This document shows, piece by piece, positions 1 to 64,000 of a DNA stretch of 64,000 nucleotides. Source of the stretch: Dethiobacter sp. (GTDB lineage Bacteria; Bacillota; Dethiobacteria; Dethiobacterales; Dethiobacteraceae); contig DYEY01000077.1 of NCBI GenBank assembly GCA_020725465.1, positions 1 through 64,000 on the forward strand, read 5' to 3'. Every line of letters starts with the position of its first letter. Position 1 is the stretch's first letter. The position numbers were made by a program, and so were the translations under genes. Under the pieces are notes generated by a model. The model did no database searches. It was not told the DNA's origin and saw only the letters and a list, made by a program, of their open reading frames with translations.

Positions 1-1
1 A

Positions 2-928
2 GCCTTCAACCGGGAAGTCAGCGACCGCTGGCTGCCGGTGGACCAGTATATCGGAGGCATAGAGCACGCCATCCTGCACCTCTTATATTCCCGCTTTTTT
101 ACCAAGGTCTTAAACGACGCGGGCCTGACTTCCGCCGTGGAACCGTTCACCCGCCTGCTGGCGCAGGGCATGGTGAATAAGGACGGGGCCAAGATGTCCA
201 AATCCAGGGGCAACGTGGTAAGCCCTGATGAAATCATCGAGAAGTACGGCGCCGACACCGGCCGTCTGTTTATCCTGTTTGCGGCTCCGCCGGAAAAAGG
301 ACTGGACTGGAGCGACCGGGGCGTGGAAGGCTGCTACCGCTTCCTGAAGCGGGTCTACCGGTTGGTGGACCGCTATGCCGCCAAGGTCAGAGGGGTTAAC
401 GGCGAGACGCCGGCGCACCTGCCCGCAGCCGAGCAGTCGCTGCGCCGGGCGGTACATGCCGCTTTAAAGAAAGTCACCGGTGACATTGAAGAGCGCTTTA
501 ACTTCAACACCGCCATTTCGGCCATTATGGAGGCGGTAAACGCTGCGTACACCTACGCCAACGAGAAAGGAGACGGTGTGGATCCGGTGGTGATGGCGGA
601 GGCATTGTCGCTGCTTGCGCTGATGTTGGCGCCGTTTGCGCCCCACCTGAGCGAAGAATTGTGGCAGAAACTGGGCCATGCCGGGAGCGTCCACCTGCAG
701 GCCTGGCCGGCCTATGACCCGGCGGTGCTGCAGGTGGCCGAGGTGGAAATCGTGGTCCAGGTCAACGGTAAGGTGCGCGGCCGTCTCAATGTGCCGGCTG
801 GCCTCGGTGAAGAGGAAATGAAGCAGCTGGCTGTCACCGATGAGCGTATTGCCAGGCTGGTGGCAGGCAGGCAGGTTTTAAAAGCGGTGACTGTGCCGGA
901 TAAACTGGTTAATCTGGTCGTACGCTGA
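2..928 (+). CDS. leuS: Leucyl-tRNA synthetase, C-terminal part (5' end outside window)
   Basis: Class I aminoacyl-tRNA synthetase that charges tRNA-Leu in the cytoplasm. The frame is open from base 2, so only about the last 308 residues are present. The KMSKS signature, in the context KMSKSRGN, lies near bases 191-214 and closes the catalytic core. It is followed by the helical anticodon-binding domain (EGCYRFLKRVYRLV onward) and a C-terminal domain with the VQVNGKVRG motif typical of bacterial LeuRS. The stop at 926-928 is followed by a 14-bp palindrome (930-943) and no clear terminator. comEA comes next on the same strand. The call is secure; the truncation is a window edge, not a pseudogene. 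Confidence 0.97.
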   Translation, partial: AFNREVSDRWLPVDQYIGGIEHAILHLLYSRFFTKVLNDAGLTSAVEPFTRLLAQGMVNKDGAKMSKSRGNVVSPDEIIEKYGADTGRLFILFAAPPEKGLDWSDRGVEGCYRFLKRVYRLVDRYAAKVRGVNGETPAHLPAAEQSLRRAVHAALKKVTGDIEERFNFNTAISAIMEAVNAAYTYANEKGDGVDPVVMAEALSLLALMLAPFAPHLSEELWQKLGHAGSVHLQAWPAYDPAVLQVAEVEIVVQVNGKVRGRLNVPAGLGEEEMKQLAVTDERIARLVAGRQVLKAVTVPDKLVNLVVR

Positions 929-1031
929 CATTTCCCGGGAAATATTATCGGAAAAAGACGAAGCCTCCCGGCAGGGAAAAGCCGGTTTCTTGCAGAAAAT
1001 AACCGGAAAAAGCTGCCAGGGGGCTTTTGCT

Positions 1032-1601
1032 GTGCGGATGGTTGCTTTTAACCGGAGGGAACTGCTGGCCGCCTTGCTTTTGGGGGGACTGCTGCTGGCC
1101 GGCCTGGCGCTGCGCTTTGTGCTGCTGCCGCGCCCGGCCGGGGAGGTAATATTGGAGCCGGCGGCCAGGAAGGCGGAGGAGAAGCAGAAAGAAATTATCG
1201 TGCACGTGGCCGGTGCGGTAAACGCGCCCGGTGTTTACCGGCTGCCGGAGGGAGCCCGGGTGTTCGAGGCGCTGGAGATGGCGGGCGGCATGCTCCCCGG
1301 GGCCGACCAGGCAGCGGTGAACCTGGCGGCGCCCCTGTACGACGGGCAGAAGGTGACCATTTTTTATGCGGGGGAAGGAGGGCCGGGGGAGCGCCCGGCC
1401 GGGGACGGCAGGGTAAACATCAATACCGCTTCGGCCTCGGAACTGGAAAAGCTGCCCGGCATAGGCCCGGTAAAGGCGGCGGCCATTGTGGATTACCGGA
1501 ACAAAAACGGCCCCTTCCGCCGCATCGAGGACCTGGCCGGGGTACCCGGCATCGGCCCCAAAACGGTGGAAGGGTTGCGGGAGCAAATCACCCTTTACTG
1601 A
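1032..1601 (+). CDS. comEA: Competence protein ComEA (membrane-anchored DNA-binding protein)
   Basis: Binds incoming double-stranded DNA at the cell surface during transformation and passes it to the ComEC channel. The 189-residue product has one N-terminal membrane helix (about residues 8-27), an SLBB domain (IIVHVAGAVNAPGVY onward) and a C-terminal tandem helix-hairpin-helix domain (VNINTASASELEKLPGIGP and GVPGIGPKTVEGL). I chose the GTG at 1032 because a G-rich Shine-Dalgarno (AGGGGG, 1018-1023) precedes it by 8 nt; an ATG at 1038 and a TTG at 990 are also possible. A weak hairpin (968-985, CCGGC/GCCGG) lies upstream. In B. subtilis comEA and comEC are adjacent; here about 8.7 kb of other genes separate them. 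Confidence 0.93.
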   Translation: MRMVAFNRRELLAALLLGGLLLAGLALRFVLLPRPAGEVILEPAARKAEEKQKEIIVHVAGAVNAPGVYRLPEGARVFEALEMAGGMLPGADQAAVNLAAPLYDGQKVTIFYAGEGGPGERPAGDGRVNINTASASELEKLPGIGPVKAAAIVDYRNKNGPFRRIEDLAGVPGIGPKTVEGLREQITLY

Positions 1602-1604
1602 CGA

Positions 1605-1826
1605 CTAATTGCCGGTGAAGCGGGCGAAGCGGCCGAAGACGGCGATGATGAGGTCATTGGGGTTGGGCAGGTCGATGCGGAGCACCGCCGCCAGGGCCAC
1701 GGCCGACCCCACCGACCAGACCAGCAGGAGAACGGCCAGCTCTCTCCACATGGCCTGCTTAAAAAGCGGGAGAGCATCGTGTAAAAGGATAAGCAGCAGG
1801 GTCACAACCAGCAGCGCCGTGTACAT
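1605..1826 (-). CDS. Small two-helix membrane protein of the ger operon (GerD-subunit-like)
   Basis: A 73-residue protein with two predicted transmembrane helices (about residues 4-22 and 30-48) and a short positively charged tail. It is the last gene of the minus-strand ger operon, 17 nt after gerC, with a GGGGGG Shine-Dalgarno before its ATG. Small two-helix 'D subunits' are known beside many Bacillus germinant receptor operons and modulate receptor activity; size, topology and position fit that class, but I cannot show homology by eye. Its 3' end nearly meets the convergent comEA stop (3 nt between), leaving no room for a separate terminator. Confidence 0.7.
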   Translation of the reverse strand: MYTALLVVTLLLILLHDALPLFKQAMWRELAVLLLVWSVGSAVALAAVLRIDLPNPNDLIIAVFGRFARFTGN

Positions 1827-1843
1827 AGCCGGTCCCCCCCTTA

Positions 1844-3145
1844 CTAACGTATTATGCGTACAGGCCGGGACAGCTGGCCGGTGCGGCGGATATTGGCGGT
1901 TACATGGATATCCACTTTAATTTCGCGGAAAACCTCGGGCCAGCGGTCACCGATCGCCTTAAACGCCTTATGATTGCCACGGTTCAGGATGGCGCCAAAC
2001 CCCACTATGTCGGTGCCCAACTCCTGCATTTTAGCCAAGGCTTTTTTAGTTTCTGCCTTAACGGCGCCCGCCAGGGCGCTGTTTAATCCCGATATTTTTT
2101 CCGGTGTGGCCAGGTTAGTGTGGCTGCCCTGGCTGGCCAGGTCCCCTTCCGCCGCTATTTCCACCCGGAAGGAGATCCGGCCCTCTTTTACCATCGGCTT
2201 AATTTTGGTGATGTTGCCCGTGATCAATATGTTTATTTTCTCCCCTGGCGCCTGCGGGTCGCTGATGGTTATGATTGCCGCCCGCATCTCTCCGGCCAGC
2301 CAGAGAAAGCCGCGGGTTTCGATTTCATTCAGGTACCCGGCCAGCCTGTCGCCGCAAAAAGCGGCAGTGCCGGCCAGGGTAAGCTCGGTCTGCGGCGCCG
2401 CTTCCGCGCTGCCGCTCTCTCCTCCCCCCTGCCCGCCTCCGCCGTTCTTCCCTTCCTGCCCGCTGCCTCCGGCCCGCTCCTGCAGTTCCCGCTTTTCCCG
2501 CTCAAATTCAGGGATTACCCGTGACAGGTGCGGGCCCAATTTCAGCACCGGCATGTGGGGGTCAAAGCCGGGGGTGGAAAGCCGGCGTAGGACCAGGAAT
2601 GTTTCCTGCGGGTGGGCTTCCGAGGTCTCCCGGGACTGCTCCAGGAGGCCGATAATTTCGTCGGTAATGCCTGCCTCCAGGCGCTCTCCCTGTGCCAGGA
2701 TTTCGTGCGCCATGCCCGGCACCACCAGCAGCAGGTTGGTCAGGCGCATCTCCGGGTTGCGGATGATAAAGTCTGTGATATGGTGCAGGCCATGCCTGGC
2801 CGTCTCTTCCCCCAGCAGCACCACCTCGTTGTGGGAGAGAAAGATGCGCCGGGATATGTTGAAGCCGGCCCTGGCCAGGGCCAGGTCGATGGTGGCCCCT
2901 ACCCCCGTGAACAGCCGGGTGGGGCTCCCCCCTTCCCCTCCCGCTGCCGCGTCGCCGCCGCCCGCCACAGCGGCGGGGCGGATGACAGCGAGGGTTACAA
3001 TATAGGGAGCCCGGCGGCCGGGCAGGTAATCAATGGCGATGGCTTTGACGATGGCCAGCTTGTTGATTTCCACCCGGCTCCAGCAGCCGGAAAGCAGCAG
3101 GAGGGGGAAAAGCAGAAAAGGAAGCAGGAAGCGCAGCCTACCCAT
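1844..3145 (-). CDS. gerC: Ger(x)C family spore germination lipoprotein
   Basis: The C subunit of a nutrient germinant receptor, a lipoprotein on the outer face of the spore inner membrane. The 433-residue product starts with a lipoprotein signal (helix followed by LLLLSGC, lipid-accepting Cys about residue 21), followed by the family start WSRVEINKLAIVKAIAIDYL. A low-complexity Gly/Gln/Glu insert (about residues 220-250) links the two halves. I chose the ATG at 3145, not the longer frame from 3172, because AGGAGG sits about 10 nt before it. It overlaps the end of gerB by 8 nt, which suggests translational coupling. The operon order is A-B-C-small protein. Confidence 0.93.
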   Translation of the reverse strand: MGRLRFLLPFLLFPLLLLSGCWSRVEINKLAIVKAIAIDYLPGRRAPYIVTLAVIRPAAVAGGGDAAAGGEGGSPTRLFTGVGATIDLALARAGFNISRRIFLSHNEVVLLGEETARHGLHHITDFIIRNPEMRLTNLLLVVPGMAHEILAQGERLEAGITDEIIGLLEQSRETSEAHPQETFLVLRRLSTPGFDPHMPVLKLGPHLSRVIPEFEREKRELQERAGGSGQEGKNGGGGQGGGESGSAEAAPQTELTLAGTAAFCGDRLAGYLNEIETRGFLWLAGEMRAAIITISDPQAPGEKINILITGNITKIKPMVKEGRISFRVEIAAEGDLASQGSHTNLATPEKISGLNSALAGAVKAETKKALAKMQELGTDIVGFGAILNRGNHKAFKAIGDRWPEVFREIKVDIHVTANIRRTGQLSRPVRIIR

Positions 3146-4253
3146 CCTGTTTCTCCTCCTGCCTTCCGGCAAGCAGTCCCCTGATCAGCGATACTGCCAG
3201 CAGCAAAAGCGGCAGCCCCAGAGAATACAGGTAACCGTAAAAGGGTCCTACCCTGGCGAGAAAGAAGGTAAGCTCGGTCACGTCTGCAAAGAGGGTGATG
3301 GAAAAGGCGGCGATAATGACACCGAGCGACAGGACCAGGGGACGGTACTCGCCAAGGCCGAAGACCTGGGCCAGTCCCAGCGCCGCGCAGTAATAAAACA
3401 CAGATGCCTTAACGAACACGCCGGCAACCCAGGTCACCATCACCAACGGCTCAAAGCGGGTCAGCACGTCACCGATGTTGATGGTGCGCACAAAAAGGTG
3501 GATGGGGAAGCGCATGGCGGCGGTGAATTCGGGGCCGAACACTGCCTGCACCGCGATGACCCCGGTGGTGAGTATAATCACTGTGCCAAGCAGCGCCGCG
3601 GCACCGCTGAAAACCCCCTGCCCGGGACGGGTCAGGTATGGCAATATCACTGCCAGGGTAATGATCTGGCCGGAGAAATAAGCCGGCAGCAGGGCACCGC
3701 GGAACACCGGCCCTGCTCCCTCCGCCATTATGGGGAAAAAGGTGCGGGGATCCCAGTGGACCACTGACAGGGTAACAATTGTAAGCAGTGAACTTACCAC
3801 CAGTAAAATTATAAACTCGTTAGCCCGGGCGATGGTTTCCAGCCCGTAATGTGTGGCCAGGGCGGCCAGCAGCACCAGGCTGAAATTAAAAACTGACAGG
3901 GGCGTCTCCGGCAGGAAGGCGGTGGCCAGGAAGTCGCCGAACTGGCGTACTATGATGGCGTTTACGTGAAGAAAAAACCAGACGAAGGACAGGGCGACGG
4001 CTTTGCCCGGGATACGGCCCAGAATATCCTCGCAGTACTGGAACAGGGTGCGGCCGGGATGCCGGGAGGACAGCCAGGTGATGATGGCCAAAGGGACAAA
4101 GCCGGACATGGTACCGGCCATAACCGACAGCCAGGCATCCCGTCCGGCTGCTTCGGCGGTGATGGCCGGCATCAGGAGAATGGCGGCGCTGGTTGTGGTG
4201 ATAAACATCAGCTCCCCCGCCTGGCGGGGCGAAATTTTACCTTTTTCCGGCAT
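3138..4253 (-). CDS. gerB: GerB family spore germination permease-like subunit
   Basis: The B subunit of a germinant receptor, an integral membrane protein of the amino acid-polyamine-organocation superfamily. It is thought to bind the germinant directly. The 371-residue product has about ten hydrophobic segments and begins PEKGKISPRQAGELMFITT, as expected for the family. I placed the start at the ATG at 4253 because GGAGG lies 9 nt upstream; the open frame extends to 4346 but that part lies inside gerA. The gene overlaps gerA by 17 nt and gerC by 8 nt, so the three receptor subunits are tightly coupled. Confidence 0.93.
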   Translation of the reverse strand: MPEKGKISPRQAGELMFITTTSAAILLMPAITAEAAGRDAWLSVMAGTMSGFVPLAIITWLSSRHPGRTLFQYCEDILGRIPGKAVALSFVWFFLHVNAIIVRQFGDFLATAFLPETPLSVFNFSLVLLAALATHYGLETIARANEFIILLVVSSLLTIVTLSVVHWDPRTFFPIMAEGAGPVFRGALLPAYFSGQIITLAVILPYLTRPGQGVFSGAAALLGTVIILTTGVIAVQAVFGPEFTAAMRFPIHLFVRTINIGDVLTRFEPLVMVTWVAGVFVKASVFYYCAALGLAQVFGLGEYRPLVLSLGVIIAAFSITLFADVTELTFFLARVGPFYGYLYSLGLPLLLLAVSLIRGLLAGRQEEKQDG

Positions 4254-5910
4254 CGCTGTTATCCTCCGCGGCATCATGGAACAGCTCACGTTCGTAGCCG
4301 GGGGCGGGCCTGGTGTGGACGGTGGCGCTTTGGCGGCGCGGGTCACTGGTGGCCAGCAGGCGGGGCCTTTTGATGCTCATCCACCAGGGCGGCCGGGCGA
4401 AAGTTTTCATTATATCGTCGTAGGTACCGTGGACCAGCGGCGACAGGTACGGTACACCGAAAGACTGCAGGCTGGCCAGGTGCAACAGCATGATTAGCAG
4501 TCCGAAAATAACGCCGTATAAGCCCATTATGCCGGCCAGGATCAGGAGAGGGAAGCGCAGCAGGCGCAGGGCGATGCTGGCGTTGAAGGCGGGGATGGCG
4601 AAGGTGGAGATGGCAGTGGCGGATACCACGATGACCATGGCCGGGGAGACGATACCGGCGCGGATGGCGGCGTCGCCCACAATGAGACCGCCGACGATGC
4701 TGATGGCCTGGCCCACCGTTTTGGGCAGGCGTACGCCGGCTTCGCGCAGTACTTCGAAGGTGCCTTCCATGAGCAGCGCTTCGCCCACCGCGGGGAAAGG
4801 GACTCCTTCCCGGGTGGCGGCAATGCTGAGTAAAAGCGGGGTGGGAAGCATCTCCTGGTGAAAAGAAACCACGGCCACGTAAATAGCCGGGAACATCAGG
4901 GCGACGTTCAGCACGAACAGACGCAGCAGACGCAGGGCAAACCCTACAAACGGCCGCTCGTAGTAATCCTCTGAGGCCTGGATGAACTGGAAGAAGCTGG
5001 TGGGGACAATCAGGGCAAAGGGGGTGTTGTCGGTGAGGATCACCACCCGCCCCTCCAGGATGGCAGCGGCGGCCTTGTCGGCGCGCTCGGTGTGCTCGAT
5101 CTGGGGGAACATGGACCAGGGCGAGTCTTCAATGAATTCCTCGATATAGCCGGATTCCAGGATACTGTCGGTGTCGATGGCGGCGACACGGCGTCTCACC
5201 TCTTCCAGTACGCGCCTGTTGACCACGTCGTCGATATACACCAGCATGATGTCGGTGCCGGTGCGGCGGCCGGCCTTCATGGTCTCAAAACGCAGTTTCT
5301 CGTGGTGGATACGCCGCCGCAGCAGCGAGGTGTTGACGCGGATGGTTTCGGTAAAGCCTTCCCGCGGCCCGCGCACAGCGGCTTCCGTGGCCGGTTCGTC
5401 CACCATCCGGCCCTGCCAGAAACGGGTGCCGAAAACAAGGATTTTGATCTCTCCGTCGATGAGGAGAGCGGTGTCCCCGCTCAGGACCCGTTTCAGCGCC
5501 TGGGTCAGGTCTGGGGCTACCCACAGCTCGCCGCCGCTGGTCAGGTGTTGCTGCAGGGTTTCCAGCGCGTTGGAGCGGTTCAGTTCACTGGCTTTGCCTG
5601 TCAGTCTTTCCGACTGGATGGGGCGGATAATGTGGTCATGGATAATCTTTTTATCAACCAGCCCGTCGATGAAGACCACGGCCACCCTGACCCGGCCGTT
5701 GCCGCTGGCAAACTGGCGCACCACAACGTCGCTGCTTTCGCCAAGGCGCTCTTTTACCTGGTCCAGGCGCTCCCGCAGGCTGCCGCCGGGGTCGTATTTC
5801 TCCCGGACTTTTTCTTCCCGCTTTTTTTCCTCTTTCCCGCCGGAAAATTTTCCGGGTGGTTTTATTTTTTTCCCCAGTTTCCTGGCCAGAGCCAGAAAGG
5901 CGTTATTCAT
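4237..5910 (-). CDS. gerA: GerA family spore germination protein (receptor A subunit)
   Basis: The A subunit of a nutrient germinant receptor. GerA subunits oligomerise and form an ion channel when germinant binds. The 557-residue product has a charged N-terminus, a soluble N-terminal domain of about 290 residues and a C-terminal membrane domain with the conserved run EALLMEGTFEVLREAG followed by VGDAAIRAGIVSPAMV. Length and domain order are normal. It is the first gene of the ger operon and is divergent from the UPF0182 gene. The 120-bp intergenic region holds two short palindromes but no sigma-G promoter that I could identify with confidence. Confidence 0.95.
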   Translation of the reverse strand: MNNAFLALARKLGKKIKPPGKFSGGKEEKKREEKVREKYDPGGSLRERLDQVKERLGESSDVVVRQFASGNGRVRVAVVFIDGLVDKKIIHDHIIRPIQSERLTGKASELNRSNALETLQQHLTSGGELWVAPDLTQALKRVLSGDTALLIDGEIKILVFGTRFWQGRMVDEPATEAAVRGPREGFTETIRVNTSLLRRRIHHEKLRFETMKAGRRTGTDIMLVYIDDVVNRRVLEEVRRRVAAIDTDSILESGYIEEFIEDSPWSMFPQIEHTERADKAAAAILEGRVVILTDNTPFALIVPTSFFQFIQASEDYYERPFVGFALRLLRLFVLNVALMFPAIYVAVVSFHQEMLPTPLLLSIAATREGVPFPAVGEALLMEGTFEVLREAGVRLPKTVGQAISIVGGLIVGDAAIRAGIVSPAMVIVVSATAISTFAIPAFNASIALRLLRFPLLILAGIMGLYGVIFGLLIMLLHLASLQSFGVPYLSPLVHGTYDDIMKTFARPPWWMSIKRPRLLATSDPRRQSATVHTRPAPGYERELFHDAAEDNSDAGKR

Positions 5911-5960
5911 GGCAGACCTCTCTGCTTAAGGTAATCAGTATAGATATCTGCAAATATGGG

Positions 5961-6006
5961 AGGTAATATACCTGAATTTCGGTAGAGGAATCTTTGATAT
6001 TATCAA
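5961..6006. promoter_or_regulatory. Two short palindromes in the ger / UPF0182 divergent region
   Basis: AGGTA-ATA-TACCT at 5961-5973 and TTGATA-T-TATCAA at 5994-6006 lie between the divergent gerA (start 5910) and UPF0182 (start 6033) genes. Each has perfect 5-6 bp arms, and their centres are 33 bp apart. They could be operators or parts of promoters. Nothing in the sequence identifies the binding protein, so this is a weak call. Confidence 0.3.
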
Positions 6007-6032
6007 GAACTATAAAAGAGAGGTGATATATA

Positions 6033-8744
6033 TTGAGGCTTGGAAAAATTTTGCTACCGGCTGCTATAATCGCCCTTTGGGCGCTGCTTGGCCTGGGGTC
6101 GCGCCTGTACCTGGACTGGCTTTGGTTTGGCAGCCTCGGTTACCAAAAGGTTTTTCAGACCATGCTGGCTTCCTCCTGGGCTTTCCGTATCGCTGCCTGG
6201 TTCTTTTTTGCCCTGTTCCTTTATGTTAACCTGTCACTGACCGGACGGGCGATATTGGATATGCCGAACCTGGTGCTGCGCCAGGCCCTGATGAATACCG
6301 CCGCCGGCAACCTGCTTACCAAAAAACGTCTTGCCACGGTTTTCGGGCTGGTTTCACTGTTGCTACCCTGGTTTATGACCGCAAGTACCGGCGCCGAATG
6401 GCTGAAGGTACGGCTTTTCCTGGCCGGGGGCGAGGCCGCGGTGGTGGACCCCATCTTCGGGAGGGATGTGGGTTTTTACCTGTTCACCCTGCCTTTTTTT
6501 GAGCTGGTATACCGGTACCTGCTGGCAGCGCTGGTGGTTACCCTTTTGCTTTGCGGTGCTGTGTATTTTGCCGTAAATCCGCCGCTGCAGCCTGGCCTGA
6601 AAGCAGTGTTCACGCGCCGCGGCCAGGCCCACCTGTCGGTGCTTCTGGCGCTGGTTTTCCTGGTGCGGGCTTTCGGCTACCACCTGCAGGCCCTGAACCT
6701 GGTCTATTCACCCCGGGGCTTTACTTTCGGCGCCGGCTATACCGACATGGCGGCCCAGCTACCTGCCTTCCGCATCCTGATGATATTGTCTTTGCTGGCT
6801 GTCCCGGTACTTCTGCTCAACGCCCGGCTGCGCCGGACACGCCTGTTTATGGGCAGTGTGGCCGCTTTGTTCGTCGCTGCCATGGTGCTTGGTAATATCT
6901 GGCCGGGGCTGGTCCAGAAGTTCCAGGTGGAGCCCAATGAGTTTGTGCGCGAGGAGCCTTTCATCCGGCACAATATCGAGTTTACCCGCCGGGCCTTTGG
7001 CCTGGATGCCATAGAACGCCGCGATTTTGACCTGACCGGCGACCTGAGCTACGAAGAGCTGCTGGCCAGTGAAGGTACCGTTAACAATATCCGTCTCTGG
7101 GACTGGCGGCCTGTACGGCAGACTTTCGGACAGCTGCAGGGGCTGCGCCGCTACTACCGCTTTAACGATGTTGACACTGACCGCTACCTGGTGGGCGGCC
7201 GGTACCGCCAACTGCTGCTGGCCGCCAGAGAAATAAACCTGCAGGAGCTGCCCACCCGCACCTGGGTAAACGAGCGCCTGGTCTACACCCATGGCTACGG
7301 CGTGGTGGCCAGCCCGGTGACCGAGGTGACCAGCCAGGGACAGCCACATTTCTGGCTCCGCGACATCCCGGTGCGCGGCGAGGCGGACCTCAGGGTGGAG
7401 GTGCCGCAGATTTATTATGGTGAGCTGACGGACTACCATGTTTTCACCGGCACCGCCACAGATGAATTTGACTATCCCCTGGGGGAGACCAACGCTTTCT
7501 ACCGGTATACCGGGGAGGGCGGCGTCCTCCTGGGCGGGTTTTGGCGACGGGCTCTCTTCGCCCTGCGTTTTACCGATTACCGCATACTGGTTTCAGGCGA
7601 GCTGAGACCGGACAGCCGTGTCAAATTTTATCGCCAGATCAGGGAGAGGGCGCACCGGATCACGCCTTTTCTTGCCCTGGACAGCGATCCTTACCTGGTG
7701 GTGAGCGAAGGCAGGCTGTTCTGGATTATCGACGCCTACACGGTGAGCGACCGCTACCCGTACGCCCAGCCCCTGCAGAATATCAATTACATCCGCAATT
7801 CGGTAAAAGTGGTGGTGGACGCCTATCACGGCACGGTGGATTACTATGTGGCTGATCCGGATGATGTGGTGATACAGGCGTACTCCCGGATTTTCCCCGC
7901 GCTTTTTAAAAATCTTGATGATATGCCGGCGGCATTGCGCAAACATATCCGGTACCCCGAACAGCTGCTGAAAATACAGTCCAGGGTATACGCCACCTAT
8001 CATATGCAAAACCCCCAGGTGTTTTACAACCGGGAGGACCAGTGGGAATGGCCCAAGGAAATATACCACGGCAAACAGCAGGTCATGGAACCTTATTACA
8101 CCATCATCCGGCTGCCCGGCGAGCAGGAAGCGGAATTTGTGCTGATGCTGCCCTACACCCCGGTAAACCGCGACAACATGGTGGCCTGGCTGGCCGGCCG
8201 CGCCGACGGGGATAATTATGGCAAGCTGGTGGTTTACCACTTCCCCAAAGGTGAGCTGGTTTACGGCCCGGCCCAGATAGAAGCCCGCATCAACCAGGAC
8301 CCGCGCATCGCGGAACAGCTGACGCTCTGGGACCAGCGCGGTTCCAGCGTCATCCGCGGCAACCTGCTGGTACTGCCGCTCAACGGCTCGGTGCTCTACG
8401 TGGAACCGCTTTATTTACAGTCGGAGCAGGGCCAGCTGCCGGAGCTGGCCAGGGTTATCGTGGCCTACGGCGAGCGGGTGGTCATGGAAAGGACGCTGGA
8501 GGAAGCGCTGGCTGCCGTCTTCGGGATGGTTCCCGGCCGCCCGCCCGCGGTTACACCCACGCCACCCACCGGCGGTGAACCGCCTCCCTCAGAAACCTTT
8601 GACTTGCCAGAGCTGATCCGGCGCGCCGCCACCGTCTTTGCCCAGGCCGAAGAAGCCATGCGCCGCGGTGACTGGGCCGAATACGGCCGCCTGCAGCAGG
8701 AACTGGGCCAGCTCCTCTCCCGGCTGCAGGACATCGTCAACTAA
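6033..8744 (+). CDS. UPF0182 family large membrane protein
   Basis: A 903-residue protein of the UPF0182 family (COG1615), whose function is unknown. About seven hydrophobic helices occupy residues 5-290 (opening with GKILLPAAIIALWALLGLG). A large, probably extracytoplasmic soluble region follows, containing family-typical stretches such as NNIRLWDWRPV and YGELTDYHVF. The tail is proline-rich (near residue 835) and ends in a charged helix. The start is TTG at 6033 with GAGAGGTGA upstream. The family is widespread in Actinobacteria, Clostridia and cyanobacteria. It stands alone, and a REP-like repeat follows directly. Confidence 0.88.
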   Translation: MRLGKILLPAAIIALWALLGLGSRLYLDWLWFGSLGYQKVFQTMLASSWAFRIAAWFFFALFLYVNLSLTGRAILDMPNLVLRQALMNTAAGNLLTKKRLATVFGLVSLLLPWFMTASTGAEWLKVRLFLAGGEAAVVDPIFGRDVGFYLFTLPFFELVYRYLLAALVVTLLLCGAVYFAVNPPLQPGLKAVFTRRGQAHLSVLLALVFLVRAFGYHLQALNLVYSPRGFTFGAGYTDMAAQLPAFRILMILSLLAVPVLLLNARLRRTRLFMGSVAALFVAAMVLGNIWPGLVQKFQVEPNEFVREEPFIRHNIEFTRRAFGLDAIERRDFDLTGDLSYEELLASEGTVNNIRLWDWRPVRQTFGQLQGLRRYYRFNDVDTDRYLVGGRYRQLLLAAREINLQELPTRTWVNERLVYTHGYGVVASPVTEVTSQGQPHFWLRDIPVRGEADLRVEVPQIYYGELTDYHVFTGTATDEFDYPLGETNAFYRYTGEGGVLLGGFWRRALFALRFTDYRILVSGELRPDSRVKFYRQIRERAHRITPFLALDSDPYLVVSEGRLFWIIDAYTVSDRYPYAQPLQNINYIRNSVKVVVDAYHGTVDYYVADPDDVVIQAYSRIFPALFKNLDDMPAALRKHIRYPEQLLKIQSRVYATYHMQNPQVFYNREDQWEWPKEIYHGKQQVMEPYYTIIRLPGEQEAEFVLMLPYTPVNRDNMVAWLAGRADGDNYGKLVVYHFPKGELVYGPAQIEARINQDPRIAEQLTLWDQRGSSVIRGNLLVLPLNGSVLYVEPLYLQSEQGQLPELARVIVAYGERVVMERTLEEALAAVFGMVPGRPPAVTPTPPTGGEPPPSETFDLPELIRRAATVFAQAEEAMRRGDWAEYGRLQQELGQLLSRLQDIVN

Positions 8745-8750
8745 CCGGAG

Positions 8751-8815
8751 ATGACACGGGGACGGTTCTTTTGTCACCGCAAGATGACACAGAACGAGCG
8801 TTCCTCTGCCGTCTC
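8751..8815. repeat. REP-like palindromic repeat, probably two degenerate units
   Basis: The first unit reads TGACACGGGGACGGTTC and ends in TTTTGTCA (8752-8776), giving TGACA/TGTCA ends. A second, more decayed unit follows at about 8785-8812: TGACACAGAACG, then CGTTCCTCTG. From memory, the GGGGACGGTTC...TGTCA pattern is a common intergenic repeat in Clostridia, often linked to REP-associated (RAYT) transposases. It fills the gap between UPF0182 and rnhA and ends before the rnhA Shine-Dalgarno. No transposase is present here. Confidence 0.55.
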
Positions 8816-8834
8816 CACCCGAGGAGGTTTGATC

Positions 8835-9266
8835 GTGAAGAAGGTGGAGATTTATACAGACGGCGCCTGCTCCGGCAACCCGGGACCGGGAGGCTTTGCC
8901 GCCGTGCTCAGGTACGGCGGTCAGGAGAAAGAGGTGACCGGAAGCGAAGAGAATACCACCAACCAGAGGATGGAGCTGATGGCAGCTATCGCTGCCCTTG
9001 AACAGCTGAAAGAACCCTGCCACGTGGTGCTGCACAGCGACAGCGCCTACCTGGTCAACGCTTTTAAGCAAAACTGGTTTGCCCGCTGGCGGCAGAACGG
9101 TTGGCTGAACAGCAAAAAGCAGCCGGTGGAAAACCGTGACCTCTGGGAGAGGCTGCTGGTTTTGTGTGAAAAGCACCGGGTGGAATGGGTTAAGGTGCGT
9201 GGCCACGCCGGTGATGAGCTGAATAACCGCTGTGACCGGCTGGCCAGGGAAGCCGTTCCCCGCTGA
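8835..9266 (+). CDS. rnhA: Ribonuclease HI
   Basis: Cleaves the RNA strand of RNA-DNA hybrids. The 143-residue product has the catalytic carboxylates of type 1 RNase H in order: D9 (YTDGACSGNPGPGG), E47 (QRMELMA), D69 (LHSDSAYLVN) and D134 (NRCDRLA), plus the catalytic-loop H124 (VRGHAGDELNN) and the basic WRQNGW region. I chose the GTG at 8835 because GAGGAGG (8821-8827) precedes it by 7 nt and the protein then begins KKVEIYTDGA, as the family does. The open frame reaches back to 8751, but that part is the REP-like repeat. Confidence 0.96.
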   Translation: MKKVEIYTDGACSGNPGPGGFAAVLRYGGQEKEVTGSEENTTNQRMELMAAIAALEQLKEPCHVVLHSDSAYLVNAFKQNWFARWRQNGWLNSKKQPVENRDLWERLLVLCEKHRVEWVKVRGHAGDELNNRCDRLAREAVPR

Positions 9267-9359
9267 CGGAACTTTTCCCCCGGTAAAAACGTCATAATAG
9301 CCGAGTTCCTTCCCTGCGACCATTGACGGCAGGAACAAAGAAAAAAGGGGGAAACCGGG

Positions 9360-10265
9360 TTGAAAAAGAGAAAAACAATGGCGTTCATTCTGGCGGCTCT
9401 GGCACTGCTGGTGTTGCTGGCCGGCTGCGGGGCGCGGCAGAAAACAGCTTATCCCGGCGCTGAGATGCCTGCTCCGGCTGCTCCACCGGCCTTTGGCAGG
9501 GTGGAAGAACGGGGAGCACAGGGGGCGGGGAAACCTGACGATACCGCCCATGTGTCCCTGGCGGTGGAGCAGAAGCTGGTACAGAATGCCGAGCGGTCAA
9601 TCGAGGTGGAAGATATGGATGCCGCCGTGTCTCGCCTGGAGGCTATGGTCAGAGCGGCGGGCGGCCTGGTAGCTGATTCCTCGCAGAGCGGCCGGCCGGG
9701 GGAGAACCGCTACGCCAGTTTTACCCTGAGGGTTCCCACAGACCGTTTTGACGGTTTCCTTGAGGAGCTGGACACCTTGGGCAAGGTTACCAACCGGCGC
9801 AAGTACGCCAACGATGTGACCATGTACTATATTGATCTGGAAGCCCGCATCCGTAACCTTACCCGCCAGGAAGAAAGGCTGCTGGAGATACTGGACAAAG
9901 CTGAGACGGTGGAGGATATCCTGCGGGTGGAACAGGAGTTGTCCCGGGTGCGCGGCCAGCTGGAGTCGCTGAGCGGCGAATTCCGCTACCTGAAGGACCG
10001 GGTGGATTATTCCACCATCCATGTGTACCTGCGTGAGACTCCCGCCGCCAGTACCGTTATTACGGCGCAGGGGCTGAAAGGGGTCTGGGGGCGCGGCTTT
10101 GCGGGACTGGTCCGCTCCGTCAACACCATGCTGGCCGGGCTTGGCAACCTGGTGGTGGCCGGCCTGACCCTGCTGCCCTACCTTCTGCTGCTGGCGCTGG
10201 TTATAGTCCCGGTACTGTTATTCCTGAGGCGCCGGGGAGCAACTCCCCGCGCCCCCCGGGGCTAG
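9360..10265 (+). CDS. DUF4349 domain lipoprotein
   Basis: A predicted surface lipoprotein of the DUF4349 family, function unknown. The 301-residue product has a signal helix ending in LLAGCG (lipidated Cys about residue 23), then a proline-rich spacer. The DUF4349 region (about residues 75-230) includes AGGLVADSSQSG, YIDLEARIRNLTRQEERLL and the coiled-coil segment VEDILRVEQELSRVRGQLE. A C-terminal transmembrane helix (about 264-288) ends in LFLRRRG. Lipid anchor and membrane helix together suggest attachment at both ends. The start is TTG at 9360 behind AGGGGG; an ATG at 9378 is less likely. comEC begins 6 nt after the stop. Confidence 0.86.
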   Translation: MKKRKTMAFILAALALLVLLAGCGARQKTAYPGAEMPAPAAPPAFGRVEERGAQGAGKPDDTAHVSLAVEQKLVQNAERSIEVEDMDAAVSRLEAMVRAAGGLVADSSQSGRPGENRYASFTLRVPTDRFDGFLEELDTLGKVTNRRKYANDVTMYYIDLEARIRNLTRQEERLLEILDKAETVEDILRVEQELSRVRGQLESLSGEFRYLKDRVDYSTIHVYLRETPAASTVITAQGLKGVWGRGFAGLVRSVNTMLAGLGNLVVAGLTLLPYLLLLALVIVPVLLFLRRRGATPRAPRG

Positions 10266-10271
10266 GCATTA

Positions 10272-12614
10272 ATGTCTGCCGCGCTGCCGCTTATCAGCGC
10301 CTCGTTTCTGGCCGGCATCGCGCTGGGAGGGTACTTTGATCCTGCCTGGCGCTGGCCGCTGCTGCTGGCGTTGCTTTTTGGCGGCAGCGCGGTATTTTGT
10401 TACCGTGCGCAGCAAAACCGGACGGCGTCACTTCTCATTGCCGCCGTCTTTGCCTGTCTTGGCGCCGGGCACTTTGCCCTTGCCCGCCAGGCTGTGCATG
10501 GCTCCCTGGCTCCCTTCCGGGGCCGGGAGGTTGCCGCCGTCGGTTATGTGCAATCATATGACAACAAAGCCGGTGTTTTCCTCCTGCGGGTGGAGGAAAT
10601 TGCCCCGGCCGGCAGTGAGCCCCAGCCGGTCAAAGCCCTGGTGAGGGTAAAGGTTATTGATGCCGTCCCCCTGTCACTGGCTTACGGCCGGCGGCTGGCC
10701 GTACGGGGAAACCTGAATGAGCCTCTGGGGCGGCGTAACCCGGGCGGTTTTGACTATGGTGCGCACCTGGAAACAGCCGGTGCGGGAGCAATGATGACTG
10801 TGCGTTCCCGCCAGATGCAGGTTCTGCCGGGCCGGGGAGGCAGCGCACTGCTTCGCCTGGCGGAACAGGCACGCGGCCGGGTGCTGCAGGGGCTGCAGGC
10901 CCACCTTCCGGCGTCTGAGGCCGGGCTGGCGGCGGGCCTCCTTTTGGGCGGTGGCAGCTACGTGGGGGATGATTTGACTGTTGCTTTCCGGCGCCTCGGC
11001 ATTGCCCACCTGCTGGCGGTATCCGGCCTGCATACCGGCTTTGTCGCCGCTTTTGCGTTCTTTCTGGCGGGCAGGCTACGGCGCGGGGTGCCTGGCTTGA
11101 TCATCGTCATGGTTATGCTTGCCGGCTACGTCTTCCTTACCGGCGGCCGCCCTTCTGTCTGGCGGGCGGCTTTAATGTTTGGCCTGGCCTACCTGGGGCG
11201 ATACCTGGGAAGGGAAGCGGACGCGCGGGCCAGTGTGGCAGCGGCCGCCCTGGCACTGGCCGCTTTCCGCCCGCACTGGGTTTTTGAACTGTCTTTCCAG
11301 TTGTCTTTTCTGGTTACCGCAGGACTTCTGCTGCTGGTACCGCGCTTTATGTCCTTTCTTACGCCCCTCGGCCGCCTGGCTTCCCCCGCAGCCGTGGTGC
11401 TGGCCGCCCAGGCGGCGGTGCTGCCGCTGCAGGTTTCCCATTTTGGCCTGTTGCCGCTCCTTGCCCTGCCCGCGAACCTGTTGTGTGTGCCGCTGGTGGG
11501 GCTTTTCATGTCTCTTGGGCTGGCGGGGATGCTGCTTTCGTTCACCTGGCAGCCGCTGGCGGCGCCCTTTTACCTGGCTGCCCTGCCCATACTGACCGTT
11601 CTGGAGCGGCTGCCGCGGCTGATGGCCGGCCTGCCCTTTGCCTCGCTGCCTCTGAATCCGCCTGGCGAGGTCTGGCTGGCCTACCTGGCGGCACTGGCGT
11701 TATTTATTGCTGCACCCAGGGTACGCTGGTCGCGGCTGAAAGTTGTCATAGCCGTCCTCATCTGCCTGAACCTGTTGTGCCTGGGCAGCCTGGCGGGTGA
11801 GCTAAGGGCGCCGAGGAGCGAAATCAGTTTCCTGGATGTGGGACAGGGGCTGTCGGTTTTTATCCGTACCCCCGGCGGCAGGGCGGTGCTGGTGGATGCC
11901 GGCCCGGCCGATACCGGCTTTGACAGCGGTGAAAGAATAGTGTTGCCGTTTTTGCGGCAGCGCCGGGTCAGGAGCCTGGACCTGCTCATCCTTACCCACC
12001 CGCACAGTGACCACTATGGCGGCATGCGGGCCCTGGCTGAACAGGTGCCTGTGCGTTTATTCGCCTCCAGCGGCCAGTCTGAGGAATCGGCGGCATTCGG
12101 CCGGCTGCTGGCTACGCTGGAGAGCCGCAACGTGCAGGCGGTTGAACTGCAGGCGGGGGACCGCCTGCTGCTGGACAGAAGAACCACCGTTACCGTCCTG
12201 TCCCCGCCTGAGGAGAAGTTTTGGGGCACTTCCGATGATGTCAACAATAATTCGCTGGTGCTTCTTTTTGACCTGGACGGCTTTGGTATCTTAATCACCG
12301 GGGATGCGGAGAAGGAGGCGTTGGGCCGCCTGGCAGGCGCGGGGGAGCTTCCGGCCGCCGCCGTGCTCCAGGTGCCGCACCACGGCAGCCGGAGCGCCAT
12401 GCCGGAGGATTTTCTAAAGGCTCTTGACGCCAGGGTCGCCGTTATCCCGGTGGGCAAAAATCCGTTCGGCCACCCTCACCCTGAAACATTGTCCCTGCTT
12501 CAGGCTCATGTGCCAGCTGTTTTCAGGACCGACTTGCACGGAGCCGTTACTTTTTATAACAGCGGCGGCAGCTGGCGGGTCCGGACCCAGGTCGTCCGGA
12601 ATAACAGGGAGTAG
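10272..12614 (+). CDS. comEC: DNA uptake channel ComEC/Rec2
   Basis: The membrane channel that takes single-stranded DNA into the cytoplasm during natural transformation. The 780-residue product shows the three usual parts: an N-terminal soluble DUF4131 region between hydrophobic segments, the polytopic 'Competence' domain (including LGIAHLLAVSGLHTGFVAAF), and a C-terminal metallo-beta-lactamase domain. That domain starts at ISFLDVGQGLSVFI and carries the metal ligands LTHPHSDHYGG, with a later VPHHGSR motif. Metal ligands look intact, so the nuclease-like domain is probably active. With comEA it suggests part of a competence apparatus; no comG pilus genes are in the window. Confidence 0.95.
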   Translation: MSAALPLISASFLAGIALGGYFDPAWRWPLLLALLFGGSAVFCYRAQQNRTASLLIAAVFACLGAGHFALARQAVHGSLAPFRGREVAAVGYVQSYDNKAGVFLLRVEEIAPAGSEPQPVKALVRVKVIDAVPLSLAYGRRLAVRGNLNEPLGRRNPGGFDYGAHLETAGAGAMMTVRSRQMQVLPGRGGSALLRLAEQARGRVLQGLQAHLPASEAGLAAGLLLGGGSYVGDDLTVAFRRLGIAHLLAVSGLHTGFVAAFAFFLAGRLRRGVPGLIIVMVMLAGYVFLTGGRPSVWRAALMFGLAYLGRYLGREADARASVAAAALALAAFRPHWVFELSFQLSFLVTAGLLLLVPRFMSFLTPLGRLASPAAVVLAAQAAVLPLQVSHFGLLPLLALPANLLCVPLVGLFMSLGLAGMLLSFTWQPLAAPFYLAALPILTVLERLPRLMAGLPFASLPLNPPGEVWLAYLAALALFIAAPRVRWSRLKVVIAVLICLNLLCLGSLAGELRAPRSEISFLDVGQGLSVFIRTPGGRAVLVDAGPADTGFDSGERIVLPFLRQRRVRSLDLLILTHPHSDHYGGMRALAEQVPVRLFASSGQSEESAAFGRLLATLESRNVQAVELQAGDRLLLDRRTTVTVLSPPEEKFWGTSDDVNNNSLVLLFDLDGFGILITGDAEKEALGRLAGAGELPAAAVLQVPHHGSRSAMPEDFLKALDARVAVIPVGKNPFGHPHPETLSLLQAHVPAVFRTDLHGAVTFYNSGGSWRVRTQVVRNNRE

Positions 12615-12622
12615 GTGGGTCA

Positions 12623-12650
12623 TAATATTTCCCGGTTTGGTTCATAATAT
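12623..12650 (+). promoter_or_regulatory. Candidate sigma-E-type promoter before the GT4 gene
   Basis: TAATATT (12623-12629) matches the B. subtilis sigma-E -35 pattern KMATATT exactly and is followed after 13 nt by CATAATAT (12643-12650), close to the -10 pattern CATACAMT. The spacing is about 1 nt short of the usual 14-15. TCATAATAT also occurs upstream (12620-12628), giving a 9-nt direct repeat with a 22-nt period. The glycosyltransferase start lies 35 nt downstream. Sigma-E control of glycogen genes is known in B. subtilis; its use here is inference. Confidence 0.35.
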
Positions 12651-12684
12651 GGGAAACTTCAACAAGCCGGGGTGATCTTTTGCT

Positions 12685-13944
12685 TTGAGAGTATTGATGC
12701 TGTCCTGGGAATTTCCGCCGCGGGTGGTGGGAGGCCTGGCCAGGCATGTCCATGATCTTACCATGGCACTGGCTGACGCCGGGGTGGAGGTGGACGTGAT
12801 AACCGTGGCCGAGAACGGCAGCCGGGAGGCTGAAACCCTGCAGGGAGTGGATATCTACCGGGTTAAGCCTTTTCACCTGGTCCCGCGCGATTTTATCTCC
12901 GGTATCCTGCAGCTCAATATCGCCATGCTGGAGAAAGTGATTGAACTTTTACGCCGCGGGGTGACTTATGATATCATACATGCCCATGACTGGCTGGTTG
13001 CCCTGGCGGCGCGGGCGGTCAAACACGGTGAGAAACTGCCCCTGGTGGCAACCATCCACGCCACCGAATACGGGCGCAACCGGGGCCTGCACAATGACGA
13101 GCAGCGCTACATAAGTGACGTGGAATGGTGGCTTACTTATGAGGCCTGGAGAGTTATTTGCTGCAGCCGCTACATGCGCCACGAGCTGCAGCGGGTTTTC
13201 CAGCTACCGGATGATAAAATCAGTACAATCCCAAACGGAGTTGACCCCCGGCAGTTTCGGGCCGGCAGGAACGACCCCGCGGTAAGGGAGCGCTTCGCCG
13301 CCCCTGATGAAAAAATCGTCTTTTTTGTCGGCCGCCTGGTGCAGGAAAAGGGGGTCCATCTCCTGCTCGATGCTGTGCCCAGGGTGCTGGCCGCGGCCCC
13401 GCGGGTCAGGTTTGTGATCGCCGGCAAAGGGCCGGAAATGGAACACCTGCAAGACCGCGCCCGGCAACTTGGTATCGGGCAGCATGTCCATTTCACCGGC
13501 TTTATCGATGATGCCACCAGGAATTCAATTTACCGTGCTTCGTCTCTGGCTGTTTTCCCCAGTCTTTATGAGCCTTTCGGGATTGTGGCCCTGGAAGCCA
13601 TGGCGGCGGGAGTACCGGTGGTGGTTTCCGATACGGGCGGGCTGTCAGAAATTGTCCAGCACGGTGTGGACGGCCTGAAATGCTACACGGGGAACGCCGT
13701 ATCCCTGGCCGACCAGATGATAGCCATACTTAACAACAGCGGTCTTGCCTGTAAACTGGCGGAAAACGCTGTCGCCAAGGTGGACGCTCAGTTTTCCTGG
13801 CAGGAAATTGCACGGCAGACGGTGAAAACATACCAGGATGTTCTGGCGAGCCACGCCGGGAGCGATTGGTTGCAGGCAGCAAAGGATGGGATTGTTGCGC
13901 CGCGGCCGAAAGGGGTTGGCCGGGAACCGGTGGGAATACATTAG
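12685..13944 (+). CDS. GT4 family glycosyltransferase (glycogen synthase-like)
   Basis: A retaining GT-B glycosyltransferase of family GT4, 419 residues. The N-terminal acceptor domain begins RVLMLSWEFPPRVVGGLARH, a start shared with GT4/GT5 alpha-glucan synthases, and contains IIHAHDWL and ATIHATEYGRNRG. The C-terminal donor domain has FVGRLVQEKGVH and the E-x7-E type motif EPFGIVALEAMAAG followed by PVVVSDTGGLSE. The start is TTG at 12685 with GGGGTGA upstream. Next to a sugar nucleotidyltransferase and three GH57 enzymes including a branching enzyme, it is the likely polymerase of an alpha-1,4-glucan. The donor sugar is not visible in the sequence. Confidence 0.87.
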   Translation: MRVLMLSWEFPPRVVGGLARHVHDLTMALADAGVEVDVITVAENGSREAETLQGVDIYRVKPFHLVPRDFISGILQLNIAMLEKVIELLRRGVTYDIIHAHDWLVALAARAVKHGEKLPLVATIHATEYGRNRGLHNDEQRYISDVEWWLTYEAWRVICCSRYMRHELQRVFQLPDDKISTIPNGVDPRQFRAGRNDPAVRERFAAPDEKIVFFVGRLVQEKGVHLLLDAVPRVLAAAPRVRFVIAGKGPEMEHLQDRARQLGIGQHVHFTGFIDDATRNSIYRASSLAVFPSLYEPFGIVALEAMAAGVPVVVSDTGGLSEIVQHGVDGLKCYTGNAVSLADQMIAILNNSGLACKLAENAVAKVDAQFSWQEIARQTVKTYQDVLASHAGSDWLQAAKDGIVAPRPKGVGREPVGIH

Positions 13945-13974
13945 TTTAACTTCAAACCGCAGGGGTGATATATT

Positions 13975-16452
13975 TTGAAAGTGATTGTTATGGCCGGTGG
14001 TGAAGGTTCGCGGCTGAGGCCTCTTACCTGTGACCGGCCAAAGCCCATGGTGCCTATCATGAACCGGCCGATGATGGAGCACATTGTGGCCTTGCTGAAA
14101 ACACACGGCCTGACTGAAATCGGTGTTACCCTGCAGTACCTGCCGGAGCAGATAAAAAATTATTTCGGAGACGGCCGGGAATTTGGCGTCAGCATGCGTT
14201 ATTTTGTGGAGGATTCGCCGCTGGGCACGGCCGGCAGCGTAAAAAATACCGGTTCTTTTCCGGATGAGACCTTTCTGGTCATAAGCGGCGACGCGCTTAC
14301 CGATTTTGACCTGAGCCGGGCTGTGGATTTTCACCGCCTGAAGGGAGGGGTGGCCACCCTTATCCTGACCCGGGTGCCGGAACCGCTTGAATACGGGGTT
14401 GTTATCACCGGCAAAGACGGCCGCATAACCAGGTTTCTGGAGAAGCCGGGCTGGGGGGAGGTTTTCAGCGATACCGTCAACACGGGAATTTATATACTGG
14501 AGCCGGAGGTGCTGACCCATTTTGACCAGGGCGTGACGTTTGACTTCGCCCGCGACCTTTTTCCCCTGTTAATGTCCAGAGGCTACCCCCTCTTTGGCTA
14601 TATCGCCGAAGGTTACTGGTGTGACATCGGCAACCTGCAGCAGTACCAGCAGGCTCACCTGGACATCCTGCAGGGCAGGGTGCGGGTACAGTTTGCGGAA
14701 AAAGAAGCCGAGCCCGGCGTCTTCATGGGTGAGAATGTAACTGTTGAACCGGGAGCGCAAATCAGCGGGCCTGTCCTGATCGGCCGCGGCGCCAGAATCG
14801 GCCGGGGCGCCCGGGTGGAGGACTGCACCGTTATCGGGCCCAACTCCCAGGTGGACGCCTATGCCTCGGTCAAGCGCGGCCTGCTCTGGCGCAATGTGTA
14901 TGTGGACCAGCGGGTGGAAGTGCGCGGGGCGGTGCTTTGTAACCGTGTGCAGGTAAAGCGGGGTACAGCCATTTTTGAAGGGGCCGTAGTCGGCGATGAC
15001 ACGGTGCTGGAAGAAGGCTGCACGCTGAAACCGGAGGTAAAGATCTGGCCGCACAAGCGGGTGGAAAGCGGAAGTGTGGTTACGGAGAATCTGATCTGGG
15101 GGACGAAGCCGGCCCGGAGCCTGTTTGGCTTTGACGGCATCAGCGGCAGCGTCAACCTGGAAGTTACACCGGAATTGGTGGCAAAACTCGGTGTAGCCTA
15201 CGGTTCTTTGCTCGGTGAGGGCAGCGGGGCGGTTGTGGCCAGCGACGATTGGAAAGCCTCGCGTATGTTGAAGGAAGCGGCCATGGCCGGCCTCCTTTCC
15301 TCAGGTGTCCGGGTATATGATATCGGCACCGCCGTAACGCCCATTACAAGGCAGGCGGTAAAACAGATGGATGTACGCGGCGGCATCCACATCCAGCTGG
15401 CCCGGGAAAACGGCGCCAATACCAGGATCAGGTTTTTTGACTCCAGCGGCCTGGACCTGCCCAGGAGCTGGGAGAAAAAAATCGAACAGGCGTTTTACCG
15501 GGAGGATTTTAAGCGCGTCAGGGGTCTGGACGTGGGAGAAACGATAAAGGTAAGCAACTTCGCCGAGAGATATGTATCAGGGCTTTTTGATACGCTGGAT
15601 TCAGAGCCGTTCAGAGGTAAACCGCGCAAGGTGGTCCTGGCCTATACGACCTGCTGGCTCTACTCGCTGCTGCTTCCCCTGTTGCACCGGCTAAACTGTG
15701 AGGTATATACCGTCTCCGCTCCCTCTGCCACCATTCCGCCCACACTGGAATGGCTGCGGGGCAATTTCGGCCAGGTGGCGGAAACAGTAAGAAGCCTGGG
15801 CGCCGATTTGGGGGCGGTTATGGACTCCAATGCGGAGAACCTGGTCCTGTTTGACAGCCAGGGGCGCATCGTGGCCGATGAGCTGTACCTGGCGCTGACC
15901 TCGCTGTTGATGTTCAGAGCCAATACCGGCGGCACGGTGGCGGTGCCCGTAACCGCTCCGGATGTCATAGAGAAGCTGGCGGGCCAGTACCAGGGCAGGG
16001 TGTTGCGGACCAGGACGGCGCCGCGTTTCCTTATGGAAGCCCTGAAGGAAGAAGTCCCGCCCGCTGGCAAGCTTGACCAGCTTACTTTTATTTTTGATGC
16101 CATAGCTTCACTGTTTAAGATACTGGAATACCTGGCTGCCCATAACACTACCCTGGACTCGCTGGTGGACAGCATACCCTGTTTTCACTTGCACCAGCGC
16201 GAGGTGAATTGTTCCTGGGCGGCCAAGGGTGCGGTGATGCGCCGCCTGATCGAAGAGACAGAAGGGGGCGACGTGGAGCTGATTGACGGGGTTAAAGTCA
16301 AACACGGTCAGGGCTGGGCCCTGGTCCTGCCCGACCCGGAAAGGCCCGCCTACCGTGTCTTTGGTGAGGGATACTCGGTGGAAATGGCCGAGGAACTGAC
16401 CGACTTCTACGCCAAAAAAATTCAGACCATCCAGGATGAGCTGAAGAAATGA
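13975..16452 (+). CDS. Sugar-1-phosphate nucleotidyltransferase fused to a degenerate phosphomannomutase domain
   Basis: An 825-residue three-part protein. Residues 1-235 form a nucleotidyltransferase with the signature [22 protein letters not shown], which makes NDP-sugar from sugar-1-phosphate and NTP. About residues 245-360 are left-handed beta-helix hexapeptide repeats. Residues 385-820 resemble phosphomannomutase/phosphoglucomutase, but all three signature loops are lost: the phosphoserine loop is replaced by [12 protein letters not shown] (about 470), the metal loop DGDGDR by [12 protein letters not shown] (about 615), and the phosphate-binding loop by [12 protein letters not shown] (about 785). 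This part is probably not a mutase. Such fusions are usually annotated mannose-1-phosphate guanylyltransferase; the neighbours suggest glucose-1-phosphate as another substrate. TTG start; a strong terminator follows. Confidence 0.85.
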
Positions 16453-16484
16453 GCAGTACGCCCCGCACTTGCGGGGCGTACTGC
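16453..16484. terminator. Strong hairpin between convergent genes
   Basis: A perfect 14-bp stem (GCAGTACGCCCCGC / GCGGGGCGTACTGC) with an ACTT loop starts at the base after the nucleotidyltransferase stop. The bases after it are A/T-rich without a long U run. The minus-strand branching enzyme gene ends at 16515, so this probably serves both directions. Confidence 0.8.
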
Positions 16485-16514
16485 ATTTATAAATAAAAGG
16501 TTAATCACCGCCCC

Positions 16515-18143
16515 CTATACCGATGACCCCAGCGGGACCGCCACCTTTACCGTGCGGTCCCGGGGCGCGTACAGGCGGTAATCCAGGTCGGGAAAAATGC
16601 TGTCTTTTTCGCGCAGGCCGGCCAGCCAGACGGCGTCGATGCTGTTATTGTAAATCTGTTGGTGCAGGCGCATGAACCTGACAATATGGTCTTCGGCCCG
16701 CTGCCGCGCATATCCGGCCATGGTGCCGCTGGCCAGGATAAACGGCCAGTCGCTGGACTGAGCGAGGAGCAGTTCCCGTGCCAACTGGTCCAGGGCTTCC
16801 TTTTGCAGGCCGGAGGCAGCCGGAAAATCGCCTGCTGCCCGGGCCATGCGGATAGCGGCTTCGTGCAGGTGGCGGTACAGCCAGTCGTTGGCCCCGTTCA
16901 GCCATACTTCGTGGTAACCCTTGTTGCCCCAGCTTGAGGGGTTGGGTTCCGCTTCCTGCAGCGGTTGGGGCAGCGACAGGTATTCACTGGGAGTGGCGGG
17001 ACGGAATACGTCCTGGTCGTAATGGATTTTGCGGAAGAGGTCTTCCAGCCAGTCCGGACCTTCATACCACCAGTGGCCAAACAGCTCGGCGTCGTAAGGG
17101 GCCACCACGATGGGGGGACGGCCTGTCTGCTCCGCCAGGTACTCTATCTGGTGCTCCCGGTTGAACATGAAGTTGCCGGCATGCTCGGCCAGGCGCCTGC
17201 GGGCGTTGCCGGGATGGTACGGCTCCTTGTGGTTGGTTTTCCCTGTGATGCGGTAATACTTGAAACCGGTATGGATCTGTATGCCGTCGGGGTGGATATA
17301 CGGCCCGATATAGTCATAAGGCAGGTCAAAGCCGATATCCCGGTAGAAATCGCGGTAGTCAAAATCGCCCGGGTAGCCTTCGGTTTTGCTCCAGACCTGT
17401 TTGGAAGACTCTGGGTCGCGCCCGAAGGCGGCGACGCCGGCAGGGGTGACAAGCGGGCTGTAGACACCGAAGGCGGGACGGGGTGTGGCGAAAAGTACGC
17501 CGTGGCTGTCGAGGAAAAAGTAATTGATTCCGAGGTCGGCCAGGATGGAATCCAATCCGTGCTCGTAGGCACACTCAGGCAGCCAGATCCCTTTGGGAGA
17601 CTGGCCGAAGAGCCTGGCATGCTGTTCAACCGCCAGTGCGACCTGGGCATAGACAGCCTCCGGCTGGGTAAACAGGAGCGGCAGGTAACCGTGGGTACCG
17701 GCACAGGTGATCAGCTCCAGCTTGCCTGTGGCGGCCAGCCTGCGTAACGGGCCGGCCATGTCTCCCCGGTAAAGGTGGAAAAAGCGGGAATAAGTCTCCC
17801 GGAGACGGTGCCGGTACATCTGTGCCAGGTCTGAAAACGCCGGGTCTCCCGCGGTTCGGGCCACTTCCCTGTCCGCCAGGTCAAGCAGCTTTTCCAGGTA
17901 AGCGCGGTATTTCTCCCTGAGGTAGCCATCCTGCCACATGGCGGCCAGTGTGGGTGAAACAGACAGGGTAAGGCGGAAATCTATGCCGTCATCCTGCAAT
18001 CTTTCCAGTACGGCCAAAAGCGGCAGGTAGGTCTCGGTCATCGCTTCAAAAAACCATTTTTCCTCCAGGGAAAAAGCATGCTCCGGATGTTTGACAAAGG
18101 GCAGGTGCGCGTGCAGTACCAGGGCTAAGTATCCTTTAGTCAC
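16515..18143 (-). CDS. GH57 1,4-alpha-glucan branching enzyme (DUF1957)
   Basis: Creates alpha-1,6 branches in alpha-1,4-glucan. The 542-residue product is a GH57 enzyme of the DUF1957 branching type. It begins GYLALVLHAHLPFVKHPEH. The nucleophile region is GIWLPECAYEHGLD (Glu in PEC) and the acid region is PYDAELFGHWWYEGPDWL (Asp in YDAELFGHWW). The helical C-terminal domain includes SSWGNKGYHEVWLNGAN. I chose the GTG at 18143, preceded by GAGGGGG; it overlaps the end of the DUF4912 gene by 8 nt, so the two are coupled. The longer open frame to 18314 lies inside DUF4912. This enzyme replaces a classical GH13 GlgB. Confidence 0.93.
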   Translation of the reverse strand: MTKGYLALVLHAHLPFVKHPEHAFSLEEKWFFEAMTETYLPLLAVLERLQDDGIDFRLTLSVSPTLAAMWQDGYLREKYRAYLEKLLDLADREVARTAGDPAFSDLAQMYRHRLRETYSRFFHLYRGDMAGPLRRLAATGKLELITCAGTHGYLPLLFTQPEAVYAQVALAVEQHARLFGQSPKGIWLPECAYEHGLDSILADLGINYFFLDSHGVLFATPRPAFGVYSPLVTPAGVAAFGRDPESSKQVWSKTEGYPGDFDYRDFYRDIGFDLPYDYIGPYIHPDGIQIHTGFKYYRITGKTNHKEPYHPGNARRRLAEHAGNFMFNREHQIEYLAEQTGRPPIVVAPYDAELFGHWWYEGPDWLEDLFRKIHYDQDVFRPATPSEYLSLPQPLQEAEPNPSSWGNKGYHEVWLNGANDWLYRHLHEAAIRMARAAGDFPAASGLQKEALDQLARELLLAQSSDWPFILASGTMAGYARQRAEDHIVRFMRLHQQIYNNSIDAVWLAGLREKDSIFPDLDYRLYAPRDRTVKVAVPLGSSV

Positions 18144-18651
18144 GATAAACCCCCTCGTTTCCAAGCCTTTCGGTTTCCATGAACAGCTCGTAAGAGGACA
18201 GCCCTGTAACCATCTGGTGGAAATGGCGGTGCTGCCAGAAGGCGAACAGGCGCCAGCGCGGGTCGATGACCGGAGAGATGGAATCGCGCGGCGTCCTGAC
18301 AGTATTTGAGACAAGCAGGGTTACAAAACGGCCGTCCGGCAATAGTTCTCCCAGCTCAGCAGCGTATGAGTTGCCTGCTGTTTCCACCGGTATATGCCAG
18401 CTGCCTGTGGTGTGATTGCCCACTTCTATATCCCTGAAAACGCCTCTGTCCCTATCGCGTACACGCAGTACCCTGCGGGAACGGGAAAGCCCACCGTTAA
18501 GTTCCCCCAGGCTTTGGACCAGGGCAGGAGTCACCTCCCAGTAAGCGAACAACCAGTAAGGGTCACGGGGGAGCAGTGTCAGGCGGTTTGACCCGTAGTA
18601 TTCAGGCAGCGACCTGCCTCCGTTCAGTTCATTTCTGTCAAGTTTGTGCAT
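18136..18651 (-). CDS. DUF4912 protein next to branching enzyme
   Basis: A 171-residue DUF4912 family protein, function unknown. The family core is visible: NRLTLLPRDPYWLFAYWEVT near residue 22, VGNHTTGSWHIPV in the middle and GRFVTLLVSNTVRTPRDS near residue 107. The fold is thought to resemble a carbohydrate-binding or immunoglobulin-like module. It is coupled by an 8-nt overlap to the branching enzyme, and DUF4912 genes elsewhere are often beside GH57 or GT4 genes, so a role in binding alpha-glucan is likely but inferred. The ATG has a good Shine-Dalgarno (GGGAGG). Confidence 0.82.
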   Translation of the reverse strand: MHKLDRNELNGGRSLPEYYGSNRLTLLPRDPYWLFAYWEVTPALVQSLGELNGGLSRSRRVLRVRDRDRGVFRDIEVGNHTTGSWHIPVETAGNSYAAELGELLPDGRFVTLLVSNTVRTPRDSISPVIDPRWRLFAFWQHRHFHQMVTGLSSYELFMETERLGNEGVYRD

Positions 18652-18841
18652 GAGCTTCCTCCCTTAGTTTAGGAAATATCCGCAGCATCTTTTTGACTGC
18701 GGCTAAAAAGCAAATAATATTATATACTTTCCCGGTACGGGTTATTTATGAATAGCCTGGGTTTTTCCATATTTGCATAAAAAAAGCCGGCGGTGGCAAG
18801 CTATTGCCGTGTGTCCCAAGTTCACCGGCGGAGGTGGAAAT

Positions 18842-20908
18842 ATGAGCGATGAAAGAATAAGCCTGATTTTGGCCCTGCATAATCACCAGCCGGAAGGAAA
18901 CCTGCCGGAGGTTTTTGAGCGGACCTTCAAAACGGCTTATGAGCCCTTTGTGCGGGAACTGGAGAATTTCCCCGGCATTCGGGTAACCATGCATTACTCA
19001 GGCATATTGCTGCGCTGGTTTAAAGAAAACAGGCCGGAGTTTTTGGCGCGCCTGCGCCGGCTGGTGGAACAGGGACGGGTGGAGATGATGGGCGGCGCCT
19101 TTTTTGAGCCTATACTGGTGATGATCCCGGACGAGGACAAAACAGGGCAAATCAGGATGCAGAGTTCTTTTTTGGCCGAACACTTTGGCGTTGAAGCCAG
19201 GGGCGCCTGGCTGCCCGAGCGTGTCTGGGAGCCGCACCTGGCCAGGCCGCTCCACGAGGCCGGCATAACTTATACTGTCCTGGACGATGCCCACTTTAAA
19301 CATGTAGGTTTTTCCGAAGAAGACACGCTTTACTATTATATTACGGAGGAAGGCGGCAGCCCTCTTTCCGTTTTTCCCATCAGTGAAAAACTGCGCTATC
19401 TCATCCCCTTTGCCGACCCGCGGGAAACCATAGATTACCTGCGGGGATTGACAACGCCAGGCGGCGGGCGGGTGGTGGTGCTTGCCGACGACGGGGAGAA
19501 ATTTGGCTCCTGGCCGGGCACTGCCCACCATGTCTACGCAGGAGGCTGGCTGAAGCGCTTCTTTTCGCTGCTTTGGCAAAACCGGGACTGGCTTGAAGTA
19601 ACCGGTTTTGAAGCGTTTATGCGCAGTCACCCGCCCAAAGGGCGGGTATACCTGCCGGCCGGTTCTTACCGTGAAATGCTGGAATGGTCCGGAGGGTTCT
19701 GGCGCAATTTTTTTGTCCGTTATCCTGAGAGCAACCATATCCACAAAAAAATGCTTCATGTCCGGGAGAAACTGCTCAGGCTGCCGGAAGGGCCGCTTAA
19801 GGCAGAGGCCCGGGAATACCTGTGGGCAGGACAGTGCAACTGTGCTTACTGGCACGGGGTCTTTGGCGGCCTTTACCTGAATTTCCTGCGTTCGGCCTTA
19901 TACAGCCGCCTGATTGCGGCGGAAGTCCTGGTGGATTCAGCCCGCCACCAAAACGGCGCCTGGGTGGAAATGGAGCAAAAAGACTTTGACTACGATGGCA
20001 GAGAGGAGGTGCTGGTCAACGGGCCAGACTTGGGGCTGGTTTTTGCCCCCGCCCTGGGCGGCGCGCTGCTGGAGCTGGATTACAAGCCCCGCCGTTTTAA
20101 CTTAAACGATGTGTTAACCAGGCGCCCGGAGCCTTACCACTGCAATATCTTTGAGCTGGCCGAAGGCCGCTGCGCCACGGATGAAGTAAAGACTATCCAC
20201 CATATAGCACGGGTCAAAGAGGCGGGTCTGGAACACCTGCTTATCTATGACCGGTACCGGCGGGCTTCGTTACTGGACCATTTTTTTGCAGTCAGCACCA
20301 CACTGGATGACTTTTCAAAAGACCCTGCGGGAGCGGAAGCGGGGGACTTTCCGGGGAACGCGTACCAGTTGGAAGAAGCCGCCGTTAACGGCACCGCCCG
20401 CCTGACCATGAGCCGCACCGGGCAGGTTAGGGCGGGGGGCAACGTTTTCCCTTTGGCTCTTGCCAAGTCGGCGCGGTACATCCCTGGTGAGGGTACCCTG
20501 GTTTTTGACTACAGGCTGGTCAATGAAGGTGAAAAGGATCTTGATATATACTTCGGTGTGGAATTCAACATCAGCCTGCTGGCCGGGGAAGCTGCGGACC
20601 GCTACTTTAGCTTTCCGGACAGGAACCCCGATGATGCGCGCCTGGCATCGCGGGGCGAGGAAAAAAATGTGGTGGAATTTGCCCTGGTGGACCAATGGCA
20701 GGGGCTGGAGAGCAGGTTCCTGTTGAACCGGCCCGCGGAACTTTGGCGCCTGCCGGTGGAGACAGTTTCTCAGTCTGAAGACGGATTTGAGAGAGTCTAC
20801 CAGGGCTCCTGCGTACTGCCCCGCTGGCGGTTAAAGCTGAAACCCCGTCACCCCCGGGAAATTACTGTAATCCAGCGGGTGACAGGTTTGCGCAAGGAGG
20901 GACATTAA
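18842..20908 (+). CDS. GH57 4-alpha-glucanotransferase / alpha-amylase (DUF1925-DUF1926)
   Basis: Transfers alpha-1,4-glucan chains between acceptors (amylomaltase-like) or hydrolyses them. The 688-residue product has an N-terminal GH57 catalytic barrel starting ISLILALHNHQPEGN. The nucleophile motif is GAWLPERVWEPHLARPLHE and the acid motif VVVLADDGEKFGSWPGT. A helical DUF1925 region and a C-terminal DUF1926 beta domain (about residues 400-688) follow. This architecture matches Thermococcus litoralis 4-alpha-glucanotransferase. The ATG at 18842 has GGAGGTGG 5 nt upstream; an in-frame ATG at 18773 lacks one. The next GH57 gene starts at the base after its stop. Confidence 0.91.
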   Translation: MSDERISLILALHNHQPEGNLPEVFERTFKTAYEPFVRELENFPGIRVTMHYSGILLRWFKENRPEFLARLRRLVEQGRVEMMGGAFFEPILVMIPDEDKTGQIRMQSSFLAEHFGVEARGAWLPERVWEPHLARPLHEAGITYTVLDDAHFKHVGFSEEDTLYYYITEEGGSPLSVFPISEKLRYLIPFADPRETIDYLRGLTTPGGGRVVVLADDGEKFGSWPGTAHHVYAGGWLKRFFSLLWQNRDWLEVTGFEAFMRSHPPKGRVYLPAGSYREMLEWSGGFWRNFFVRYPESNHIHKKMLHVREKLLRLPEGPLKAEAREYLWAGQCNCAYWHGVFGGLYLNFLRSALYSRLIAAEVLVDSARHQNGAWVEMEQKDFDYDGREEVLVNGPDLGLVFAPALGGALLELDYKPRRFNLNDVLTRRPEPYHCNIFELAEGRCATDEVKTIHHIARVKEAGLEHLLIYDRYRRASLLDHFFAVSTTLDDFSKDPAGAEAGDFPGNAYQLEEAAVNGTARLTMSRTGQVRAGGNVFPLALAKSARYIPGEGTLVFDYRLVNEGEKDLDIYFGVEFNISLLAGEAADRYFSFPDRNPDDARLASRGEEKNVVEFALVDQWQGLESRFLLNRPAELWRLPVETVSQSEDGFERVYQGSCVLPRWRLKLKPRHPREITVIQRVTGLRKEGH

Positions 20909-22612
20909 TTGGCCAGGCCGGTTTATTTGGCTTTTATCTGGAACCAGCACCAGCCTTACTACCAGGACACGGTAAAAAAGGAATACATTATGCCTTGGGT
21001 CAGGTTGCATGCCACCAAGGACTATTACCAGATGGCGGCAATCCTCCGGGAACATCCCACTGTGCGCCAGACTTTCAACCTTACACCCTCTTTGCTTGCC
21101 CAGCTGGAAGATTACAGGAATGGCGCCACCGACTATTACCAGAAAGCAGCCAAGCCGGTAAAAGAGCTGACAAGGGCGGAGAAACGCTTTCTGCTGCAGC
21201 ACTACTTTGACATCCACTGGGACAGGGTTATCGCCCGCTGGCCGCGCTATAACCAGTTGCTGTGCAAGCAGGGGAGGAGCCGTGAGCCGGAACCGGTGGA
21301 GGCGGCGCTGGAGGTTTTCACTGACCAGGATTACCTGGACCTTCAGGTCTGGTTTAACCTGGTCTGGATTGACCCGGAGTACCGGGTCAGGGACGCCGAG
21401 CTGGCGGCGCTGCAGCAAAAGGGTGAAAATTTCAGTGAAGAGGACAAAGAGCTGGTGCTGCGCAAGCAGTGGAATATTATCGGACAGGTTGTGCCCATTC
21501 ACCGGGAACTGGCGAAGCTGGGGCAGATTGAACTGATTACTGCCACTTTCTACCATCCCATCGTGCCGTTATTAATTGATACGCGCAGCGCGTTAAGGGC
21601 ATCGCCCGGGTTGCCCCTGCCCGAAACCTTCTCATACCCGGAGGACGCGCTGGAGCAGACTGTTCGGTCAATCAACCAGTTCCGGCGCTATTTCGGTGAC
21701 TGGCCCCGCGGCATCTGGCCTTCGGAGCTGGCTGTAAGCCCGGAGGCGGTTGCCATATTTGCCGGACTTGGCTTTACCTGGTGTGTGGCGGATGAAGACA
21801 TTCTGGTCCGCTCGCTGGGACGGGAAATTTACCGCGACGGTTTCGGCCACGTCCTTAACGCCGACGACCTCTACCGGCCTTACCGCCTGATAATTGGGGA
21901 TACAGAAATCAACATGGTCTTTCGTGACCATCATCTCTCGGACAGGATAGGCTTTGTTTACCACCAGATGCCGGTGGACCATGCTGTGGACGACCTGATC
22001 CACCGCTTCCACAAAGTACGGGAAAACGTTGCTCACCTGCCTGGCCCGCACCTGATTACCATTGCCATGGACGGCGAAAATGCCTGGGAATGGTATGACG
22101 GCGACAAGACCGGATTCCTGCACCGGCTGTACCGTAAAATCGCCCGCGACCCGCTGTTGCGGACGGTAACTGTGTCAGAATTTCTGGAGGAACATCCTCC
22201 CGGCCATAAACTGAAATGCCTGCATACCGGTTCCTGGGTGGATCACAGCCTTACACGCTGGATTGGCAGCCACAGCAAAAACCGGCTCTGGCAGATGTTG
22301 CTCAATGCCCGCCGCATGCTGGAGGACGTGCGCGGCACCGTAAGCACGGAAAAACTGTTAAGGGCCAAGGAGAACCTGTATATAGCCGAGGGCAGCGATT
22401 ATACCTGGTGGGTGGACAGCATGCCCTATTACCTGGCTGCTCCTTTTGAGGCGCTTTTCCGGAAGCACCTGGTCAACGCTTACCGTGAGGTGGGTCAGGC
22501 GCCTCCTTCCTGCCTGGATGAACCAACAGTCATGCCCCAGCATGGGGAGGCGGCCTGGCATGAGGACCCGCTGGCCGGCCCTACCGCCATGGTACAATCT
22601 GCCACCAAATAG
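20909..22612 (+). CDS. GH57 alpha-amylase / amylopullulanase-type glycoside hydrolase
   Basis: A third GH57 enzyme, 567 residues, of the AmyC/amylopullulanase-like subgroup. It begins PVYLAFIWNQHQPYYQD, has the nucleophile motif RGIWPSELAVSPEAVAIF and the acid motif LITIAMDGENAWEWYDG. The C-terminal part is helical. The start is TTG at 20909, directly after the stop of the glucanotransferase, with AAGGAGG upstream, so translation is coupled. It probably hydrolyses or debranches alpha-glucan. No signal peptide is seen, so it acts in the cytoplasm, which fits turnover of a storage polymer rather than external starch. Confidence 0.88.
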   Translation: MARPVYLAFIWNQHQPYYQDTVKKEYIMPWVRLHATKDYYQMAAILREHPTVRQTFNLTPSLLAQLEDYRNGATDYYQKAAKPVKELTRAEKRFLLQHYFDIHWDRVIARWPRYNQLLCKQGRSREPEPVEAALEVFTDQDYLDLQVWFNLVWIDPEYRVRDAELAALQQKGENFSEEDKELVLRKQWNIIGQVVPIHRELAKLGQIELITATFYHPIVPLLIDTRSALRASPGLPLPETFSYPEDALEQTVRSINQFRRYFGDWPRGIWPSELAVSPEAVAIFAGLGFTWCVADEDILVRSLGREIYRDGFGHVLNADDLYRPYRLIIGDTEINMVFRDHHLSDRIGFVYHQMPVDHAVDDLIHRFHKVRENVAHLPGPHLITIAMDGENAWEWYDGDKTGFLHRLYRKIARDPLLRTVTVSEFLEEHPPGHKLKCLHTGSWVDHSLTRWIGSHSKNRLWQMLLNARRMLEDVRGTVSTEKLLRAKENLYIAEGSDYTWWVDSMPYYLAAPFEALFRKHLVNAYREVGQAPPSCLDEPTVMPQHGEAAWHEDPLAGPTAMVQSATK

Positions 22613-22617
22613 GTTAA

Positions 22618-22640
22618 ACCGCCCCCGGGGCGGTTTTTTA
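22618..22640 (+). terminator. Rho-independent terminator after the GH57 genes
   Basis: ACCGCCCC / GGGGCGGT stem (22618-22634) with a one-base centre, effectively a smaller loop after fraying, followed by a run of six T. It starts 6 nt after the GH57 stop and closes the alpha-glucan unit before holA. Confidence 0.85.
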
Positions 22641-22747
22641 GCGGATGCCATTTTCCGCATCAGGAAATGCTCCTGGCAGGAAAAAGGGACTATGTTGTCG
22701 AAGTCGCTTTGGAGAAATTATCCGGTGCAGGGACTGGGGGGAAAAAA

Positions 22748-23776
22748 ATGAAGCGACGCGACCGGGAAAACGATTACCGGAGACTGCAGGAAGAGCTGGC
22801 GGCGGGCCGGTTGCGCTCCGTTTATGTATTTGCCGGAGATGAGGACTTTCTTATGGAGGAGGCCGCGGAACGTATCCGGTCGGCAATACTTGGCGATGAC
22901 AGGACTGCGGTTAACAGAATCAGCGGCAAAGACGCGCCCCTGGCGCAGGTGCTGGACATGGCTGAAACAGTGTCGCTGTTTGGCGGGCCGCGCCTGGTCC
23001 TGGTAAGTGATGCTCCTTATTTTGCCAGGACGGAGAAAGATGAGGATTCCGTCCGCCGCCTGCTGGCCCTGAGTTCCGGTCCTTACTCCACTGCCTGTAT
23101 TATTTTTTGCTGTCCGGATTGGCAGGCTGCCGCCAAAACAGCCAAAGAGCTTGCCGCCACCGGTGCCGTCTACCGTTTCGGCCCGCTGCAGCAAGCGGCG
23201 CTGGAATCCTGGCTGCGGCAGCGGCTGGCCGCCCACGGCAAGACCGCGAGTAGCCACATCCTTGCCCTTCTGGTGCAACGGGTGGGAAGCGACACGCGCC
23301 GCCTGGCCCAGGAGGTGGACAAACTGGCGGTTTATCTGGGTCACAGGAAGGAGCTGGATGAGACAGCGGTGATGGAGGCAACTACCCGTTCTTTGCAGGG
23401 AGACATATTTGCCTTAACAGACAGCGTGGTCAGCGGCCGCCCGGCCAGGGCGCTGACCCTGCTGCGCGATCTGCTGGGGGCGGGGGAGCCGCCGCTTCGG
23501 ATTCTTGCCATGCTGGTACGCCAGTTCAGGATGCTGGGTGATTGCCGGGAGTTGCTTATTGATGGCTGCGTCCAGGATGAGCTGGCGGCACACCTTGGTG
23601 TGCCGCCGTTTGTGGCAGACAAGCTGGCGGTTCAGGCACGCAAAACCGATGATGCGGCCCTGGCCAGGGCCTTTGATCTGCTGTTGCAAGCCGACCAGGA
23701 TATCAAGCGGGGCCGTGTGGAACAGTCCCTGGCTCTGGAGGCGCTGGTGGTGGCGCTCGGTCAAAAAAGCGCTTGA
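22748..23776 (+). CDS. holA: DNA polymerase III delta subunit
   Basis: The clamp-loader subunit that opens the beta sliding clamp. The 342-residue product begins DYRRLQEELAAGRLRSVYVF AGDEDFLMEE in two consecutive stretches, typical of HolA. It contains the expected AAA+-like fold and C-terminal helical domain (DIKRGRVEQSLALEALV near the end). I chose the ATG at 22748 because GGGGGGA lies just upstream; the open frame to 22667 runs toward the previous terminator. In B. subtilis holA also follows comEC. Its stop codon lies inside the -35 hexamer of the feoA promoter. Confidence 0.93.
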   Translation: MKRRDRENDYRRLQEELAAGRLRSVYVFAGDEDFLMEEAAERIRSAILGDDRTAVNRISGKDAPLAQVLDMAETVSLFGGPRLVLVSDAPYFARTEKDEDSVRRLLALSSGPYSTACIIFCCPDWQAAAKTAKELAATGAVYRFGPLQQAALESWLRQRLAAHGKTASSHILALLVQRVGSDTRRLAQEVDKLAVYLGHRKELDETAVMEATTRSLQGDIFALTDSVVSGRPARALTLLRDLLGAGEPPLRILAMLVRQFRMLGDCRELLIDGCVQDELAAHLGVPPFVADKLAVQARKTDDAALARAFDLLLQADQDIKRGRVEQSLALEALVVALGQKSA

Positions 23777-23801
23777 CAATAATATATTTCTTGGATATTA
23801 T
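23773..23801 (+). promoter_or_regulatory. Sigma-A promoter for feoA, overlapping the holA stop
   Basis: A perfect -35 TTGACA (23773-23778), a 17-nt spacer and -10 TATTAT (23796-23801). The holA stop codon TGA is within TTGACA. Predicted transcription starts near 23808, inside the first Fur-like site, a good arrangement for repression. Confidence 0.8.
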
Positions 23802-23806
23802 AGAGA

Positions 23807-23821
23807 TGAGAATATTTCTCA
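23807..23821. promoter_or_regulatory. Fur-box-like site 1 (feoA)
   Basis: TGAGAATATTTCTCA is a near-perfect inverted repeat and matches the 7-1-7 Fur pattern TGATAATnATTATCA at 11 of 14 defined positions. It covers the predicted start of transcription, just after the -10 hexamer. Confidence 0.6.
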
Positions 23822-23842
23822 GTCTTTCTTTTTGCTGATGAC

Positions 23843-23857
23843 TGAGAATGGTTATCA
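23843..23857. promoter_or_regulatory. Fur-box-like site 2 (feoA)
   Basis: TGAGAATGGTTATCA matches the 7-1-7 Fur pattern at 12 of 14 defined positions. It lies 36 bp downstream of site 1 and 17 bp before the feoA start. Confidence 0.65.
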
Positions 23858-23873
23858 TCGGGGAGGGATTACA

Positions 23874-24095
23874 ATGACTCTGGATAAAGTAAAAAGAGGC
23901 CAAAAAGTGGAGATTTGCCGTATTCCCGACGACCTGGTGCGTGCTCAGGCCATACGTTTCGGTGTCTGTGAAGGCTCGGTGGTAACCTGCCTGGAGAAGC
24001 TGCCGGCCGGGCCGGTTATTATCAGCAAGGGGCACCAGGAGCTGGCCATCGGCAGGGGCCTTGCCTGTAAAATAGCGGTAAAAGAAGCGTCCTGA
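23874..24095 (+). CDS. feoA: Ferrous iron transport protein FeoA
   Basis: A small SH3-like cytoplasmic protein required with FeoB for Fe(II) uptake. The 73-residue product, TLDKVKRGQKVEICRIPDDL to the C-terminal LAIGRGLACKIAVKEAS, has the FeoA fold pattern, including the conserved end 'grg-A--I-V'. I chose the ATG at 23874, with GGGAGGG upstream; the frame is open much further back but that part overlaps holA. It has its own consensus promoter with two Fur-like sites, and a hairpin closes it before feoB. Confidence 0.92.
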   Translation: MTLDKVKRGQKVEICRIPDDLVRAQAIRFGVCEGSVVTCLEKLPAGPVIISKGHQELAIGRGLACKIAVKEAS

Positions 24096-24118
24096 CCCGA
24101 AACGCTTCTTTATTGTTA
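24082..24118 (+). terminator. Hairpin at the end of feoA
   Basis: AAGAAGCGT (24082-24090) pairs with ACGCTTCTT (24102-24110), 9 bp with an 11-nt loop that contains the feoA stop codon. A T-rich stretch (TATTGTTATT) follows. It could be a terminator or attenuator that separates feoA from feoB. Confidence 0.55.
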
Positions 24119-24132
24119 TTATTGTTATTCAT

Positions 24133-24147
24133 TGAGAAGTATTATCA
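24133..24147. promoter_or_regulatory. Fur-box-like site 3 (feoB)
   Basis: TGAGAAGTATTATCA matches the 7-1-7 Fur pattern at 12 of 14 defined positions and lies 28 bp before the feoB start. It suggests that feoB is also iron-controlled separately from feoA. TATTAT inside it (24140-24145) could be a -10, but no -35 at proper spacing is clear. Confidence 0.6.
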
Positions 24148-24174
24148 GCTACTATGGTTGTATTGGAGGAAACA

Positions 24175-26019
24175 ATGAAACACTGTCACAACCTGGCCGA
24201 AACCATGGCTATACCGGGCGGCAAGCGCAGCATTGTGCTGGCAGGCAACCCCAACGTGGGGAAGTCCGTATTTTTTAATGAGCTGACCGGGCGTTACGTG
24301 GATGTTTCCAATTTTCCCGGCACTACCGTGGAAATTCACCGGGCTGATTTCGGCCGGGATATCCTTATCGATACACCGGGGGTCTACGGAGTGTCATCAT
24401 TTAACGACGAGGAGCGGGTGGCCCGCGATATCATCCTGCATGCCGACACCGTAATCAATATAGTAGATGCCCCGCATATCGAGCGCGACCTTTTTCTCAC
24501 CCTGCAGGTGATTGATATGGGCCTACCGGTGGTGGTGGCCCTTAACATGATGGATGAAGTGGAAGAGAGCGGTATGCGCATCGACGTGGAAAAGTTGGCA
24601 GAACTGCTGGGCGTGCCGGTCGTCCCCACCGTGGCGGTCAAAAAGAAAGGCATCGCCCAGCTTAAGGAAGCTCTTAACCGCGCTTCCCACGGTATTGCCG
24701 ATCCCTGGCTTGAAGAGAAGCTGAACAGTCTGGGACGGGAAGGAATAAGCCGTGGGGACGCTTTGCTGGTCCTGGAGGGAGACGAAGAAGTGGCGCGATG
24801 CCATGGCCTTTCTCCCGGTACCTGGCGGGAAGACATTTACCTGCGCCGCCGCCGCCGCGCCAATGAAATTGCAAACACAGTGGTGACCGCTCCCGGCAGG
24901 GGAAAGAAATGGAACAAGCTGGCGGCGCAGTGGATGACCCGGCCACTCACCGGCATTCCCGTGCTGCTCGGCTTCCTGTATATCATGTACCTTTTTATCG
25001 GCGTATTTGTGGCCCAGACTGTGGTTGGGCTGACCGAAGAAATCATCATGCAGGAAATATACGGTGAGTTTATTGTCTCCCTGGTGGGGCGCTTCCTGGC
25101 GGAGGGTACCTTTCTTGCTGAACTGCTGACCGGGGAGTTCGGGGTCCTTACCATGGCTCCCATTTACCTGTTGGGGCTGCTTCTGCCGCTGGTTGTGGGT
25201 TTTTACCTGGCCCTTTCGGTAATGGAGGATTCAGGCTACCTGCCGCGCCTTGCCACCCTGGTGGACCGGTCGCTGAACGGGCTGGGCCTAAACGGCCGCG
25301 CCATTATACCTGTCATCCTCGGCTTTGGCTGCGTCACCATGGCCACCATAACCACCCGCCTGCTTGGCTCAAAGCGGGAACGGATCATCGCCACTGTGCT
25401 GCTTGGCGTCACCATTCCCTGTTCCGCTCAGCTCGGAGTTATCGCCGGGCTTATCGCTCCCCTTGGTGTGGGCTACCTGGCAATTTACCTTGCTACCATC
25501 CTTGCGGTGTTTGTGGCGCTGGGTACAATCCTTAACAGGGTGCTGCCAGGTGAATCGACCCACCTGTTAATAGACCTGCCGCCACTGCGGCTGCCCCGGT
25601 TGCGCAATGTGCTGACCAAGACATATACCAAGTCGCTTGCTTTTATGAAAGAAGCGGCGCCGCTGTTTGCCTTGGCCGCGGTTCTGATTACGGTTCTGGA
25701 TTATACCGGGGCCATGCAGTGGCTGCAGGACGTGCTGTCTCCCCTGACGGTAAGCTGGCTGGGGCTGCCCCGCGAAGCCACCACCGCCTTTATAATGGGC
25801 ATTATGCGTCGTGATTTCGGCGCCGCTGGCCTGTACGGCCTGACTCTGTTGCCGGCCCAGACACTGGTGGGCCTGGTGGTTATCACCCTGTTTGTTCCCT
25901 GTATCGCTTCCATCATGGTAATTATCAAGGAGCGGGGCTGGAAAGACGGCACTTACATTTGGACCGGGTCACTGGTAATCGCCTTTTTGGTCGGCGGCTT
26001 GCTGGCCCGCCTGCTCTGA
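24175..26019 (+). CDS. feoB: Ferrous iron transporter FeoB
   Basis: The inner-membrane Fe(II) permease with a cytoplasmic GTPase domain. The 614-residue product has G1 LAGNPNVGKSVFFNEL, the G2 region NFPGTTVE, G3 IDTPGVYG and G4 LNMMDE. A linker domain follows, then membrane helices with two Gate domains (first with SVMEDSGYLPRLATLVDR) and the FeoB C-terminal region ending near IMRRDFGAAGLYGL. The ATG at 24175 has TTGGAGGAAACA in front; the ATG at 24154 does not. It is at the short end of the family and has no C-terminal Cys-rich extension. A Cys-rich mini-gene follows 49 nt downstream. Confidence 0.95.
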   Translation: MKHCHNLAETMAIPGGKRSIVLAGNPNVGKSVFFNELTGRYVDVSNFPGTTVEIHRADFGRDILIDTPGVYGVSSFNDEERVARDIILHADTVINIVDAPHIERDLFLTLQVIDMGLPVVVALNMMDEVEESGMRIDVEKLAELLGVPVVPTVAVKKKGIAQLKEALNRASHGIADPWLEEKLNSLGREGISRGDALLVLEGDEEVARCHGLSPGTWREDIYLRRRRRANEIANTVVTAPGRGKKWNKLAAQWMTRPLTGIPVLLGFLYIMYLFIGVFVAQTVVGLTEEIIMQEIYGEFIVSLVGRFLAEGTFLAELLTGEFGVLTMAPIYLLGLLLPLVVGFYLALSVMEDSGYLPRLATLVDRSLNGLGLNGRAIIPVILGFGCVTMATITTRLLGSKRERIIATVLLGVTIPCSAQLGVIAGLIAPLGVGYLAIYLATILAVFVALGTILNRVLPGESTHLLIDLPPLRLPRLRNVLTKTYTKSLAFMKEAAPLFALAAVLITVLDYTGAMQWLQDVLSPLTVSWLGLPREATTAFIMGIMRRDFGAAGLYGLTLLPAQTLVGLVVITLFVPCIASIMVIIKERGWKDGTYIWTGSLVIAFLVGGLLARLL

Positions 26020-26022
26020 CCC

Positions 26023-26040
26023 ATGCCGGAGGGACGGGGG
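26023..26040 (+). repeat. Left arm of 18-bp inverted repeat
   Basis: ATGCCGGAGGGACGGGGG lies just after the feoB stop. Its exact reverse complement occurs twice on the far side of the Cys-rich gene (26303-26320 and 26336-26353). Confidence 0.85.
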
Positions 26041-26068
26041 TATCGGCACACGGGCCGGGAGGAATTTT

Positions 26069-26266
26069 ATGAGTGATGGCAGTTATTGTCCAACCTGTGG
26101 TTTTCGTACCGGGCAGGTTATGTTGAACTGTCCCCGCTGCCTGCAGCTGCTGCAACACAGCCATTGCAGCCGCTGCGGCCGCTGCCCGCGGGGGAAGCCG
26201 GCGCCTGGGAAAAAGGATCAGCAGCCAAAAAAAGCAAGAACCCCGGATAATCTCCGGGGTTTTTAA
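26069..26266 (+). CDS. Small Cys-rich (zinc-ribbon-like) protein
   Basis: A 65-residue protein not recognised as a named family. It has C7-x2-C10 and C21-x2-C24, the usual four ligands of a zinc ribbon, then H32-C33-x2-C36-x2-C39. The tail is basic (GKPAPGKKDQQPKKAR). GGGAGGAATTTT precedes the ATG, a good Shine-Dalgarno. The last codons run through the rho-independent terminator and the stop codon is in its U tract, so the C-terminal residues are encoded by the hairpin. It follows feoB and could be a feo accessory protein, but it differs from FeoC. It sits between inverted repeats. Confidence 0.7.
   Translation: MSDGSYCPTCGFRTGQVMLNCPRCLQLLQHSHCSRCGRCPRGKPAPGKKDQQPKKARTPDNLRGF
26239..26265 (+). 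terminator. Rho-independent terminator of the feoB / Cys-rich unit
   Basis: AACCCCGGA (26239-26247), loop TAATC, TCCGGGGTT (26253-26261), followed by TTT. It overlaps the 3' end of the Cys-rich reading frame. Confidence 0.85.
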
Positions 26267-26288
26267 TTCGTTTTACAGTATGAGTGCG

Positions 26289-26354
26289 GAGGTGTGTCAC
26301 CTCCCCCGTCCCTCCGGCATTGAGGTGTGTCACCTCCCCCGTCCCTCCGGCATT
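26289..26354. repeat. Perfect tandem 33-bp direct repeat with inverted-repeat right arms
   Basis: Two identical 33-nt units (26289-26321 and 26322-26354). Each begins with the small palindrome GAGGTG-TGT-CACCTC and ends with CCCCCGTCCCTCCGGCAT, the reverse complement of the repeat at 26023-26040. The second unit runs to the edge of rpsT (stop at 26353). The tandem identity suggests recent duplication. Confidence 0.9.
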
Positions 26355-26628
26355 ACCGGTTGCCGGAGGCAGCCCTGTTCAGGCTTTTGGTCAGGCGCGA
26401 CTTCTTGCGGGCAGCGGCGTTTTTATGAATAACCCCTTTGCTCACTGCCTTGTCAATGGTTTTGACCGCTGACTTTAATTTATCACCGGCGGCTTCCAGG
26501 TTGCCCTGGGCCAGCGTATCGCTGAAACGGCGCACGGCAGTCTTCACGGTGCTTTTGACGTGACGGTTCCGTGCGGTCCGCTTGGCGGTAATTCTTATCC
26601 GCTTTTCTGCCTGCTTTGTGTTTGGCAT
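26353..26628 (-). CDS. rpsT: 30S ribosomal protein S20
   Basis: A small-subunit ribosomal protein that binds 16S rRNA. The 91-residue, very basic product, PNTKQAEKRIRITAKRTARN to the C-terminal AARKKSRLTKSLNRAASGNR, is full length for the family. AAGGAGGTGAGCAC precedes the ATG. It is alone on the minus strand, as in B. subtilis where rpsT is next to holA and divergent from gpr. Its promoter is at 26671-26699. Confidence 0.97.
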   Translation of the reverse strand: MPNTKQAEKRIRITAKRTARNRHVKSTVKTAVRRFSDTLAQGNLEAAGDKLKSAVKTIDKAVSKGVIHKNAAARKKSRLTKSLNRAASGNR

Positions 26629-26670
26629 GTGCTCACCTCCTTAACCTTAACCTTCCCGAAAGACACAACA

Positions 26671-26699
26671 ATTTTACCATGTGTTTCTTTAAAATGCAA
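26671..26699 (-). promoter_or_regulatory. Sigma-A promoter for rpsT
   Basis: On the minus strand, -35 TTGCAT (26694-26699), a 17-nt spacer and -10 TAAAAT (26671-26676), 43 nt before the rpsT start. Confidence 0.65.
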
Positions 26700-26753
26700 C
26701 AAACTGTTTTTGTTTGGGGTAAATCCGGCTGTGGCGGGCACGCCGGGCGGATG

Positions 26754-26784
26754 TGTATAGCTGACCGCTGTTTGGTCTATGCTA
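26754..26784 (+). promoter_or_regulatory. Candidate sigma-G/F promoter for the holin-like gene and gpr
   Basis: TGTATA (26754-26759) fits the sigma-G -35 pattern TGnATA. After an 18-nt spacer comes TATGCTA (26778-26784), 5 of 7 matches to CATACTA. The predicted start is near 26791, just before the AAAGGAGG Shine-Dalgarno. In B. subtilis gpr is made in the forespore under sigma-F and sigma-G. Confidence 0.5.
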
Positions 26785-26811
26785 AGAGTGCCGGTTAAAG
26801 GAGGTGAAAGA

Positions 26812-27138
26812 ATGCTTGGTTTGATAGTCCGTTTTATCGTTTCGGCTATCGTCCTGATGCTGGTCAGTTTCCTGTTGCCCGGATTTGCTACCCTGGGTTT
26901 TGGCGCCGCGCTGGCTGCCGCCGTCGTCATAGCCCTGCTCGGCTTTATCGTGGAGAGCATTTTCGGCAAAAAAATCTCCCCGCATAACCGCGGTGTGGTT
27001 GGTTTTATCGTGGCGGCGGTGGTTATCTACCTGGCTCAGTTTCTTGTTCCGGGCATGAGCGTTACGATTGTCGGCGCGGCGCTGGCCGCACTGATTATCG
27101 GCATCATAGACGTCTTTGTGCCGACGGAACTCCGCTGA
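26812..27138 (+). CDS. YvlD-like / phage holin superfamily IV membrane protein
   Basis: A 108-residue protein with four hydrophobic helices, opening LGLIVRFIVSAIVLMLVSFL and ending IIGIIDVFVPTELR. This is the four-helix membrane protein family related to B. subtilis YvlD and to 'Mycobacterial 4 TMS phage holin' entries; function unknown. The ATG at 26812 is preceded by AAAGGAGGTGAAAGA. It is upstream of gpr with a 19-nt gap and shares a sigma-G-like promoter, so it may be made in the forespore. There is no sign of a prophage nearby. Confidence 0.8.
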   Translation: MLGLIVRFIVSAIVLMLVSFLLPGFATLGFGAALAAAVVIALLGFIVESIFGKKISPHNRGVVGFIVAAVVIYLAQFLVPGMSVTIVGAALAALIIGIIDVFVPTELR

Positions 27139-27157
27139 CAGAGAAGGGGGTTATCAG

Positions 27158-28153
27158 TTGAACTACCTGGGTGGCAGCCGGGAAAACATCCGTACCGACC
27201 TGGCCATCGAGGCCAGGGAAATGCTTATGGGAGAAGTAAAAGAAGAAATTCCGGGTGTATTGGCTACTACAGAGGTCATTGATGAAATCACGGTTACCCG
27301 GGTGGAGGTCACCACGCCAGAGGCTGAAAAAAAGATGGGTAAGAAACAGGGTTGTTACATAACCCTGGAGGCGCCTGGCCTGCGGCAGAAGAACACGCCG
27401 CTGCAGGAGAAAGTGGCACAGCAGTTTACCAGGGAGCTGCAGAAAATGGTGGAGCTCCAGGATGACACCACCGTACTGGTGGTGGGACTGGGAAACTGGA
27501 ATGTCACTCCCGATGCTCTTGGGCCCCGTGTGGTTAAAGACCTGCTGGTGACAAGACACATTATGAAGCTGGAACCCCAAACCCTGGGTGAAGGGTTCAG
27601 GCCGGTGGCGGCAATCGCACCCGGTGTGCTGGGCATTACCGGAGTGGAAACCGGTGAAATTGTACAGGGACTGGTGGAAAAAGTAAAGCCGGACCTGCTT
27701 ATCGCCGTTGACGCCCTGGCTGCCCGGAGCCTGAACCGTTTGCACACCACCATACAGCTGGCTGATACCGGAATTCACCCCGGTTCCGGTGTGGGTAACA
27801 AACGGTTGGGTATCACGTATGACACTCTCGGTATCCCGGTAATAGCAGTGGGCGTCCCTACCGTAGTCGACGCGGTTACCATTGCCAGTGACCTGATGGA
27901 CCACCTGCTTTTGGCCTTGATCCGGGAGGCTTCACCGGATTCTCCGGTTCGCGCCGTGGCACAGAGCCTGGCCGAGGGTGACAAGCGTGCTGTTATGGAG
28001 GAGGTTATTACGCCAACCGGGGGAAACCTGATGGTAACGCCCAAGGATATCGACACCCTGACTGAAGACATATCAAGGCTGATAGCCGGCGGTCTGAACG
28101 CCGCGCTTCACCCGGCAGTGGAAAGTGACGGAACCGGAAAATACCTGCACTGA
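27158..28153 (+). CDS. gpr: Germination protease GPR
   Basis: A self-processing aspartic-type protease that degrades small acid-soluble spore proteins at germination. The 331-residue product has the N-terminal RTDLAIEAREM start, the catalytic-core stretch VVGLGNWNVTPDALGPRVV (first Asp) and LIAVDALAARSL (second Asp), and the FRPVAAIAPGVLGITGVET region. It is somewhat shorter than the B. megaterium enzyme (about 370). The start is TTG at 27158 with AAGGGGG upstream. It is placed before spoIIP as in B. subtilis. A hairpin terminator begins directly after the stop. Confidence 0.95.
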   Translation: MNYLGGSRENIRTDLAIEAREMLMGEVKEEIPGVLATTEVIDEITVTRVEVTTPEAEKKMGKKQGCYITLEAPGLRQKNTPLQEKVAQQFTRELQKMVELQDDTTVLVVGLGNWNVTPDALGPRVVKDLLVTRHIMKLEPQTLGEGFRPVAAIAPGVLGITGVETGEIVQGLVEKVKPDLLIAVDALAARSLNRLHTTIQLADTGIHPGSGVGNKRLGITYDTLGIPVIAVGVPTVVDAVTIASDLMDHLLLALIREASPDSPVRAVAQSLAEGDKRAVMEEVITPTGGNLMVTPKDIDTLTEDISRLIAGGLNAALHPAVESDGTGKYLH

Positions 28154-28190
28154 AGGCGCAAAGAGGGGGCGATCCCGCCTTCTCTTTTTT
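28152..28190 (+). terminator. Terminator after gpr
   Basis: GAAGGCG (28152-28158) pairs with CGCCTTC (28176-28182), with GGG/CCC pairing possible inside the loop, followed by TCTTTTTTT. It overlaps the gpr stop. Confidence 0.6.
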
Positions 28191-28219
28191 TCATACTTTT
28201 AAAGATGCTGCATACCAAT
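28191..28219 (+). promoter_or_regulatory. Candidate sigma-E promoter for spoIIP
   Basis: TCATACT (28191-28197) matches the sigma-E -35 pattern KMATATT at 6 of 7 positions and is followed after 13 nt by CATACCAAT (28211-28219), close to CATACAMT. spoIIP begins 52 nt later. spoIIP is a sigma-E gene in B. subtilis. The spacing is about 1 nt short, as for the site before the GT4 gene. Confidence 0.4.
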
Positions 28220-28270
28220 ATATACAGGGACCAAAAGGGGCGGGAAAGCGGAAGGGGGGGAACGCATCCG

Positions 28271-29308
28271 GTGAAAAGAAAGTTTGCCCGGCGGCGCCGC
28301 GGTAAAGCGGCCCGATTGGTGGTGTCGGTAGCGGTGTGTGTTATTCTTGCTGCGTTTGTGTTCAGGGCCGGTGGAAATCAGGCGCTGCCCGCAATGGCGG
28401 GCGACGCTGAAAAAAAAGTTATTTTTGCCCTGCCTGATAAGGAGACCCTTTTTCCGCAGCTGCTTGCTCAGGTTATTCCCGGTATCGGCCAGTCAGGAAG
28501 GTTGGGCGGGCAAAACAGGAAGTCACAAACGGCGGAGGAACTGCTAAACGGCATAGCCTGGCTTGACCCGCGAGACCCCAGGGCACTGTTTGCCGCGCAG
28601 ATACCGTACCTGAACCAGGCCGGTTACCGTGCGGATCCGCTTCTTTACCGGCCGGAAGGGGGTGACGGAGCAGAAACAGAAGCAATTCCGCGGATAGTTT
28701 TTCCGGCACAAACCACACCCAGGGTGGCGCGCGGCAGGGTTATAATCTATCATACCCATACCACCGAATCCTTTGTGCCAACCTCCGGCCAGAGGTTCAC
28801 CGAAGATCTGGAACTGACCGTGGCCCGCCTGGGCGGGGAGCTGGCCCGGCTGCTGGAGAGGGAATACAGCCTGGAGGTCGTTCACAACACCTGCATTCAT
28901 GATCTGCAGCGCAGCACCTCCTATGAGACAGCCCTGGGCACACTGAGAACTCTCCTGGAAACATATCCTGACGCTGCCCTGGTTATTGACCTGCACCGGG
29001 ACGGGGTGGACAGAAAGATTACAACTGCCCGTATTGAGGGCCAAAATATGGGCAGGGTATTGTTTGTGGTCGGATCGAGGCATCCCAACTGGCAGGAAAA
29101 CTACCATAAAGCTTTTTTCCTTCACGAAGCGCTGGAAGCGATGGCGCCGGGACTTTCACGGGGTGTGCGGGAACGGCCCCTTGTTTATAACCAGCACCTG
29201 CACCCCGGTTCACTGTTAATCGAAGTGGGTGGTCATGAGAATTCGCTGGAAGAGGCGATGAACACGCTGCCATACCTGGCCAAAGCCCTGGCCGGCCTTT
29301 TTGAATAG
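28271..29308 (+). CDS. spoIIP: Stage II sporulation protein P
   Basis: The amidase/endopeptidase of the DMP complex (SpoIID-M-P) that degrades peptidoglycan and drives engulfment. The 345-residue product has a basic N-terminus and one membrane helix (about residues 15-33), then the SpoIIP catalytic domain: VIIYHTHTTESFVP with zinc-ligand His, LVIDLHRDGVDR, and the C-terminal LLIEVGGHENSLEEA. I chose the GTG at 28271 (AAGGGGGG upstream). A start at 28205 would place the reading frame inside the likely sigma-E promoter. spoIID and spoIIM are not in the window. Confidence 0.93.
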   Translation: MKRKFARRRRGKAARLVVSVAVCVILAAFVFRAGGNQALPAMAGDAEKKVIFALPDKETLFPQLLAQVIPGIGQSGRLGGQNRKSQTAEELLNGIAWLDPRDPRALFAAQIPYLNQAGYRADPLLYRPEGGDGAETEAIPRIVFPAQTTPRVARGRVIIYHTHTTESFVPTSGQRFTEDLELTVARLGGELARLLEREYSLEVVHNTCIHDLQRSTSYETALGTLRTLLETYPDAALVIDLHRDGVDRKITTARIEGQNMGRVLFVVGSRHPNWQENYHKAFFLHEALEAMAPGLSRGVRERPLVYNQHLHPGSLLIEVGGHENSLEEAMNTLPYLAKALAGLFE

Positions 29309-29367
29309 CATAAAAAAGTAATCTGCCGGGAAAAATACGTTAAAGCAGAGTGCGGGAGGGAGCGCCG

Positions 29368-29616
29368 GTGAGAAGACGAACGGTTTTTGCCGTTTGTTTT
29401 ATTTTTTTGTTTTCCCTGGCGGTGCTGGGGCTGGGGCTCGCTGTCTGCGAACAGGGCCTGCGCGAGATGTGCGGTCTGGCCGGAACGCAGGAGGCGGTTT
29501 CCCTGGTCCGCGGGGACGGGGTTTGGTTCATCACCCTGGCAGGCCGCGTGTTTATTTTGCCTGTGTATAAATTGCAGGAATTGCTGCGGCGCCTGCCGGA
29601 GCGCTTCCGGCCATAG
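29368..29616 (+). CDS. Small single-helix protein, unrecognised
   Basis: An 82-residue protein: basic start RRRTVF, one hydrophobic helix (about residues 5-25), then a short soluble part with VSLVRGDGVWFITLAGRVFI and a charged end QELLRRLPERFRP. I do not recognise a family. The GTG at 29368 has GGGAGGG 7 nt upstream. It follows spoIIP by about 60 nt and could be in the same sporulation transcript. The helix start without a clear cleavage site suggests a membrane anchor with the rest outside. A weak hairpin (CCGGC/GCCGG, 29607-29620) contains the stop. Confidence 0.6.
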   Translation: MRRRTVFAVCFIFLFSLAVLGLGLAVCEQGLREMCGLAGTQEAVSLVRGDGVWFITLAGRVFILPVYKLQELLRRLPERFRP

Positions 29617-29726
29617 CCGGCTATTTTGGGCGTTTATCAGTCTGTGCCGGAAGTTAATAAACTGACATGGCGCTGCGGGGATAGCGGCGGGCAACCGGTT
29701 TTTGTTGAATTTATAAGCCTGGAATC

Positions 29727-29755
29727 TTGACAAAAGGGCCTTGGAATGGTATTTT
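29727..29755 (+). promoter_or_regulatory. Sigma-A promoter of the hrcA operon
   Basis: -35 TTGACA (29727-29732), a 17-nt spacer and -10 TATTTT (29750-29755). The CIRCE operator begins 12 nt after the -10, so HrcA binding would cover the transcription start. Confidence 0.7.
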
Positions 29756-29766
29756 TTATTATAGCT

Positions 29767-29793
29767 TTAGCACTCTTGCGGCGAGAGTGCTAA
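29767..29793. promoter_or_regulatory. CIRCE operator (HrcA binding site)
   Basis: TTAGCACTC, 9 nt, GAGTGCTAA: a perfect match to the CIRCE consensus. It lies 21 nt before the hrcA start and shows that the heat-shock operon is repressed by its own first gene product. Confidence 0.97.
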
Positions 29794-29813
29794 TATGGGG
29801 AAGGGGGGTTTTT

Positions 29814-30848
29814 GTGAAGCTTATGGGAATAAGCGAAAGAAAGCAAAAAATTCTCCATGCGGTGGTTACCGATTATATCCAGACTGCTGAACCGGTTGGC
29901 TCACGCACCATTTCCCGGCGTTACCGGCTTGATTTGTCAGCCGCCACCATCCGCAATGAAATGGCCGACCTGGAAGAAATGGGCTATCTTTCCCAGCCCC
30001 ACACCTCCGCCGGGCGTATTCCTTCCCAAAGCGGTTACCGTTTTTATGTAGACAACCTGATGGACCAGGCTGAGCTTACGGCACAGGAAGAGGATTATAT
30101 CCGCCGGCTGTTCCTACAGCTGGATAAAATGCGTGAAATCGACCAGATAATACAGTATACGGCCAAAATCCTCTCCCAGCTCACCAATTACACTTCCCTG
30201 GTACTTGGGCCGCAGTTCCGGCGCAGCGCCTTTAAACAGCTGCGTCTGATTCCGCTTGATGACAACAAGGCGCTGGTGGTGCTGATTACCGATACCGGCT
30301 TTATCAGGAACAACCTGATTGACCTGCCGCAGGCATTAAACCAGGAAGAGCTGGGACGTATTATCAGCTGCCTGAACGAACAGCTGGCCGGCCTGACCAT
30401 CGAAGGCCTGACCGCCGCCAGACTGAGACAGCTGCGCGGTACCCTGTATAACCGCCTGGATATCCTGGAGCAGACGCTGAATATGCTGGAAGAAATCCGG
30501 GCGGAAAGTGAAAGCCGGGTTTACCTTGGCGGCACCTCCAACATCCTTAACCAGCCGGAATTCCAGGACTTGGCTAAAGTAAGGCGCCTGCTCTCTCTTT
30601 TCGAAGAGGGCAAAAGGCTGAACTTTCTCCTGGAAACTCCTGTGGAGGGAGTAAACATCCGTATCGGGACCGAAAACAACCTCAGGGAAATGAGTGAATG
30701 CAGCCTGGTTACTGCCACCTACCTGCTGCACGGCCGCCCGGTGGGTGCCGTGGGCGTCCTTGGTCCCACGAGAATGGAGTATGCCCGGGTAGTGGCTATT
30801 ATTGAAAAAATTACCAGCAGGCTGAATGATCTTTTGAAAGCGCTGTAA
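29814..30848 (+). CDS. hrcA: Heat-inducible transcription repressor HrcA
   Basis: Binds CIRCE and represses the class I heat-shock genes; its activity depends on GroEL. The 344-residue product has the N-terminal winged helix (SERKQKILHAVVTDYIQTAE, then PVGSRTISRRY and AATIRNEMADLEEMGYL) followed by the GAF-like dimerisation domain. The GTG at 29814 is 5 nt after a G-rich Shine-Dalgarno (AAGGGGGG); an ATG at 29823 is possible. In B. subtilis lepA and hemN lie before hrcA; they are absent here. It is the first gene of a seven-gene heat-shock and RNA/protein modification operon. Confidence 0.96.
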   Translation: MKLMGISERKQKILHAVVTDYIQTAEPVGSRTISRRYRLDLSAATIRNEMADLEEMGYLSQPHTSAGRIPSQSGYRFYVDNLMDQAELTAQEEDYIRRLFLQLDKMREIDQIIQYTAKILSQLTNYTSLVLGPQFRRSAFKQLRLIPLDDNKALVVLITDTGFIRNNLIDLPQALNQEELGRIISCLNEQLAGLTIEGLTAARLRQLRGTLYNRLDILEQTLNMLEEIRAESESRVYLGGTSNILNQPEFQDLAKVRRLLSLFEEGKRLNFLLETPVEGVNIRIGTENNLREMSECSLVTATYLLHGRPVGAVGVLGPTRMEYARVVAIIEKITSRLNDLLKAL

Positions 30849-30920
30849 GCCGGTAAGCCGGGGCCGGAAGCCGGCATTTAAAAAATGTGAGCGATTGCTG
30901 CCGCGAAATGGGGTGAAAGT

Positions 30921-31472
30921 ATGAGTGATTTGGAAAAAAACGAAAGCTTACCGGAAGACGCACCGGAAACAGGCGGGGGCGAGAGCGTCCCGGGGGATAA
31001 TGCCGACACAACACAAACGGAACTGGAAAAGCTGCGCGAGGAGAACGCCCAGCTTTTTGCCCGCTTGCAGAGGGCGCACGCTGATTTTGAAAACTATCGC
31101 AAACGGGTAAAAGCGGAGCGCCAGGAATGGCACAGCCAGGCGGTGGCAGATTTGATTAAGGAGCTGCTGCCGGTGGTTGATAACCTGGAGAGGGCGCTGC
31201 AGGCCGGAGGGTCGGCGGAAGCGCTCCAGGCCGGAGTGGATATGATTCACAAGCAGCTGCTGTCGGTGCTCTGCAGGCAGGGTGTCAGCGTAATCGAAGC
31301 CTGCGGCCGCGCATTTGACCCTACCTGCCACCATGCGGTGTTGCAGGTGGAATGCGGTGAGGAGGAGAACACGGTGGTGGAGGAGCTGCAGAAGGGGTAT
31401 CTTTTAAACGATAAGGTACTAAGGCCCAGTATGGTCAAAGTGGCAGGTAGCAAATCAGACACTGATAACTGA
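30921..31472 (+). CDS. grpE: Nucleotide exchange factor GrpE
   Basis: Releases ADP from DnaK. The 183-residue product has an acidic, disordered N-terminus, a long coiled coil ([20 protein letters not shown]) with the family FENYRKRV motif, and the C-terminal beta domain ([12 protein letters not shown], ending [16 protein letters not shown]). Full length. The ATG has GGGGTGAAAGT upstream. It lies 72 nt after hrcA and 22 nt before dnaK, the standard order. Confidence 0.97.
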
Positions 31473-31494
31473 AACAGTACAGGGAGGTTTTAAT

Positions 31495-33324
31495 ATGGGT
31501 AAAGTAATCGGCATCGACTTGGGCACCACCAACTCTGTGGTGGCGGTAATGGAAGGCGGTGAACCCGAAATTATCCCCAATGCCGAAGGTGACCGGATTA
31601 CGCCTTCTGTGGTTGCTTTCAGCAAGAGCGGCGAGAGACTGGTGGGACAGGTGGCCAAAAGGCAGGCCATCACCAACCCCGAGCGCACCATATCTTCCAT
31701 CAAGCGCCACATGGGTAGCAATTACCGGGTTAAAATCGACGATAAGGAATATACCCCCCAGGAAATTTCCGCCATGATCCTCCAGAAACTGAAAACCGAT
31801 GCGGAGGCCTATCTTGGCGAAAAAATAGAAAAAGCCGTTATTACCGTTCCCGCTTATTTTACCGATGCCCAGCGGCAGGCCACCAAAGATGCGGGCCGTA
31901 TCGCCGGCCTGGAGGTTTTGCGCATTATCAACGAGCCTACGGCGGCGGCGCTGGCTTACGGCATCGACAAGGGTGAAGACCACACAATCCTGGTTTTCGA
32001 CCTGGGCGGCGGCACTTTTGATGTGTCTATTCTGGAGCTGGGTGATGGCGTCTTTGAAGTAAAGGCCACCAGCGGCAACAACCGCCTGGGCGGAGACGAT
32101 TTTGACCAACGCATCATAGACTGGATGGCGGACCAGTTCAGGAAAGACCAGGGAGTGGACCTGCGCAACGACCGGATGGCGCTCCAGCGCCTGAAAGAAG
32201 CGGCTGAAAAAGCCAAGATCGAACTTTCCAGCGTCACCAACACCAATATCAACCTGCCCTTTATCACCGCTACCCCGGAAGGACCCAAGCACCTGGATAT
32301 GAACCTGAGCAGGGCCAAATTCGAAGAACTGACCGCCGACCTGGTGGAAGCCACCATGGGGCCGTCGCGCCGCGCTCTTTCTGATGCGGGCCTGCAGCCC
32401 AGTGATATCGATAAAGTCATACTGGTGGGCGGGTCCACCCGGATTCCCGCCGTCCAGGAAGCAATTAAAAAACTTATCGGCAAAGACCCGCACAAAGGGG
32501 TGAACCCGGACGAGGTGGTGGCCCTGGGCGCCGCCATCCAGGCCGGTGTGCTGGCCGGTGAGGTAAAAGACGTGCTGCTCCTTGACGTAACGCCTCTTTC
32601 CCTGGGTATCGAGACTTTGGGCGGTGTATTTACCAAAATTATTGAAAGGAATACCACCATCCCCACCTCTAAAAAACAGATATTCTCCACTGCCGCCGAC
32701 AATCAGCCTTCGGTTGAAATCCACGTGCTCCAGGGTGAGCGGTCTATGGCCGCCGGCAACAAAACACTGGGACGGTTCATCCTGGACGGCATCATGCCGG
32801 CGCCGCGGGGCATCCCGCAAATCGAGGTGACGTTTGACATTGACGCCAACGGGATTGTCAACGTTTCCGCCAAGGACCTGGGCACCGGCAAATCCCAGAA
32901 GATAACCATTACCGCCTCCACCGGCCTCAGCGAAAAAGAAATAGAGGAAATGATCAAAAACGCCGAGAAATTTGCCGCCGAAGACCAGAAACGGAAAGAG
33001 CTGGCTGAGGCCAGAAACGAAGCCGATTCCCTGGTCTACAACACGGAGAAGATGCTGCGTGACCTGGGCGACAAAGTGGACGGCGCGAGGAAAAGCGAGA
33101 TAGAATCCGCCATCAGCAAGCTTAAAGAGACTGCGGGCGGTGAAGATACCGCTGCCATCAAGCGCGCCTCCGAAGCGCTTACCAGGCACCTGCATGAGCT
33201 TTCCACCCTCATGTACCAGCAGGTGAAACAGGACGCGCCTCCCGGTGCGGGCCAGGGCACAGCGGGCGGGGATGATACCGTGGATGCCGAGTACCATGTG
33301 GTGGATGACGAGGAGAAGAAATAG
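31495..33324 (+). CDS. dnaK: Molecular chaperone DnaK (Hsp70)
   Basis: ATP-dependent chaperone. The 609-residue product has the Hsp70 signatures [36 protein letters not shown] and [15 protein letters not shown], then the substrate-binding domain ([14 protein letters not shown]) and helical lid. The acidic C-terminus ends with [13 protein letters not shown]. Full length for Firmicutes. AGGGAGG lies before the ATG. It is between grpE and dnaJ under CIRCE control. Confidence 0.98.
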
Positions 33325-33343
33325 CCGAAGGAATGAGAGCTAA

Positions 33344-34471
33344 ATGGCCAAGCGTGATTACTATGAGGTGCTCGGTGTAGACCGCAATGCCTCACCGGAA
33401 GAGATAAAAAGGGCGTATCGCCGGCTGGCCAGGAAGTACCATCCCGATGTAAACCAGGGCGACAGGAACGCTGAAGAGAAATTTAAGGAAGTCAAAGAAG
33501 CCTTTGATGTGCTGAGTGACGCCACCCGGCGCGAGCAGTACGACCGCTTCGGCCACGCCGCGGAAGAAAGCTTCGGTCCCGGCGGTTTTGGCCAGGGCGG
33601 CTTCGGCAGCTTTGGCTTTGAGGATATTTTTGATACCTTTTTCGGCGGCGGGCCGCGGGGACGCCGGCCCGCCGGCCCACAGCGCGGCAATGACCTGCGC
33701 TATGACCTGGAGATTACGCTGAAAGATGCCGCCTTCGGCCTTGAAACCACTATATCCATAGACCGCGTGGAAGAATGTGAAACCTGCCACGGCAGCGGCG
33801 CCAAAGCGGGGACCGCCCCGGAGCGGTGCGCCCACTGCGGCGGTTCCGGACAGCAGCAGACAGTGCGCAATACCGCTTTCGGACGATTTGTCAGCGTCAA
33901 GACCTGCGATGTCTGCGGCGGCGATGGCACCATTGTCAGGGAACGCTGCCCCGTTTGCCGGGGCAACGGCCGCCTGCACCGTGAGCGCAAGATCGAAGTA
34001 AAAATCCCACCCGGTGTTGACACCGGCAACAGGCTGCGTGTAAGCGGGGAAGGGGAGGCGGGGATTCGCGGCGGACCACCCGGAGACCTGTACGTGTTCA
34101 TCCATGTCCGCCCGCATGAGCTGTTCCGGCGGGAAGGTGACGACCTTTTCATTGAGGCTCCTGTTTCCTTTGTCCAGGCGATACTGGGCGCTGAAATAGA
34201 AGTACCGACGCTGGAGGGCAATGTCAAACTGAAAATTCCCGAGGGTACGCAACCGGGGGCATCGTTCCGCCTGCGCGGCAAAGGCATCCCGCACCTGCGC
34301 GGCTATGGCCGGGGAGACCAGCACGTCCGGATCAATGTTAAGATACCGCAAAAAATCTCCGGTAAGCAGCGGGAATTGCTGCGCGAATATGCCCGGTTGG
34401 CCGGGGAAGAGGCAGGAACCCCGGACAAAGGGATTTTTGAAAAAGTCAAAGACGCCTTGGGCGGTAAATAA
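33344..34471 (+). CDS. dnaJ: Chaperone DnaJ (Hsp40)
   Basis: Co-chaperone that stimulates the DnaK ATPase. The 375-residue type I DnaJ has the J domain ([23 protein letters not shown] motif in KYHPDVN), the Gly/Phe region ([20 protein letters not shown]) and four CxxCxGxG zinc repeats ([32 protein letters not shown]). The C-terminal peptide-binding domain follows. All key residues are present. It is 19 nt after dnaK. Confidence 0.98.
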
Positions 34472-34485
34472 AGGAGGGACCGCTT

Positions 34486-35412
34486 TTGCGCTGGCTTGAA
34501 ATCACGGTGACAACGGCGCCGGAAAGCGGCGAAGCGGTGACAGAGAAACTGCTGTCCCTGGGCGTTGGCGGTGTGGCGGTGGAGGAAGACTGGGACTATG
34601 CGCAGGCGCGCCGGGACGGGCTCGGCGATATTTTCCCTGCTGCCGGACAAAACAAAAACACAGTACAAATCCGGGGGTATTTCCCTCTTTCTTTTTTAAA
34701 AAAAGAACTGTCAAAGCTTCAGGGTTTCCTGGAGCGGCTGCCGGATTTTGGCCTGCCCGCGGCTGTTTTAAGCTGCCGGGAAGTGGATGGTTCGGCCTGG
34801 GAGAGCGCCTGGAAGGATTACTGGCACCCCACCCCCACCGGTGAAAAGCTGCTGGTGGTTCCCTCCTGGCAGGAGGTTCCGCCCACCGGCAGGCGTGTGC
34901 TCCGGCTTGACCCCGGCGCCGCCTTTGGCACCGGCACCCACGAGAGCACGCGCCTGTGCCTGGAGCTGCTGGAACAATACGCCGCCGGAGCGGAAACGGT
35001 GCTTGACCTGGGTTGCGGCTCAGGTATACTGGCGCTGGCGGCCAAACTGTTTGGCGCCGGGCAGGTTACCGGCATTGACAGCAGCGGGCTATCAGTCCGC
35101 ATCAGCGGCGACAATGCGGCGCTTAACGGGCTAAAGGCCACCTTTATCCAGGCCGACCTGCTGGCTGAGCCTCTTTACCGGCGCCTGTCTCCGGCTGACC
35201 TGGTACTGGCCAACCTTACCGCCGACCTGCTGGTTGGCCTGGCCGGCCGGTTGGGCGGGCTGCTGAAACCCAAGGGCAGGGCCATAGTTTCCGGTATCAT
35301 AACAGGCCGGGCGGCGGAGGTAACCGGCGCCATGGCGGAGGCGGGCTTCCTGGTGGAGAGGGAAAAACAGGCAGGGGAATGGACGGCGCTGGTCCTTGCA
35401 AAAGGAGACTGA
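34486..35412 (+). CDS. prmA: Ribosomal protein L11 methyltransferase
   Basis: S-adenosylmethionine-dependent methylation of ribosomal protein L11. The 308-residue product has the N-terminal substrate-recognition domain (RWLEITVTTAPESGEAV) and the methyltransferase domain with LRLDPGAAFGTGTHEST and the SAM motif VLDLGCGSGILALAAKLFGA; the NLTADLL motif (LANLTADLLVGLAG) stands at the PrmA NPPF-like position. The start is TTG at 34486 with AAAGGAGGG upstream. It is 14 nt after dnaJ and its stop abuts rsmE. Confidence 0.95.
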   Translation: MRWLEITVTTAPESGEAVTEKLLSLGVGGVAVEEDWDYAQARRDGLGDIFPAAGQNKNTVQIRGYFPLSFLKKELSKLQGFLERLPDFGLPAAVLSCREVDGSAWESAWKDYWHPTPTGEKLLVVPSWQEVPPTGRRVLRLDPGAAFGTGTHESTRLCLELLEQYAAGAETVLDLGCGSGILALAAKLFGAGQVTGIDSSGLSVRISGDNAALNGLKATFIQADLLAEPLYRRLSPADLVLANLTADLLVGLAGRLGGLLKPKGRAIVSGIITGRAAEVTGAMAEAGFLVEREKQAGEWTALVLAKGD

Positions 35413-36162
35413 ATGAACAGGTTTTTTTTCAGCCCCGACCAGTTAAATGACGGTTTTATTATACTGACGGGGGAAGATGCCCGCCACCTCTCCCGCGTGC
35501 TGCGTGCCTCTGTGGGAGACAGGGTGGAGCTTTGCGACGACGGTGGTTGCTGCCGGTCCGCTGTTATTGTGGCGCTGGACAGGTCCCGGGTGATTTGCCG
35601 GCCTGAGGAAGACCGGCTGCCGTCTGGCGAAGCGTCGGTATATGTTACCCTTGCCTTCGGCCTGCCCAAAGGGGACAAGGCTGATCTGACAGTGCAAAAA
35701 GTAACCGAGCTGGGCGTAGCCTCCCTGATTCCTTTTTACAGCGGGCGCACGGTGCCGCGTCCCGCTGCACATAAAGAAATGGGCCGGCAGGAGCGCTGGC
35801 AAAGGATTGCCCGGTCGGCAGCCGCCCAGTCGCGGCGCAGTCGGGTGCCCCCGGTCGCTCCGGTTTGTTCGTGGCGGGAACTGCTGGCCTTATTTGCAGG
35901 TTACCACAGGGTAATACTGTTTTACGAGGGCGAAAGGAAAAACACGCTTAAGGCCGCCCTGGCAGGACTTTCCGCCGGGGAAAAGGTGCTCCTTGTTACC
36001 GGTCCTGAGGGAGGCTTTACCGCAGCGGAAACGCGGGAAGCGCTTGATAAAGGGGCGGCGGCCGTGACGTTGGGGCCGCGGGTCCTTCGTGCCGAAACAG
36101 CGGCCGTTACCGCGGTTGCCCTTACACTGTATGAGGCGGGCGAGATGGGGGGCGGGCGATGA
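35413..36162 (+). CDS. rsmE: 16S rRNA (uracil-1498-N3)-methyltransferase
   Basis: Methylates U1498 of 16S rRNA. The 249-residue SPOUT-class product has the N-terminal PUA-like domain (LTGEDARHLSRVLRASVGD) and the knotted C-terminal domain with GLPKGDKADLTVQKVTELGV and the SAM-binding VTGPEGGFTAAE followed by LGPRVLRAETA. The ATG is at the base after the prmA stop. It overlaps mtaB by 4 nt (ATGA). Confidence 0.95.
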   Translation: MNRFFFSPDQLNDGFIILTGEDARHLSRVLRASVGDRVELCDDGGCCRSAVIVALDRSRVICRPEEDRLPSGEASVYVTLAFGLPKGDKADLTVQKVTELGVASLIPFYSGRTVPRPAAHKEMGRQERWQRIARSAAAQSRRSRVPPVAPVCSWRELLALFAGYHRVILFYEGERKNTLKAALAGLSAGEKVLLVTGPEGGFTAAETREALDKGAAAVTLGPRVLRAETAAVTAVALTLYEAGEMGGGR

Positions 36163-37454
36163 AATCGGTGGCATTCCTTACCCTCGGCTGCAAAGTGAAC
36201 CAGACCGAAACCGCTTCCATGCGCCGGCTGTTCGAAGAGGCTGGCTACCGTACGGTGGACTTTAACAGCGTTGCCGATGTTTACGTGATCAACACCTGTA
36301 CGGTGACACACCTGGGCGACCGCAAATCGCGCCAGGCGGCCCGGCGCGCCCGGCGCATCAATCCCGGGGCGGTGGTGGTGGTTGCCGGCTGCTATGCCCA
36401 GGTCGCGGCGGAGGAGGTAATGGCAATCCCGGAGGTGGACCTGGTGGTGGGGACCCATGACCGGGACAGTTTGCCGTTCCTGGTGGAGGAAGCAAAAAAA
36501 GGCCGCCTCAACCGCGTTACGCCCCTGACCGAAAAAACAAGTTTTGAAGGGCTGCCAGCGGCGCAGTCCGGAGACAGGACCCGGGCTTTCCTGAAAGTAC
36601 AGGAAGGCTGCCGCCAGTTTTGTTCTTACTGTATTGTCCCTTACGCCAGGGGCCCTCTGTACAGCCGCCCCGTGCAGGAAACTGTGGAGGAAGCGAACCG
36701 CCTGGCACGGGAAGGGTTCCTGGAACTGGTTCTGACCGGTGTCCACCTCGGCTCTTACGGGGCCGACCTGGACGGCAGGCCGGCTTTAAGCGACCTCCTG
36801 ACGGAACTGGCAAAGGTTGAAGGTATAAAAAGGATAAGGATTTCATCGCTGGAACCCACGGAAATAACGGCGGCCCTGGTGGAAGTGATGGCGGCTGAGC
36901 CGAAGATATGCCCCCATTTGCATATACCCCTACAGTCCGGCGATGACACGGTGCTGCGGCGGATGAACAGAAAATACACGGCGTCGGAGTTCCTGCGCCT
37001 GGTCCGGTGGTTGCGGAACAGGATACCGGGCGTAGCGCTGACCACTGACGTCATGGTGGGTTTCCCGGGGGAAACAGATGCGAATTTCGAGCGCACCCTG
37101 ACTTTGGTAAAAAGATGCCGCTTCAGCCGCCTGCACGTCTTTAAATACTCCCCCCGGCGCGGCACCCCCGCTGCCCGCTTTCCCGGCCAGGTCCCACACC
37201 GGGTAAAAGAGGAAAGAAGCCGCCTCCTCACTGAGCTGGGCAGGGAGCTGGCAGCTGATTTCAACAGCAGTTTTATCGGGCGGACAGTGGAGGTACTGTT
37301 TGAAGAGGAGGCGGACCCTGGCACGCTGGCTGGCCTGACCCCTCACTACGTGCGGGTTGAGGCCAAAGCGCCGCCGGAGTTGCGTGGCCGCCTGGCGCTG
37401 GTGCTGGTGACCGGCAGCGGGCAGGAAACCCTCCTGGGCAACTTAAGCGGATAA
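36159..37454 (+). CDS. mtaB: tRNA t6A37 methylthiotransferase MtaB
   Basis: A radical-SAM enzyme that converts t6A37 of tRNA to ms2t6A. The 431-residue product has the N-terminal UPF0004 domain with three cluster cysteines (FLTLGCKVNQTETASM, INTCTVTHLGD, VAGCYAQVAAEEV), the radical-SAM CxxxCxxC motif in EGCRQFCSYCIVPYARGP, and a C-terminal TRAM-type domain. It is the last gene of the hrcA operon, overlapping rsmE by 4 nt, and a hairpin follows it. Confidence 0.95.
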   Translation: MKSVAFLTLGCKVNQTETASMRRLFEEAGYRTVDFNSVADVYVINTCTVTHLGDRKSRQAARRARRINPGAVVVVAGCYAQVAAEEVMAIPEVDLVVGTHDRDSLPFLVEEAKKGRLNRVTPLTEKTSFEGLPAAQSGDRTRAFLKVQEGCRQFCSYCIVPYARGPLYSRPVQETVEEANRLAREGFLELVLTGVHLGSYGADLDGRPALSDLLTELAKVEGIKRIRISSLEPTEITAALVEVMAAEPKICPHLHIPLQSGDDTVLRRMNRKYTASEFLRLVRWLRNRIPGVALTTDVMVGFPGETDANFERTLTLVKRCRFSRLHVFKYSPRRGTPAARFPGQVPHRVKEERSRLLTELGRELAADFNSSFIGRTVEVLFEEEADPGTLAGLTPHYVRVEAKAPPELRGRLALVLVTGSGQETLLGNLSG

Positions 37455-37457
37455 ATT

Positions 37458-37483
37458 ATGCCGTCCGGCGAACCGGACGGCAT
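37458..37483. terminator. Hairpin between convergent mtaB and agrD
   Basis: ATGCCGTCCGG (37458-37468), loop CGAA, CCGGACGGCAT (37473-37483): an 11-bp perfect stem with a GNRA-like loop. No long U run on either side. Its position between converging genes suggests a two-way terminator. Confidence 0.7.
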
Positions 37484-37489
37484 CAGCGT

Positions 37490-37624
37490 TTATAAGACCT
37501 GTTTCTTTAAAGCCCCGGGCAGCTCCGGCTGGTACCAGATGACATAACAGGCGGAAGCGGCACCGGAGAGCGCCACCAGTGCCAGCAGACCGGCGACAAG
37601 CGCCAAAAGCCTCTTTTTCACCAT
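37490..37624 (-). CDS. agrD: AgrD-like cyclic lactone autoinducer peptide precursor
   Basis: A 44-codon gene too short for ordinary gene finding. The product has a basic amphipathic leader (MVKKRLLALVAGLLALVALS), a core with a single cysteine, C26, in SACYVIWY, and the C-terminal recognition tail QPELPGALKKQVL, matching the conserved 'PE-P--L-K' tail of AgrD peptides. AgrB-type proteases cut at the tail and close a thiolactone on the cysteine; the mature signal is likely a ring starting at C26 (five or six residues, CYVIW or CYVIWY). AAAGGAGG lies 4 nt before the ATG. It follows agrB by 112 nt on the same strand, and a perfect 0A box lies in that gap. Confidence 0.88.
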   Translation of the reverse strand: MVKKRLLALVAGLLALVALSGAASACYVIWYQPELPGALKKQVL

Positions 37625-37688
37625 AAAACCTCCTTTCGGCATTATATGCTGGTAAGAAATTCCCTAAAAAAGAAAAAAATCCTGCGCA

Positions 37689-37695
37689 TGTCGAA
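37689..37695. promoter_or_regulatory. Candidate Spo0A binding box upstream of agrD
   Basis: TGTCGAA is a perfect match to the 0A box TGnCGAA. It lies in the agrB-agrD gap, 65 nt upstream of the agrD start. A 7-nt match in about 110 bp on two strands is expected by chance about once in twenty such gaps, so this is suggestive only. It would place agrD under the master sporulation regulator. Confidence 0.35.
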
Positions 37696-37736
37696 ATGTT
37701 ACAGGAAATAACAGGAAAATCTGTTTCAGTTGTCGT

Positions 37737-38354
37737 TTATTGCCTTATAAAGCTGAAAAGCCTGCTTATTATCGACATAAAACTATAACCGGCGGGGGTA
37801 AGCAGCAGCGACTGCCAGAGAATGCCCAGGTTGCCGCCGGCATAGTAGTAAAGGAACGGGTTTTTGGTTAACCACAGGCTGGTTCCCAGTATGCTCCAAC
37901 CCAAAAGCAGCAGAAAAGACAGGGTGCGCAGAATCCGCCGCTGCCTGGCGGAAGTAATAGGTTTTTGCGGCACATCGGCAGGCGCGAACAAAAAGGTGCT
38001 GACCAGCGCCAGGGCTGGCGCGCCGGCCAGGAACAACGGCGAGGATGCAAGGCCGGCCGCAAAAAGCCGGGTGCAGGCTGCCGCGGCGGTGATGACGGCG
38101 GTTCCGGTTACCGTGCAGGTCAGGAGTGTGTCGCAGTGCGCTCCTCCGCTGACCTTGCGGAAAGCCATTACCACCAACGTGATAAACAGCGCTTCTTTCA
38201 ATACACCAAGCAGGGCGCCAATAGCCGCCAGGACCAGCAGGTTCAGGGTTGTGGCCATAAATGACAGCAGGCCGTAATTGATTATCTCTGCCTGGTCCTG
38301 CGTCAGGTGCAGCTCCTGCTCCAGATAACGGACCAACCTCTGGGCAAGCCTCAT
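37737..38354 (-). CDS. agrB: AgrB-like peptide-processing membrane protease
   Basis: Processes AgrD: cuts its C-terminal tail and helps form the thiolactone ring. The 205-residue product has about five to six membrane helices and the family motif FRKVSGGAHCDTLLTC, with H73 and C80 seven residues apart as the catalytic His and Cys of S. aureus AgrB (H77, C84). Length is typical. It starts 2 nt after the preceding membrane-protein gene, so both are coupled. It is unusual that agrD follows agrB with a 112-nt gap instead of a few bases. Confidence 0.93.
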   Translation of the reverse strand: MRLAQRLVRYLEQELHLTQDQAEIINYGLLSFMATTLNLLVLAAIGALLGVLKEALFITLVVMAFRKVSGGAHCDTLLTCTVTGTAVITAAAACTRLFAAGLASSPLFLAGAPALALVSTFLFAPADVPQKPITSARQRRILRTLSFLLLLGWSILGTSLWLTKNPFLYYYAGGNLGILWQSLLLTPAGYSFMSIISRLFSFIRQ

Positions 38355-38356
38355 TT

Positions 38357-38851
38357 CTATTGCCCCCAGGGACGGTATGACCTTACATGCCGGTAACCGC
38401 TGCGGTGGAACCCCCGCATGCGGTAGGCAACAAGCGCGGACAGGGCCAAAAACATCTGCTGCGGCAGGGTTACCAGCACCCTGAGCCAGGGGTTCGCCGC
38501 CACCTGTTCATAGCTTAGGGCAAAGAATGAGAGCGCCACAGGAGTGAAAAGCAGTTCCGCAAATATCAGGACAGCCAAGGCGAGAATGACCGCGAGCAGC
38601 GCTTTACGGTAGGGCATCCGGTTCAGAGCGAACAAATACAATGAGTTGAATACTGTAATCACCAGGGTATGAATGCCCGGAAAAACCGGGGCCTGGCGCA
38701 CCAGGTAGGCTGTGGCGGCAAAGAGGGTCCCGTATGCCAGAATAACTTTAAAACGGGGACGAACAGCAACCAGTGACAGGCCCAGTGTCCCGTGTAGCAT
38801 TCCTTCGGGCACAGCGTACAGAACAATAGCACTAAAAGGGATTTTGTCCAC
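38357..38851 (-). CDS. Multi-helix membrane protein of the agr locus (AgrC sensor-domain-like, no kinase)
   Basis: A 164-residue hydrophobic protein with about five to six membrane helices (from PFSAIVLYAVPEGMLHGTLG to the Arg/His-rich end MRGFHRSGYRHVRSYRPWGQ). It has no kinase or other soluble domain. The middle section, VRQAPVFPGIHTLVITVFNS, reminds me of the N-terminal membrane domains of clostridial AgrC/GHKL sensor kinases; this is from memory and not proven. Between a kinase gene (5 nt upstream) and agrB (2 nt downstream), it may be a stand-alone receptor for the peptide. The start is GTG at 38851 with GAAGGAGG about 10 nt upstream. Confidence 0.72.
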   Translation of the reverse strand: MDKIPFSAIVLYAVPEGMLHGTLGLSLVAVRPRFKVILAYGTLFAATAYLVRQAPVFPGIHTLVITVFNSLYLFALNRMPYRKALLAVILALAVLIFAELLFTPVALSFFALSYEQVAANPWLRVLVTLPQQMFLALSALVAYRMRGFHRSGYRHVRSYRPWGQ

Positions 38852-38856
38852 AGGGC

Positions 38857-39969
38857 TCAGGCCTCCTTCTTTTGTTTACCCGGAAGTTGATTGCCGGCGG
38901 GAAAACAGAGCGTGAAACGGCTGCCCTGTCCCGGTTTGCTTTCTACGCTGATATGGCCGCCGTGGGCGTTTACCACTGCCTGGGAGATGGAAAGTCCAAG
39001 ACCGGTGCCATGCTCCCTGGTGGTGAAAAAGGGAGCAAAGATTTTCGGCATTAATTCCCTTGGTATACCGTCCCCCGTATCTGACACAGTGACTTCGACT
39101 TTACTGCCGTCCGGGGACAAACCGGTGGCGATTGTGAGCGTGCCTCCCCGGGGCATGGCCTGGATGCCGTTGACGCACAGGTTAAGCAGAGCCTGTATCA
39201 GCTGCTCGCGGTCCACTTCCAGCAAGGGGACACCAGGGTCTTTATGCAGGACAACTGTGACATTGCTGCGCGCCGCTTCACCGGCAATCAGTGTAACGGC
39301 GGTTTCCGCCAAATTATTCAGGCAGACTGCCGCCAGGTCCGGCCGGGAGGGGCGGCTGAACTTCAGAAAATCACTGACAATCTGGTTTGTCCTTTTTATT
39401 TCTTCTATCAGTATATCGAAAATTTCCCTGTCCTGCGCGTTCCGGCGCAGGATCTGGAGGTACCCCTGAACCACCGTGAGGGGATTGCGGATTTCATGGG
39501 CGATTCCGGCGGCTATTTCTCCGGCCAGGGCCAGTTTCTCGATGTTTTTGGCCTGTTCGTAGAGTTCTTTGTTCCGGGCCATCTGCCTTTCCACATTTTC
39601 ATAATTTTCCCTTAACCAGTCGGTGGCGATGGCGGTGAGGAAATACAGTGCGAGGAAAGGGAAAAGCTCCAGTTCACCGGGTGTAAGGTTGGTGAAAGTG
39701 GTACCGGCTGGGATGAAAAAGAAAACAACCAGGAAGCTGCTGGCAATTGTCAGCACTATGCCGGGTTTAAAACCGCAGTAATAAGTCACGGCAAAAATCA
39801 CGATGAAAAAAAAGTAGGTTAACAGTCGCGCCTCCTGCCGAGCCAGAAGCCCGAAAAAGTAAACCGCCGCTATTGTGGCAAAGAACAGGAGAGCCAGGAT
39901 GAAGACGGCCAGTTTCAGGCCGGGGTGGAAGGAACGCTCGCCGAAAAAAGTCTCAAGCAGGCGGCCCAT
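38857..39969 (-). CDS. Membrane sensor histidine kinase of the agr locus
   Basis: A 370-residue kinase. Four hydrophobic helices in residues 18-116 resemble the DUF4118/KdpD-type membrane domain (LTYFFFIVIFAVTYYCGFKP). A coiled segment leads to a HisKA domain with phosphate-accepting H158 (GIAHEIRNPLTVVQGYLQIL) and an ATPase domain with N box LLNLCVNGIQAMPRGG, G1 VSDTGDGIP, F box FAPFFTTR and G2 HGTGLGLSISQAV. The H box is of the NtrB/sporulation-kinase type, not the AgrC (HPK10) type. No response regulator is adjacent, as for orphan kinases feeding Spo0A. It is the first gene of the kinase-membrane protein-agrB-agrD set; AAGAGGTGAATA precedes the ATG. Confidence 0.92.
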   Translation of the reverse strand: MGRLLETFFGERSFHPGLKLAVFILALLFFATIAAVYFFGLLARQEARLLTYFFFIVIFAVTYYCGFKPGIVLTIASSFLVVFFFIPAGTTFTNLTPGELELFPFLALYFLTAIATDWLRENYENVERQMARNKELYEQAKNIEKLALAGEIAAGIAHEIRNPLTVVQGYLQILRRNAQDREIFDILIEEIKRTNQIVSDFLKFSRPSRPDLAAVCLNNLAETAVTLIAGEAARSNVTVVLHKDPGVPLLEVDREQLIQALLNLCVNGIQAMPRGGTLTIATGLSPDGSKVEVTVSDTGDGIPRELMPKIFAPFFTTREHGTGLGLSISQAVVNAHGGHISVESKPGQGSRFTLCFPAGNQLPGKQKKEA

Positions 39970-40127
39970 TATTCACCTCTTATTTTTTGACAGTTTTCTA
40001 CATTTTTATTATTTCGACGGGTGGAATCTTTTACCTTCTTGATCTTTATAATTTTCTGGCGACAAGCATATTTTTTTTTCAGGTGAATAGGATGGAAAGG
40101 AAAAGACAGGCGGAAAGAGGTGGATAT

Positions 40128-40667
40128 ATGCGTAGGAGGCTGTTTGTGGTGGAGGCAAGGCGGTTACTCCCGCTCTTGTTCCTCCTGGTCCTGCTGGTGT
40201 CCTTGTCCGTCTATGATACTTTCCGGACCAGTCCCACGGTAGTCCCCAAAGAGTCTGCCAGGGGGAGTGAAGTCAAGACCACCACGGTCGACAAGGGTGA
40301 GAGGAAGGAAATGCCGTCCTTCCGCCTGGCACTGGATGAGGAAGGTTGGGCGGAAATCGCAAAAGAGTGGTCCGTGGCACTGCCGCAGTACCCGTTTCAG
40401 CCGCAGCACGAGGTTGCCCTGTTTGCCCTGCATGCCGAGATACAGAAAGTGGAAACAGTCGCTACCGGTGATGGCGAGCTGGAAGTCAGGGTGAGGGTGG
40501 CGCCGAAGCGGGACAATTACCAGGTGGTGGCAATGCCGGCCAAGGATGTGGTACTGGTGGCAGGCCGCACTACCTGGACTTTTGTAGACAAAAAGGGCGC
40601 TGTTATAGAGCAGTTTACTGTGGGGGAAGTCACGCAGACCTCCGCCGGTGAGGTGCCAAAGAAATAG
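40128..40667 (+). CDS. Membrane-anchored protein divergent from the agr kinase, unrecognised
   Basis: A 179-residue protein with a basic N-terminus (RRRLFVVEARR), one membrane helix (LLPLLFLLVLLVSLSVYDTF) and a soluble, probably external part of about 140 residues rich in beta-like alternation (VALFALHAEIQKVETVATGD, ELEVRVRVAPKRDNYQVVAM). I do not recognise a domain. I chose the ATG at 40128 (GAGGTGG upstream); ATG at 40092 is also possible, adding 12 residues. It has its own promoter region shared with the divergent kinase and ends at a strong two-way terminator. Confidence 0.65.
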   Translation: MRRRLFVVEARRLLPLLFLLVLLVSLSVYDTFRTSPTVVPKESARGSEVKTTTVDKGERKEMPSFRLALDEEGWAEIAKEWSVALPQYPFQPQHEVALFALHAEIQKVETVATGDGELEVRVRVAPKRDNYQVVAMPAKDVVLVAGRTTWTFVDKKGAVIEQFTVGEVTQTSAGEVPKK

Positions 40668-40671
40668 CGGG

Positions 40672-40709
40672 AAAATCAGAGCCGGTGCCTGACACCGGCT
40701 CTGATTTTT
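40672..40709. terminator. Strong bidirectional terminator
   Basis: AAAATCAGAGCCGGTG (40672-40687), loop CCTGA, CACCGGCTCTGATTTT (40693-40708): a perfect 16-bp stem with A and T runs at its two ends. It separates the converging membrane-anchored protein and ATPase genes. Confidence 0.9.
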
Positions 40710-40720
40710 CCCCGCTCCTG

Positions 40721-41842
40721 CTAAACTGCTGTCCTGCTGTTTTCCGCCAGCTTAAAAGCGTCCTGTATTATTTTTTCCCTGACGGCGGCTACCCGTTCAA
40801 AGTCCATGGCCCTGATATAGTAGCTTTCGAGCTGGTCGTGGTTTTGCCTGGACTTGCCGATCAGCTCCACCGCTTTCCCTACCAGCCGCCAGAATCGTTC
40901 GTGTGCTTCCGCCCGCTCCCTGCTGCTGGTTTTCAGGACAGCGGGGCGGGAATGGCGTGACAGCGGCAGCGTGTGCTGTTCCGTACCCGCGGGCAGCGTG
41001 AAACCATGAGGGTAAGTGGCTTTGACAAAAGCGGTGCCCAGTGCCGGGACAACCACCGCGTCAAACCTGCCCGGATCAAAGGCACAGCGGTAAACCTCCG
41101 TATCATGGCCCAGGCTTTTTACAGTTGCAAAGACCTGCTTTAGCAGGAAAGATTTCCCCGTACCCGGGTCTCCGGCCAGGTGGTAAACTGTCTGAATACC
41201 GTTTACCACAGACGGGTAAAAATTCAGCAATCCTCCGGGGGTGATGGCGCCGGCAAACAGGTGCCGCTCTTTTCCCATTCTCCCGGAGGGAGGCAACCGG
41301 GATTTAATTTCAGCCAGCAAGCGGTTGGTGGTCAGGGTGACGCCATGGTAGTCCATGGCCTGTGACATCAGGTAGCGGCATTTTTCCATGGCAGCATAAG
41401 CTTCTTTTAGGTACTGGTAAGCCTGGACAAAAAAATCGTTGTTCTGCCGGATAACAGCTGCTATCTCTTTCTTGTGTGGCCGCAGGCTGCCGGTGTCCCA
41501 GCAGGTCCCCAGGTTGATAATTTCGTCATAAGCGCCGGGTATTTTGGGATCGATTACGTGGGGTGCCGTGCCGTCTACCATGGCAAAGCCGAGAACGGGG
41601 ACGGACAGGCCGTCCAGTGAATCCTGGTCGGAGGAGCAGTGAAACATTTCCACCATGTATCCTTCCCTGATCATCCTGGAACCTACCTGCTTCATCAGGG
41701 TGGACTTGCCGGTGCCCGGTCCTCCCTTGATAACAAGCAGTTGCCGCCCGGTATCCGGATCTGCTATGTAATGGAACAGGGAGTAAAAGCCGAAGGCAGT
41801 GTTTCCGCCGGCGAAGAACCTCTTTGTCTGTTGGCTTGTCAC
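40721..41842 (-). CDS. PRK06851-type ATPase with two P-loop domains
   Basis: A 373-residue cytoplasmic protein made of two similar NTPase halves, each with a Walker A motif: GGPGTGKST at residues 40-48 and GDPGTGKSF at 224-232. Other parallel stretches are MVEMFHCSSDQDSLDGL in the first half and TEVYRCAFDPGRFDAVV in the second, both just after the P-loops. This matches the PRK06851 family, which I know mainly from spore-forming Firmicutes and whose function is unknown. The GTG at 41842 has AAGGAGGG upstream. The promoter at 41873-41899 fits a late mother-cell sigma factor. It is the only gene in its transcript. Confidence 0.83.
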   Translation of the reverse strand: MTSQQTKRFFAGGNTAFGFYSLFHYIADPDTGRQLLVIKGGPGTGKSTLMKQVGSRMIREGYMVEMFHCSSDQDSLDGLSVPVLGFAMVDGTAPHVIDPKIPGAYDEIINLGTCWDTGSLRPHKKEIAAVIRQNNDFFVQAYQYLKEAYAAMEKCRYLMSQAMDYHGVTLTTNRLLAEIKSRLPPSGRMGKERHLFAGAITPGGLLNFYPSVVNGIQTVYHLAGDPGTGKSFLLKQVFATVKSLGHDTEVYRCAFDPGRFDAVVVPALGTAFVKATYPHGFTLPAGTEQHTLPLSRHSRPAVLKTSSRERAEAHERFWRLVGKAVELIGKSRQNHDQLESYYIRAMDFERVAAVREKIIQDAFKLAENSRTAV

Positions 41843-41872
41843 GGTAAACCCTCCTTGCAGTATTGCTCTTCA

Positions 41873-41899
41873 TATTGTATGTGCAGGTTTGGGCGCCGT
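41873..41899 (-). promoter_or_regulatory. Candidate sigma-K (or sigma-E) promoter for the two-P-loop ATPase
   Basis: On the minus strand, AC (41898-41899), a 16-nt spacer and CATACAATA (41873-41881) fit the sigma-K pattern AC-N16-CATAnnnTA exactly. The same -10, CATACAAT, is the ideal sigma-E -10, but no sigma-E -35 is seen. The predicted start lies about 24 nt before the gene. Confidence 0.5.
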
Positions 41900-42096
41900 G
41901 CCTGTCCGACCGGCGGCCGGTTTAAAAAACGGTTCATAAAAGCGGGTTTGGTACTGCAGCAAAGTTAACCCAAATGGAGCCGTGGGGACTTCAGCGTCAC
42001 CGGAGCGCAGCGGAGGTCCGAAAGGAAGACGGGGGGATGTCTCCCGTGGCGCAATGGCTGTGGCGCTGTAACAATATTTCGCTGTAGTGTCAGTGT
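41900..42096. other. Non-coding stretch between the ATPase and hit genes
   Basis: The gap between the ATPase start (41842) and the hit start (42157) is over 300 bp. Besides the two promoters it holds a small palindrome ACCGG-CGG-CCGGT (41909-41921), GGGTT...AACCC arms around 41944-41973, and a G-rich segment (about 41978-42060) with AGGAAGACGGGGGGATG. I see no convincing gene. The minus-strand frame through it has no Shine-Dalgarno and overlaps hit. It may be a decayed interspersed repeat or an unrecognised RNA. Confidence 0.4.
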
Positions 42097-42125
42097 TTGC
42101 TAAGGAACGCCGGTAATGGTATAAT
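42097..42125 (+). promoter_or_regulatory. Sigma-A promoter for hit
   Basis: -35 TTGCTA (42097-42102), a 17-nt spacer and a perfect -10 TATAAT (42120-42125), 31 nt before the hit start. Confidence 0.75.
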
Positions 42126-42156
42126 ACCAATGAAAGAAGGACAAGGAGGTTCCCTG

Positions 42157-42486
42157 ATGGCGTGTATTTTTTGCCGTATAGTAGCCCGGGAGATTCCCGC
42201 TGACATTGTCTATGAGGATGAGTCAATAATTGCTTTTAAAGATATCAACCCGCTGGCGCCGGTGCATGTGCTGGTGGTACCCAGACAGCACCTGGATTCT
42301 CTGGACGCGCTGTCCGGCGCAAGCCGGGAACTGGCCGCAGAGCTGCTCCTGGCCGCGATAAAGGTAGCGGAGAAGCTGGGTGTGGCGGGGGCTTATAAGC
42401 TGATTACCAATTGCGGAGCAGCGGCCGGACAGGTCGTGCCGCACCTGCATTTTCACCTTCTCTCCGGCAAAAAGTTTGTCCCTTGA
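42157..42486 (+). CDS. hit: HIT family protein (histidine triad nucleotide-binding)
   Basis: A small purine-nucleotide phosphoramidase/hydrolase of the HINT branch. The 109-residue product begins ACIFCRIVAREIPADIVYED, has the conserved LAPVHVLVVPRQHLDSL, and carries the histidine triad as HLHFHLL near the end. CIFC may bind zinc. The ATG at 42157 is 7 nt after AAGGAGG; an upstream TTG in the -35 box cannot be the start. Confidence 0.94.
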   Translation: MACIFCRIVAREIPADIVYEDESIIAFKDINPLAPVHVLVVPRQHLDSLDALSGASRELAAELLLAAIKVAEKLGVAGAYKLITNCGAAAGQVVPHLHFHLLSGKKFVP

Positions 42487-42510
42487 GAGGTTTCCGGGGT
42501 TCCGGTCCTG

Positions 42511-42539
42511 TTGACAGAAGTTTATGAAAACGATATAAT
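42511..42539 (+). promoter_or_regulatory. Consensus sigma-A promoter for rpsU
   Basis: Perfect -35 TTGACA (42511-42516), 17-nt spacer, perfect -10 TATAAT (42534-42539). The leader of about 70 nt contains GC-rich hairpins (CCCCC...GGGGG; GTCCGGG...CCCGGAC), possibly for regulation of this ribosomal protein gene. Confidence 0.88.
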
Positions 42540-42616
42540 CTAAAAAGTGTTCCCCCTTGGTTGTCCGGGGGAGTCCCGGACCGATGCAGGTTGGTAGTGA
42601 GGGGAGGGAAAAGCAG

Positions 42617-42796
42617 TTGACACAAATTAAGGTCGGCAAAAATGAGACGCTGGACAGCGCCATTCGCCGTTTTAAACGCCAGTGCGCCAAAACCGGCATT
42701 CTGGCCGAGGTTCGCAAGCGAGAGCATTATGAAAAGCCGAGCGTCAAGCGCAAGAAAAAATCTGAGGCCGCACGCAAGAAAAGGCGTTTTGCCTGA
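42617..42796 (+). CDS. rpsU: 30S ribosomal protein S21
   Basis: A small basic ribosomal protein involved in initiation. The 59-residue product, [20 protein letters not shown] to the end [11 protein letters not shown], is a full-length S21. The start is TTG at 42617 behind GGGAGGG; the open frame extends 5' through the leader only because of chance. In B. subtilis yqeY follows rpsU; it is absent here and nfeD comes next. Confidence 0.96.
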
Positions 42797-42804
42797 ACAG
42801 CCAC

Positions 42805-42829
42805 AAACCCGGTGCACACCGGGTTTTTT
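42805..42829 (+). terminator. Terminator after rpsU
   Basis: AAACCCGGT (42805-42813) pairs with ACCGGGTTT (42818-42826) around a GCAC tetraloop, followed by TTT. It starts 9 nt after the rpsU stop. Confidence 0.88.
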
Positions 42830-42848
42830 GATGGTGCGACGGGATTCC

Positions 42849-42877
42849 TTTAACTTTTGTCTGAGATAATATATAAT
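42849..42877 (+). promoter_or_regulatory. Possible sigma-A promoter for nfeD
   Basis: Weak -35 TTTAAC (42849-42854), 17-nt spacer, perfect -10 TATAAT (42872-42877), 44 nt before the nfeD start. The -35 is poor, so an activator or a different start may be involved. Confidence 0.45.
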
Positions 42878-42920
42878 GTGAATATATGAGAAAATATGCC
42901 TTGAACGGAGTGGGACACCA

Positions 42921-44240
42921 GTGACAAGAAAACTGTTGGCAATAATAATAGCAATACTGCTGCTTGGCTTTGCCTTCCCGGCTTTCCGGCCCCCGGCCGC
43001 AGCGGGAGACGGGCCTGTTTACGTGGTGCCGCTGGAGGGGCAGGTGGAAAAAGGGCTTTCCCGTTTTCTGGGCAGGGCTTTCCGGGAGGCGGAGAGGAGC
43101 GGCGCCTCTGCCATTATTCTGGAGATTAACACCTATGGCGGCCTGATAGACGCCGCCTCCGATATCAGTGACCTGATAATGGACTCACCGGTGCCGGTTT
43201 ACGCTTATGTCCGCTACCGCGCCATCTCAGCGGGCGCTTATATTGCCCTGTCCTGCCGGGCTCTTTACATGGCCCCGGGCAGCACCATCGGCGCCGCTGA
43301 ACCGAGAAGCATTTTGGGTGGCGATGAGGCTGTGGATGAAAAGACCCTGTCTGCCTGGGAGGGCGAGATGCGCAAGGTGGCAGCACAGCAGGGCAAGGAC
43401 CCCCAGGTGGCTGCTGCCATGGTCCGCAGGGAAATTGAAATCGAAGGTTTGGTTTCCTCCGACAGGTTGCTCACCCTTACCTACAGCGAAGCCCGGGAAA
43501 TCGGGTTTACAGACGGTGTCTTCAGGAGCCGTGCGGAGCTGCTTTCTCACCTTGGCCTGGGTGGAGCCCGGGTCGTTACTGTGGGTACCAGCCCTTCGGA
43601 AGGCCTGGCCCGTTTCCTGACTAGGGTGGAAGTGGCCACCATCCTGATTACCATCGGTATAGCCGCTCTGGCCATAGAAGTTATGACCCCAGGCTTTGGT
43701 GTGGCGGGCATCATCAGTATCCTGGCCTTTGCCCTGTTTTTCGGCGGCCATATTGTGGCCGGGCTGGCCGGGCGCGAGGTGGTGCTCCTTTTCCTGCTGG
43801 GCGTGGTGCTGCTCTTAATCGAAGCGCTTTTGCCCAACTTTGGTGTGGTGGGGCTGGCGGGGATTGGCGTGATCATCGCTTCGGTGGTGATGACCGCTGA
43901 ATCACCTGGTTCCGGCTTGCGTATGCTTGCTATGGCTTTGTTTTTGGCTGTGCTGATTATCCTGGCATCTTACCGCTACCTTAAAAAGACCGGGCTTTGG
44001 TCCCAGATTGTTCTCCAGTTTGCCGAAACCAGGGAACAGGGTTACGTGGGACCTGGCGACGCTTCCCACCTGGTGGGCAAGACCGGCCGTGCCCTGACGC
44101 CGCTGCGCCCGGCGGGTGTGGCAGAAATCAACGGGAAAAGGGTCGACGTGGTAAGTGAAGGCGGTTTTGTCGCCCAGGCGACTGAGATAAAAGTGGTAGC
44201 CACGGAGGGGACCCGCATTGTGGTCCGTCCCCTGGAATAA
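42921..44240 (+). CDS. nfeD: NfeD family membrane serine protease-like protein
   Basis: A membrane protein of the long NfeD (NfeD1b) type, paired with flotillin-like FloA in membrane microdomains. The 439-residue product has a signal sequence, an N-terminal ClpP-like domain ([32 protein letters not shown], with the Ser likely catalytic; [10 protein letters not shown]), about four to five membrane helices (about 230-345), and a C-terminal OB-fold NfeD domain ([20 protein letters not shown]). The start is GTG at 42921. The gene is 26 nt before floA, as in most Firmicutes. Confidence 0.94.
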
Positions 44241-44266
44241 CAAACTATTGTCAGGAGGTTTTAAAT

Positions 44267-45256
44267 TTGGTTGAGCTGCTTATTTTTATTGGTCTGATTG
44301 TTTTGGGTCTTTCGGTATTGCTGAGCATCATCCCCCTCGGCCTTTGGATTTCCGCTCTGGCCGCCGGTGTACGTATCGGCATAGTTACCCTGGTGGGCAT
44401 GCGCCTGCGCCGGGTGGCTCCGGCCAAGATTGTAAACCCGCTGATCAAGGCCACCAAGGCCGGCCTTGACCTCAATGTGAACAAGCTGGAGGGCCACTAT
44501 CTGGCCGGCGGCAATGTGGACAGGGTGGTCAACGCCCTCATCGCCGCCCAGCGGGCCGGTATCGATCTGGGCTTTGAGCGCGCCGCCGCCATTGACCTGG
44601 CAGGACGGGATGTGTTACAGGCGGTACAGGTCAGTGTTAATCCGCGCGTCATTGAAACACCGGTGGTGGCGGCGGTGGCCAAGGACGGTATCGAGGTCAA
44701 AGCCAAAGCCAAGGTGACTGTCCGTGCCAATATTGAACGCCTGGTGGGTGGTGCCGGCGAAGAGACCATTATCGCCAGGGTAGGTGAGGGCATTGTTACC
44801 ACCATTGGTTCCGCTATCAGCCACAAAGAAGTACTGGAGAATCCCGATACCATTTCCCGCACTGTGCTTAACAAAGGTCTGGACGCCGGGACGGCTTTTG
44901 AAATTCTTTCCATCGACATCGCTGACGTGGATGTGGGCAAGAACATCGGCGCGCAGCTGCAGACCGACCAAGCTGAAGCCGACAAAAGGATTGCCCAGGC
45001 CAAGGCGGAGGAGCGCCGTGCCATGGCTGTGGCCCTGGAGCAGGAGATGAAGGCCAAAGTCCAGGAAATGCGTGCCAAGGTGGTTGAGGCGGAAGCCGAG
45101 GTGCCCCGCGCTTTCTCCCAGGCATTGCGTGAAGGCAGGCTTGGCACCATGGATTATTATAACATGCAAAACATCCTGGCTGACACCCAAATGAGGGATT
45201 CCATCGCCCGCCTTGGCGGCACCAAAGCCGAAAAGGGAGACGAACCGAAGAAATAA
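44267..45256 (+). CDS. floA: Flotillin-like protein FloA
   Basis: A scaffold protein of membrane microdomains (SPFH superfamily). The 329-residue product has an N-terminal membrane helix ([20 protein letters not shown]), the conserved [15 protein letters not shown], the SPFH/PHB domain and a long Ala/Glu-rich coiled coil ([20 protein letters not shown]). Length is typical. The start is TTG at 44267 with AGGAGG upstream. It is coupled with nfeD. Confidence 0.95.
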
Positions 45257-45269
45257 GGGGGTCTGATCC

Positions 45270-45713
45270 TTGGAAACTCTCATTATCTTTATCATTTTTA
45301 TAATCTTCTCCGCCCTGAGGTCTCTCGGCCAGCAGGGCCGGCAGCAGCCGGGCCGGCCGGCCCAGGCCCCGCGACGGCCGGAAGCACCACCACCGGTGAG
45401 GCCGGTGGGCGATGTCCAGGCACCAAGACCGGTGCGGCGGCAGCCGGTGCACCCTGTCTTTGAACGTGTTGCTACGCCGGAACCGGTCCGCCCGCCGGTC
45501 CGGGAGGAAAGGACGGACACGCCTTTCCGCCTGGTTTCCGGTGCGGTCAGTGATGAGCCGCCAATAATGCCGGCAACTGACGCGGCATTTGTCTCTCCGC
45601 TGCCCCTGCAGCTGGAGGCGGATACACTGCTTATGGGAGTGATATTTTCCGAAGTACTGGGACAGCCCAGAGGAAGACGGAAACACAGGTTCTTTTCCGG
45701 GCCCGCGCGTTGA
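45270..45713 (+). CDS. Membrane-anchored proline-rich protein in the yqfB position
   Basis: A 147-residue protein: one N-terminal helix (ETLIIFIIFIIFSAL), a Pro/Arg-rich linker (about residues 20-85) and a conserved-looking end, LEADTLLMGVIFSEVLGQPR. I recognise no named domain. It starts at a TTG 13 nt after the floA stop, with AGGGGGT upstream, and is in the place of yqfB between floA and yqfC, so it may act in the microdomain. The stop codon lies in the loop of the following terminator. The proline-rich part is GC-rich but otherwise like its neighbours. Confidence 0.68.
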   Translation: METLIIFIIFIIFSALRSLGQQGRQQPGRPAQAPRRPEAPPPVRPVGDVQAPRPVRRQPVHPVFERVATPEPVRPPVREERTDTPFRLVSGAVSDEPPIMPATDAAFVSPLPLQLEADTLLMGVIFSEVLGQPRGRRKHRFFSGPAR

Positions 45714-45730
45714 GCGCGGGCTTTCTTGTT
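45701..45730 (+). terminator. Terminator after floA operon
   Basis: GCCCGCGC (45701-45708), loop GTTGA containing the stop codon, GCGCGGGC (45714-45721), followed by TTTCTTGTT. It separates nfeD-floA from yqfC. Confidence 0.78.
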
Positions 45731-45801
45731 TCTGAAACATAAGGTTCTCCGGCCAGGCATATTAATAACACATAGGGCAATCACAGCGGAGGCGTGGTGC
45801 A

Positions 45802-46113
45802 GTGTTACCCAAAAAGACGGGGGGCAGTCCGGTGGCGCGGGGAAGAAAAAAGAGTTGGCGGGAAAGCCTGGCTGACCTGTTAGAAATGCCGCGGGAGATA
45901 GTGCTTAACCTGCCGCGGCTGACTTTGATAGGCAACCTGCAGTGTTACGTGGAAAATCATCGCGGCGTTATAGAATACACCGGTGAGACAGTGCGGATAG
46001 CGGTCAGTGGCGGGGAATTGATCGTCCGTGGTTCGGGGCTTACCATCCGCTATTTTGGTAACGAGGAGATAGCGGTGGACGGCGAAATAGCCGGACTGGA
46101 CTATGAGTTCTGA
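45802..46113 (+). CDS. yqfC: Sporulation protein YqfC
   Basis: A small protein needed for sporulation, expressed in the mother cell in B. subtilis. The 103-residue product has a basic N-terminus and the YqfC core (LADLLEMPREIVLNLPRLTL, then CYVENHRGVIEYTGETVRI and LTIRYFGNEEIAVDGEI). The start is GTG at 45802 with GGAGG about 9 nt upstream. GCATATT at 45757-45763 fits the sigma-E -35, but no good -10 stands at the right distance. yqfD follows after 23 nt. Confidence 0.9.
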   Translation: MLPKKTGGSPVARGRKKSWRESLADLLEMPREIVLNLPRLTLIGNLQCYVENHRGVIEYTGETVRIAVSGGELIVRGSGLTIRYFGNEEIAVDGEIAGLDYEF

Positions 46114-46136
46114 GGCGGGAATAGGGGGCTTTTGGC

Positions 46137-47372
46137 ATGTCTATAATAAGGTTGGGGCATATGCTGTCCGGTTATCTGGTAATATACGTAACGGGGGAAG
46201 CCGTCCAGAAGTTCATTAACCTGGCTATCCGGGAGGGTATAGACCTCTGGGATATCAGCGTGAGGGGGAATATGACCGTACTGAAGGTTGGAGTGGACAG
46301 CTTTTTTGACCTGCGCCCCCTTGCCAGAAAAACCGGCTGCCGCCTCCGGATCCAACGCAAGGGCGGCTTCCCCTTTTTTTACAGCAGTTTTATGCGCAGG
46401 CGCGGCCTGGTGCTGGGACTGGCCTTCTTTGTAACAACTCTGTACCTGCTGTCATCCCTGGTCCTGTTTGTGGCAGTGGAAGGCGCCGACACTGTGGGAG
46501 GCGACCGGGTACGGGATTTGCTGCTGGAAATGGGTGTGCGTCCCGGCACCCTGAAATCACGGCTGGATACGGAAAAGACGGCTAATGAGCTTTTACTGCG
46601 CGAGCCCCGGCTATCCTGGGTTAACCTCAGGTTCCAGGGTACGCTTCTGTTGGTTGAAGTGGTGGAGAAAATCAAATTGCCGCCGGAACATACCGGCCCG
46701 GCCAACCTTGTCGCCGCCAAAGACGGTTTGGTCACCAAAGTCTTGGTTGTGATGGGTGAGCCCAGGGTAAAACCCGGCGACACTGTTTTTCGCGGGCAGG
46801 TACTGATTGAAGGGCTGCTGAAACCGCAGGATCCCCTTTATGCCGGACGGGAACAGCTGTCATTGCCGGTTCCAGTGCACGCGCAGGGAGAAGTATGGGC
46901 CCGCGTCTGGTATGAAGGCTATGGTGAGGCTGCCCTGACCGAAGTGATAAAGACCAGAACCGGCCGCCGCTCAGCTGTTTTTGTCCTGTCCGTGAAAGGG
47001 CAGGAAGTGCTTAGACTTGGTAAGGCCACAGTCCCCTTCCGGAATTATGAGCTTCAGAATGTAAAACGTGATTTTTCCAAGAGGATTATCAAGTTTCCTG
47101 TCGAAGTAGAAGCAGTGTATGCCTATGAACTGCGCCTGACGGAAAGGGCTCTCACCAGTGAGGAAGCGCTGGAGAAAGCCGCTGTCCGCGCCAGATTGCT
47201 GGCGGAACTGCAATTGCCGGCGGGAGCCTCCGTTTTTAACACCACGGTGGAAGAGGTTGAGACGGGAGAAGGGCTGGTTGGGATGCGCTATTGTATAGAG
47301 ACGGTGGAAAACATTGCGGTGGAGCAAGCACGGGAGGCGATGGATTCACTTGTCCCCGGAACAGTATCATAA
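46137..47372 (+). CDS. yqfD: Sporulation protein YqfD
   Basis: A membrane protein of the sporulation YqfD family. The 411-residue product has an N-terminal soluble part (LSGYLVIYVTGEAVQKFINL), a membrane helix near residues 88-110 (GLVLGLAFFVTTLYLLSSLV), and a long external domain with LREPRLSWVNLRFQGTLL and the AKDGLVTKVLVVMGEPRVKP hairpin typical of the family. It overlaps the start of phoH by about 23 nt. It forms a mother-cell unit with yqfC, then runs into the phoH genes. Confidence 0.93.
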   Translation: MSIIRLGHMLSGYLVIYVTGEAVQKFINLAIREGIDLWDISVRGNMTVLKVGVDSFFDLRPLARKTGCRLRIQRKGGFPFFYSSFMRRRGLVLGLAFFVTTLYLLSSLVLFVAVEGADTVGGDRVRDLLLEMGVRPGTLKSRLDTEKTANELLLREPRLSWVNLRFQGTLLLVEVVEKIKLPPEHTGPANLVAAKDGLVTKVLVVMGEPRVKPGDTVFRGQVLIEGLLKPQDPLYAGREQLSLPVPVHAQGEVWARVWYEGYGEAALTEVIKTRTGRRSAVFVLSVKGQEVLRLGKATVPFRNYELQNVKRDFSKRIIKFPVEVEAVYAYELRLTERALTSEEALEKAAVRARLLAELQLPAGASVFNTTVEEVETGEGLVGMRYCIETVENIAVEQAREAMDSLVPGTVS

Positions 47373-48327
47373 AACGGTGCCCGTTGAAAACAACGAAGAA
47401 ATACGCCAGCTTTTTGGCAGATTTGACCAGCATGTCACCTTGTTAGACCGGTATTTCAGGGTAAAAGTAATTCCCCGGGGTGATTTTATCTCCCTGGAGG
47501 GAGACCGGGACGATGTGGAGAAGGTGGCTCTTTTATTTGATGAGCTGCTGTGGTTGCTCCGGCAGGGACAGCATCCCACTGTGCCGGAGGTAGAATACGC
47601 CATCGAGCTGGTCCGGGCCGGACAGGCGGAAAGATTGCGCGGCCTGTTCGGCGACTTGGCTTTTGTCACTCCCCGGGGGAAAAAAATCAAGCCCAAGACC
47701 ATTGGTCAGAAAGGTTATGTTGAAGCAATCAGGAAAAACGATATTGTCTTTGGTATCGGGCCCGCCGGTACGGGCAAAACCTATCTGGCCATGACCATGG
47801 CGGTGAGAGCGCTTAAAGAGAAGAATATCCAGCGCCTTATCCTGACCAGACCTGCGGTGGAGGCGGGTGAAAACCTTGGTTTTTTGCCCGGCGACCTGCA
47901 GGAAAAGGTGGATCCGTACCTGCGGCCTCTCTATGATGCGCTTCATGACCTGATGGGAGGCGAAACATACCGGGCTTACATGGAGAAGGGTATTATCGAA
48001 ATAGCCCCACTCGCCTACATGCGCGGCAGAACCCTGGACGATTCTTTTATTATTCTGGACGAGGCCCAAAACACCACGGCGGAGCAGATGAAAATGTTTT
48101 TAACCAGGATTGGCTTTGGGTCGCGGGCTGTCATTACCGGGGACATCACCCAGATCGACCTGCCACGGGGACGCTTTTCCGGCTTGGCTCAGGTTCAGGA
48201 TATACTGAAGGATGTGGAAGGTATCGCTTTTGTCTACCTTACTGACCAGGATGTGGTGAGACATCCCCTGGTACAGAAAATAATACGTGCTTACGAGGAG
48301 TATGAACAGGGGCAAAGGCAGGAGTGA
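47350..48327 (+). CDS. phoH: PhoH-like ATPase
   Basis: A cytoplasmic P-loop ATPase related to RNA helicase cores, linked to RNA metabolism with YbeY. The 325-residue product has an N-terminal region (PVENNEEIRQLFGRFDQHVT) and the PhoH domain with Walker A GPAGTGKTYLAM, Walker B SFIILDEAQNTT and ITGDITQIDLPRGRFSG. I set the start at the TTG at 47350 (GGGAGG 12 nt upstream), which gives the usual length; TTG 47314 and GTG 47377 are alternatives, so this start is less sure than others. Confidence 0.92.
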   Translation: MSPEQYHKTVPVENNEEIRQLFGRFDQHVTLLDRYFRVKVIPRGDFISLEGDRDDVEKVALLFDELLWLLRQGQHPTVPEVEYAIELVRAGQAERLRGLFGDLAFVTPRGKKIKPKTIGQKGYVEAIRKNDIVFGIGPAGTGKTYLAMTMAVRALKEKNIQRLILTRPAVEAGENLGFLPGDLQEKVDPYLRPLYDALHDLMGGETYRAYMEKGIIEIAPLAYMRGRTLDDSFIILDEAQNTTAEQMKMFLTRIGFGSRAVITGDITQIDLPRGRFSGLAQVQDILKDVEGIAFVYLTDQDVVRHPLVQKIIRAYEEYEQGQRQE

Positions 48328-48333
48328 AGAGCT

Positions 48334-50493
48334 TTGGGGATTAAAAAGAAATGGCAGGATTTTCTGGCGGACAAGCCAAGGCTGGCAGGGGATATCCGCT
48401 GGCGGCGCTGGATGCTGGCGGTGCTGATATATCTGCTGGTTCTGATTGTAATTTACCTGTCGATAGCACCGGCACGGGTGGACCTGGAGGTGGGCAGGCC
48501 CAGTCCCCGCGATATTATTGCCGACCGTGACACCATTGATATTTATACCACCAACCAGCTTAGGGAAGAAGCCGCCAGGGCTGTGCCGGAGTCATACGAC
48601 TATGATCCCACCGTCCTGACCCGGGTAGAAGAAAGAACTGACGCTTTCTTTATGGTTGTAAAGCGGTTCAGGGAAGACGCCGGATTGGAGGAGGAAGAAA
48701 AAGCAGCCGCTCTCAGTGCCGCCCTGGCTGCGGAGACGGGGGTTGAACTCAGCGAGTCCCTGGCTGCCGTGCTGCTCGCGGCAAGACCGGGTGACTTAAA
48801 CGAAATGCACCTGAACCTCCGCGAGTTGCTTGATACCATCCTGCAGCAGGGCGTAAGGCCGGGGGGAATGGAGGCGGCCCGTCGCCAGATTGTACAGGAG
48901 ATTAATTTTCTCCTGCTGCCCCAGGACCAGAAGAGAATAATGGACAAGCTGGCCCAGGAAGTAATAGAGCCCAATATGATCTATAATCCCACAGCCACCG
49001 CCCTGGCACGGGAAGCGGCCCGGATGGCGGTGGCGCCGGTGCAGATTGTCAGGGATACCGTCCTGATACGCCGGGGAGACACCGTAACAGAGCGCCATAT
49101 CCGGCAGCTGGAAGCGCTGGGGCTGGTACGCGGCCGGGCCGATTACACCATGGTTTTCGGTCTTGCCTTGCTGCTCCTGGTGGCTTTCAGCGTGCTTGGA
49201 ATCTACCTGTATTTTTTCCAGCCGGATATTTACCGGGATATAACCCGGCTTATGCTGCTTGGACTAATAGTGCTCATCACCCTGATTCTGGCTATTGCCG
49301 CCACCTACTTCTCCGGATTTCTCATACCGGTGGCCATGGCTGCCATGCTGATTACCATCCTGCTCAACCCACGCCTGGCCATGCTTATGACCATTCTGCT
49401 GTCGGTCCTGGCCGCACTGCTGACAGGCAACAACTTCAGCTATTTGCTGGTGGCTTTATTTGGAGGCCTGGTTGCTGTCTACAGCGTCAGCAACTTTAAC
49501 CGCCGCTCGGATTTAACCAAGGCCGGCATCTACGTGGCCACCACCAAAGTTGTCACCATTATCGGACTGTTCCTGCTGACGGGGGGGCTTCGCCTGCAGT
49601 ACGAGCCGGTGCGGGAATTCAGCGTCGGCATACTGGCCGGCATTACCAACGGCCTGCTCTCGGCAATCCTTACCATTGGCCTGTTGCCGTACCTGGAAAC
49701 CGCCTTTAAGCTGACGACCTCGGTCACCCTGCTGGAGCTGGCCAACCCCAATCACCCTCTTTTAAAAAGGCTGCTCATGGAGGCGCCGGGCACCTATCAC
49801 CACAGCCTGGTGGTAGCCAACCTGGCCGAGGCCGCCGCTGAGGCCATCGGCGCTGATCCCCTCCTGGCCCGGGTAGGCGCTTTTTACCATGATATCGGCA
49901 AATTGAAACGGCCTTACTTTTTTATCGAGAACCAGCTCGGTGAAAACCCGCATGAGAAAATTTCCCCCAACCTGAGTACGCTTATTATCACGTCTCATAT
50001 TAAAGATGGCTGTGAGCTGGGCAAAAAAGAAAATTTGCCGGACGTTATCCGTGATATTATCTGCCAGCACCACGGCAACAGCCTGGTAAGCTTTTTCTAC
50101 CACCAGGCCGCCGAAAAAAACGGAGAAGCTGTAAGCGAGGACAGTTTCCGCTATGAGGCTCCGCTGCCGCAAAGCAAGGAGGCGGCCATCATCCTCCTCG
50201 CGGATTCGGTGGAGGCAGCCACACGCTCCATGCCCAAACCCATCAGCGGGCGCGTTGAAGCGTTGGTACGCAAAATCACCAGGGAGAAACTGGCTGACGG
50301 CCAGTTCGACCAGTGCGACCTGACACTGAAAGAGCTGGATATTATTGCCGGTACTTTTGTCAGGATTCTCTCCGGCATCTATCACAACCGGATTGAATAC
50401 CCGGAAAAAGAGTTAAAGGACGAAATGGAAAGGGGCAGGAAAAGTGGCGGTGAACTTAAACAACCGGCAGGAAAGCATCAGAGTTCCGGCTGA
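48334..50493 (+). CDS. pgpH: HD-domain membrane phosphohydrolase PgpH (7TMR-HD)
   Basis: A cyclic-di-AMP phosphodiesterase of the PgpH/YqfF family. The 719-residue product has an N-terminal helix (MLAVLIYLLVLIVIYLSIAP), a large external 7TMR-HDED domain (about 65-270), seven membrane helices (about 275-465), and a cytoplasmic HD domain with TYHHSLVVANLAEAAAEAIG, the catalytic FYHDIGKLKRPYFFIENQ and CQHHGNS. The start is TTG at 48334, 6 nt after phoH. Its end overlaps ybeY by 50 nt, an unusually long overlap. Confidence 0.95.
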   Translation: MGIKKKWQDFLADKPRLAGDIRWRRWMLAVLIYLLVLIVIYLSIAPARVDLEVGRPSPRDIIADRDTIDIYTTNQLREEAARAVPESYDYDPTVLTRVEERTDAFFMVVKRFREDAGLEEEEKAAALSAALAAETGVELSESLAAVLLAARPGDLNEMHLNLRELLDTILQQGVRPGGMEAARRQIVQEINFLLLPQDQKRIMDKLAQEVIEPNMIYNPTATALAREAARMAVAPVQIVRDTVLIRRGDTVTERHIRQLEALGLVRGRADYTMVFGLALLLLVAFSVLGIYLYFFQPDIYRDITRLMLLGLIVLITLILAIAATYFSGFLIPVAMAAMLITILLNPRLAMLMTILLSVLAALLTGNNFSYLLVALFGGLVAVYSVSNFNRRSDLTKAGIYVATTKVVTIIGLFLLTGGLRLQYEPVREFSVGILAGITNGLLSAILTIGLLPYLETAFKLTTSVTLLELANPNHPLLKRLLMEAPGTYHHSLVVANLAEAAAEAIGADPLLARVGAFYHDIGKLKRPYFFIENQLGENPHEKISPNLSTLIITSHIKDGCELGKKENLPDVIRDIICQHHGNSLVSFFYHQAAEKNGEAVSEDSFRYEAPLPQSKEAAIILLADSVEAATRSMPKPISGRVEALVRKITREKLADGQFDQCDLTLKELDIIAGTFVRILSGIYHNRIEYPEKELKDEMERGRKSGGELKQPAGKHQSSG

Positions 50494-50902
50494 AGTCCCG
50501 GCTGCACTGGAAACAGTGGCGGCCCTGGCACTGTTGCGGCACAATCTGCCCGGGACGGCACAGATCGATGTTACTTTCTGTGACGATGACTTTATCCGCC
50601 AGCTGAACAGAGACTGGCGGAAAAAGGATTCACCCACTGATGTGCTCTCTTTCCCGCAGCTTGACAGTTTTGACAACCTCCCGCCCGGGGAGGAAATCTT
50701 GCTCGGTGATATTGTCATTTCCCTGGAGCGCGCCGCGGTTCAGGCGGAAGAATTTGGCCACGATTTAAGACGGGAGATCCTCTACCTGTTTGTACACGGA
50801 CTGCTGCACCTGCTGGGCTATGACCATTGCGGGGATGAGGAAAAAGAAAAGATGCGGCGTACTGAAGAGATCCTGCTGGCCGCGGTGGGGGCACAGCAAT
50901 GA
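50444..50902 (+). CDS. ybeY: Endoribonuclease YbeY (rRNA maturation)
   Basis: A metal-dependent RNase for 16S rRNA 3'-end maturation and ribosome quality control. The 152-residue product has the family motif HGLLHLLGYDH with three zinc-binding His, the preceding SPTDVLSFP, and LGDIVISLERA. The start is GTG at 50444, inside the end of pgpH, with AGGGGCAGG upstream. It overlaps dgkA by 4 nt. Confidence 0.95.
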   Translation: MAVNLNNRQESIRVPAEVPAALETVAALALLRHNLPGTAQIDVTFCDDDFIRQLNRDWRKKDSPTDVLSFPQLDSFDNLPPGEEILLGDIVISLERAAVQAEEFGHDLRREILYLFVHGLLHLLGYDHCGDEEKEKMRRTEEILLAAVGAQQ

Positions 50903-51270
50903 AAAAGAACTCTTCGCTTGCCGAAAGCTTCCGCTGTGCATTGCTTGGCCTTGCTGACGCCTGGAAAAATGAAAGAAACATGAAAATCCATGTTTCAATA
51001 ATGGTTATTGCCCTGGTGGCGGCCCTGCTCCTTGGCATTGACCGGTGGGAGTGGCTTTTCTTTTTCTCCGCGGTCTTCCTGGTACTCACCATGGAGATGC
51101 TGAATACCGCCCTGGAGCGGGTGGTTGACCTTTTTACCTCGGAGTCCCATCCCCTGGCCAGGCTGGCCAAAAACGCCGCCGCCGGTGCCGCGCTGCTCGC
51201 CGCCGTTTATGCGCTGGTGGTGGCTTCGTTAATTTTTGGGCCGAGACTGGGTTTGTTTAATTTTTTTTAA
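50899..51270 (+). CDS. dgkA: Diacylglycerol / undecaprenol kinase
   Basis: A small integral membrane kinase; in Gram-positives it phosphorylates undecaprenol for cell wall lipid recycling. The 123-residue product has three membrane helices and the family signature EMLNTALERVVDL, with the Glu residues that bind metal and ATP, and LAKNAAAGAALLAA. The start ATG overlaps the ybeY stop (ATGA). Normal length. Confidence 0.93.
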   Translation: MKKNSSLAESFRCALLGLADAWKNERNMKIHVSIMVIALVAALLLGIDRWEWLFFFSAVFLVLTMEMLNTALERVVDLFTSESHPLARLAKNAAAGAALLAAVYALVVASLIFGPRLGLFNFF

Positions 51271-51282
51271 TAAATTTTACAG

Positions 51283-51311
51283 TTTTCAAACAGGAAGAGG
51301 AAAGGTATACT
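51283..51311 (+). promoter_or_regulatory. Possible sigma-A promoter before the DUF881 gene
   Basis: -35-like TTTTCA (51283-51288), 17-nt spacer and -10 TATACT (51306-51311), 33 nt before the gene. The region is A/T-rich. Confidence 0.45.
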
Positions 51312-51343
51312 TTAATTAAAAAGACCGGGAGGACCTTTCCCTG

Positions 51344-52393
51344 ATGAGAAAGACAGCAGCGACTGTCCTGGTGGACCGCAAGATTTTTAATATCATCATC
51401 TTCGTGTTCATCCTGAACACTCTTTTTTTGGCCACCGGTTTTTACCTGCTTAACAGCCGCCTGCCCAACGAAGCTGAGGAGTTCGCCATCAAGCAGAAAA
51501 TGGCCAAAGAGCTGGTAGAGTATAACCGCCGCCTGGCCAAAAGCCTGGGTGTGGATACCCGCTCCCAGGTCAGGGAGGCTCTGTCCCGCTTCAGTTATGA
51601 AATTGAGCTGGCCGCTACATCGGAAGACCTAAGCCGGGCGATCCTTGCCAACGGGCAGCGTACCCAGGAGAAAATCCTGCAGGAAAATGAGGCCAAACAG
51701 CGAGAAACGGTGCTGGCCATAATTAACCAGGACCCCAGGATAAAACTGATAGAGGGCAAGGCCCGCCTGACGGTTAAACTGACCAGGGAGCAGGGGCTGC
51801 AGGTGGAACCGGCGGACGCCCTCAGTGAAAAAACCGTAATCAAAATAAGCGAAACCGTCACCCTGGGCGAATGGGCACACGACCTGACCATAGATGTTGA
51901 GATTGAAAACGGGCGCGCCCTGCTGCTTATGCCCTATAACCCTCTTGACCACATCCGGGCACTGACCAGGGAGATTGACGCAATCCGCGTTACTCTCCAC
52001 GAGCTGCGTTCCCGGGCCGGTTTTGCCGAAATGATGGGTCCCGGCGTCATAGTGCGTATCTATGACGCCGATGATGGCTTTACCAGCAGTTCCATCATCC
52101 ATGAAACCGATGTCCGTGATACGGTAAACGAGCTGTTCGCCGCCGGCGCGCTGGGTGTGGCTGTGGGCAACCAGCGCCTGATTGCCACTTCGGCCATCCG
52201 CTGCGTCGGCCCCTCCATACTGGTCAATGACGAGAGGATACCGGTCAACCCCGTGGTAATCCGCGCTATCGGCGACCCTGAAGTTCTGGCCAGCGGCCTT
52301 GACATCATTAAGATTACACTGGAGGTATCCCGTAATCTCCGTTTTGAAATTGAGAAGGTGGATAACCTGGCTTTACCCGCTTACAGCCGTTAG
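51344..52393 (+). CDS. DUF881 family membrane-anchored protein
   Basis: A 349-residue protein with one N-terminal membrane helix (about 15-36), a charged helical region (about 45-130), a central domain, and a C-terminal DUF881 domain (about 210-345). DUF881 is recognised by EMMGPGVIVRIYDADDG, DTVNELFAAGALGVAVGNQR and CVGPSILVNDERIPVNPVVI. In B. subtilis DUF881 proteins (YlxW, YlxX) lie in the division and cell wall cluster; function is unknown. It is longer than those proteins and is inserted here between dgkA and cdd. ATG start with GGGAGGA upstream. Confidence 0.85.
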   Translation: MRKTAATVLVDRKIFNIIIFVFILNTLFLATGFYLLNSRLPNEAEEFAIKQKMAKELVEYNRRLAKSLGVDTRSQVREALSRFSYEIELAATSEDLSRAILANGQRTQEKILQENEAKQRETVLAIINQDPRIKLIEGKARLTVKLTREQGLQVEPADALSEKTVIKISETVTLGEWAHDLTIDVEIENGRALLLMPYNPLDHIRALTREIDAIRVTLHELRSRAGFAEMMGPGVIVRIYDADDGFTSSSIIHETDVRDTVNELFAAGALGVAVGNQRLIATSAIRCVGPSILVNDERIPVNPVVIRAIGDPEVLASGLDIIKITLEVSRNLRFEIEKVDNLALPAYSR

Positions 52394-52403
52394 GAGGTGC
52401 CCG

Positions 52404-52799
52404 GTGGAAGAAGTCTATAAAAACCTGATAGAAGCGGCCCGGCAGGCCAGGGAAGCGGCTTACGCGGTTTATTCCGGGTTCCCGGTGGGCGCGGCTTTGC
52501 TCGCTTTGGACGGCCGCGTTTTTACCGGCTGCAACGTGGAAAATCTTTCTTTCGGGCTGACCACCTGCGCGGAAAGAACCGCGGTTTTTACCGCCGTAGC
52601 GGCGGGTGTGCGGCAGTTTCAGGGTCTGGCCGTGGTAACCGGCAATCCGGAACCGGTGACGCCCTGTGGCGCCTGCCGGCAGGTGCTGAGAGAGTTTGCA
52701 CCCGGCCTATGGGTGGTATGCGCCACCATAGCCGGCAAAATCAGGATTTTTTCGCTGCAGGAATTACTGCCACATGCCTTTGATTCCTTTTCTGCCTGA
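52404..52799 (+). CDS. cdd: Cytidine deaminase
   Basis: Deaminates cytidine and deoxycytidine in pyrimidine salvage. The 131-residue product has the zinc and catalytic motifs GCNVENLSFGLTTCAERTA (first Cys ligand and the proton-shuttle Glu) and PCGACRQVL (two Cys ligands), i.e. the three-Cys zinc site of small tetrameric enzymes. I chose the GTG at 52404 because AGGAGG ends 6 nt upstream; the longer frame overlaps the DUF881 gene. In B. subtilis cdd also stands between dgkA and era. Confidence 0.95.
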   Translation: MEEVYKNLIEAARQAREAAYAVYSGFPVGAALLALDGRVFTGCNVENLSFGLTTCAERTAVFTAVAAGVRQFQGLAVVTGNPEPVTPCGACRQVLREFAPGLWVVCATIAGKIRIFSLQELLPHAFDSFSA

Positions 52800-52807
52800 A
52801 AAAGTGT

Positions 52808-52832
52808 GGCCCCGGCAGAAACTGCCGGGGCC
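52808..52832. terminator. Hairpin after cdd
   Basis: GGCCCCGGCAG (52808-52818), loop AAA, CTGCCGGGGCC (52822-52832), followed by TTAAGCTTTTG. It lies between cdd and the converging small membrane protein gene and may work both ways. Confidence 0.75.
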
Positions 52833-52856
52833 TTAAGCTTTTGAAAAAGCACCGGA

Positions 52857-53045
52857 TCAGGTAAAATAGATATACGCCATGGACAGGATAAAAGCCACCG
52901 CGATGGCAATGGCTGAAAACTTAAAACCAAGAACCGGCACAATAAGAACACCGGCCAACAGCACTGCGAAGAAGATAATATTCATAATCAGAGCTTTACT
53001 GCCTTCACGCTGCAGCTCTTCGGTGTCTTTCCCCGGACTGGCCAA
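52857..53045 (-). CDS. Small two-helix membrane protein, unrecognised
   Basis: A 62-residue protein with a charged N-terminus (ASPGKDTEELQREGSKA) and two membrane helices (about 19-39 and 43-60, ending AIAVAFILSMAYIYFT). I cannot assign a family. The TTG at 53045 has GGGAGGAG 7 nt upstream, a strong reason to believe it is real. It is on the minus strand between cdd and era, breaking an otherwise plus-strand backbone. Confidence 0.65.
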   Translation of the reverse strand: MASPGKDTEELQREGSKALIMNIIFFAVLLAGVLIVPVLGFKFSAIAIAVAFILSMAYIYFT

Positions 53046-53245
53046 GCTGACTCCTCCCTCTCTTGTCCCGCCACGGTTTCAATTGTTACGGCAGGCGGCG
53101 GGTTGTTACAGGCATCACATGCTTCATTAATAAATATTATACGGCTTCTTTGGGCGAAGGTCAACGCCCAAGGTTTTGCAAAAGCAATTATTCCAAAGGC
53201 TAAAAAGGCTGTCTTATAAAAATGCACAGGGGGCAAAGAGGGGCT

Positions 53246-54136
53246 ATGTTTAAATCAGGCTTTATCGCGCTCACCGGCCGGCCCAATGTGGGCAAGTCCA
53301 CCCTGATGAACCTGCTGGTGGGGGAAAAAGCGGCTATTGTTTCCGAGAAGCCGCAAACCACCCGCAACCGCATACGGGGTATCCTCACCACCAATGATTT
53401 CCAGGCTGTCTTTATCGACACGCCGGGTATCCATAAACCACGACACAGGCTGGGGGAACGCATGGTGCAAATTGCTTTGAGCACCATCCGCGAAGTTGAC
53501 CTGGTCCTGTTTCTGGCAGACGCCGGGGCGGGGCCCGGCGGCGGTGACGAATACATAATCAATGCCCTGGGCCAGGTATCTACTCCGGTTATTCTGGTGG
53601 TAAACAAGGCGGACCTGGCTCCGGGAGACAGGGTACAGGAACTTATCGGGCACTACAGCCGCCTTTACGCCTTTGCGGCAGCGCTTGGTGTATCGGCCCT
53701 GACCGGCCATAACAGGGAGAAACTGCTTTCGCTGATTGCGGAACGCCTGCCGGAAGGTCCCTGCTATTACCCGGAGGACATGATTACAGACCAGCCGGAA
53801 AGGCTGATAGTGGCCGAATTGGTGAGGGAGAAAATTCTCCGCCTGACCAGGGAAGAGGTCCCCCACGCCGTGGCCGTCGAGGTGGAAGCCATGCGCCGGC
53901 GGGAGGGTCGCGACCTGGTGGATATTGAAGCGACCATCTTTGTGGAGAAAGATTCCCAAAAAAGCATTGTTATCGGGAAGGGCGGCGCCATGTTAAAAGA
54001 AGTTGGGAAGCTGGCCAGGCAGGAAATTGAGGCACTGCTGGGCAGCCCGGTTTTCCTGCGGCTTTGGGTGAAGGTACGCCGTGACTGGCGCAACAGGGAG
54101 GGGACCTGGCAGGGGCTGGGTCTGGAGATGGAGTAA
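53246..54136 (+). CDS. era: GTPase Era
   Basis: An essential GTPase for 16S rRNA and 30S subunit maturation. The 296-residue product has G1 TGRPNVGKSTLMNLL, the G2 region TTRNRIRGI, G3 FIDTPGIHKP, G4 VNKADL, and the C-terminal KH domain with IFVEKDSQKSIVIGKGGAML. I chose the ATG at 53246, which gives the usual FKSGFIALTG start; the in-frame ATG at 53222 has no Shine-Dalgarno. Confidence 0.96.
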   Translation: MFKSGFIALTGRPNVGKSTLMNLLVGEKAAIVSEKPQTTRNRIRGILTTNDFQAVFIDTPGIHKPRHRLGERMVQIALSTIREVDLVLFLADAGAGPGGGDEYIINALGQVSTPVILVVNKADLAPGDRVQELIGHYSRLYAFAAALGVSALTGHNREKLLSLIAERLPEGPCYYPEDMITDQPERLIVAELVREKILRLTREEVPHAVAVEVEAMRRREGRDLVDIEATIFVEKDSQKSIVIGKGGAMLKEVGKLARQEIEALLGSPVFLRLWVKVRRDWRNREGTWQGLGLEME

Positions 54137-54141
54137 ACCAA

Positions 54142-54888
54142 ATGACTGATGTAAGAAGCCATGGCATTGTGCTGCATGCCCGCGACCTGCGGGAAGCGGA
54201 CAAGCTGGTCACCGTCCTCACCCGCACCGGCGGGAAAGTGACCGTGGTGGCCCGGGGCGTGCGCAAACAGGCGAGCAGGTTTAAAGCCCTGGTGATTCCT
54301 CTCACCCTGGGTTATTTTCTCCTGCACAGCGGCAAAAACCTGGACACCCTGATCCAGGGCGAGATTATCAAGCCGTATCTTGGCCTGCGCAGCGATCTTA
54401 CCCGTTTGGCTTATGCCCAGTACTTTTGTGAGCTGTGTGACGCGGCGCTGCCGGAGCGGGAACCGGTGCCGGAGATTTTTGACCTTTTAGTCACCGGCCT
54501 GGAGAAGCTGGAGCAGGATGATTCCTCCGCCAGGGTCGCCCGCTGCTTTGAACTGAACCTGCTGGAGAGCCTGGGTTACCGGCCTTTTCTGGACGGTTGC
54601 CTTAACTGCGGCGGCGGCGGGCCGTTCCGTTTTGACCGGGAACAGGGCGGCCTGCTCTGCCCGTTGTGTACGGCCGGGCCCCAGGCCATACCGGTAAGCG
54701 GCGCCGCCGTGGCGGTGATGAAGCGTTTCCTGGACGGCGGTTTTCACAGGCTTAATGTCTGTATGGTGCCACAGGGTTTAAACAAAGAAATCGAGCGGTT
54801 AAATTTCTCCCTGCTTGCCCGGGTGACCGGCCGTTCACGGTTTAAATCACTGGACATCCTGCGTGGATTGGAAGAAGAAATTAAATAA
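54142..54888 (+). CDS. recO: DNA repair protein RecO
   Basis: Loads RecA with RecF/RecR and anneals single strands. The 248-residue product has the N-terminal OB fold (SHGIVLHARDLREADKLVTV), a helical core and the zinc finger CLNCGGGGPFRFDREQGGLL then CPLC. It is 5 nt after era, the conserved Firmicutes order; the small yqzL gene found between them in B. subtilis is absent. Confidence 0.94.
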   Translation: MTDVRSHGIVLHARDLREADKLVTVLTRTGGKVTVVARGVRKQASRFKALVIPLTLGYFLLHSGKNLDTLIQGEIIKPYLGLRSDLTRLAYAQYFCELCDAALPEREPVPEIFDLLVTGLEKLEQDDSSARVARCFELNLLESLGYRPFLDGCLNCGGGGPFRFDREQGGLLCPLCTAGPQAIPVSGAAVAVMKRFLDGGFHRLNVCMVPQGLNKEIERLNFSLLARVTGRSRFKSLDILRGLEEEIK

Positions 54889-54943
54889 TTTTTGCCCCCT
54901 TTTGACAAACTAAAACAGAACCACCATGAAAGGGGGGCAAATT

Positions 54944-55333
54944 TTGGATATCAGCATTGAAAAAATAGACTTAATCCGTGAGAGGACCGGCATGAGTTAC
55001 GCTGAGGCCCGTGAAGTGCTTGAAGAAGCAGGCGGAGACGTGGTGGAGGCCCTGGTTTCCCTGGAAGAAGAAGGCCAAAACGGCGGAACCAGGGGCCTGC
55101 TCTCCCGGGAAATATTCACTCCCGTGAAAAAGGTATTCAGGCAGAGCAACCGCACGCGCATTTCGGTCAGGAACAAAGACGGCACGTTGCTTGAGCTGCC
55201 GGTCACAGTGGGCTTGGCGGGGGCGCTGTTTGCGCCGAGAATTACGGCTCTTGGCACCATGGCGCTGTTAATGGCCAGCTACAGCCTGGAGCCGCGTCAG
55301 TCGGAACAGGCGGAGGCCGGGTGGGAGCATTAA
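54944..55333 (+). CDS. DUF4342 domain protein
   Basis: A 129-residue protein. Residues 1-45 form a UBA-like three-helix motif (KIDLIRERTGMSYAEAREVL, EEAGGDVVEALVSLE), and the rest is the DUF4342 region with RTRISVRNKDGTLLELPVTV and a hydrophobic Gly/Ala stretch that may enter the membrane. Function unknown. I prefer the TTG at 54944 (GGGGGGC 7 nt upstream) to the ATG at 54926. It lies between recO and glyQ; the glyQ T-box promoter starts just after its stop. Confidence 0.8.
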   Translation: MDISIEKIDLIRERTGMSYAEAREVLEEAGGDVVEALVSLEEEGQNGGTRGLLSREIFTPVKKVFRQSNRTRISVRNKDGTLLELPVTVGLAGALFAPRITALGTMALLMASYSLEPRQSEQAEAGWEH

Positions 55334-55347
55334 AGACAGCGTGACCC

Positions 55348-55376
55348 TTGACGTCTTAAATGTTTGGTGTTAAAAT
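55348..55376 (+). promoter_or_regulatory. Sigma-A promoter of the glyQS T-box operon
   Basis: -35 TTGACG (55348-55353), 17-nt spacer, -10 TAAAAT (55371-55376). Transcription would begin near 55383, at the 5' end of the T-box leader. Confidence 0.7.
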
Positions 55377-55382
55377 CTACAA

Positions 55383-55577
55383 AACGGACATTGCCACGAA
55401 AGAGGAGTACGCCGGGTAACTGCCAGCGAACCGGGATATGGTGTGAGCCCGGCCAGCCAGCCGGCCGAAGGGCGCTTTCAGACAGAAGGCACTGTTAAGA
55501 GCGGGCGCGCCTGTGGCGCGCCAAGTAGGGTGGAACCGCGGGAACTTCCCGTCCCTATGGGGCGGAAGTTCTTTTTT
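55383..55577 (+). promoter_or_regulatory. Glycyl T-box riboswitch leader of glyQS
   Basis: A tRNA-sensing leader. The stem I parts are seen as GAAAGAGGAGTACGCCGGG (AGTA box) and GGATATGGTGTGAGCCCGG. The hallmark T-box AGGGTGGAACCGCGG is at 55527-55541, and the terminator is the hairpin GAACTTCCCGTCCC / GGGGCGGAAGTTC ending in six T (55542-55577). Uncharged tRNA-Gly would stabilise the antiterminator and allow glyQS transcription. The terminator ends 24 nt before the glyQ start. I did not place the GGC specifier with certainty. Confidence 0.93.
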
Positions 55578-55601
55578 ATTCAATATAACGGGGTGATTTT
55601 G

Positions 55602-56489
55602 TTGGATTTTCAGACTATGGTCCTGAAGTTGCAAAACTACTGGTCCGAAAAAGGCTGCATACTGCTTCAGCCTTACGACGTGGAAAAAGGAGCTGGCACC
55701 ATGAACCCGGCCACTTTTTTACGGGCGCTGGGGCCGGAACCCTGGTCCGTGGCCTACGTGGAACCGTCCCGGCGTCCCACCGACGGGCGGTACGGCGAGA
55801 ATCCCAACCGGCTTTTCCAGCACCACCAGTTCCAGGTAATCATCAAGCCTGCGCCGGCTGATATCCAGGATTTGTACCTGGACAGCCTCCGTTACCTGGG
55901 CATAGTGCCGGAAGAGCACGATATCCGCTTTGTGGAAGACAACTGGGAATCCCCCACTCTTGGCGCCTGGGGCCTGGGCTGGGAAGTATGGTTGGACGGC
56001 ATGGAGATAACGCAGTTTACCTACTTCCAGCAGGTAGGCTCCATTGACCTCGACGCGGTCTCGGCGGAGCTTACTTACGGCCTGGAACGGATAGCCATGT
56101 ACCTGCAGTCCAGGGAAAACGTTTTTGATATTGTCTGGGTGGGTGAAATCACCTACGGGGAAGTCTTTCACCGCGCCGAGGTGGAGCACTCCCGGCACAG
56201 TTTTGAAGAGGCTGACACCGGGCTTTTGTTTTCACTTTTTGCCATGTACGAGCAGGAGGCCCGCCGTCTCCTGGAGAGGGGGCTGGTCCTGCCCGGCTAT
56301 GACTATGTCCTGAAGTGTTCCCATTCATTTAACCTGCTGGATGCCAGGGGAGCTATCAGCGTGGCGGAGCGGACAGGCTATATCGCCAGGGTCAGGAACC
56401 TGGCGCGCCTGTGCGCGCAGAAGTACCTCTTACAGCGTGAAGAAATGGGATACCCATTGCTGAAGGGAAAGGGGATTTCTCATGAGTAA
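55602..56489 (+). CDS. glyQ: Glycyl-tRNA synthetase alpha subunit
   Basis: The catalytic alpha subunit of the bacterial alpha2-beta2 glycyl-tRNA synthetase. The 295-residue product has the family start [18 protein letters not shown], then [38 protein letters not shown] and [10 protein letters not shown]. The TTG at 55602 follows GGGGTGA and gives the standard length. It overlaps glyS by 8 nt. Confidence 0.97.
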
Positions 56490-58554
56490 GACTTTGCTGC
56501 TGGAAATCGGCACTGAAGAAATACCGGCACGTTTCATGGGGCCGGTGCTGGCGCAGCTGAAGGAAGCGGCGGTGTCCGAGCTGGCCTCCGCCAGGCTCAG
56601 GCATGGTAACGTCCGGGTCCTGGGCACACCCAGGCGCCTGGCGCTGCTTGTTTCTGAGCTGGCTGACAGGCAGGAAGATTTGCTGGAAAAGAAAAAAGGG
56701 CCGGCCAGGAAAGCCGCTTACACCGGGGACGGTGAGCCCACCCCCGCCGCCACCGGTTTTGCCCGGGCACAGGGCGTTGCGGTGACGGAACTTTTTTTGG
56801 AAACGGTGGACGGTGTGGAATATATCTTTGCTAAGAAGAAGGTGACCGGCCTGCCGGCGCGTGAAGTGCTGCCGTTGGCCTGTGAGCGCATCATTAAAAG
56901 CATCAGTTTTCAAAAGCCCATGTTCTGGGCCGGACGGGAAGCCCGTTTCGCCAGGCCTGTGCGCTGGCTGGCCGCCCTGTACGGGAGCGAACCGGTGGAG
57001 TTTTCTTTCGCCGGCCTTGTTTCGGGGCGCCTGACATACGGTCATCGTTTTCTGGCGCCCGGGCCGTTTAGCCTGGCCGCCGCCGACGATTACCTGCCTG
57101 TTATGGCGCAGGGAATGGTCATAGCCGATCCGGAAGAGAGGCGTACACTAATTCGCCGCCAGGTGGAAGAAGCGGCTGCGGCCGCGGGTGGCCATGCCGA
57201 GCCGGACGAAGAGCTGCTGGAAGAGGTTACGCACCTGGTGGAATACCCGCGTGCGGTAGGCGGTGTTTTTAACCCGGGCTATCTGGAGTTACCACCGGAA
57301 GTACTGGTCACCGTAATGCGGGTGCACCAGCGCTATTTCCCGGTATACGGACCGGCTGGCAACCTGCTGCCCTGCTTTATTACCATAAGCAACGGCACCA
57401 GGGAACAGTACCTGCCAAACGTAAGGGCGGGAAACGAGAGGGTACTCAGGGCCCGCCTGGCTGATGCCCGTTTCTTTTTCGACGAGGACCGCAAAGTGGC
57501 GCTTTCCGGTTATGTGGAAAAGCTGGACAGCATCATGTTCCTGGAACGGCTTGGCTCCATGCGTGACAAGTCGGAGCGCCTGGCGGCAATAGCCTCCGGC
57601 CTGGCCAAAGAGGCCGGCCTGTCTCCGGCGCAGGAGCGGGCGGCCGTTAGGGCGGCGGCGCTCTGCAAAGCGGACCTGGCCACCCAGATGGTTTACGAAT
57701 TTCCGGAGCTGCAGGGGATCATGGGCGGTTACTATGCGCTTTTGTCGGGCGAAGATAAGGAGGTGGCCGAGGCCATTCGTCAGCACTACGCGCCGCGCCA
57801 TGCCGGCGACAGACCGGCGGAAAGCCTGCCCGGTGCCGTAGTGGCTGTGGCTGACAAGCTGGATACGCTGGTCTCCTGTTTCGGCCTCGGCCTGATCCCC
57901 ACCGGTTCTCAGGATCCATATGCCCTGCGCCGCAGCGCGCTGGGCGTGGTCTCCACCCTGCTGGCGCACGGCCTGAAGGTCCCCCTGGAAACCCTGGTGG
58001 CACTGGCCCTGTCCGGCCTGGAAGGGAAAATAAACCGCCAGGCGCCGGAGGTGCTGGCTGAGGTAATTGAATTCCTGCGCCAGAGGGTGCGTTTCCTGCT
58101 TTCGGAGGAAGGCTTCCGTTATGATGTGGTGGAAGCTGTACTGAGGGGCGGCGATGACAGGTTGCCTGCTCTGTACGCCCGTGCCCGTGTGTTGCAGGAC
58201 AAGCTGGGCAAACCGGAACTAACCCGGCTGCTTACTCCTTATACGCGGGCGGCCAACCTGGCCCGCAACCTGAAAGAGCCAGCACATCCTGACCCCACCC
58301 TTTTCACCTCCCGGGCGGAGCACGAGCTGTATAAGGCCACATCTGCCGCCGCCGGCGCCTTAAAAGAAGCCAAAGATGATTATGAGGCCGTTTTTTCCGT
58401 CCTGGCCGGCCTCTATGCGCCAATTGAAAATTACTTTAACGAAGTTATGGTCATGGTGGAGGACGAAGAGGTACGGCGCAACCGCCTGGCTCTGCTTTGG
58501 CAGGTAAAAGAGGCTTTCCTGGTCCTGGGCGATCTTTCCAGGATAGTACAGTAA
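56482..58554 (+). CDS. glyS: Glycyl-tRNA synthetase beta subunit
   Basis: The beta subunit, which binds tRNA-Gly. The 690-residue product starts [20 protein letters not shown], contains [20 protein letters not shown]-like sequence (here [20 protein letters not shown]), an HD-type domain (about 375-450) and a C-terminal anticodon-binding DALR-like domain ([20 protein letters not shown]). Normal length. It overlaps glyQ by 8 nt and is under the same T-box. Confidence 0.96.
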
Positions 58555-58623
58555 TTTAGTGTTCTCTGCTTTTACGCCGCCGCATAAAAAAAACACAGGC
58601 GGCAGGAATCCGGGCGGTTTTAC

Positions 58624-58636
58624 AGTATATACTATA
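58624..58636. promoter_or_regulatory. Palindromic site before ccpN
   Basis: AGTATATACT (58624-58633) is a perfect 10-bp palindrome 29 bp before ccpN. The minus-strand 11-mer over 58626-58636 (TATAGTATATA) agrees at 9 of 11 positions with the B. subtilis CcpN operator TRTGHYATAYW as I remember it. It could be an autoregulatory site; A/T-rich promoter DNA could give this by chance. Confidence 0.3.
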
Positions 58637-58661
58637 GTGTCGTTTTTAATGTAATCAGGCT

Positions 58662-59315
58662 ATGCTGTTTGACAAGGAGGCGTTGGGAATCGAACTTAAC
58701 GCGCGCCAGCAGGAAATTTTAAAGATAGTAAAGACCAGCGGACCTATTTCCGGCGAGGAGATCGCCAACCGCCTCAACCTGTCCCGGGCGGCCCTCAGGC
58801 CGCACCTGGCTGTTCTCACCACCTCCGGCCTTATCGACGCCCGCCCCCGTGTCGGGTACTATTATGCCGGCAGGGAACTGACAGGCCTGGTGGCGGACCT
58901 GCTAAAAAGGATCAGGGTGGGGGAAATCAAGAGCCGTCCGGTCATGATCAAGGAGACGACCTCGGTATATGATGCCATCGTTACCCTTTTCCTTGAGGAC
59001 GTGGGTACCATTTATGTGGTGGACGATGAAGGTTTGCTTCAGGGTGTGGTTTCGCGCAAGGATTTTTTAAAAACTGCTCTGGGGGCCGCGGATTTGCATA
59101 AAATACCAGTGGCTGTGATTATGACCAGACTTCCCCATCTCCACATGGTCCTGGAGGAGGAGAGCGTATATGAGGTGGTACGGCGCATCGTGGAATTTGA
59201 GGTTGATTCCCTGCCGGTGGTCCGGATAGCCGGGGATAACCGCTTCCGGGTAGTGGGCAGAGTAACCAAGACCAACCTGGCGCGCCTTTTGGTTGACCTT
59301 GGTGAAAGCCGCTAA
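58662..59315 (+). CDS. ccpN: CcpN-like transcription repressor (HTH plus CBS pair)
   Basis: A repressor of gluconeogenic genes in B. subtilis (CcpN/YqzB). The 217-residue product has an N-terminal winged helix ([20 protein letters not shown], then [20 protein letters not shown]) and two CBS domains (about 85-210) that in the family sense nucleotides. The ATG at 58662 has a weak ribosome site; AAGGAGG at 58674-58680 is too close to a TTG at 58683 to be used well, so the start is uncertain. It is followed by ppsR as in B. subtilis (yqzB-yqfL). Confidence 0.9.
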
Positions 59316-59331
59316 AAAAGGAGGAAAGAGT

Positions 59332-60162
59332 TTGCACGAGGTAAAGCATAAGCCGGTGGTCTACGTGGTGTCCGACTCTGTGGGGGAAACGGCGGAATTT
59401 GTGGTAAAAGCCGTAGCCATACAGTTCAATTCCGGTCACGTTGAAATTAAGAGGATACCTTTTGTCAGTGATGCCGATACCATTCTTGACGTGGTGGAAG
59501 AGGCCGCCCAGGGCGGAGGCATGATCGCCTACACACTGGTGTTGCCGGAACTCCGGCGCATCATCCGGGAGGAAAGCGAAAGGCGCAACCTGGTCACGGT
59601 GGACGTAATGGGGCCGATGATGGAAGCCTTCGGCCGCCTGCTCGGCATTGACCCGCGCCTTGAGCCGGGGTTGGTGCGCCGGCTTGATGAAGAGTATTTC
59701 CGCCGGGTGGCCGCCATCGAATTCGCCGTCAAATACGATGACGGGAAAGATCCCCGTGGGCTGCTCCTGGCTGATGTGGTGCTAATCGGCGTGTCCCGCA
59801 CCTCCAAAACGCCCCTTTCCATGTACCTGGCGCACAAACGCCTCAAAGTGGCCAATTTGCCGCTGGTTCCTGAGGTGGAACCGCCGGAGGAGCTTTTCTG
59901 GGTGCCGCCGAACAAAGTGGTGGGACTGACCATTAACCCCAGGCAGCTTAACGAAATCCGCCAGGAACGCCTGAAAGCCCTGGGCCTCCACGCCGAGGCC
60001 AATTATGCCAGCATGGAACGGATCCTTGATGAGCTGGACTATGCGGAAAAAATTATGCGGAAAGTCGGCTGCCCCATCTTTGACGTGTCCAACAAAGCTG
60101 TGGAGGAAGTTGCCAACAAGATTCTGCAGTTCATCAGGGAGGAAAAGCAAAGTGGCTGCTAA
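59332..60162 (+). CDS. ppsR: PPDK regulatory protein PpsR (pyruvate, phosphate dikinase kinase/phosphorylase)
   Basis: A bifunctional enzyme that inactivates PPDK by ADP-dependent phosphorylation of a Thr near the catalytic His and reactivates it by phosphorolysis. The 276-residue DUF299 product begins [20 protein letters not shown] and has the P-loop-like [15 protein letters not shown] and [18 protein letters not shown]. The TTG at 59332 has AAAGGAGGAAAGAG upstream. It overlaps its target gene ppdK by 11 nt, which makes the regulatory pairing certain. Confidence 0.95.
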
Positions 60163-62794
60163 AAACGTTTACCTGTTCAGTGAAGGCAAAGCGGAGATGC
60201 GGGAGCTGCTGGGGGGCAAAGGCGCCAACCTGGCCGAAATGACCAGGATCGGCCTGCCTGTACCTCCCGGTTTTACGGTAACAACGGAAGCCTGCCGCGA
60301 ATATTTCAGCCGCGGCGGCGGGATCTGGGCGGAACTGGAGGAAGAAGTGAAGGCGGCTCTTGGCCGGCTGGAAGAACAGACTGGTAAACGCTTCGGCTGC
60401 CGCGACAACCCCTTGCTTATTTCTGTCCGCTCCGGCTCGGTCTTCTCCATGCCCGGCATGATGGATACCATCCTTAACCTGGGTTTAAACGACGAAACGG
60501 TGCAGGGCCTTGCCAAAGTTTCAGGCAACGAGCGCTTTGCCTACGACTGCTACCGCCGCTTTATCCAGATGTTTGCCGATGTGGTGCTCAAGGTGGAACA
60601 CTTTAACTTTGAAATGGCACTGGAAAACAAAAAAAAGGCGCTGGGGGTCAGGTACGATACAGAACTGGACGCCTCCGCGCTGAAAGAGCTGGTCAGCGAA
60701 TACAAGAAAATTGTGGCCCGCGAAACCAGAAAACAGTTTCCGGAGGAACCGGTGAACCAGCTTATGCTGTCCATACAGGCGGTTTTTGATTCCTGGAATA
60801 ACCACCGTGCCGTCGTCTACCGCCAGATCAACAACCTACCTGACCATTTGGGGACGGCAGTCAACATCCAGGCCATGGTTTTTGGCAACCTGGGTGAAGA
60901 CAGCGGCACCGGTGTGGCTTTTACCCGCAACCCCTCTGACGGCACCAACGAGTTATACGGGGAATTCCTGATCAACGCCCAGGGTGAAGACGTGGTGGCC
61001 GGCATCCGCACCCCCTTGCCCATTGCCCGGATGGCTGACTACATGCCCGAGGCGTACCGCCAGCTTACCCGCCTTTGCCGCCTGCTGGAGGAACACTACC
61101 GCGATGTCCAGGACATCGAATTCACCGTGGAAAAGAACCGCCTTTACCTGTTGCAGACCAGGGCAGGGAAAAGGACCGCCAACGCTGCGGTTAAAATAGC
61201 GGTGGATATGGCCGACCTCGGCCTTATTTCCCGGGAAGAAGCGCTCCTGCGCGTCAATCCCGCGCAGTTAAGCCAGCTGTTGCACCGGCGTATTGACCCG
61301 GCGGCCCGCCTTGATATCATCGCCAGAGGACTGCCCGCTTCTCCCGGCGCGGCCACCGGCCGGGTGGTTTTTCAGGCCGACGATGCCGAGCGCCTGGGCG
61401 GGGAAGGGGAGAAAGTTATCCTGGTGCGGCCGGAAACAACCCCGGATGATATCCACGGTATCGTGGCTGCCCAGGGTATACTGACTTCCCGGGGGGGTAT
61501 GACCAGCCATGCGGCGGTGGTAGCCCGGGGCATGGGCAAGCCCTGTGTATCCGGCTGCGAGGAGCTTGAAATTGACCTGGCGGCCAGGCAGTTTACCGCC
61601 GCCGGCCGCCGGTTTAAAGAGGGCGACCTGATTTCCATCGACGGCTCCGGCGGGCAGGTGATTGCCGGCGCGGTGCCGCTCATTGACCCGGTGTTGAGTG
61701 ATGAATTCACCCGGTTGCTGACTTGGGCCGACGAAAAAAGGAGACTTGGCGTCCGCTCCAACGCCGACACCCCCGAAGATGCCCGTAAAGCCCGTGAATT
61801 TGGGGCGGAGGGTATCGGACTCTGCCGGACGGAGCATATGTTCATGTCCCAGGACCGGCTGCCGGTGGTGCAGCAGATGATACTGGCCAAGACGCCGGAA
61901 GAACGCAGGCAGGCGCTGGATAAGCTGCTCCCCATGCAGCAGGGGGACTTTACGGCTATTTTTGAAGCCATGGCCGGATTCCCCGTCACCATCCGGCTAC
62001 TCGACCCGCCGCTTCATGAATTCCTCCCCAAGTTTGAAGACCTCCTGGTAGAAGTGACCCTGCTAAAAGAACGGAAAGGCGACCCGCAGCTGCTAAAGGA
62101 GAAGGAAGAGCTGCTGCGCAGCGTCCGCACCCACCAGGAGTTTAACCCCATGCTGGGGCACCGTGGCTGCCGTCTCGGGCTGGTAACACCGGAAATATAC
62201 CGGATGCAGGCGGTTGCCATCTTCCGGGCCGCCGCCGGCCTTATCAGGCGCGGCATTCCGGTCAGGCCGGAGGTTATGATCCCCCTGGTCGGCCACGAAA
62301 ACGAGCTAAAGCCCCTGCGGGCCCTGGTGGAAGAAGCCGCCGCCGGTGTTATGGCCGAAACCGGTGTCCGGATAGAATACCTGGTGGGTACCATGATAGA
62401 GTTGCCCCGTGCCTGTGTGGCCGCCGGCCGGATCGCTGCCCATGCTGACTTCTTCTCTTTTGGCACCAACGACCTGACCCAGACCACCTTCGGCTTTTCC
62501 CGGGACGACGCTGAAGGCAAATTCCTGCTTTCTTACCTGCAGCAGAAAATACTGCCCAATAATCCTTTTGAAGTGCTGGACCGGGAAGGGGTGGGAGAGC
62601 TGGTGACAATGGCTGCAGACCGGGGCCGCGCCGCCCGCCCGGAAATCAAGCTCGGTGTCTGCGGCGAGCACGGCGGCGAACCCTCTTCCATCGGGTTTTT
62701 CCACCAGGCCGGACTGCACTATGTCTCCTGCTCACCATACCGGGTACCGGTGGCCCGCCTGGCGGCGGCCCAAGCCGCCCTGATGCACAGGTAA
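60152..62794 (+). CDS. ppdK: Pyruvate, phosphate dikinase
   Basis: Interconverts pyruvate + ATP + Pi and PEP + AMP + PPi. The 880-residue product has the ATP-grasp domain ([20 protein letters not shown]), the swivelling phosphohistidine domain with the catalytic His and regulatory Thr in [20 protein letters not shown], and the C-terminal PEP/pyruvate barrel with [16 protein letters not shown] and the catalytic Cys in [11 protein letters not shown]. Normal length. GTG start at 60152 with AGGGAGG 9 nt upstream, overlapping ppsR. The Thr target of PpsR is present. Typical of anaerobes with PPi-linked glycolysis. Confidence 0.97.
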
Positions 62795-62822
62795 ACTCTC
62801 CGGTATACTGCTTATTGTCCGC

Positions 62823-63977
62823 TTACCTGCCGGCGCGGGTAAAAATGCTGGTAATCAGACGTACCAGGCCGCGGAAGAAACGTACCAGGACATTGGCGCG
62901 TTCCACTTCTTCAGCGGTAACAGCCGTGGCTGTTGCCAGTACCTCTCCGTCCAGGCGCACTTCCAGCCGACCCACTTCCCGGCCTGCTGCCACCGGTGCC
63001 TCCAGCACCCTTTTTTCGGTAACCACCAGCTCCAGATCACCCTGGCGGCCGGCAGGAACCACCACCGGCACTTCTTCACCCACTGTCAGTGCCGTGGTAA
63101 CTTCCCGGCCGCCTCTTACTTCCGCTTCCCCCACTGTGTCACCGGGCTTGGCTGCCACCACCAGCCGAAAATCACGGAACCCATGATTAAGCAGTTCGCT
63201 GCTGGCTTTCAGGCGCGCTTGGTCGCTTTCGGTACGCAGGACCACTGAAATCATCCTGACTCCTTCCTGCTCGGCGGTGCCCACCAGGCAGTATCCGGCC
63301 TCGTTGGTCCAGCCTGTTTTCAGGCCGTCGGCCCCGGGATAGCGCCCCAGCAGCGGGTTTCGGTTGGCTTGCCTGATATTGTTGTGGGTAAGCTCCCGCT
63401 GTGATTCTATTTCCAGTATTTTCGGGTGGTTCATTATCAGGTACCGGGCCAGCACGGCCATATCGCGGGCGCTCATCTCGTGGCCGGGGGCAGGCAGGCC
63501 GTGCGAATTGTGAAAACGGGTGCGGGTCAGGCCAAGCTCACCGGCCTTTTCATTCATAAGGCGGACAAAAGCTTCTTCGCTGCCTGCCAGGTGCTCGGCC
63601 ACCGCTACGCTGGCATCATTTCCGGATACCACTGAAACGCCGGTGACCAAATCACCGAACATTACCCGGGTGTTTACCCCGATATACATTTTGGAGCCTT
63701 CCATGCGCCAGGCCTTCTCGGATATCAACACCTGATCCTCCCAGCTTACCCGGCCAGCCTCCAGCGCCTCAAAAGCCAAAAGCAGGGTCATCAGCTTGGT
63801 GATACTGGCCGGCGGTAACGGCAGGTCGGCGTTCTTCTCAAACAGTACCTGCCCGGTGGAGAATTCCATAAGAAGGGCTGCCCCGGCTTCCACGTCAAAG
63901 GCGGGGGCGCCAAAGACTGCAGCGGGTACAAGGAGAAGAGCGAAGATAAGGACTGTGGCCAGAAGTCTTTTGTGCAT
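62823..63977 (-). CDS. D-alanyl-D-alanine carboxypeptidase (PBP5/DacF type)
   Basis: A low-molecular-weight penicillin-binding protein that trims peptidoglycan pentapeptides. The 384-residue product has a signal peptide (LLATVLIFALLLVPAAVFGA), catalytic SxxK in PPASITKLMTL, SGN in VVSGNDASVAVAEHLAG and KTG in DGLKTGWTNEAG, followed by the PBP5 C-terminal beta domain and an end helix for membrane attachment (VLVRFFRGLVRLITSIF). All active-site residues are present. It resembles both DacB and DacF of spore formers, which set cortex cross-linking; the choice cannot be made here. GGAGGAAGCAAC precedes the ATG. It converges with ppdK. Confidence 0.94.
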   Translation of the reverse strand: MHKRLLATVLIFALLLVPAAVFGAPAFDVEAGAALLMEFSTGQVLFEKNADLPLPPASITKLMTLLLAFEALEAGRVSWEDQVLISEKAWRMEGSKMYIGVNTRVMFGDLVTGVSVVSGNDASVAVAEHLAGSEEAFVRLMNEKAGELGLTRTRFHNSHGLPAPGHEMSARDMAVLARYLIMNHPKILEIESQRELTHNNIRQANRNPLLGRYPGADGLKTGWTNEAGYCLVGTAEQEGVRMISVVLRTESDQARLKASSELLNHGFRDFRLVVAAKPGDTVGEAEVRGGREVTTALTVGEEVPVVVPAGRQGDLELVVTEKRVLEAPVAAGREVGRLEVRLDGEVLATATAVTAEEVERANVLVRFFRGLVRLITSIFTRAGR

Positions 63978-64000
63978 GTTGCTTCCTCCGTTAAATTTAT

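Follow-up and report, generated by a model that had tools for sequence, protein, structure and literature searches.

How is the peptide signal of an agr locus perceived when neither of the usual receptor genes accompanies it? Canonical agr systems are encoded as agrBDCA, with an HPK10-type AgrC kinase and an AgrA regulator. In the window analysed here, a stretch of 64,000 nucleotides from Dethiobacter sp. (contig DYEY01000077.1), agrB and agrD instead follow the genes of a kinase of a different type, P0001, and of a small membrane protein, P0002. We propose that this is an agr operon in which the AIP receptor is split over P0002 and the HisKA kinase P0001, and which signals to an unlinked regulator; we put the probability of this reading at roughly 0.7. 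The features of the locus are as follows.

36159–37454, plus strand: mtaB, the convergent neighbour on the agrD side
37458–37483, between agrD and mtaB: 11-bp hairpin with a UUCG loop (-22 kcal/mol, z -5.1)
37490–37624, minus strand: AgrD (P0004), 44 aa
37737–38354, minus strand: AgrB (P0003), 205 aa
38357–38851, minus strand: membrane protein P0002, 164 aa
38857–39969, minus strand: kinase P0001, 370 aa
39987–40667, plus strand: divergent neighbour protein on the kinase side, without a Pfam family

Transcription runs from the kinase through P0002 and agrB to agrD, with gaps of 5, 2 and 112 nt; the preliminary description had reported four minus-strand genes with this spacing and no response regulator at the locus, and all four open reading frames are indeed present, with no regulator adjoining them. 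The order is not due to chance, because the same order recurs in seven diverged relatives. The hairpin between agrD and mtaB is terminator-like, with an only weakly T-rich tail, and was missed by a simple scan; an Rfam search of the agr locus returned no RNA match, and a promoter scan of the locus gave hits at chance level. The protein of ~180–220 aa encoded divergently to the kinase position (39987–40667 in the window; also at L203, L205, L206, L209 and L211) is conserved, and keeps its position even in genomes without the kinase and agr genes.

AgrB matches PF04647 (Pfam, 2.7e-34) and its GGAH..C motif is invariant, with H73 (38136–38138) and C80 (38115–38117) identical in all eight sequences aligned. 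AgrD scores 40.5 bits against TIGR04223 (NCBIfam; cut-off 19) and shows the leader, ring and Pro-containing conserved tail expected of an AgrD propeptide. Its longest open reading frame begins at 37642; we favour ATG 37624 or GTG 37621 as the start, on the basis of a Shine-Dalgarno sequence and the starts in relatives. The predicted ring (37535–37549, minus strand) is probably a five-residue thiolactone, C-Y-V-I-W, by analogy with known AIPs (PMC12312760), and alignment with relatives reveals YQPELPxxL(K/R) as the conserved tail that follows it. In the AgrD homologues at L060, L062, L066, L070 and L083 a Ser replaces the ring Cys, hence lactone rather than thiolactone peptides are predicted at these loci.

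The kinase had been described as a non-AgrC enzyme with a DUF4118-like domain and an NtrB/sporulation-type H box, and the Pfam and NCBIfam matches agree: HATPase_c (3e-28), HisKA (2e-17) and DUF4118 (1.4e-7), the N-terminus being a short DUF4118-like TM domain. The H-box reads AGIAHEIRNP, with the histidine at position 158 (codon 39496–39498). P0001 is an orphan HisKA kinase without an adjacent regulator, in a genome that encodes Spo0A.

P0002, earlier characterised as a multi-helix protein without a kinase domain, fits that description, having 164 residues, five TM helices and no family in Pfam or NCBIfam. Its AlphaFold2 model is a confidently predicted five-helix bundle (residues 6–27, 34–53, 58–77, 81–110 and 121–145; mean pLDDT 86.6); a PDB sequence search gave no match at E < 0.1, the model had no fold match at E < 1 among solved structures, and a search for phage copies found none. 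Profile comparison was more informative: in hhalign, the P0002 family aligned with the N-termini of agr-linked GHKL kinases at 100% probability (E 7.5e-41, 176 columns), compared with about 1% in control alignments against AgrB and against the kinase. Alignment to the sensor of one Bacilli AgrC, represented by a single sequence from a Priestia plasmid, gave 3.8%, a level at which no homology could be detected. By sequence homology, P0002 is a detached AgrC-type sensor domain, of the kind otherwise fused to SPOB_a-GHKL kinases, and we propose it as a receptor subunit for the AIP. The suggestion in the preliminary description that membrane protein and kinase together form a split receptor is thereby supported and strengthened, because the membrane protein corresponds to the part of AgrC-type kinases that acts as the sensor domain.

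The distribution of this sensor in other Bacillota is instructive. A 37-member profile of the P0002 family, used on 399 Bacillota genomes, found the family in 159, mostly as free ORFs of ~150–240 aa or as the N-terminus of ORFs of ~440–490 aa. We inspected the 60 best-scoring of these Bacillota matches together with 36 loci of the class Dethiobacteria, outputs being labelled by small local profiles that were checked against Pfam on examples; as the phylum loci are the best-scoring matches, the shares of the three arrangements that emerge are not population estimates. In the first arrangement, the sensor domain is fused to a GHKL kinase (23 proteins; Pfam SPOB_a and HATPase_c_5 in the two that were checked), and 14 of 22 fused kinases are encoded close to AgrB and a LytTR regulator in the same orientation; by architecture and neighbourhood, these long forms are AgrC. 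In the second (13 loci), the sensor is a separate gene beside an SPOB_a-GHKL kinase, usually of ~285 aa, that retains only about two TM segments, the two genes being 0–50 nt apart in all but one case; on their domain content these loci are AgrC cut at the junction of sensor and kinase. In most other cases the sensor gene and agrBD adjoin the gene of a GGDEF-HD enzyme or of a HisKA kinase, with 36 and 25 such copies, respectively, in the family tree set. When copies near a contig end are left out, AgrB lies within 3 kb of 66 of the 72 free-standing sensors, and a signalling enzyme within 3 kb of 71. The Dethiobacteraceae sensors group with the AgrC-fused and AgrC-split copies and not with the GGDEF-HD group (SH-aLRT 97; midpoint root).

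The GGDEF-HD outputs and the HisKA outputs from outside Dethiobacteraceae share an N-terminal multi-TM domain of ~190 aa (hhalign 99.7%, E 1e-26; L064, L065, L060, L070, L147 and other loci), which is a candidate docking part. The TM domain of P0001 is shorter, and its resemblance to that of the other outputs is weak (hhalign 66% over 51 columns). We consider it fairly probable that these loci represent a class of agr systems across Bacillota, in which the AIP sensor of AgrC is a free, exchangeable subunit for a GHKL, HisKA or hybrid kinase or for a GGDEF-HD c-di-GMP enzyme.

Two further features of the free-standing copies were observed. At 10 of 71 loci the free sensor gene is present in two or three copies, mostly in tandem (L064, L065, L067, L025, L137, L140, L145, L151, L159 and L162), which may reflect heteromeric receptors or several peptide specificities. 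A sensor-agrB-agrD-GGDEF-HD arrangement is found on a plasmid record labelled Klebsiella pneumoniae (L195, NZ_CP061968.1), which is probably Bacillota DNA wrongly assigned.

A genome-collection scan with an AgrB alignment identified relatives that carry the agr locus. The four-gene order, for which a search in related genomes had been suggested, is kept in seven other Dethiobacteraceae, at identities of about 28–52% for the membrane proteins and about 42–54% for the kinases; in one of the seven, the membrane-protein gene is present three times in tandem. Among 98 genomes of the class Dethiobacteria, the P0002 family occurs in 27 and AgrB in 29. The two apparent exceptions that have AgrB are G067, where a distant member of the P0002 family adjoins agrB, and G066, which has a more ordinary AgrC with a borderline match to the P0002 family. 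The preliminary description had raised the possibility that membrane protein and kinase occur mostly without agrBD in relatives; all 27 genomes with the P0002 family also encode AgrB, and kinases without the cassette are a minority (4 of 12 in Dethiobacteraceae).

The close association of sensor and agrB, the sensor gene nearly always accompanying agrB and usually lying directly upstream of it, is also in keeping with an accessory function, in which P0002 would be a partner of AgrB in making or exporting the peptide, and the AIP would be sensed by the kinase alone or by an unlinked kinase. MroQ is a partner of AgrB in Staphylococcus aureus. Such a role would likewise fit the observation that, where the cassette is missing, the membrane protein goes with agrBD and not with the kinase. 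We nonetheless regard it as unlikely, as the same domain forms the N-terminus of the 23 fused GHKL kinases, 13 more kinases lack exactly this part and have a free sensor gene alongside, and a peptide-processing factor would be unexpected as the sensor of a kinase.

Genomes in which the cassette is absent inform on the relationship between P0002 and the kinase. A full-length kinase orthologue is encoded in 12 of 20 Dethiobacteraceae genomes, four of which (G006, G007, G008 and G010) lack the sensor-agrB-agrD cassette. At the shared syntenic site, the kinase is followed immediately by mtaB in G008 and G010; the contigs of G006 and G007 break off behind the kinase, and genome-wide searches for AgrB and the sensor gene found neither in these two genomes. 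Five genomes are without the kinase too, and there mtaB directly faces the neighbour gene. The cassette is always accompanied by the kinase (8/8 genomes in the order). In a tree of a neighbouring gene, which is of low resolution, the cassette-less genomes fall into two separate lineages. Of the columns that are otherwise invariant, their four kinases keep 60 of 63 in the catalytic domain but 12 of 22 in the TM domain. In a control in which pairs of sequences were left out, cassette-bearing pairs kept 86% of the TM columns against 61% for a cassette-less pair, the corresponding values for catalytic columns being 92% and 94%. This relaxed conservation, which derives from only two independent cassette-less lineages, fits a kinase TM domain that contacts the sensor.

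The same genomes bear on the proposal that the kinase works independently, as an orphan sensor of some other signal, with the adjoining sensor-agrBD cassette reporting elsewhere. Retention of the kinase at the same site in four genomes without the cassette, its own TM domain and the unchanged catalytic constraint are each consistent with this proposal, and the kinase, equipped with such a domain and retained in two cassette-less lineages, may also work without P0002. Full independence is, however, improbable in our view, given that a cassette without the kinase is never seen, that the gene order is conserved in all eight genomes with both, that the gap between kinase and sensor in the window is 5 nt, and that the TM domain is less conserved in the cassette-less genomes.

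A genome-wide search for an AgrC/AgrA pair outside the locus, which the preliminary description had considered as a challenge to a split receptor, found none. The whole genome has one AgrB and one P0002 homologue; it encodes a single LytTR regulator, the partner of a LytS-type kinase beside CstA, and its sole GHKL kinase over the cut-off is of the DcuS/CitA type, has its own regulator and adjoins a TRAP-type binding protein. A genome without AgrC and AgrA is also what a degenerating canonical agr locus would leave, functionless after the loss of both, but this is hardly credible with four intact open reading frames conserved over deep divergence, the conservation extending to H73 and C80 of AgrB and to the ring and tail of AgrD.

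In the split-receptor mechanism that we favour, AgrB would mature AgrD to a cyclic AIP with a CYVIW thiolactone, which P0002 would sense. Within the membrane, P0002 would associate with P0001 through the short TM domain of the kinase and switch autophosphorylation of the latter; phosphate would then pass from P0001 to an unlinked response regulator. We infer the pairing because the gene order is conserved, because sister sensor genes adjoin sensor-less kinases, and because TM conservation is lost where the sensor is absent; an unlinked regulator is proposed because AgrA is not encoded. Spo0A is a plausible but unproven target of P0001, either directly or via a relay, and its presence is not specific evidence because nearly all Dethiobacteraceae genomes have it. 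None of the receiver domains inspected was a clear Spo0F candidate; of two small receivers considered, one is a CheY encoded within a CheA cluster, and the other adjoins a sensor kinase.

The locus resembles canonical agrBDCA in its AgrB (PF04647, with the catalytic His and Cys) and in its AgrD (TIGR04223; a ring of five residues is predicted, and the tail is conserved), but differs in that both AgrC (HPK10/GHKL, SPOB_a) and a linked AgrA (LytTR) are missing, the sensor being a separate gene and the kinase of the HisKA type. Peptide genes without adjacent agrCA are shared with clostridial agrBD loci known from reviews (PMC12312760), examples being C. difficile agr1 and C. perfringens agrBD (PMC8534292, PMC7492741, PMC12312760). 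In those loci, the receptor is unknown or is an unlinked full kinase, whereas the present operon includes both a kinase and a detached sensor of the AgrC type. VirS is the proposed receptor in C. perfringens (PMC7492741), the mode of action of C. difficile AgrD1 has been called unknown (PMC11210211), and an AgrD-type peptide has been reported from C. thermocellum, its receptor not being known (PMC5322536). P0001 is also reminiscent of the orphan sporulation kinases (KinA–KinE and clostridial; PMC11210211), having a HisKA-HATPase architecture, NtrB/AtoS/KinD-like, without an adjacent regulator, in a genome that encodes Spo0A; unlike them, it shares an operon with the genes of a peptide signal and of the proposed sensor of that peptide. 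We found no description of a split AgrC or of an agrBD-GGDEF-HD operon in the open-access literature.

For many agrBD loci no receptor can be recognised, and a small, uncatalogued sensor that can be found by profile search provides candidate receptors for such orphan loci. The arrangements described here suggest that the targets of agr peptides can include orphan kinases and c-di-GMP enzymes, beyond AgrA alone. If the sensor is indeed an exchangeable subunit, one peptide chemistry would lead to either phosphorylation or second-messenger outputs. Two-gene receptors would also let peptide sensing be studied separately from the kinase step of AgrC.
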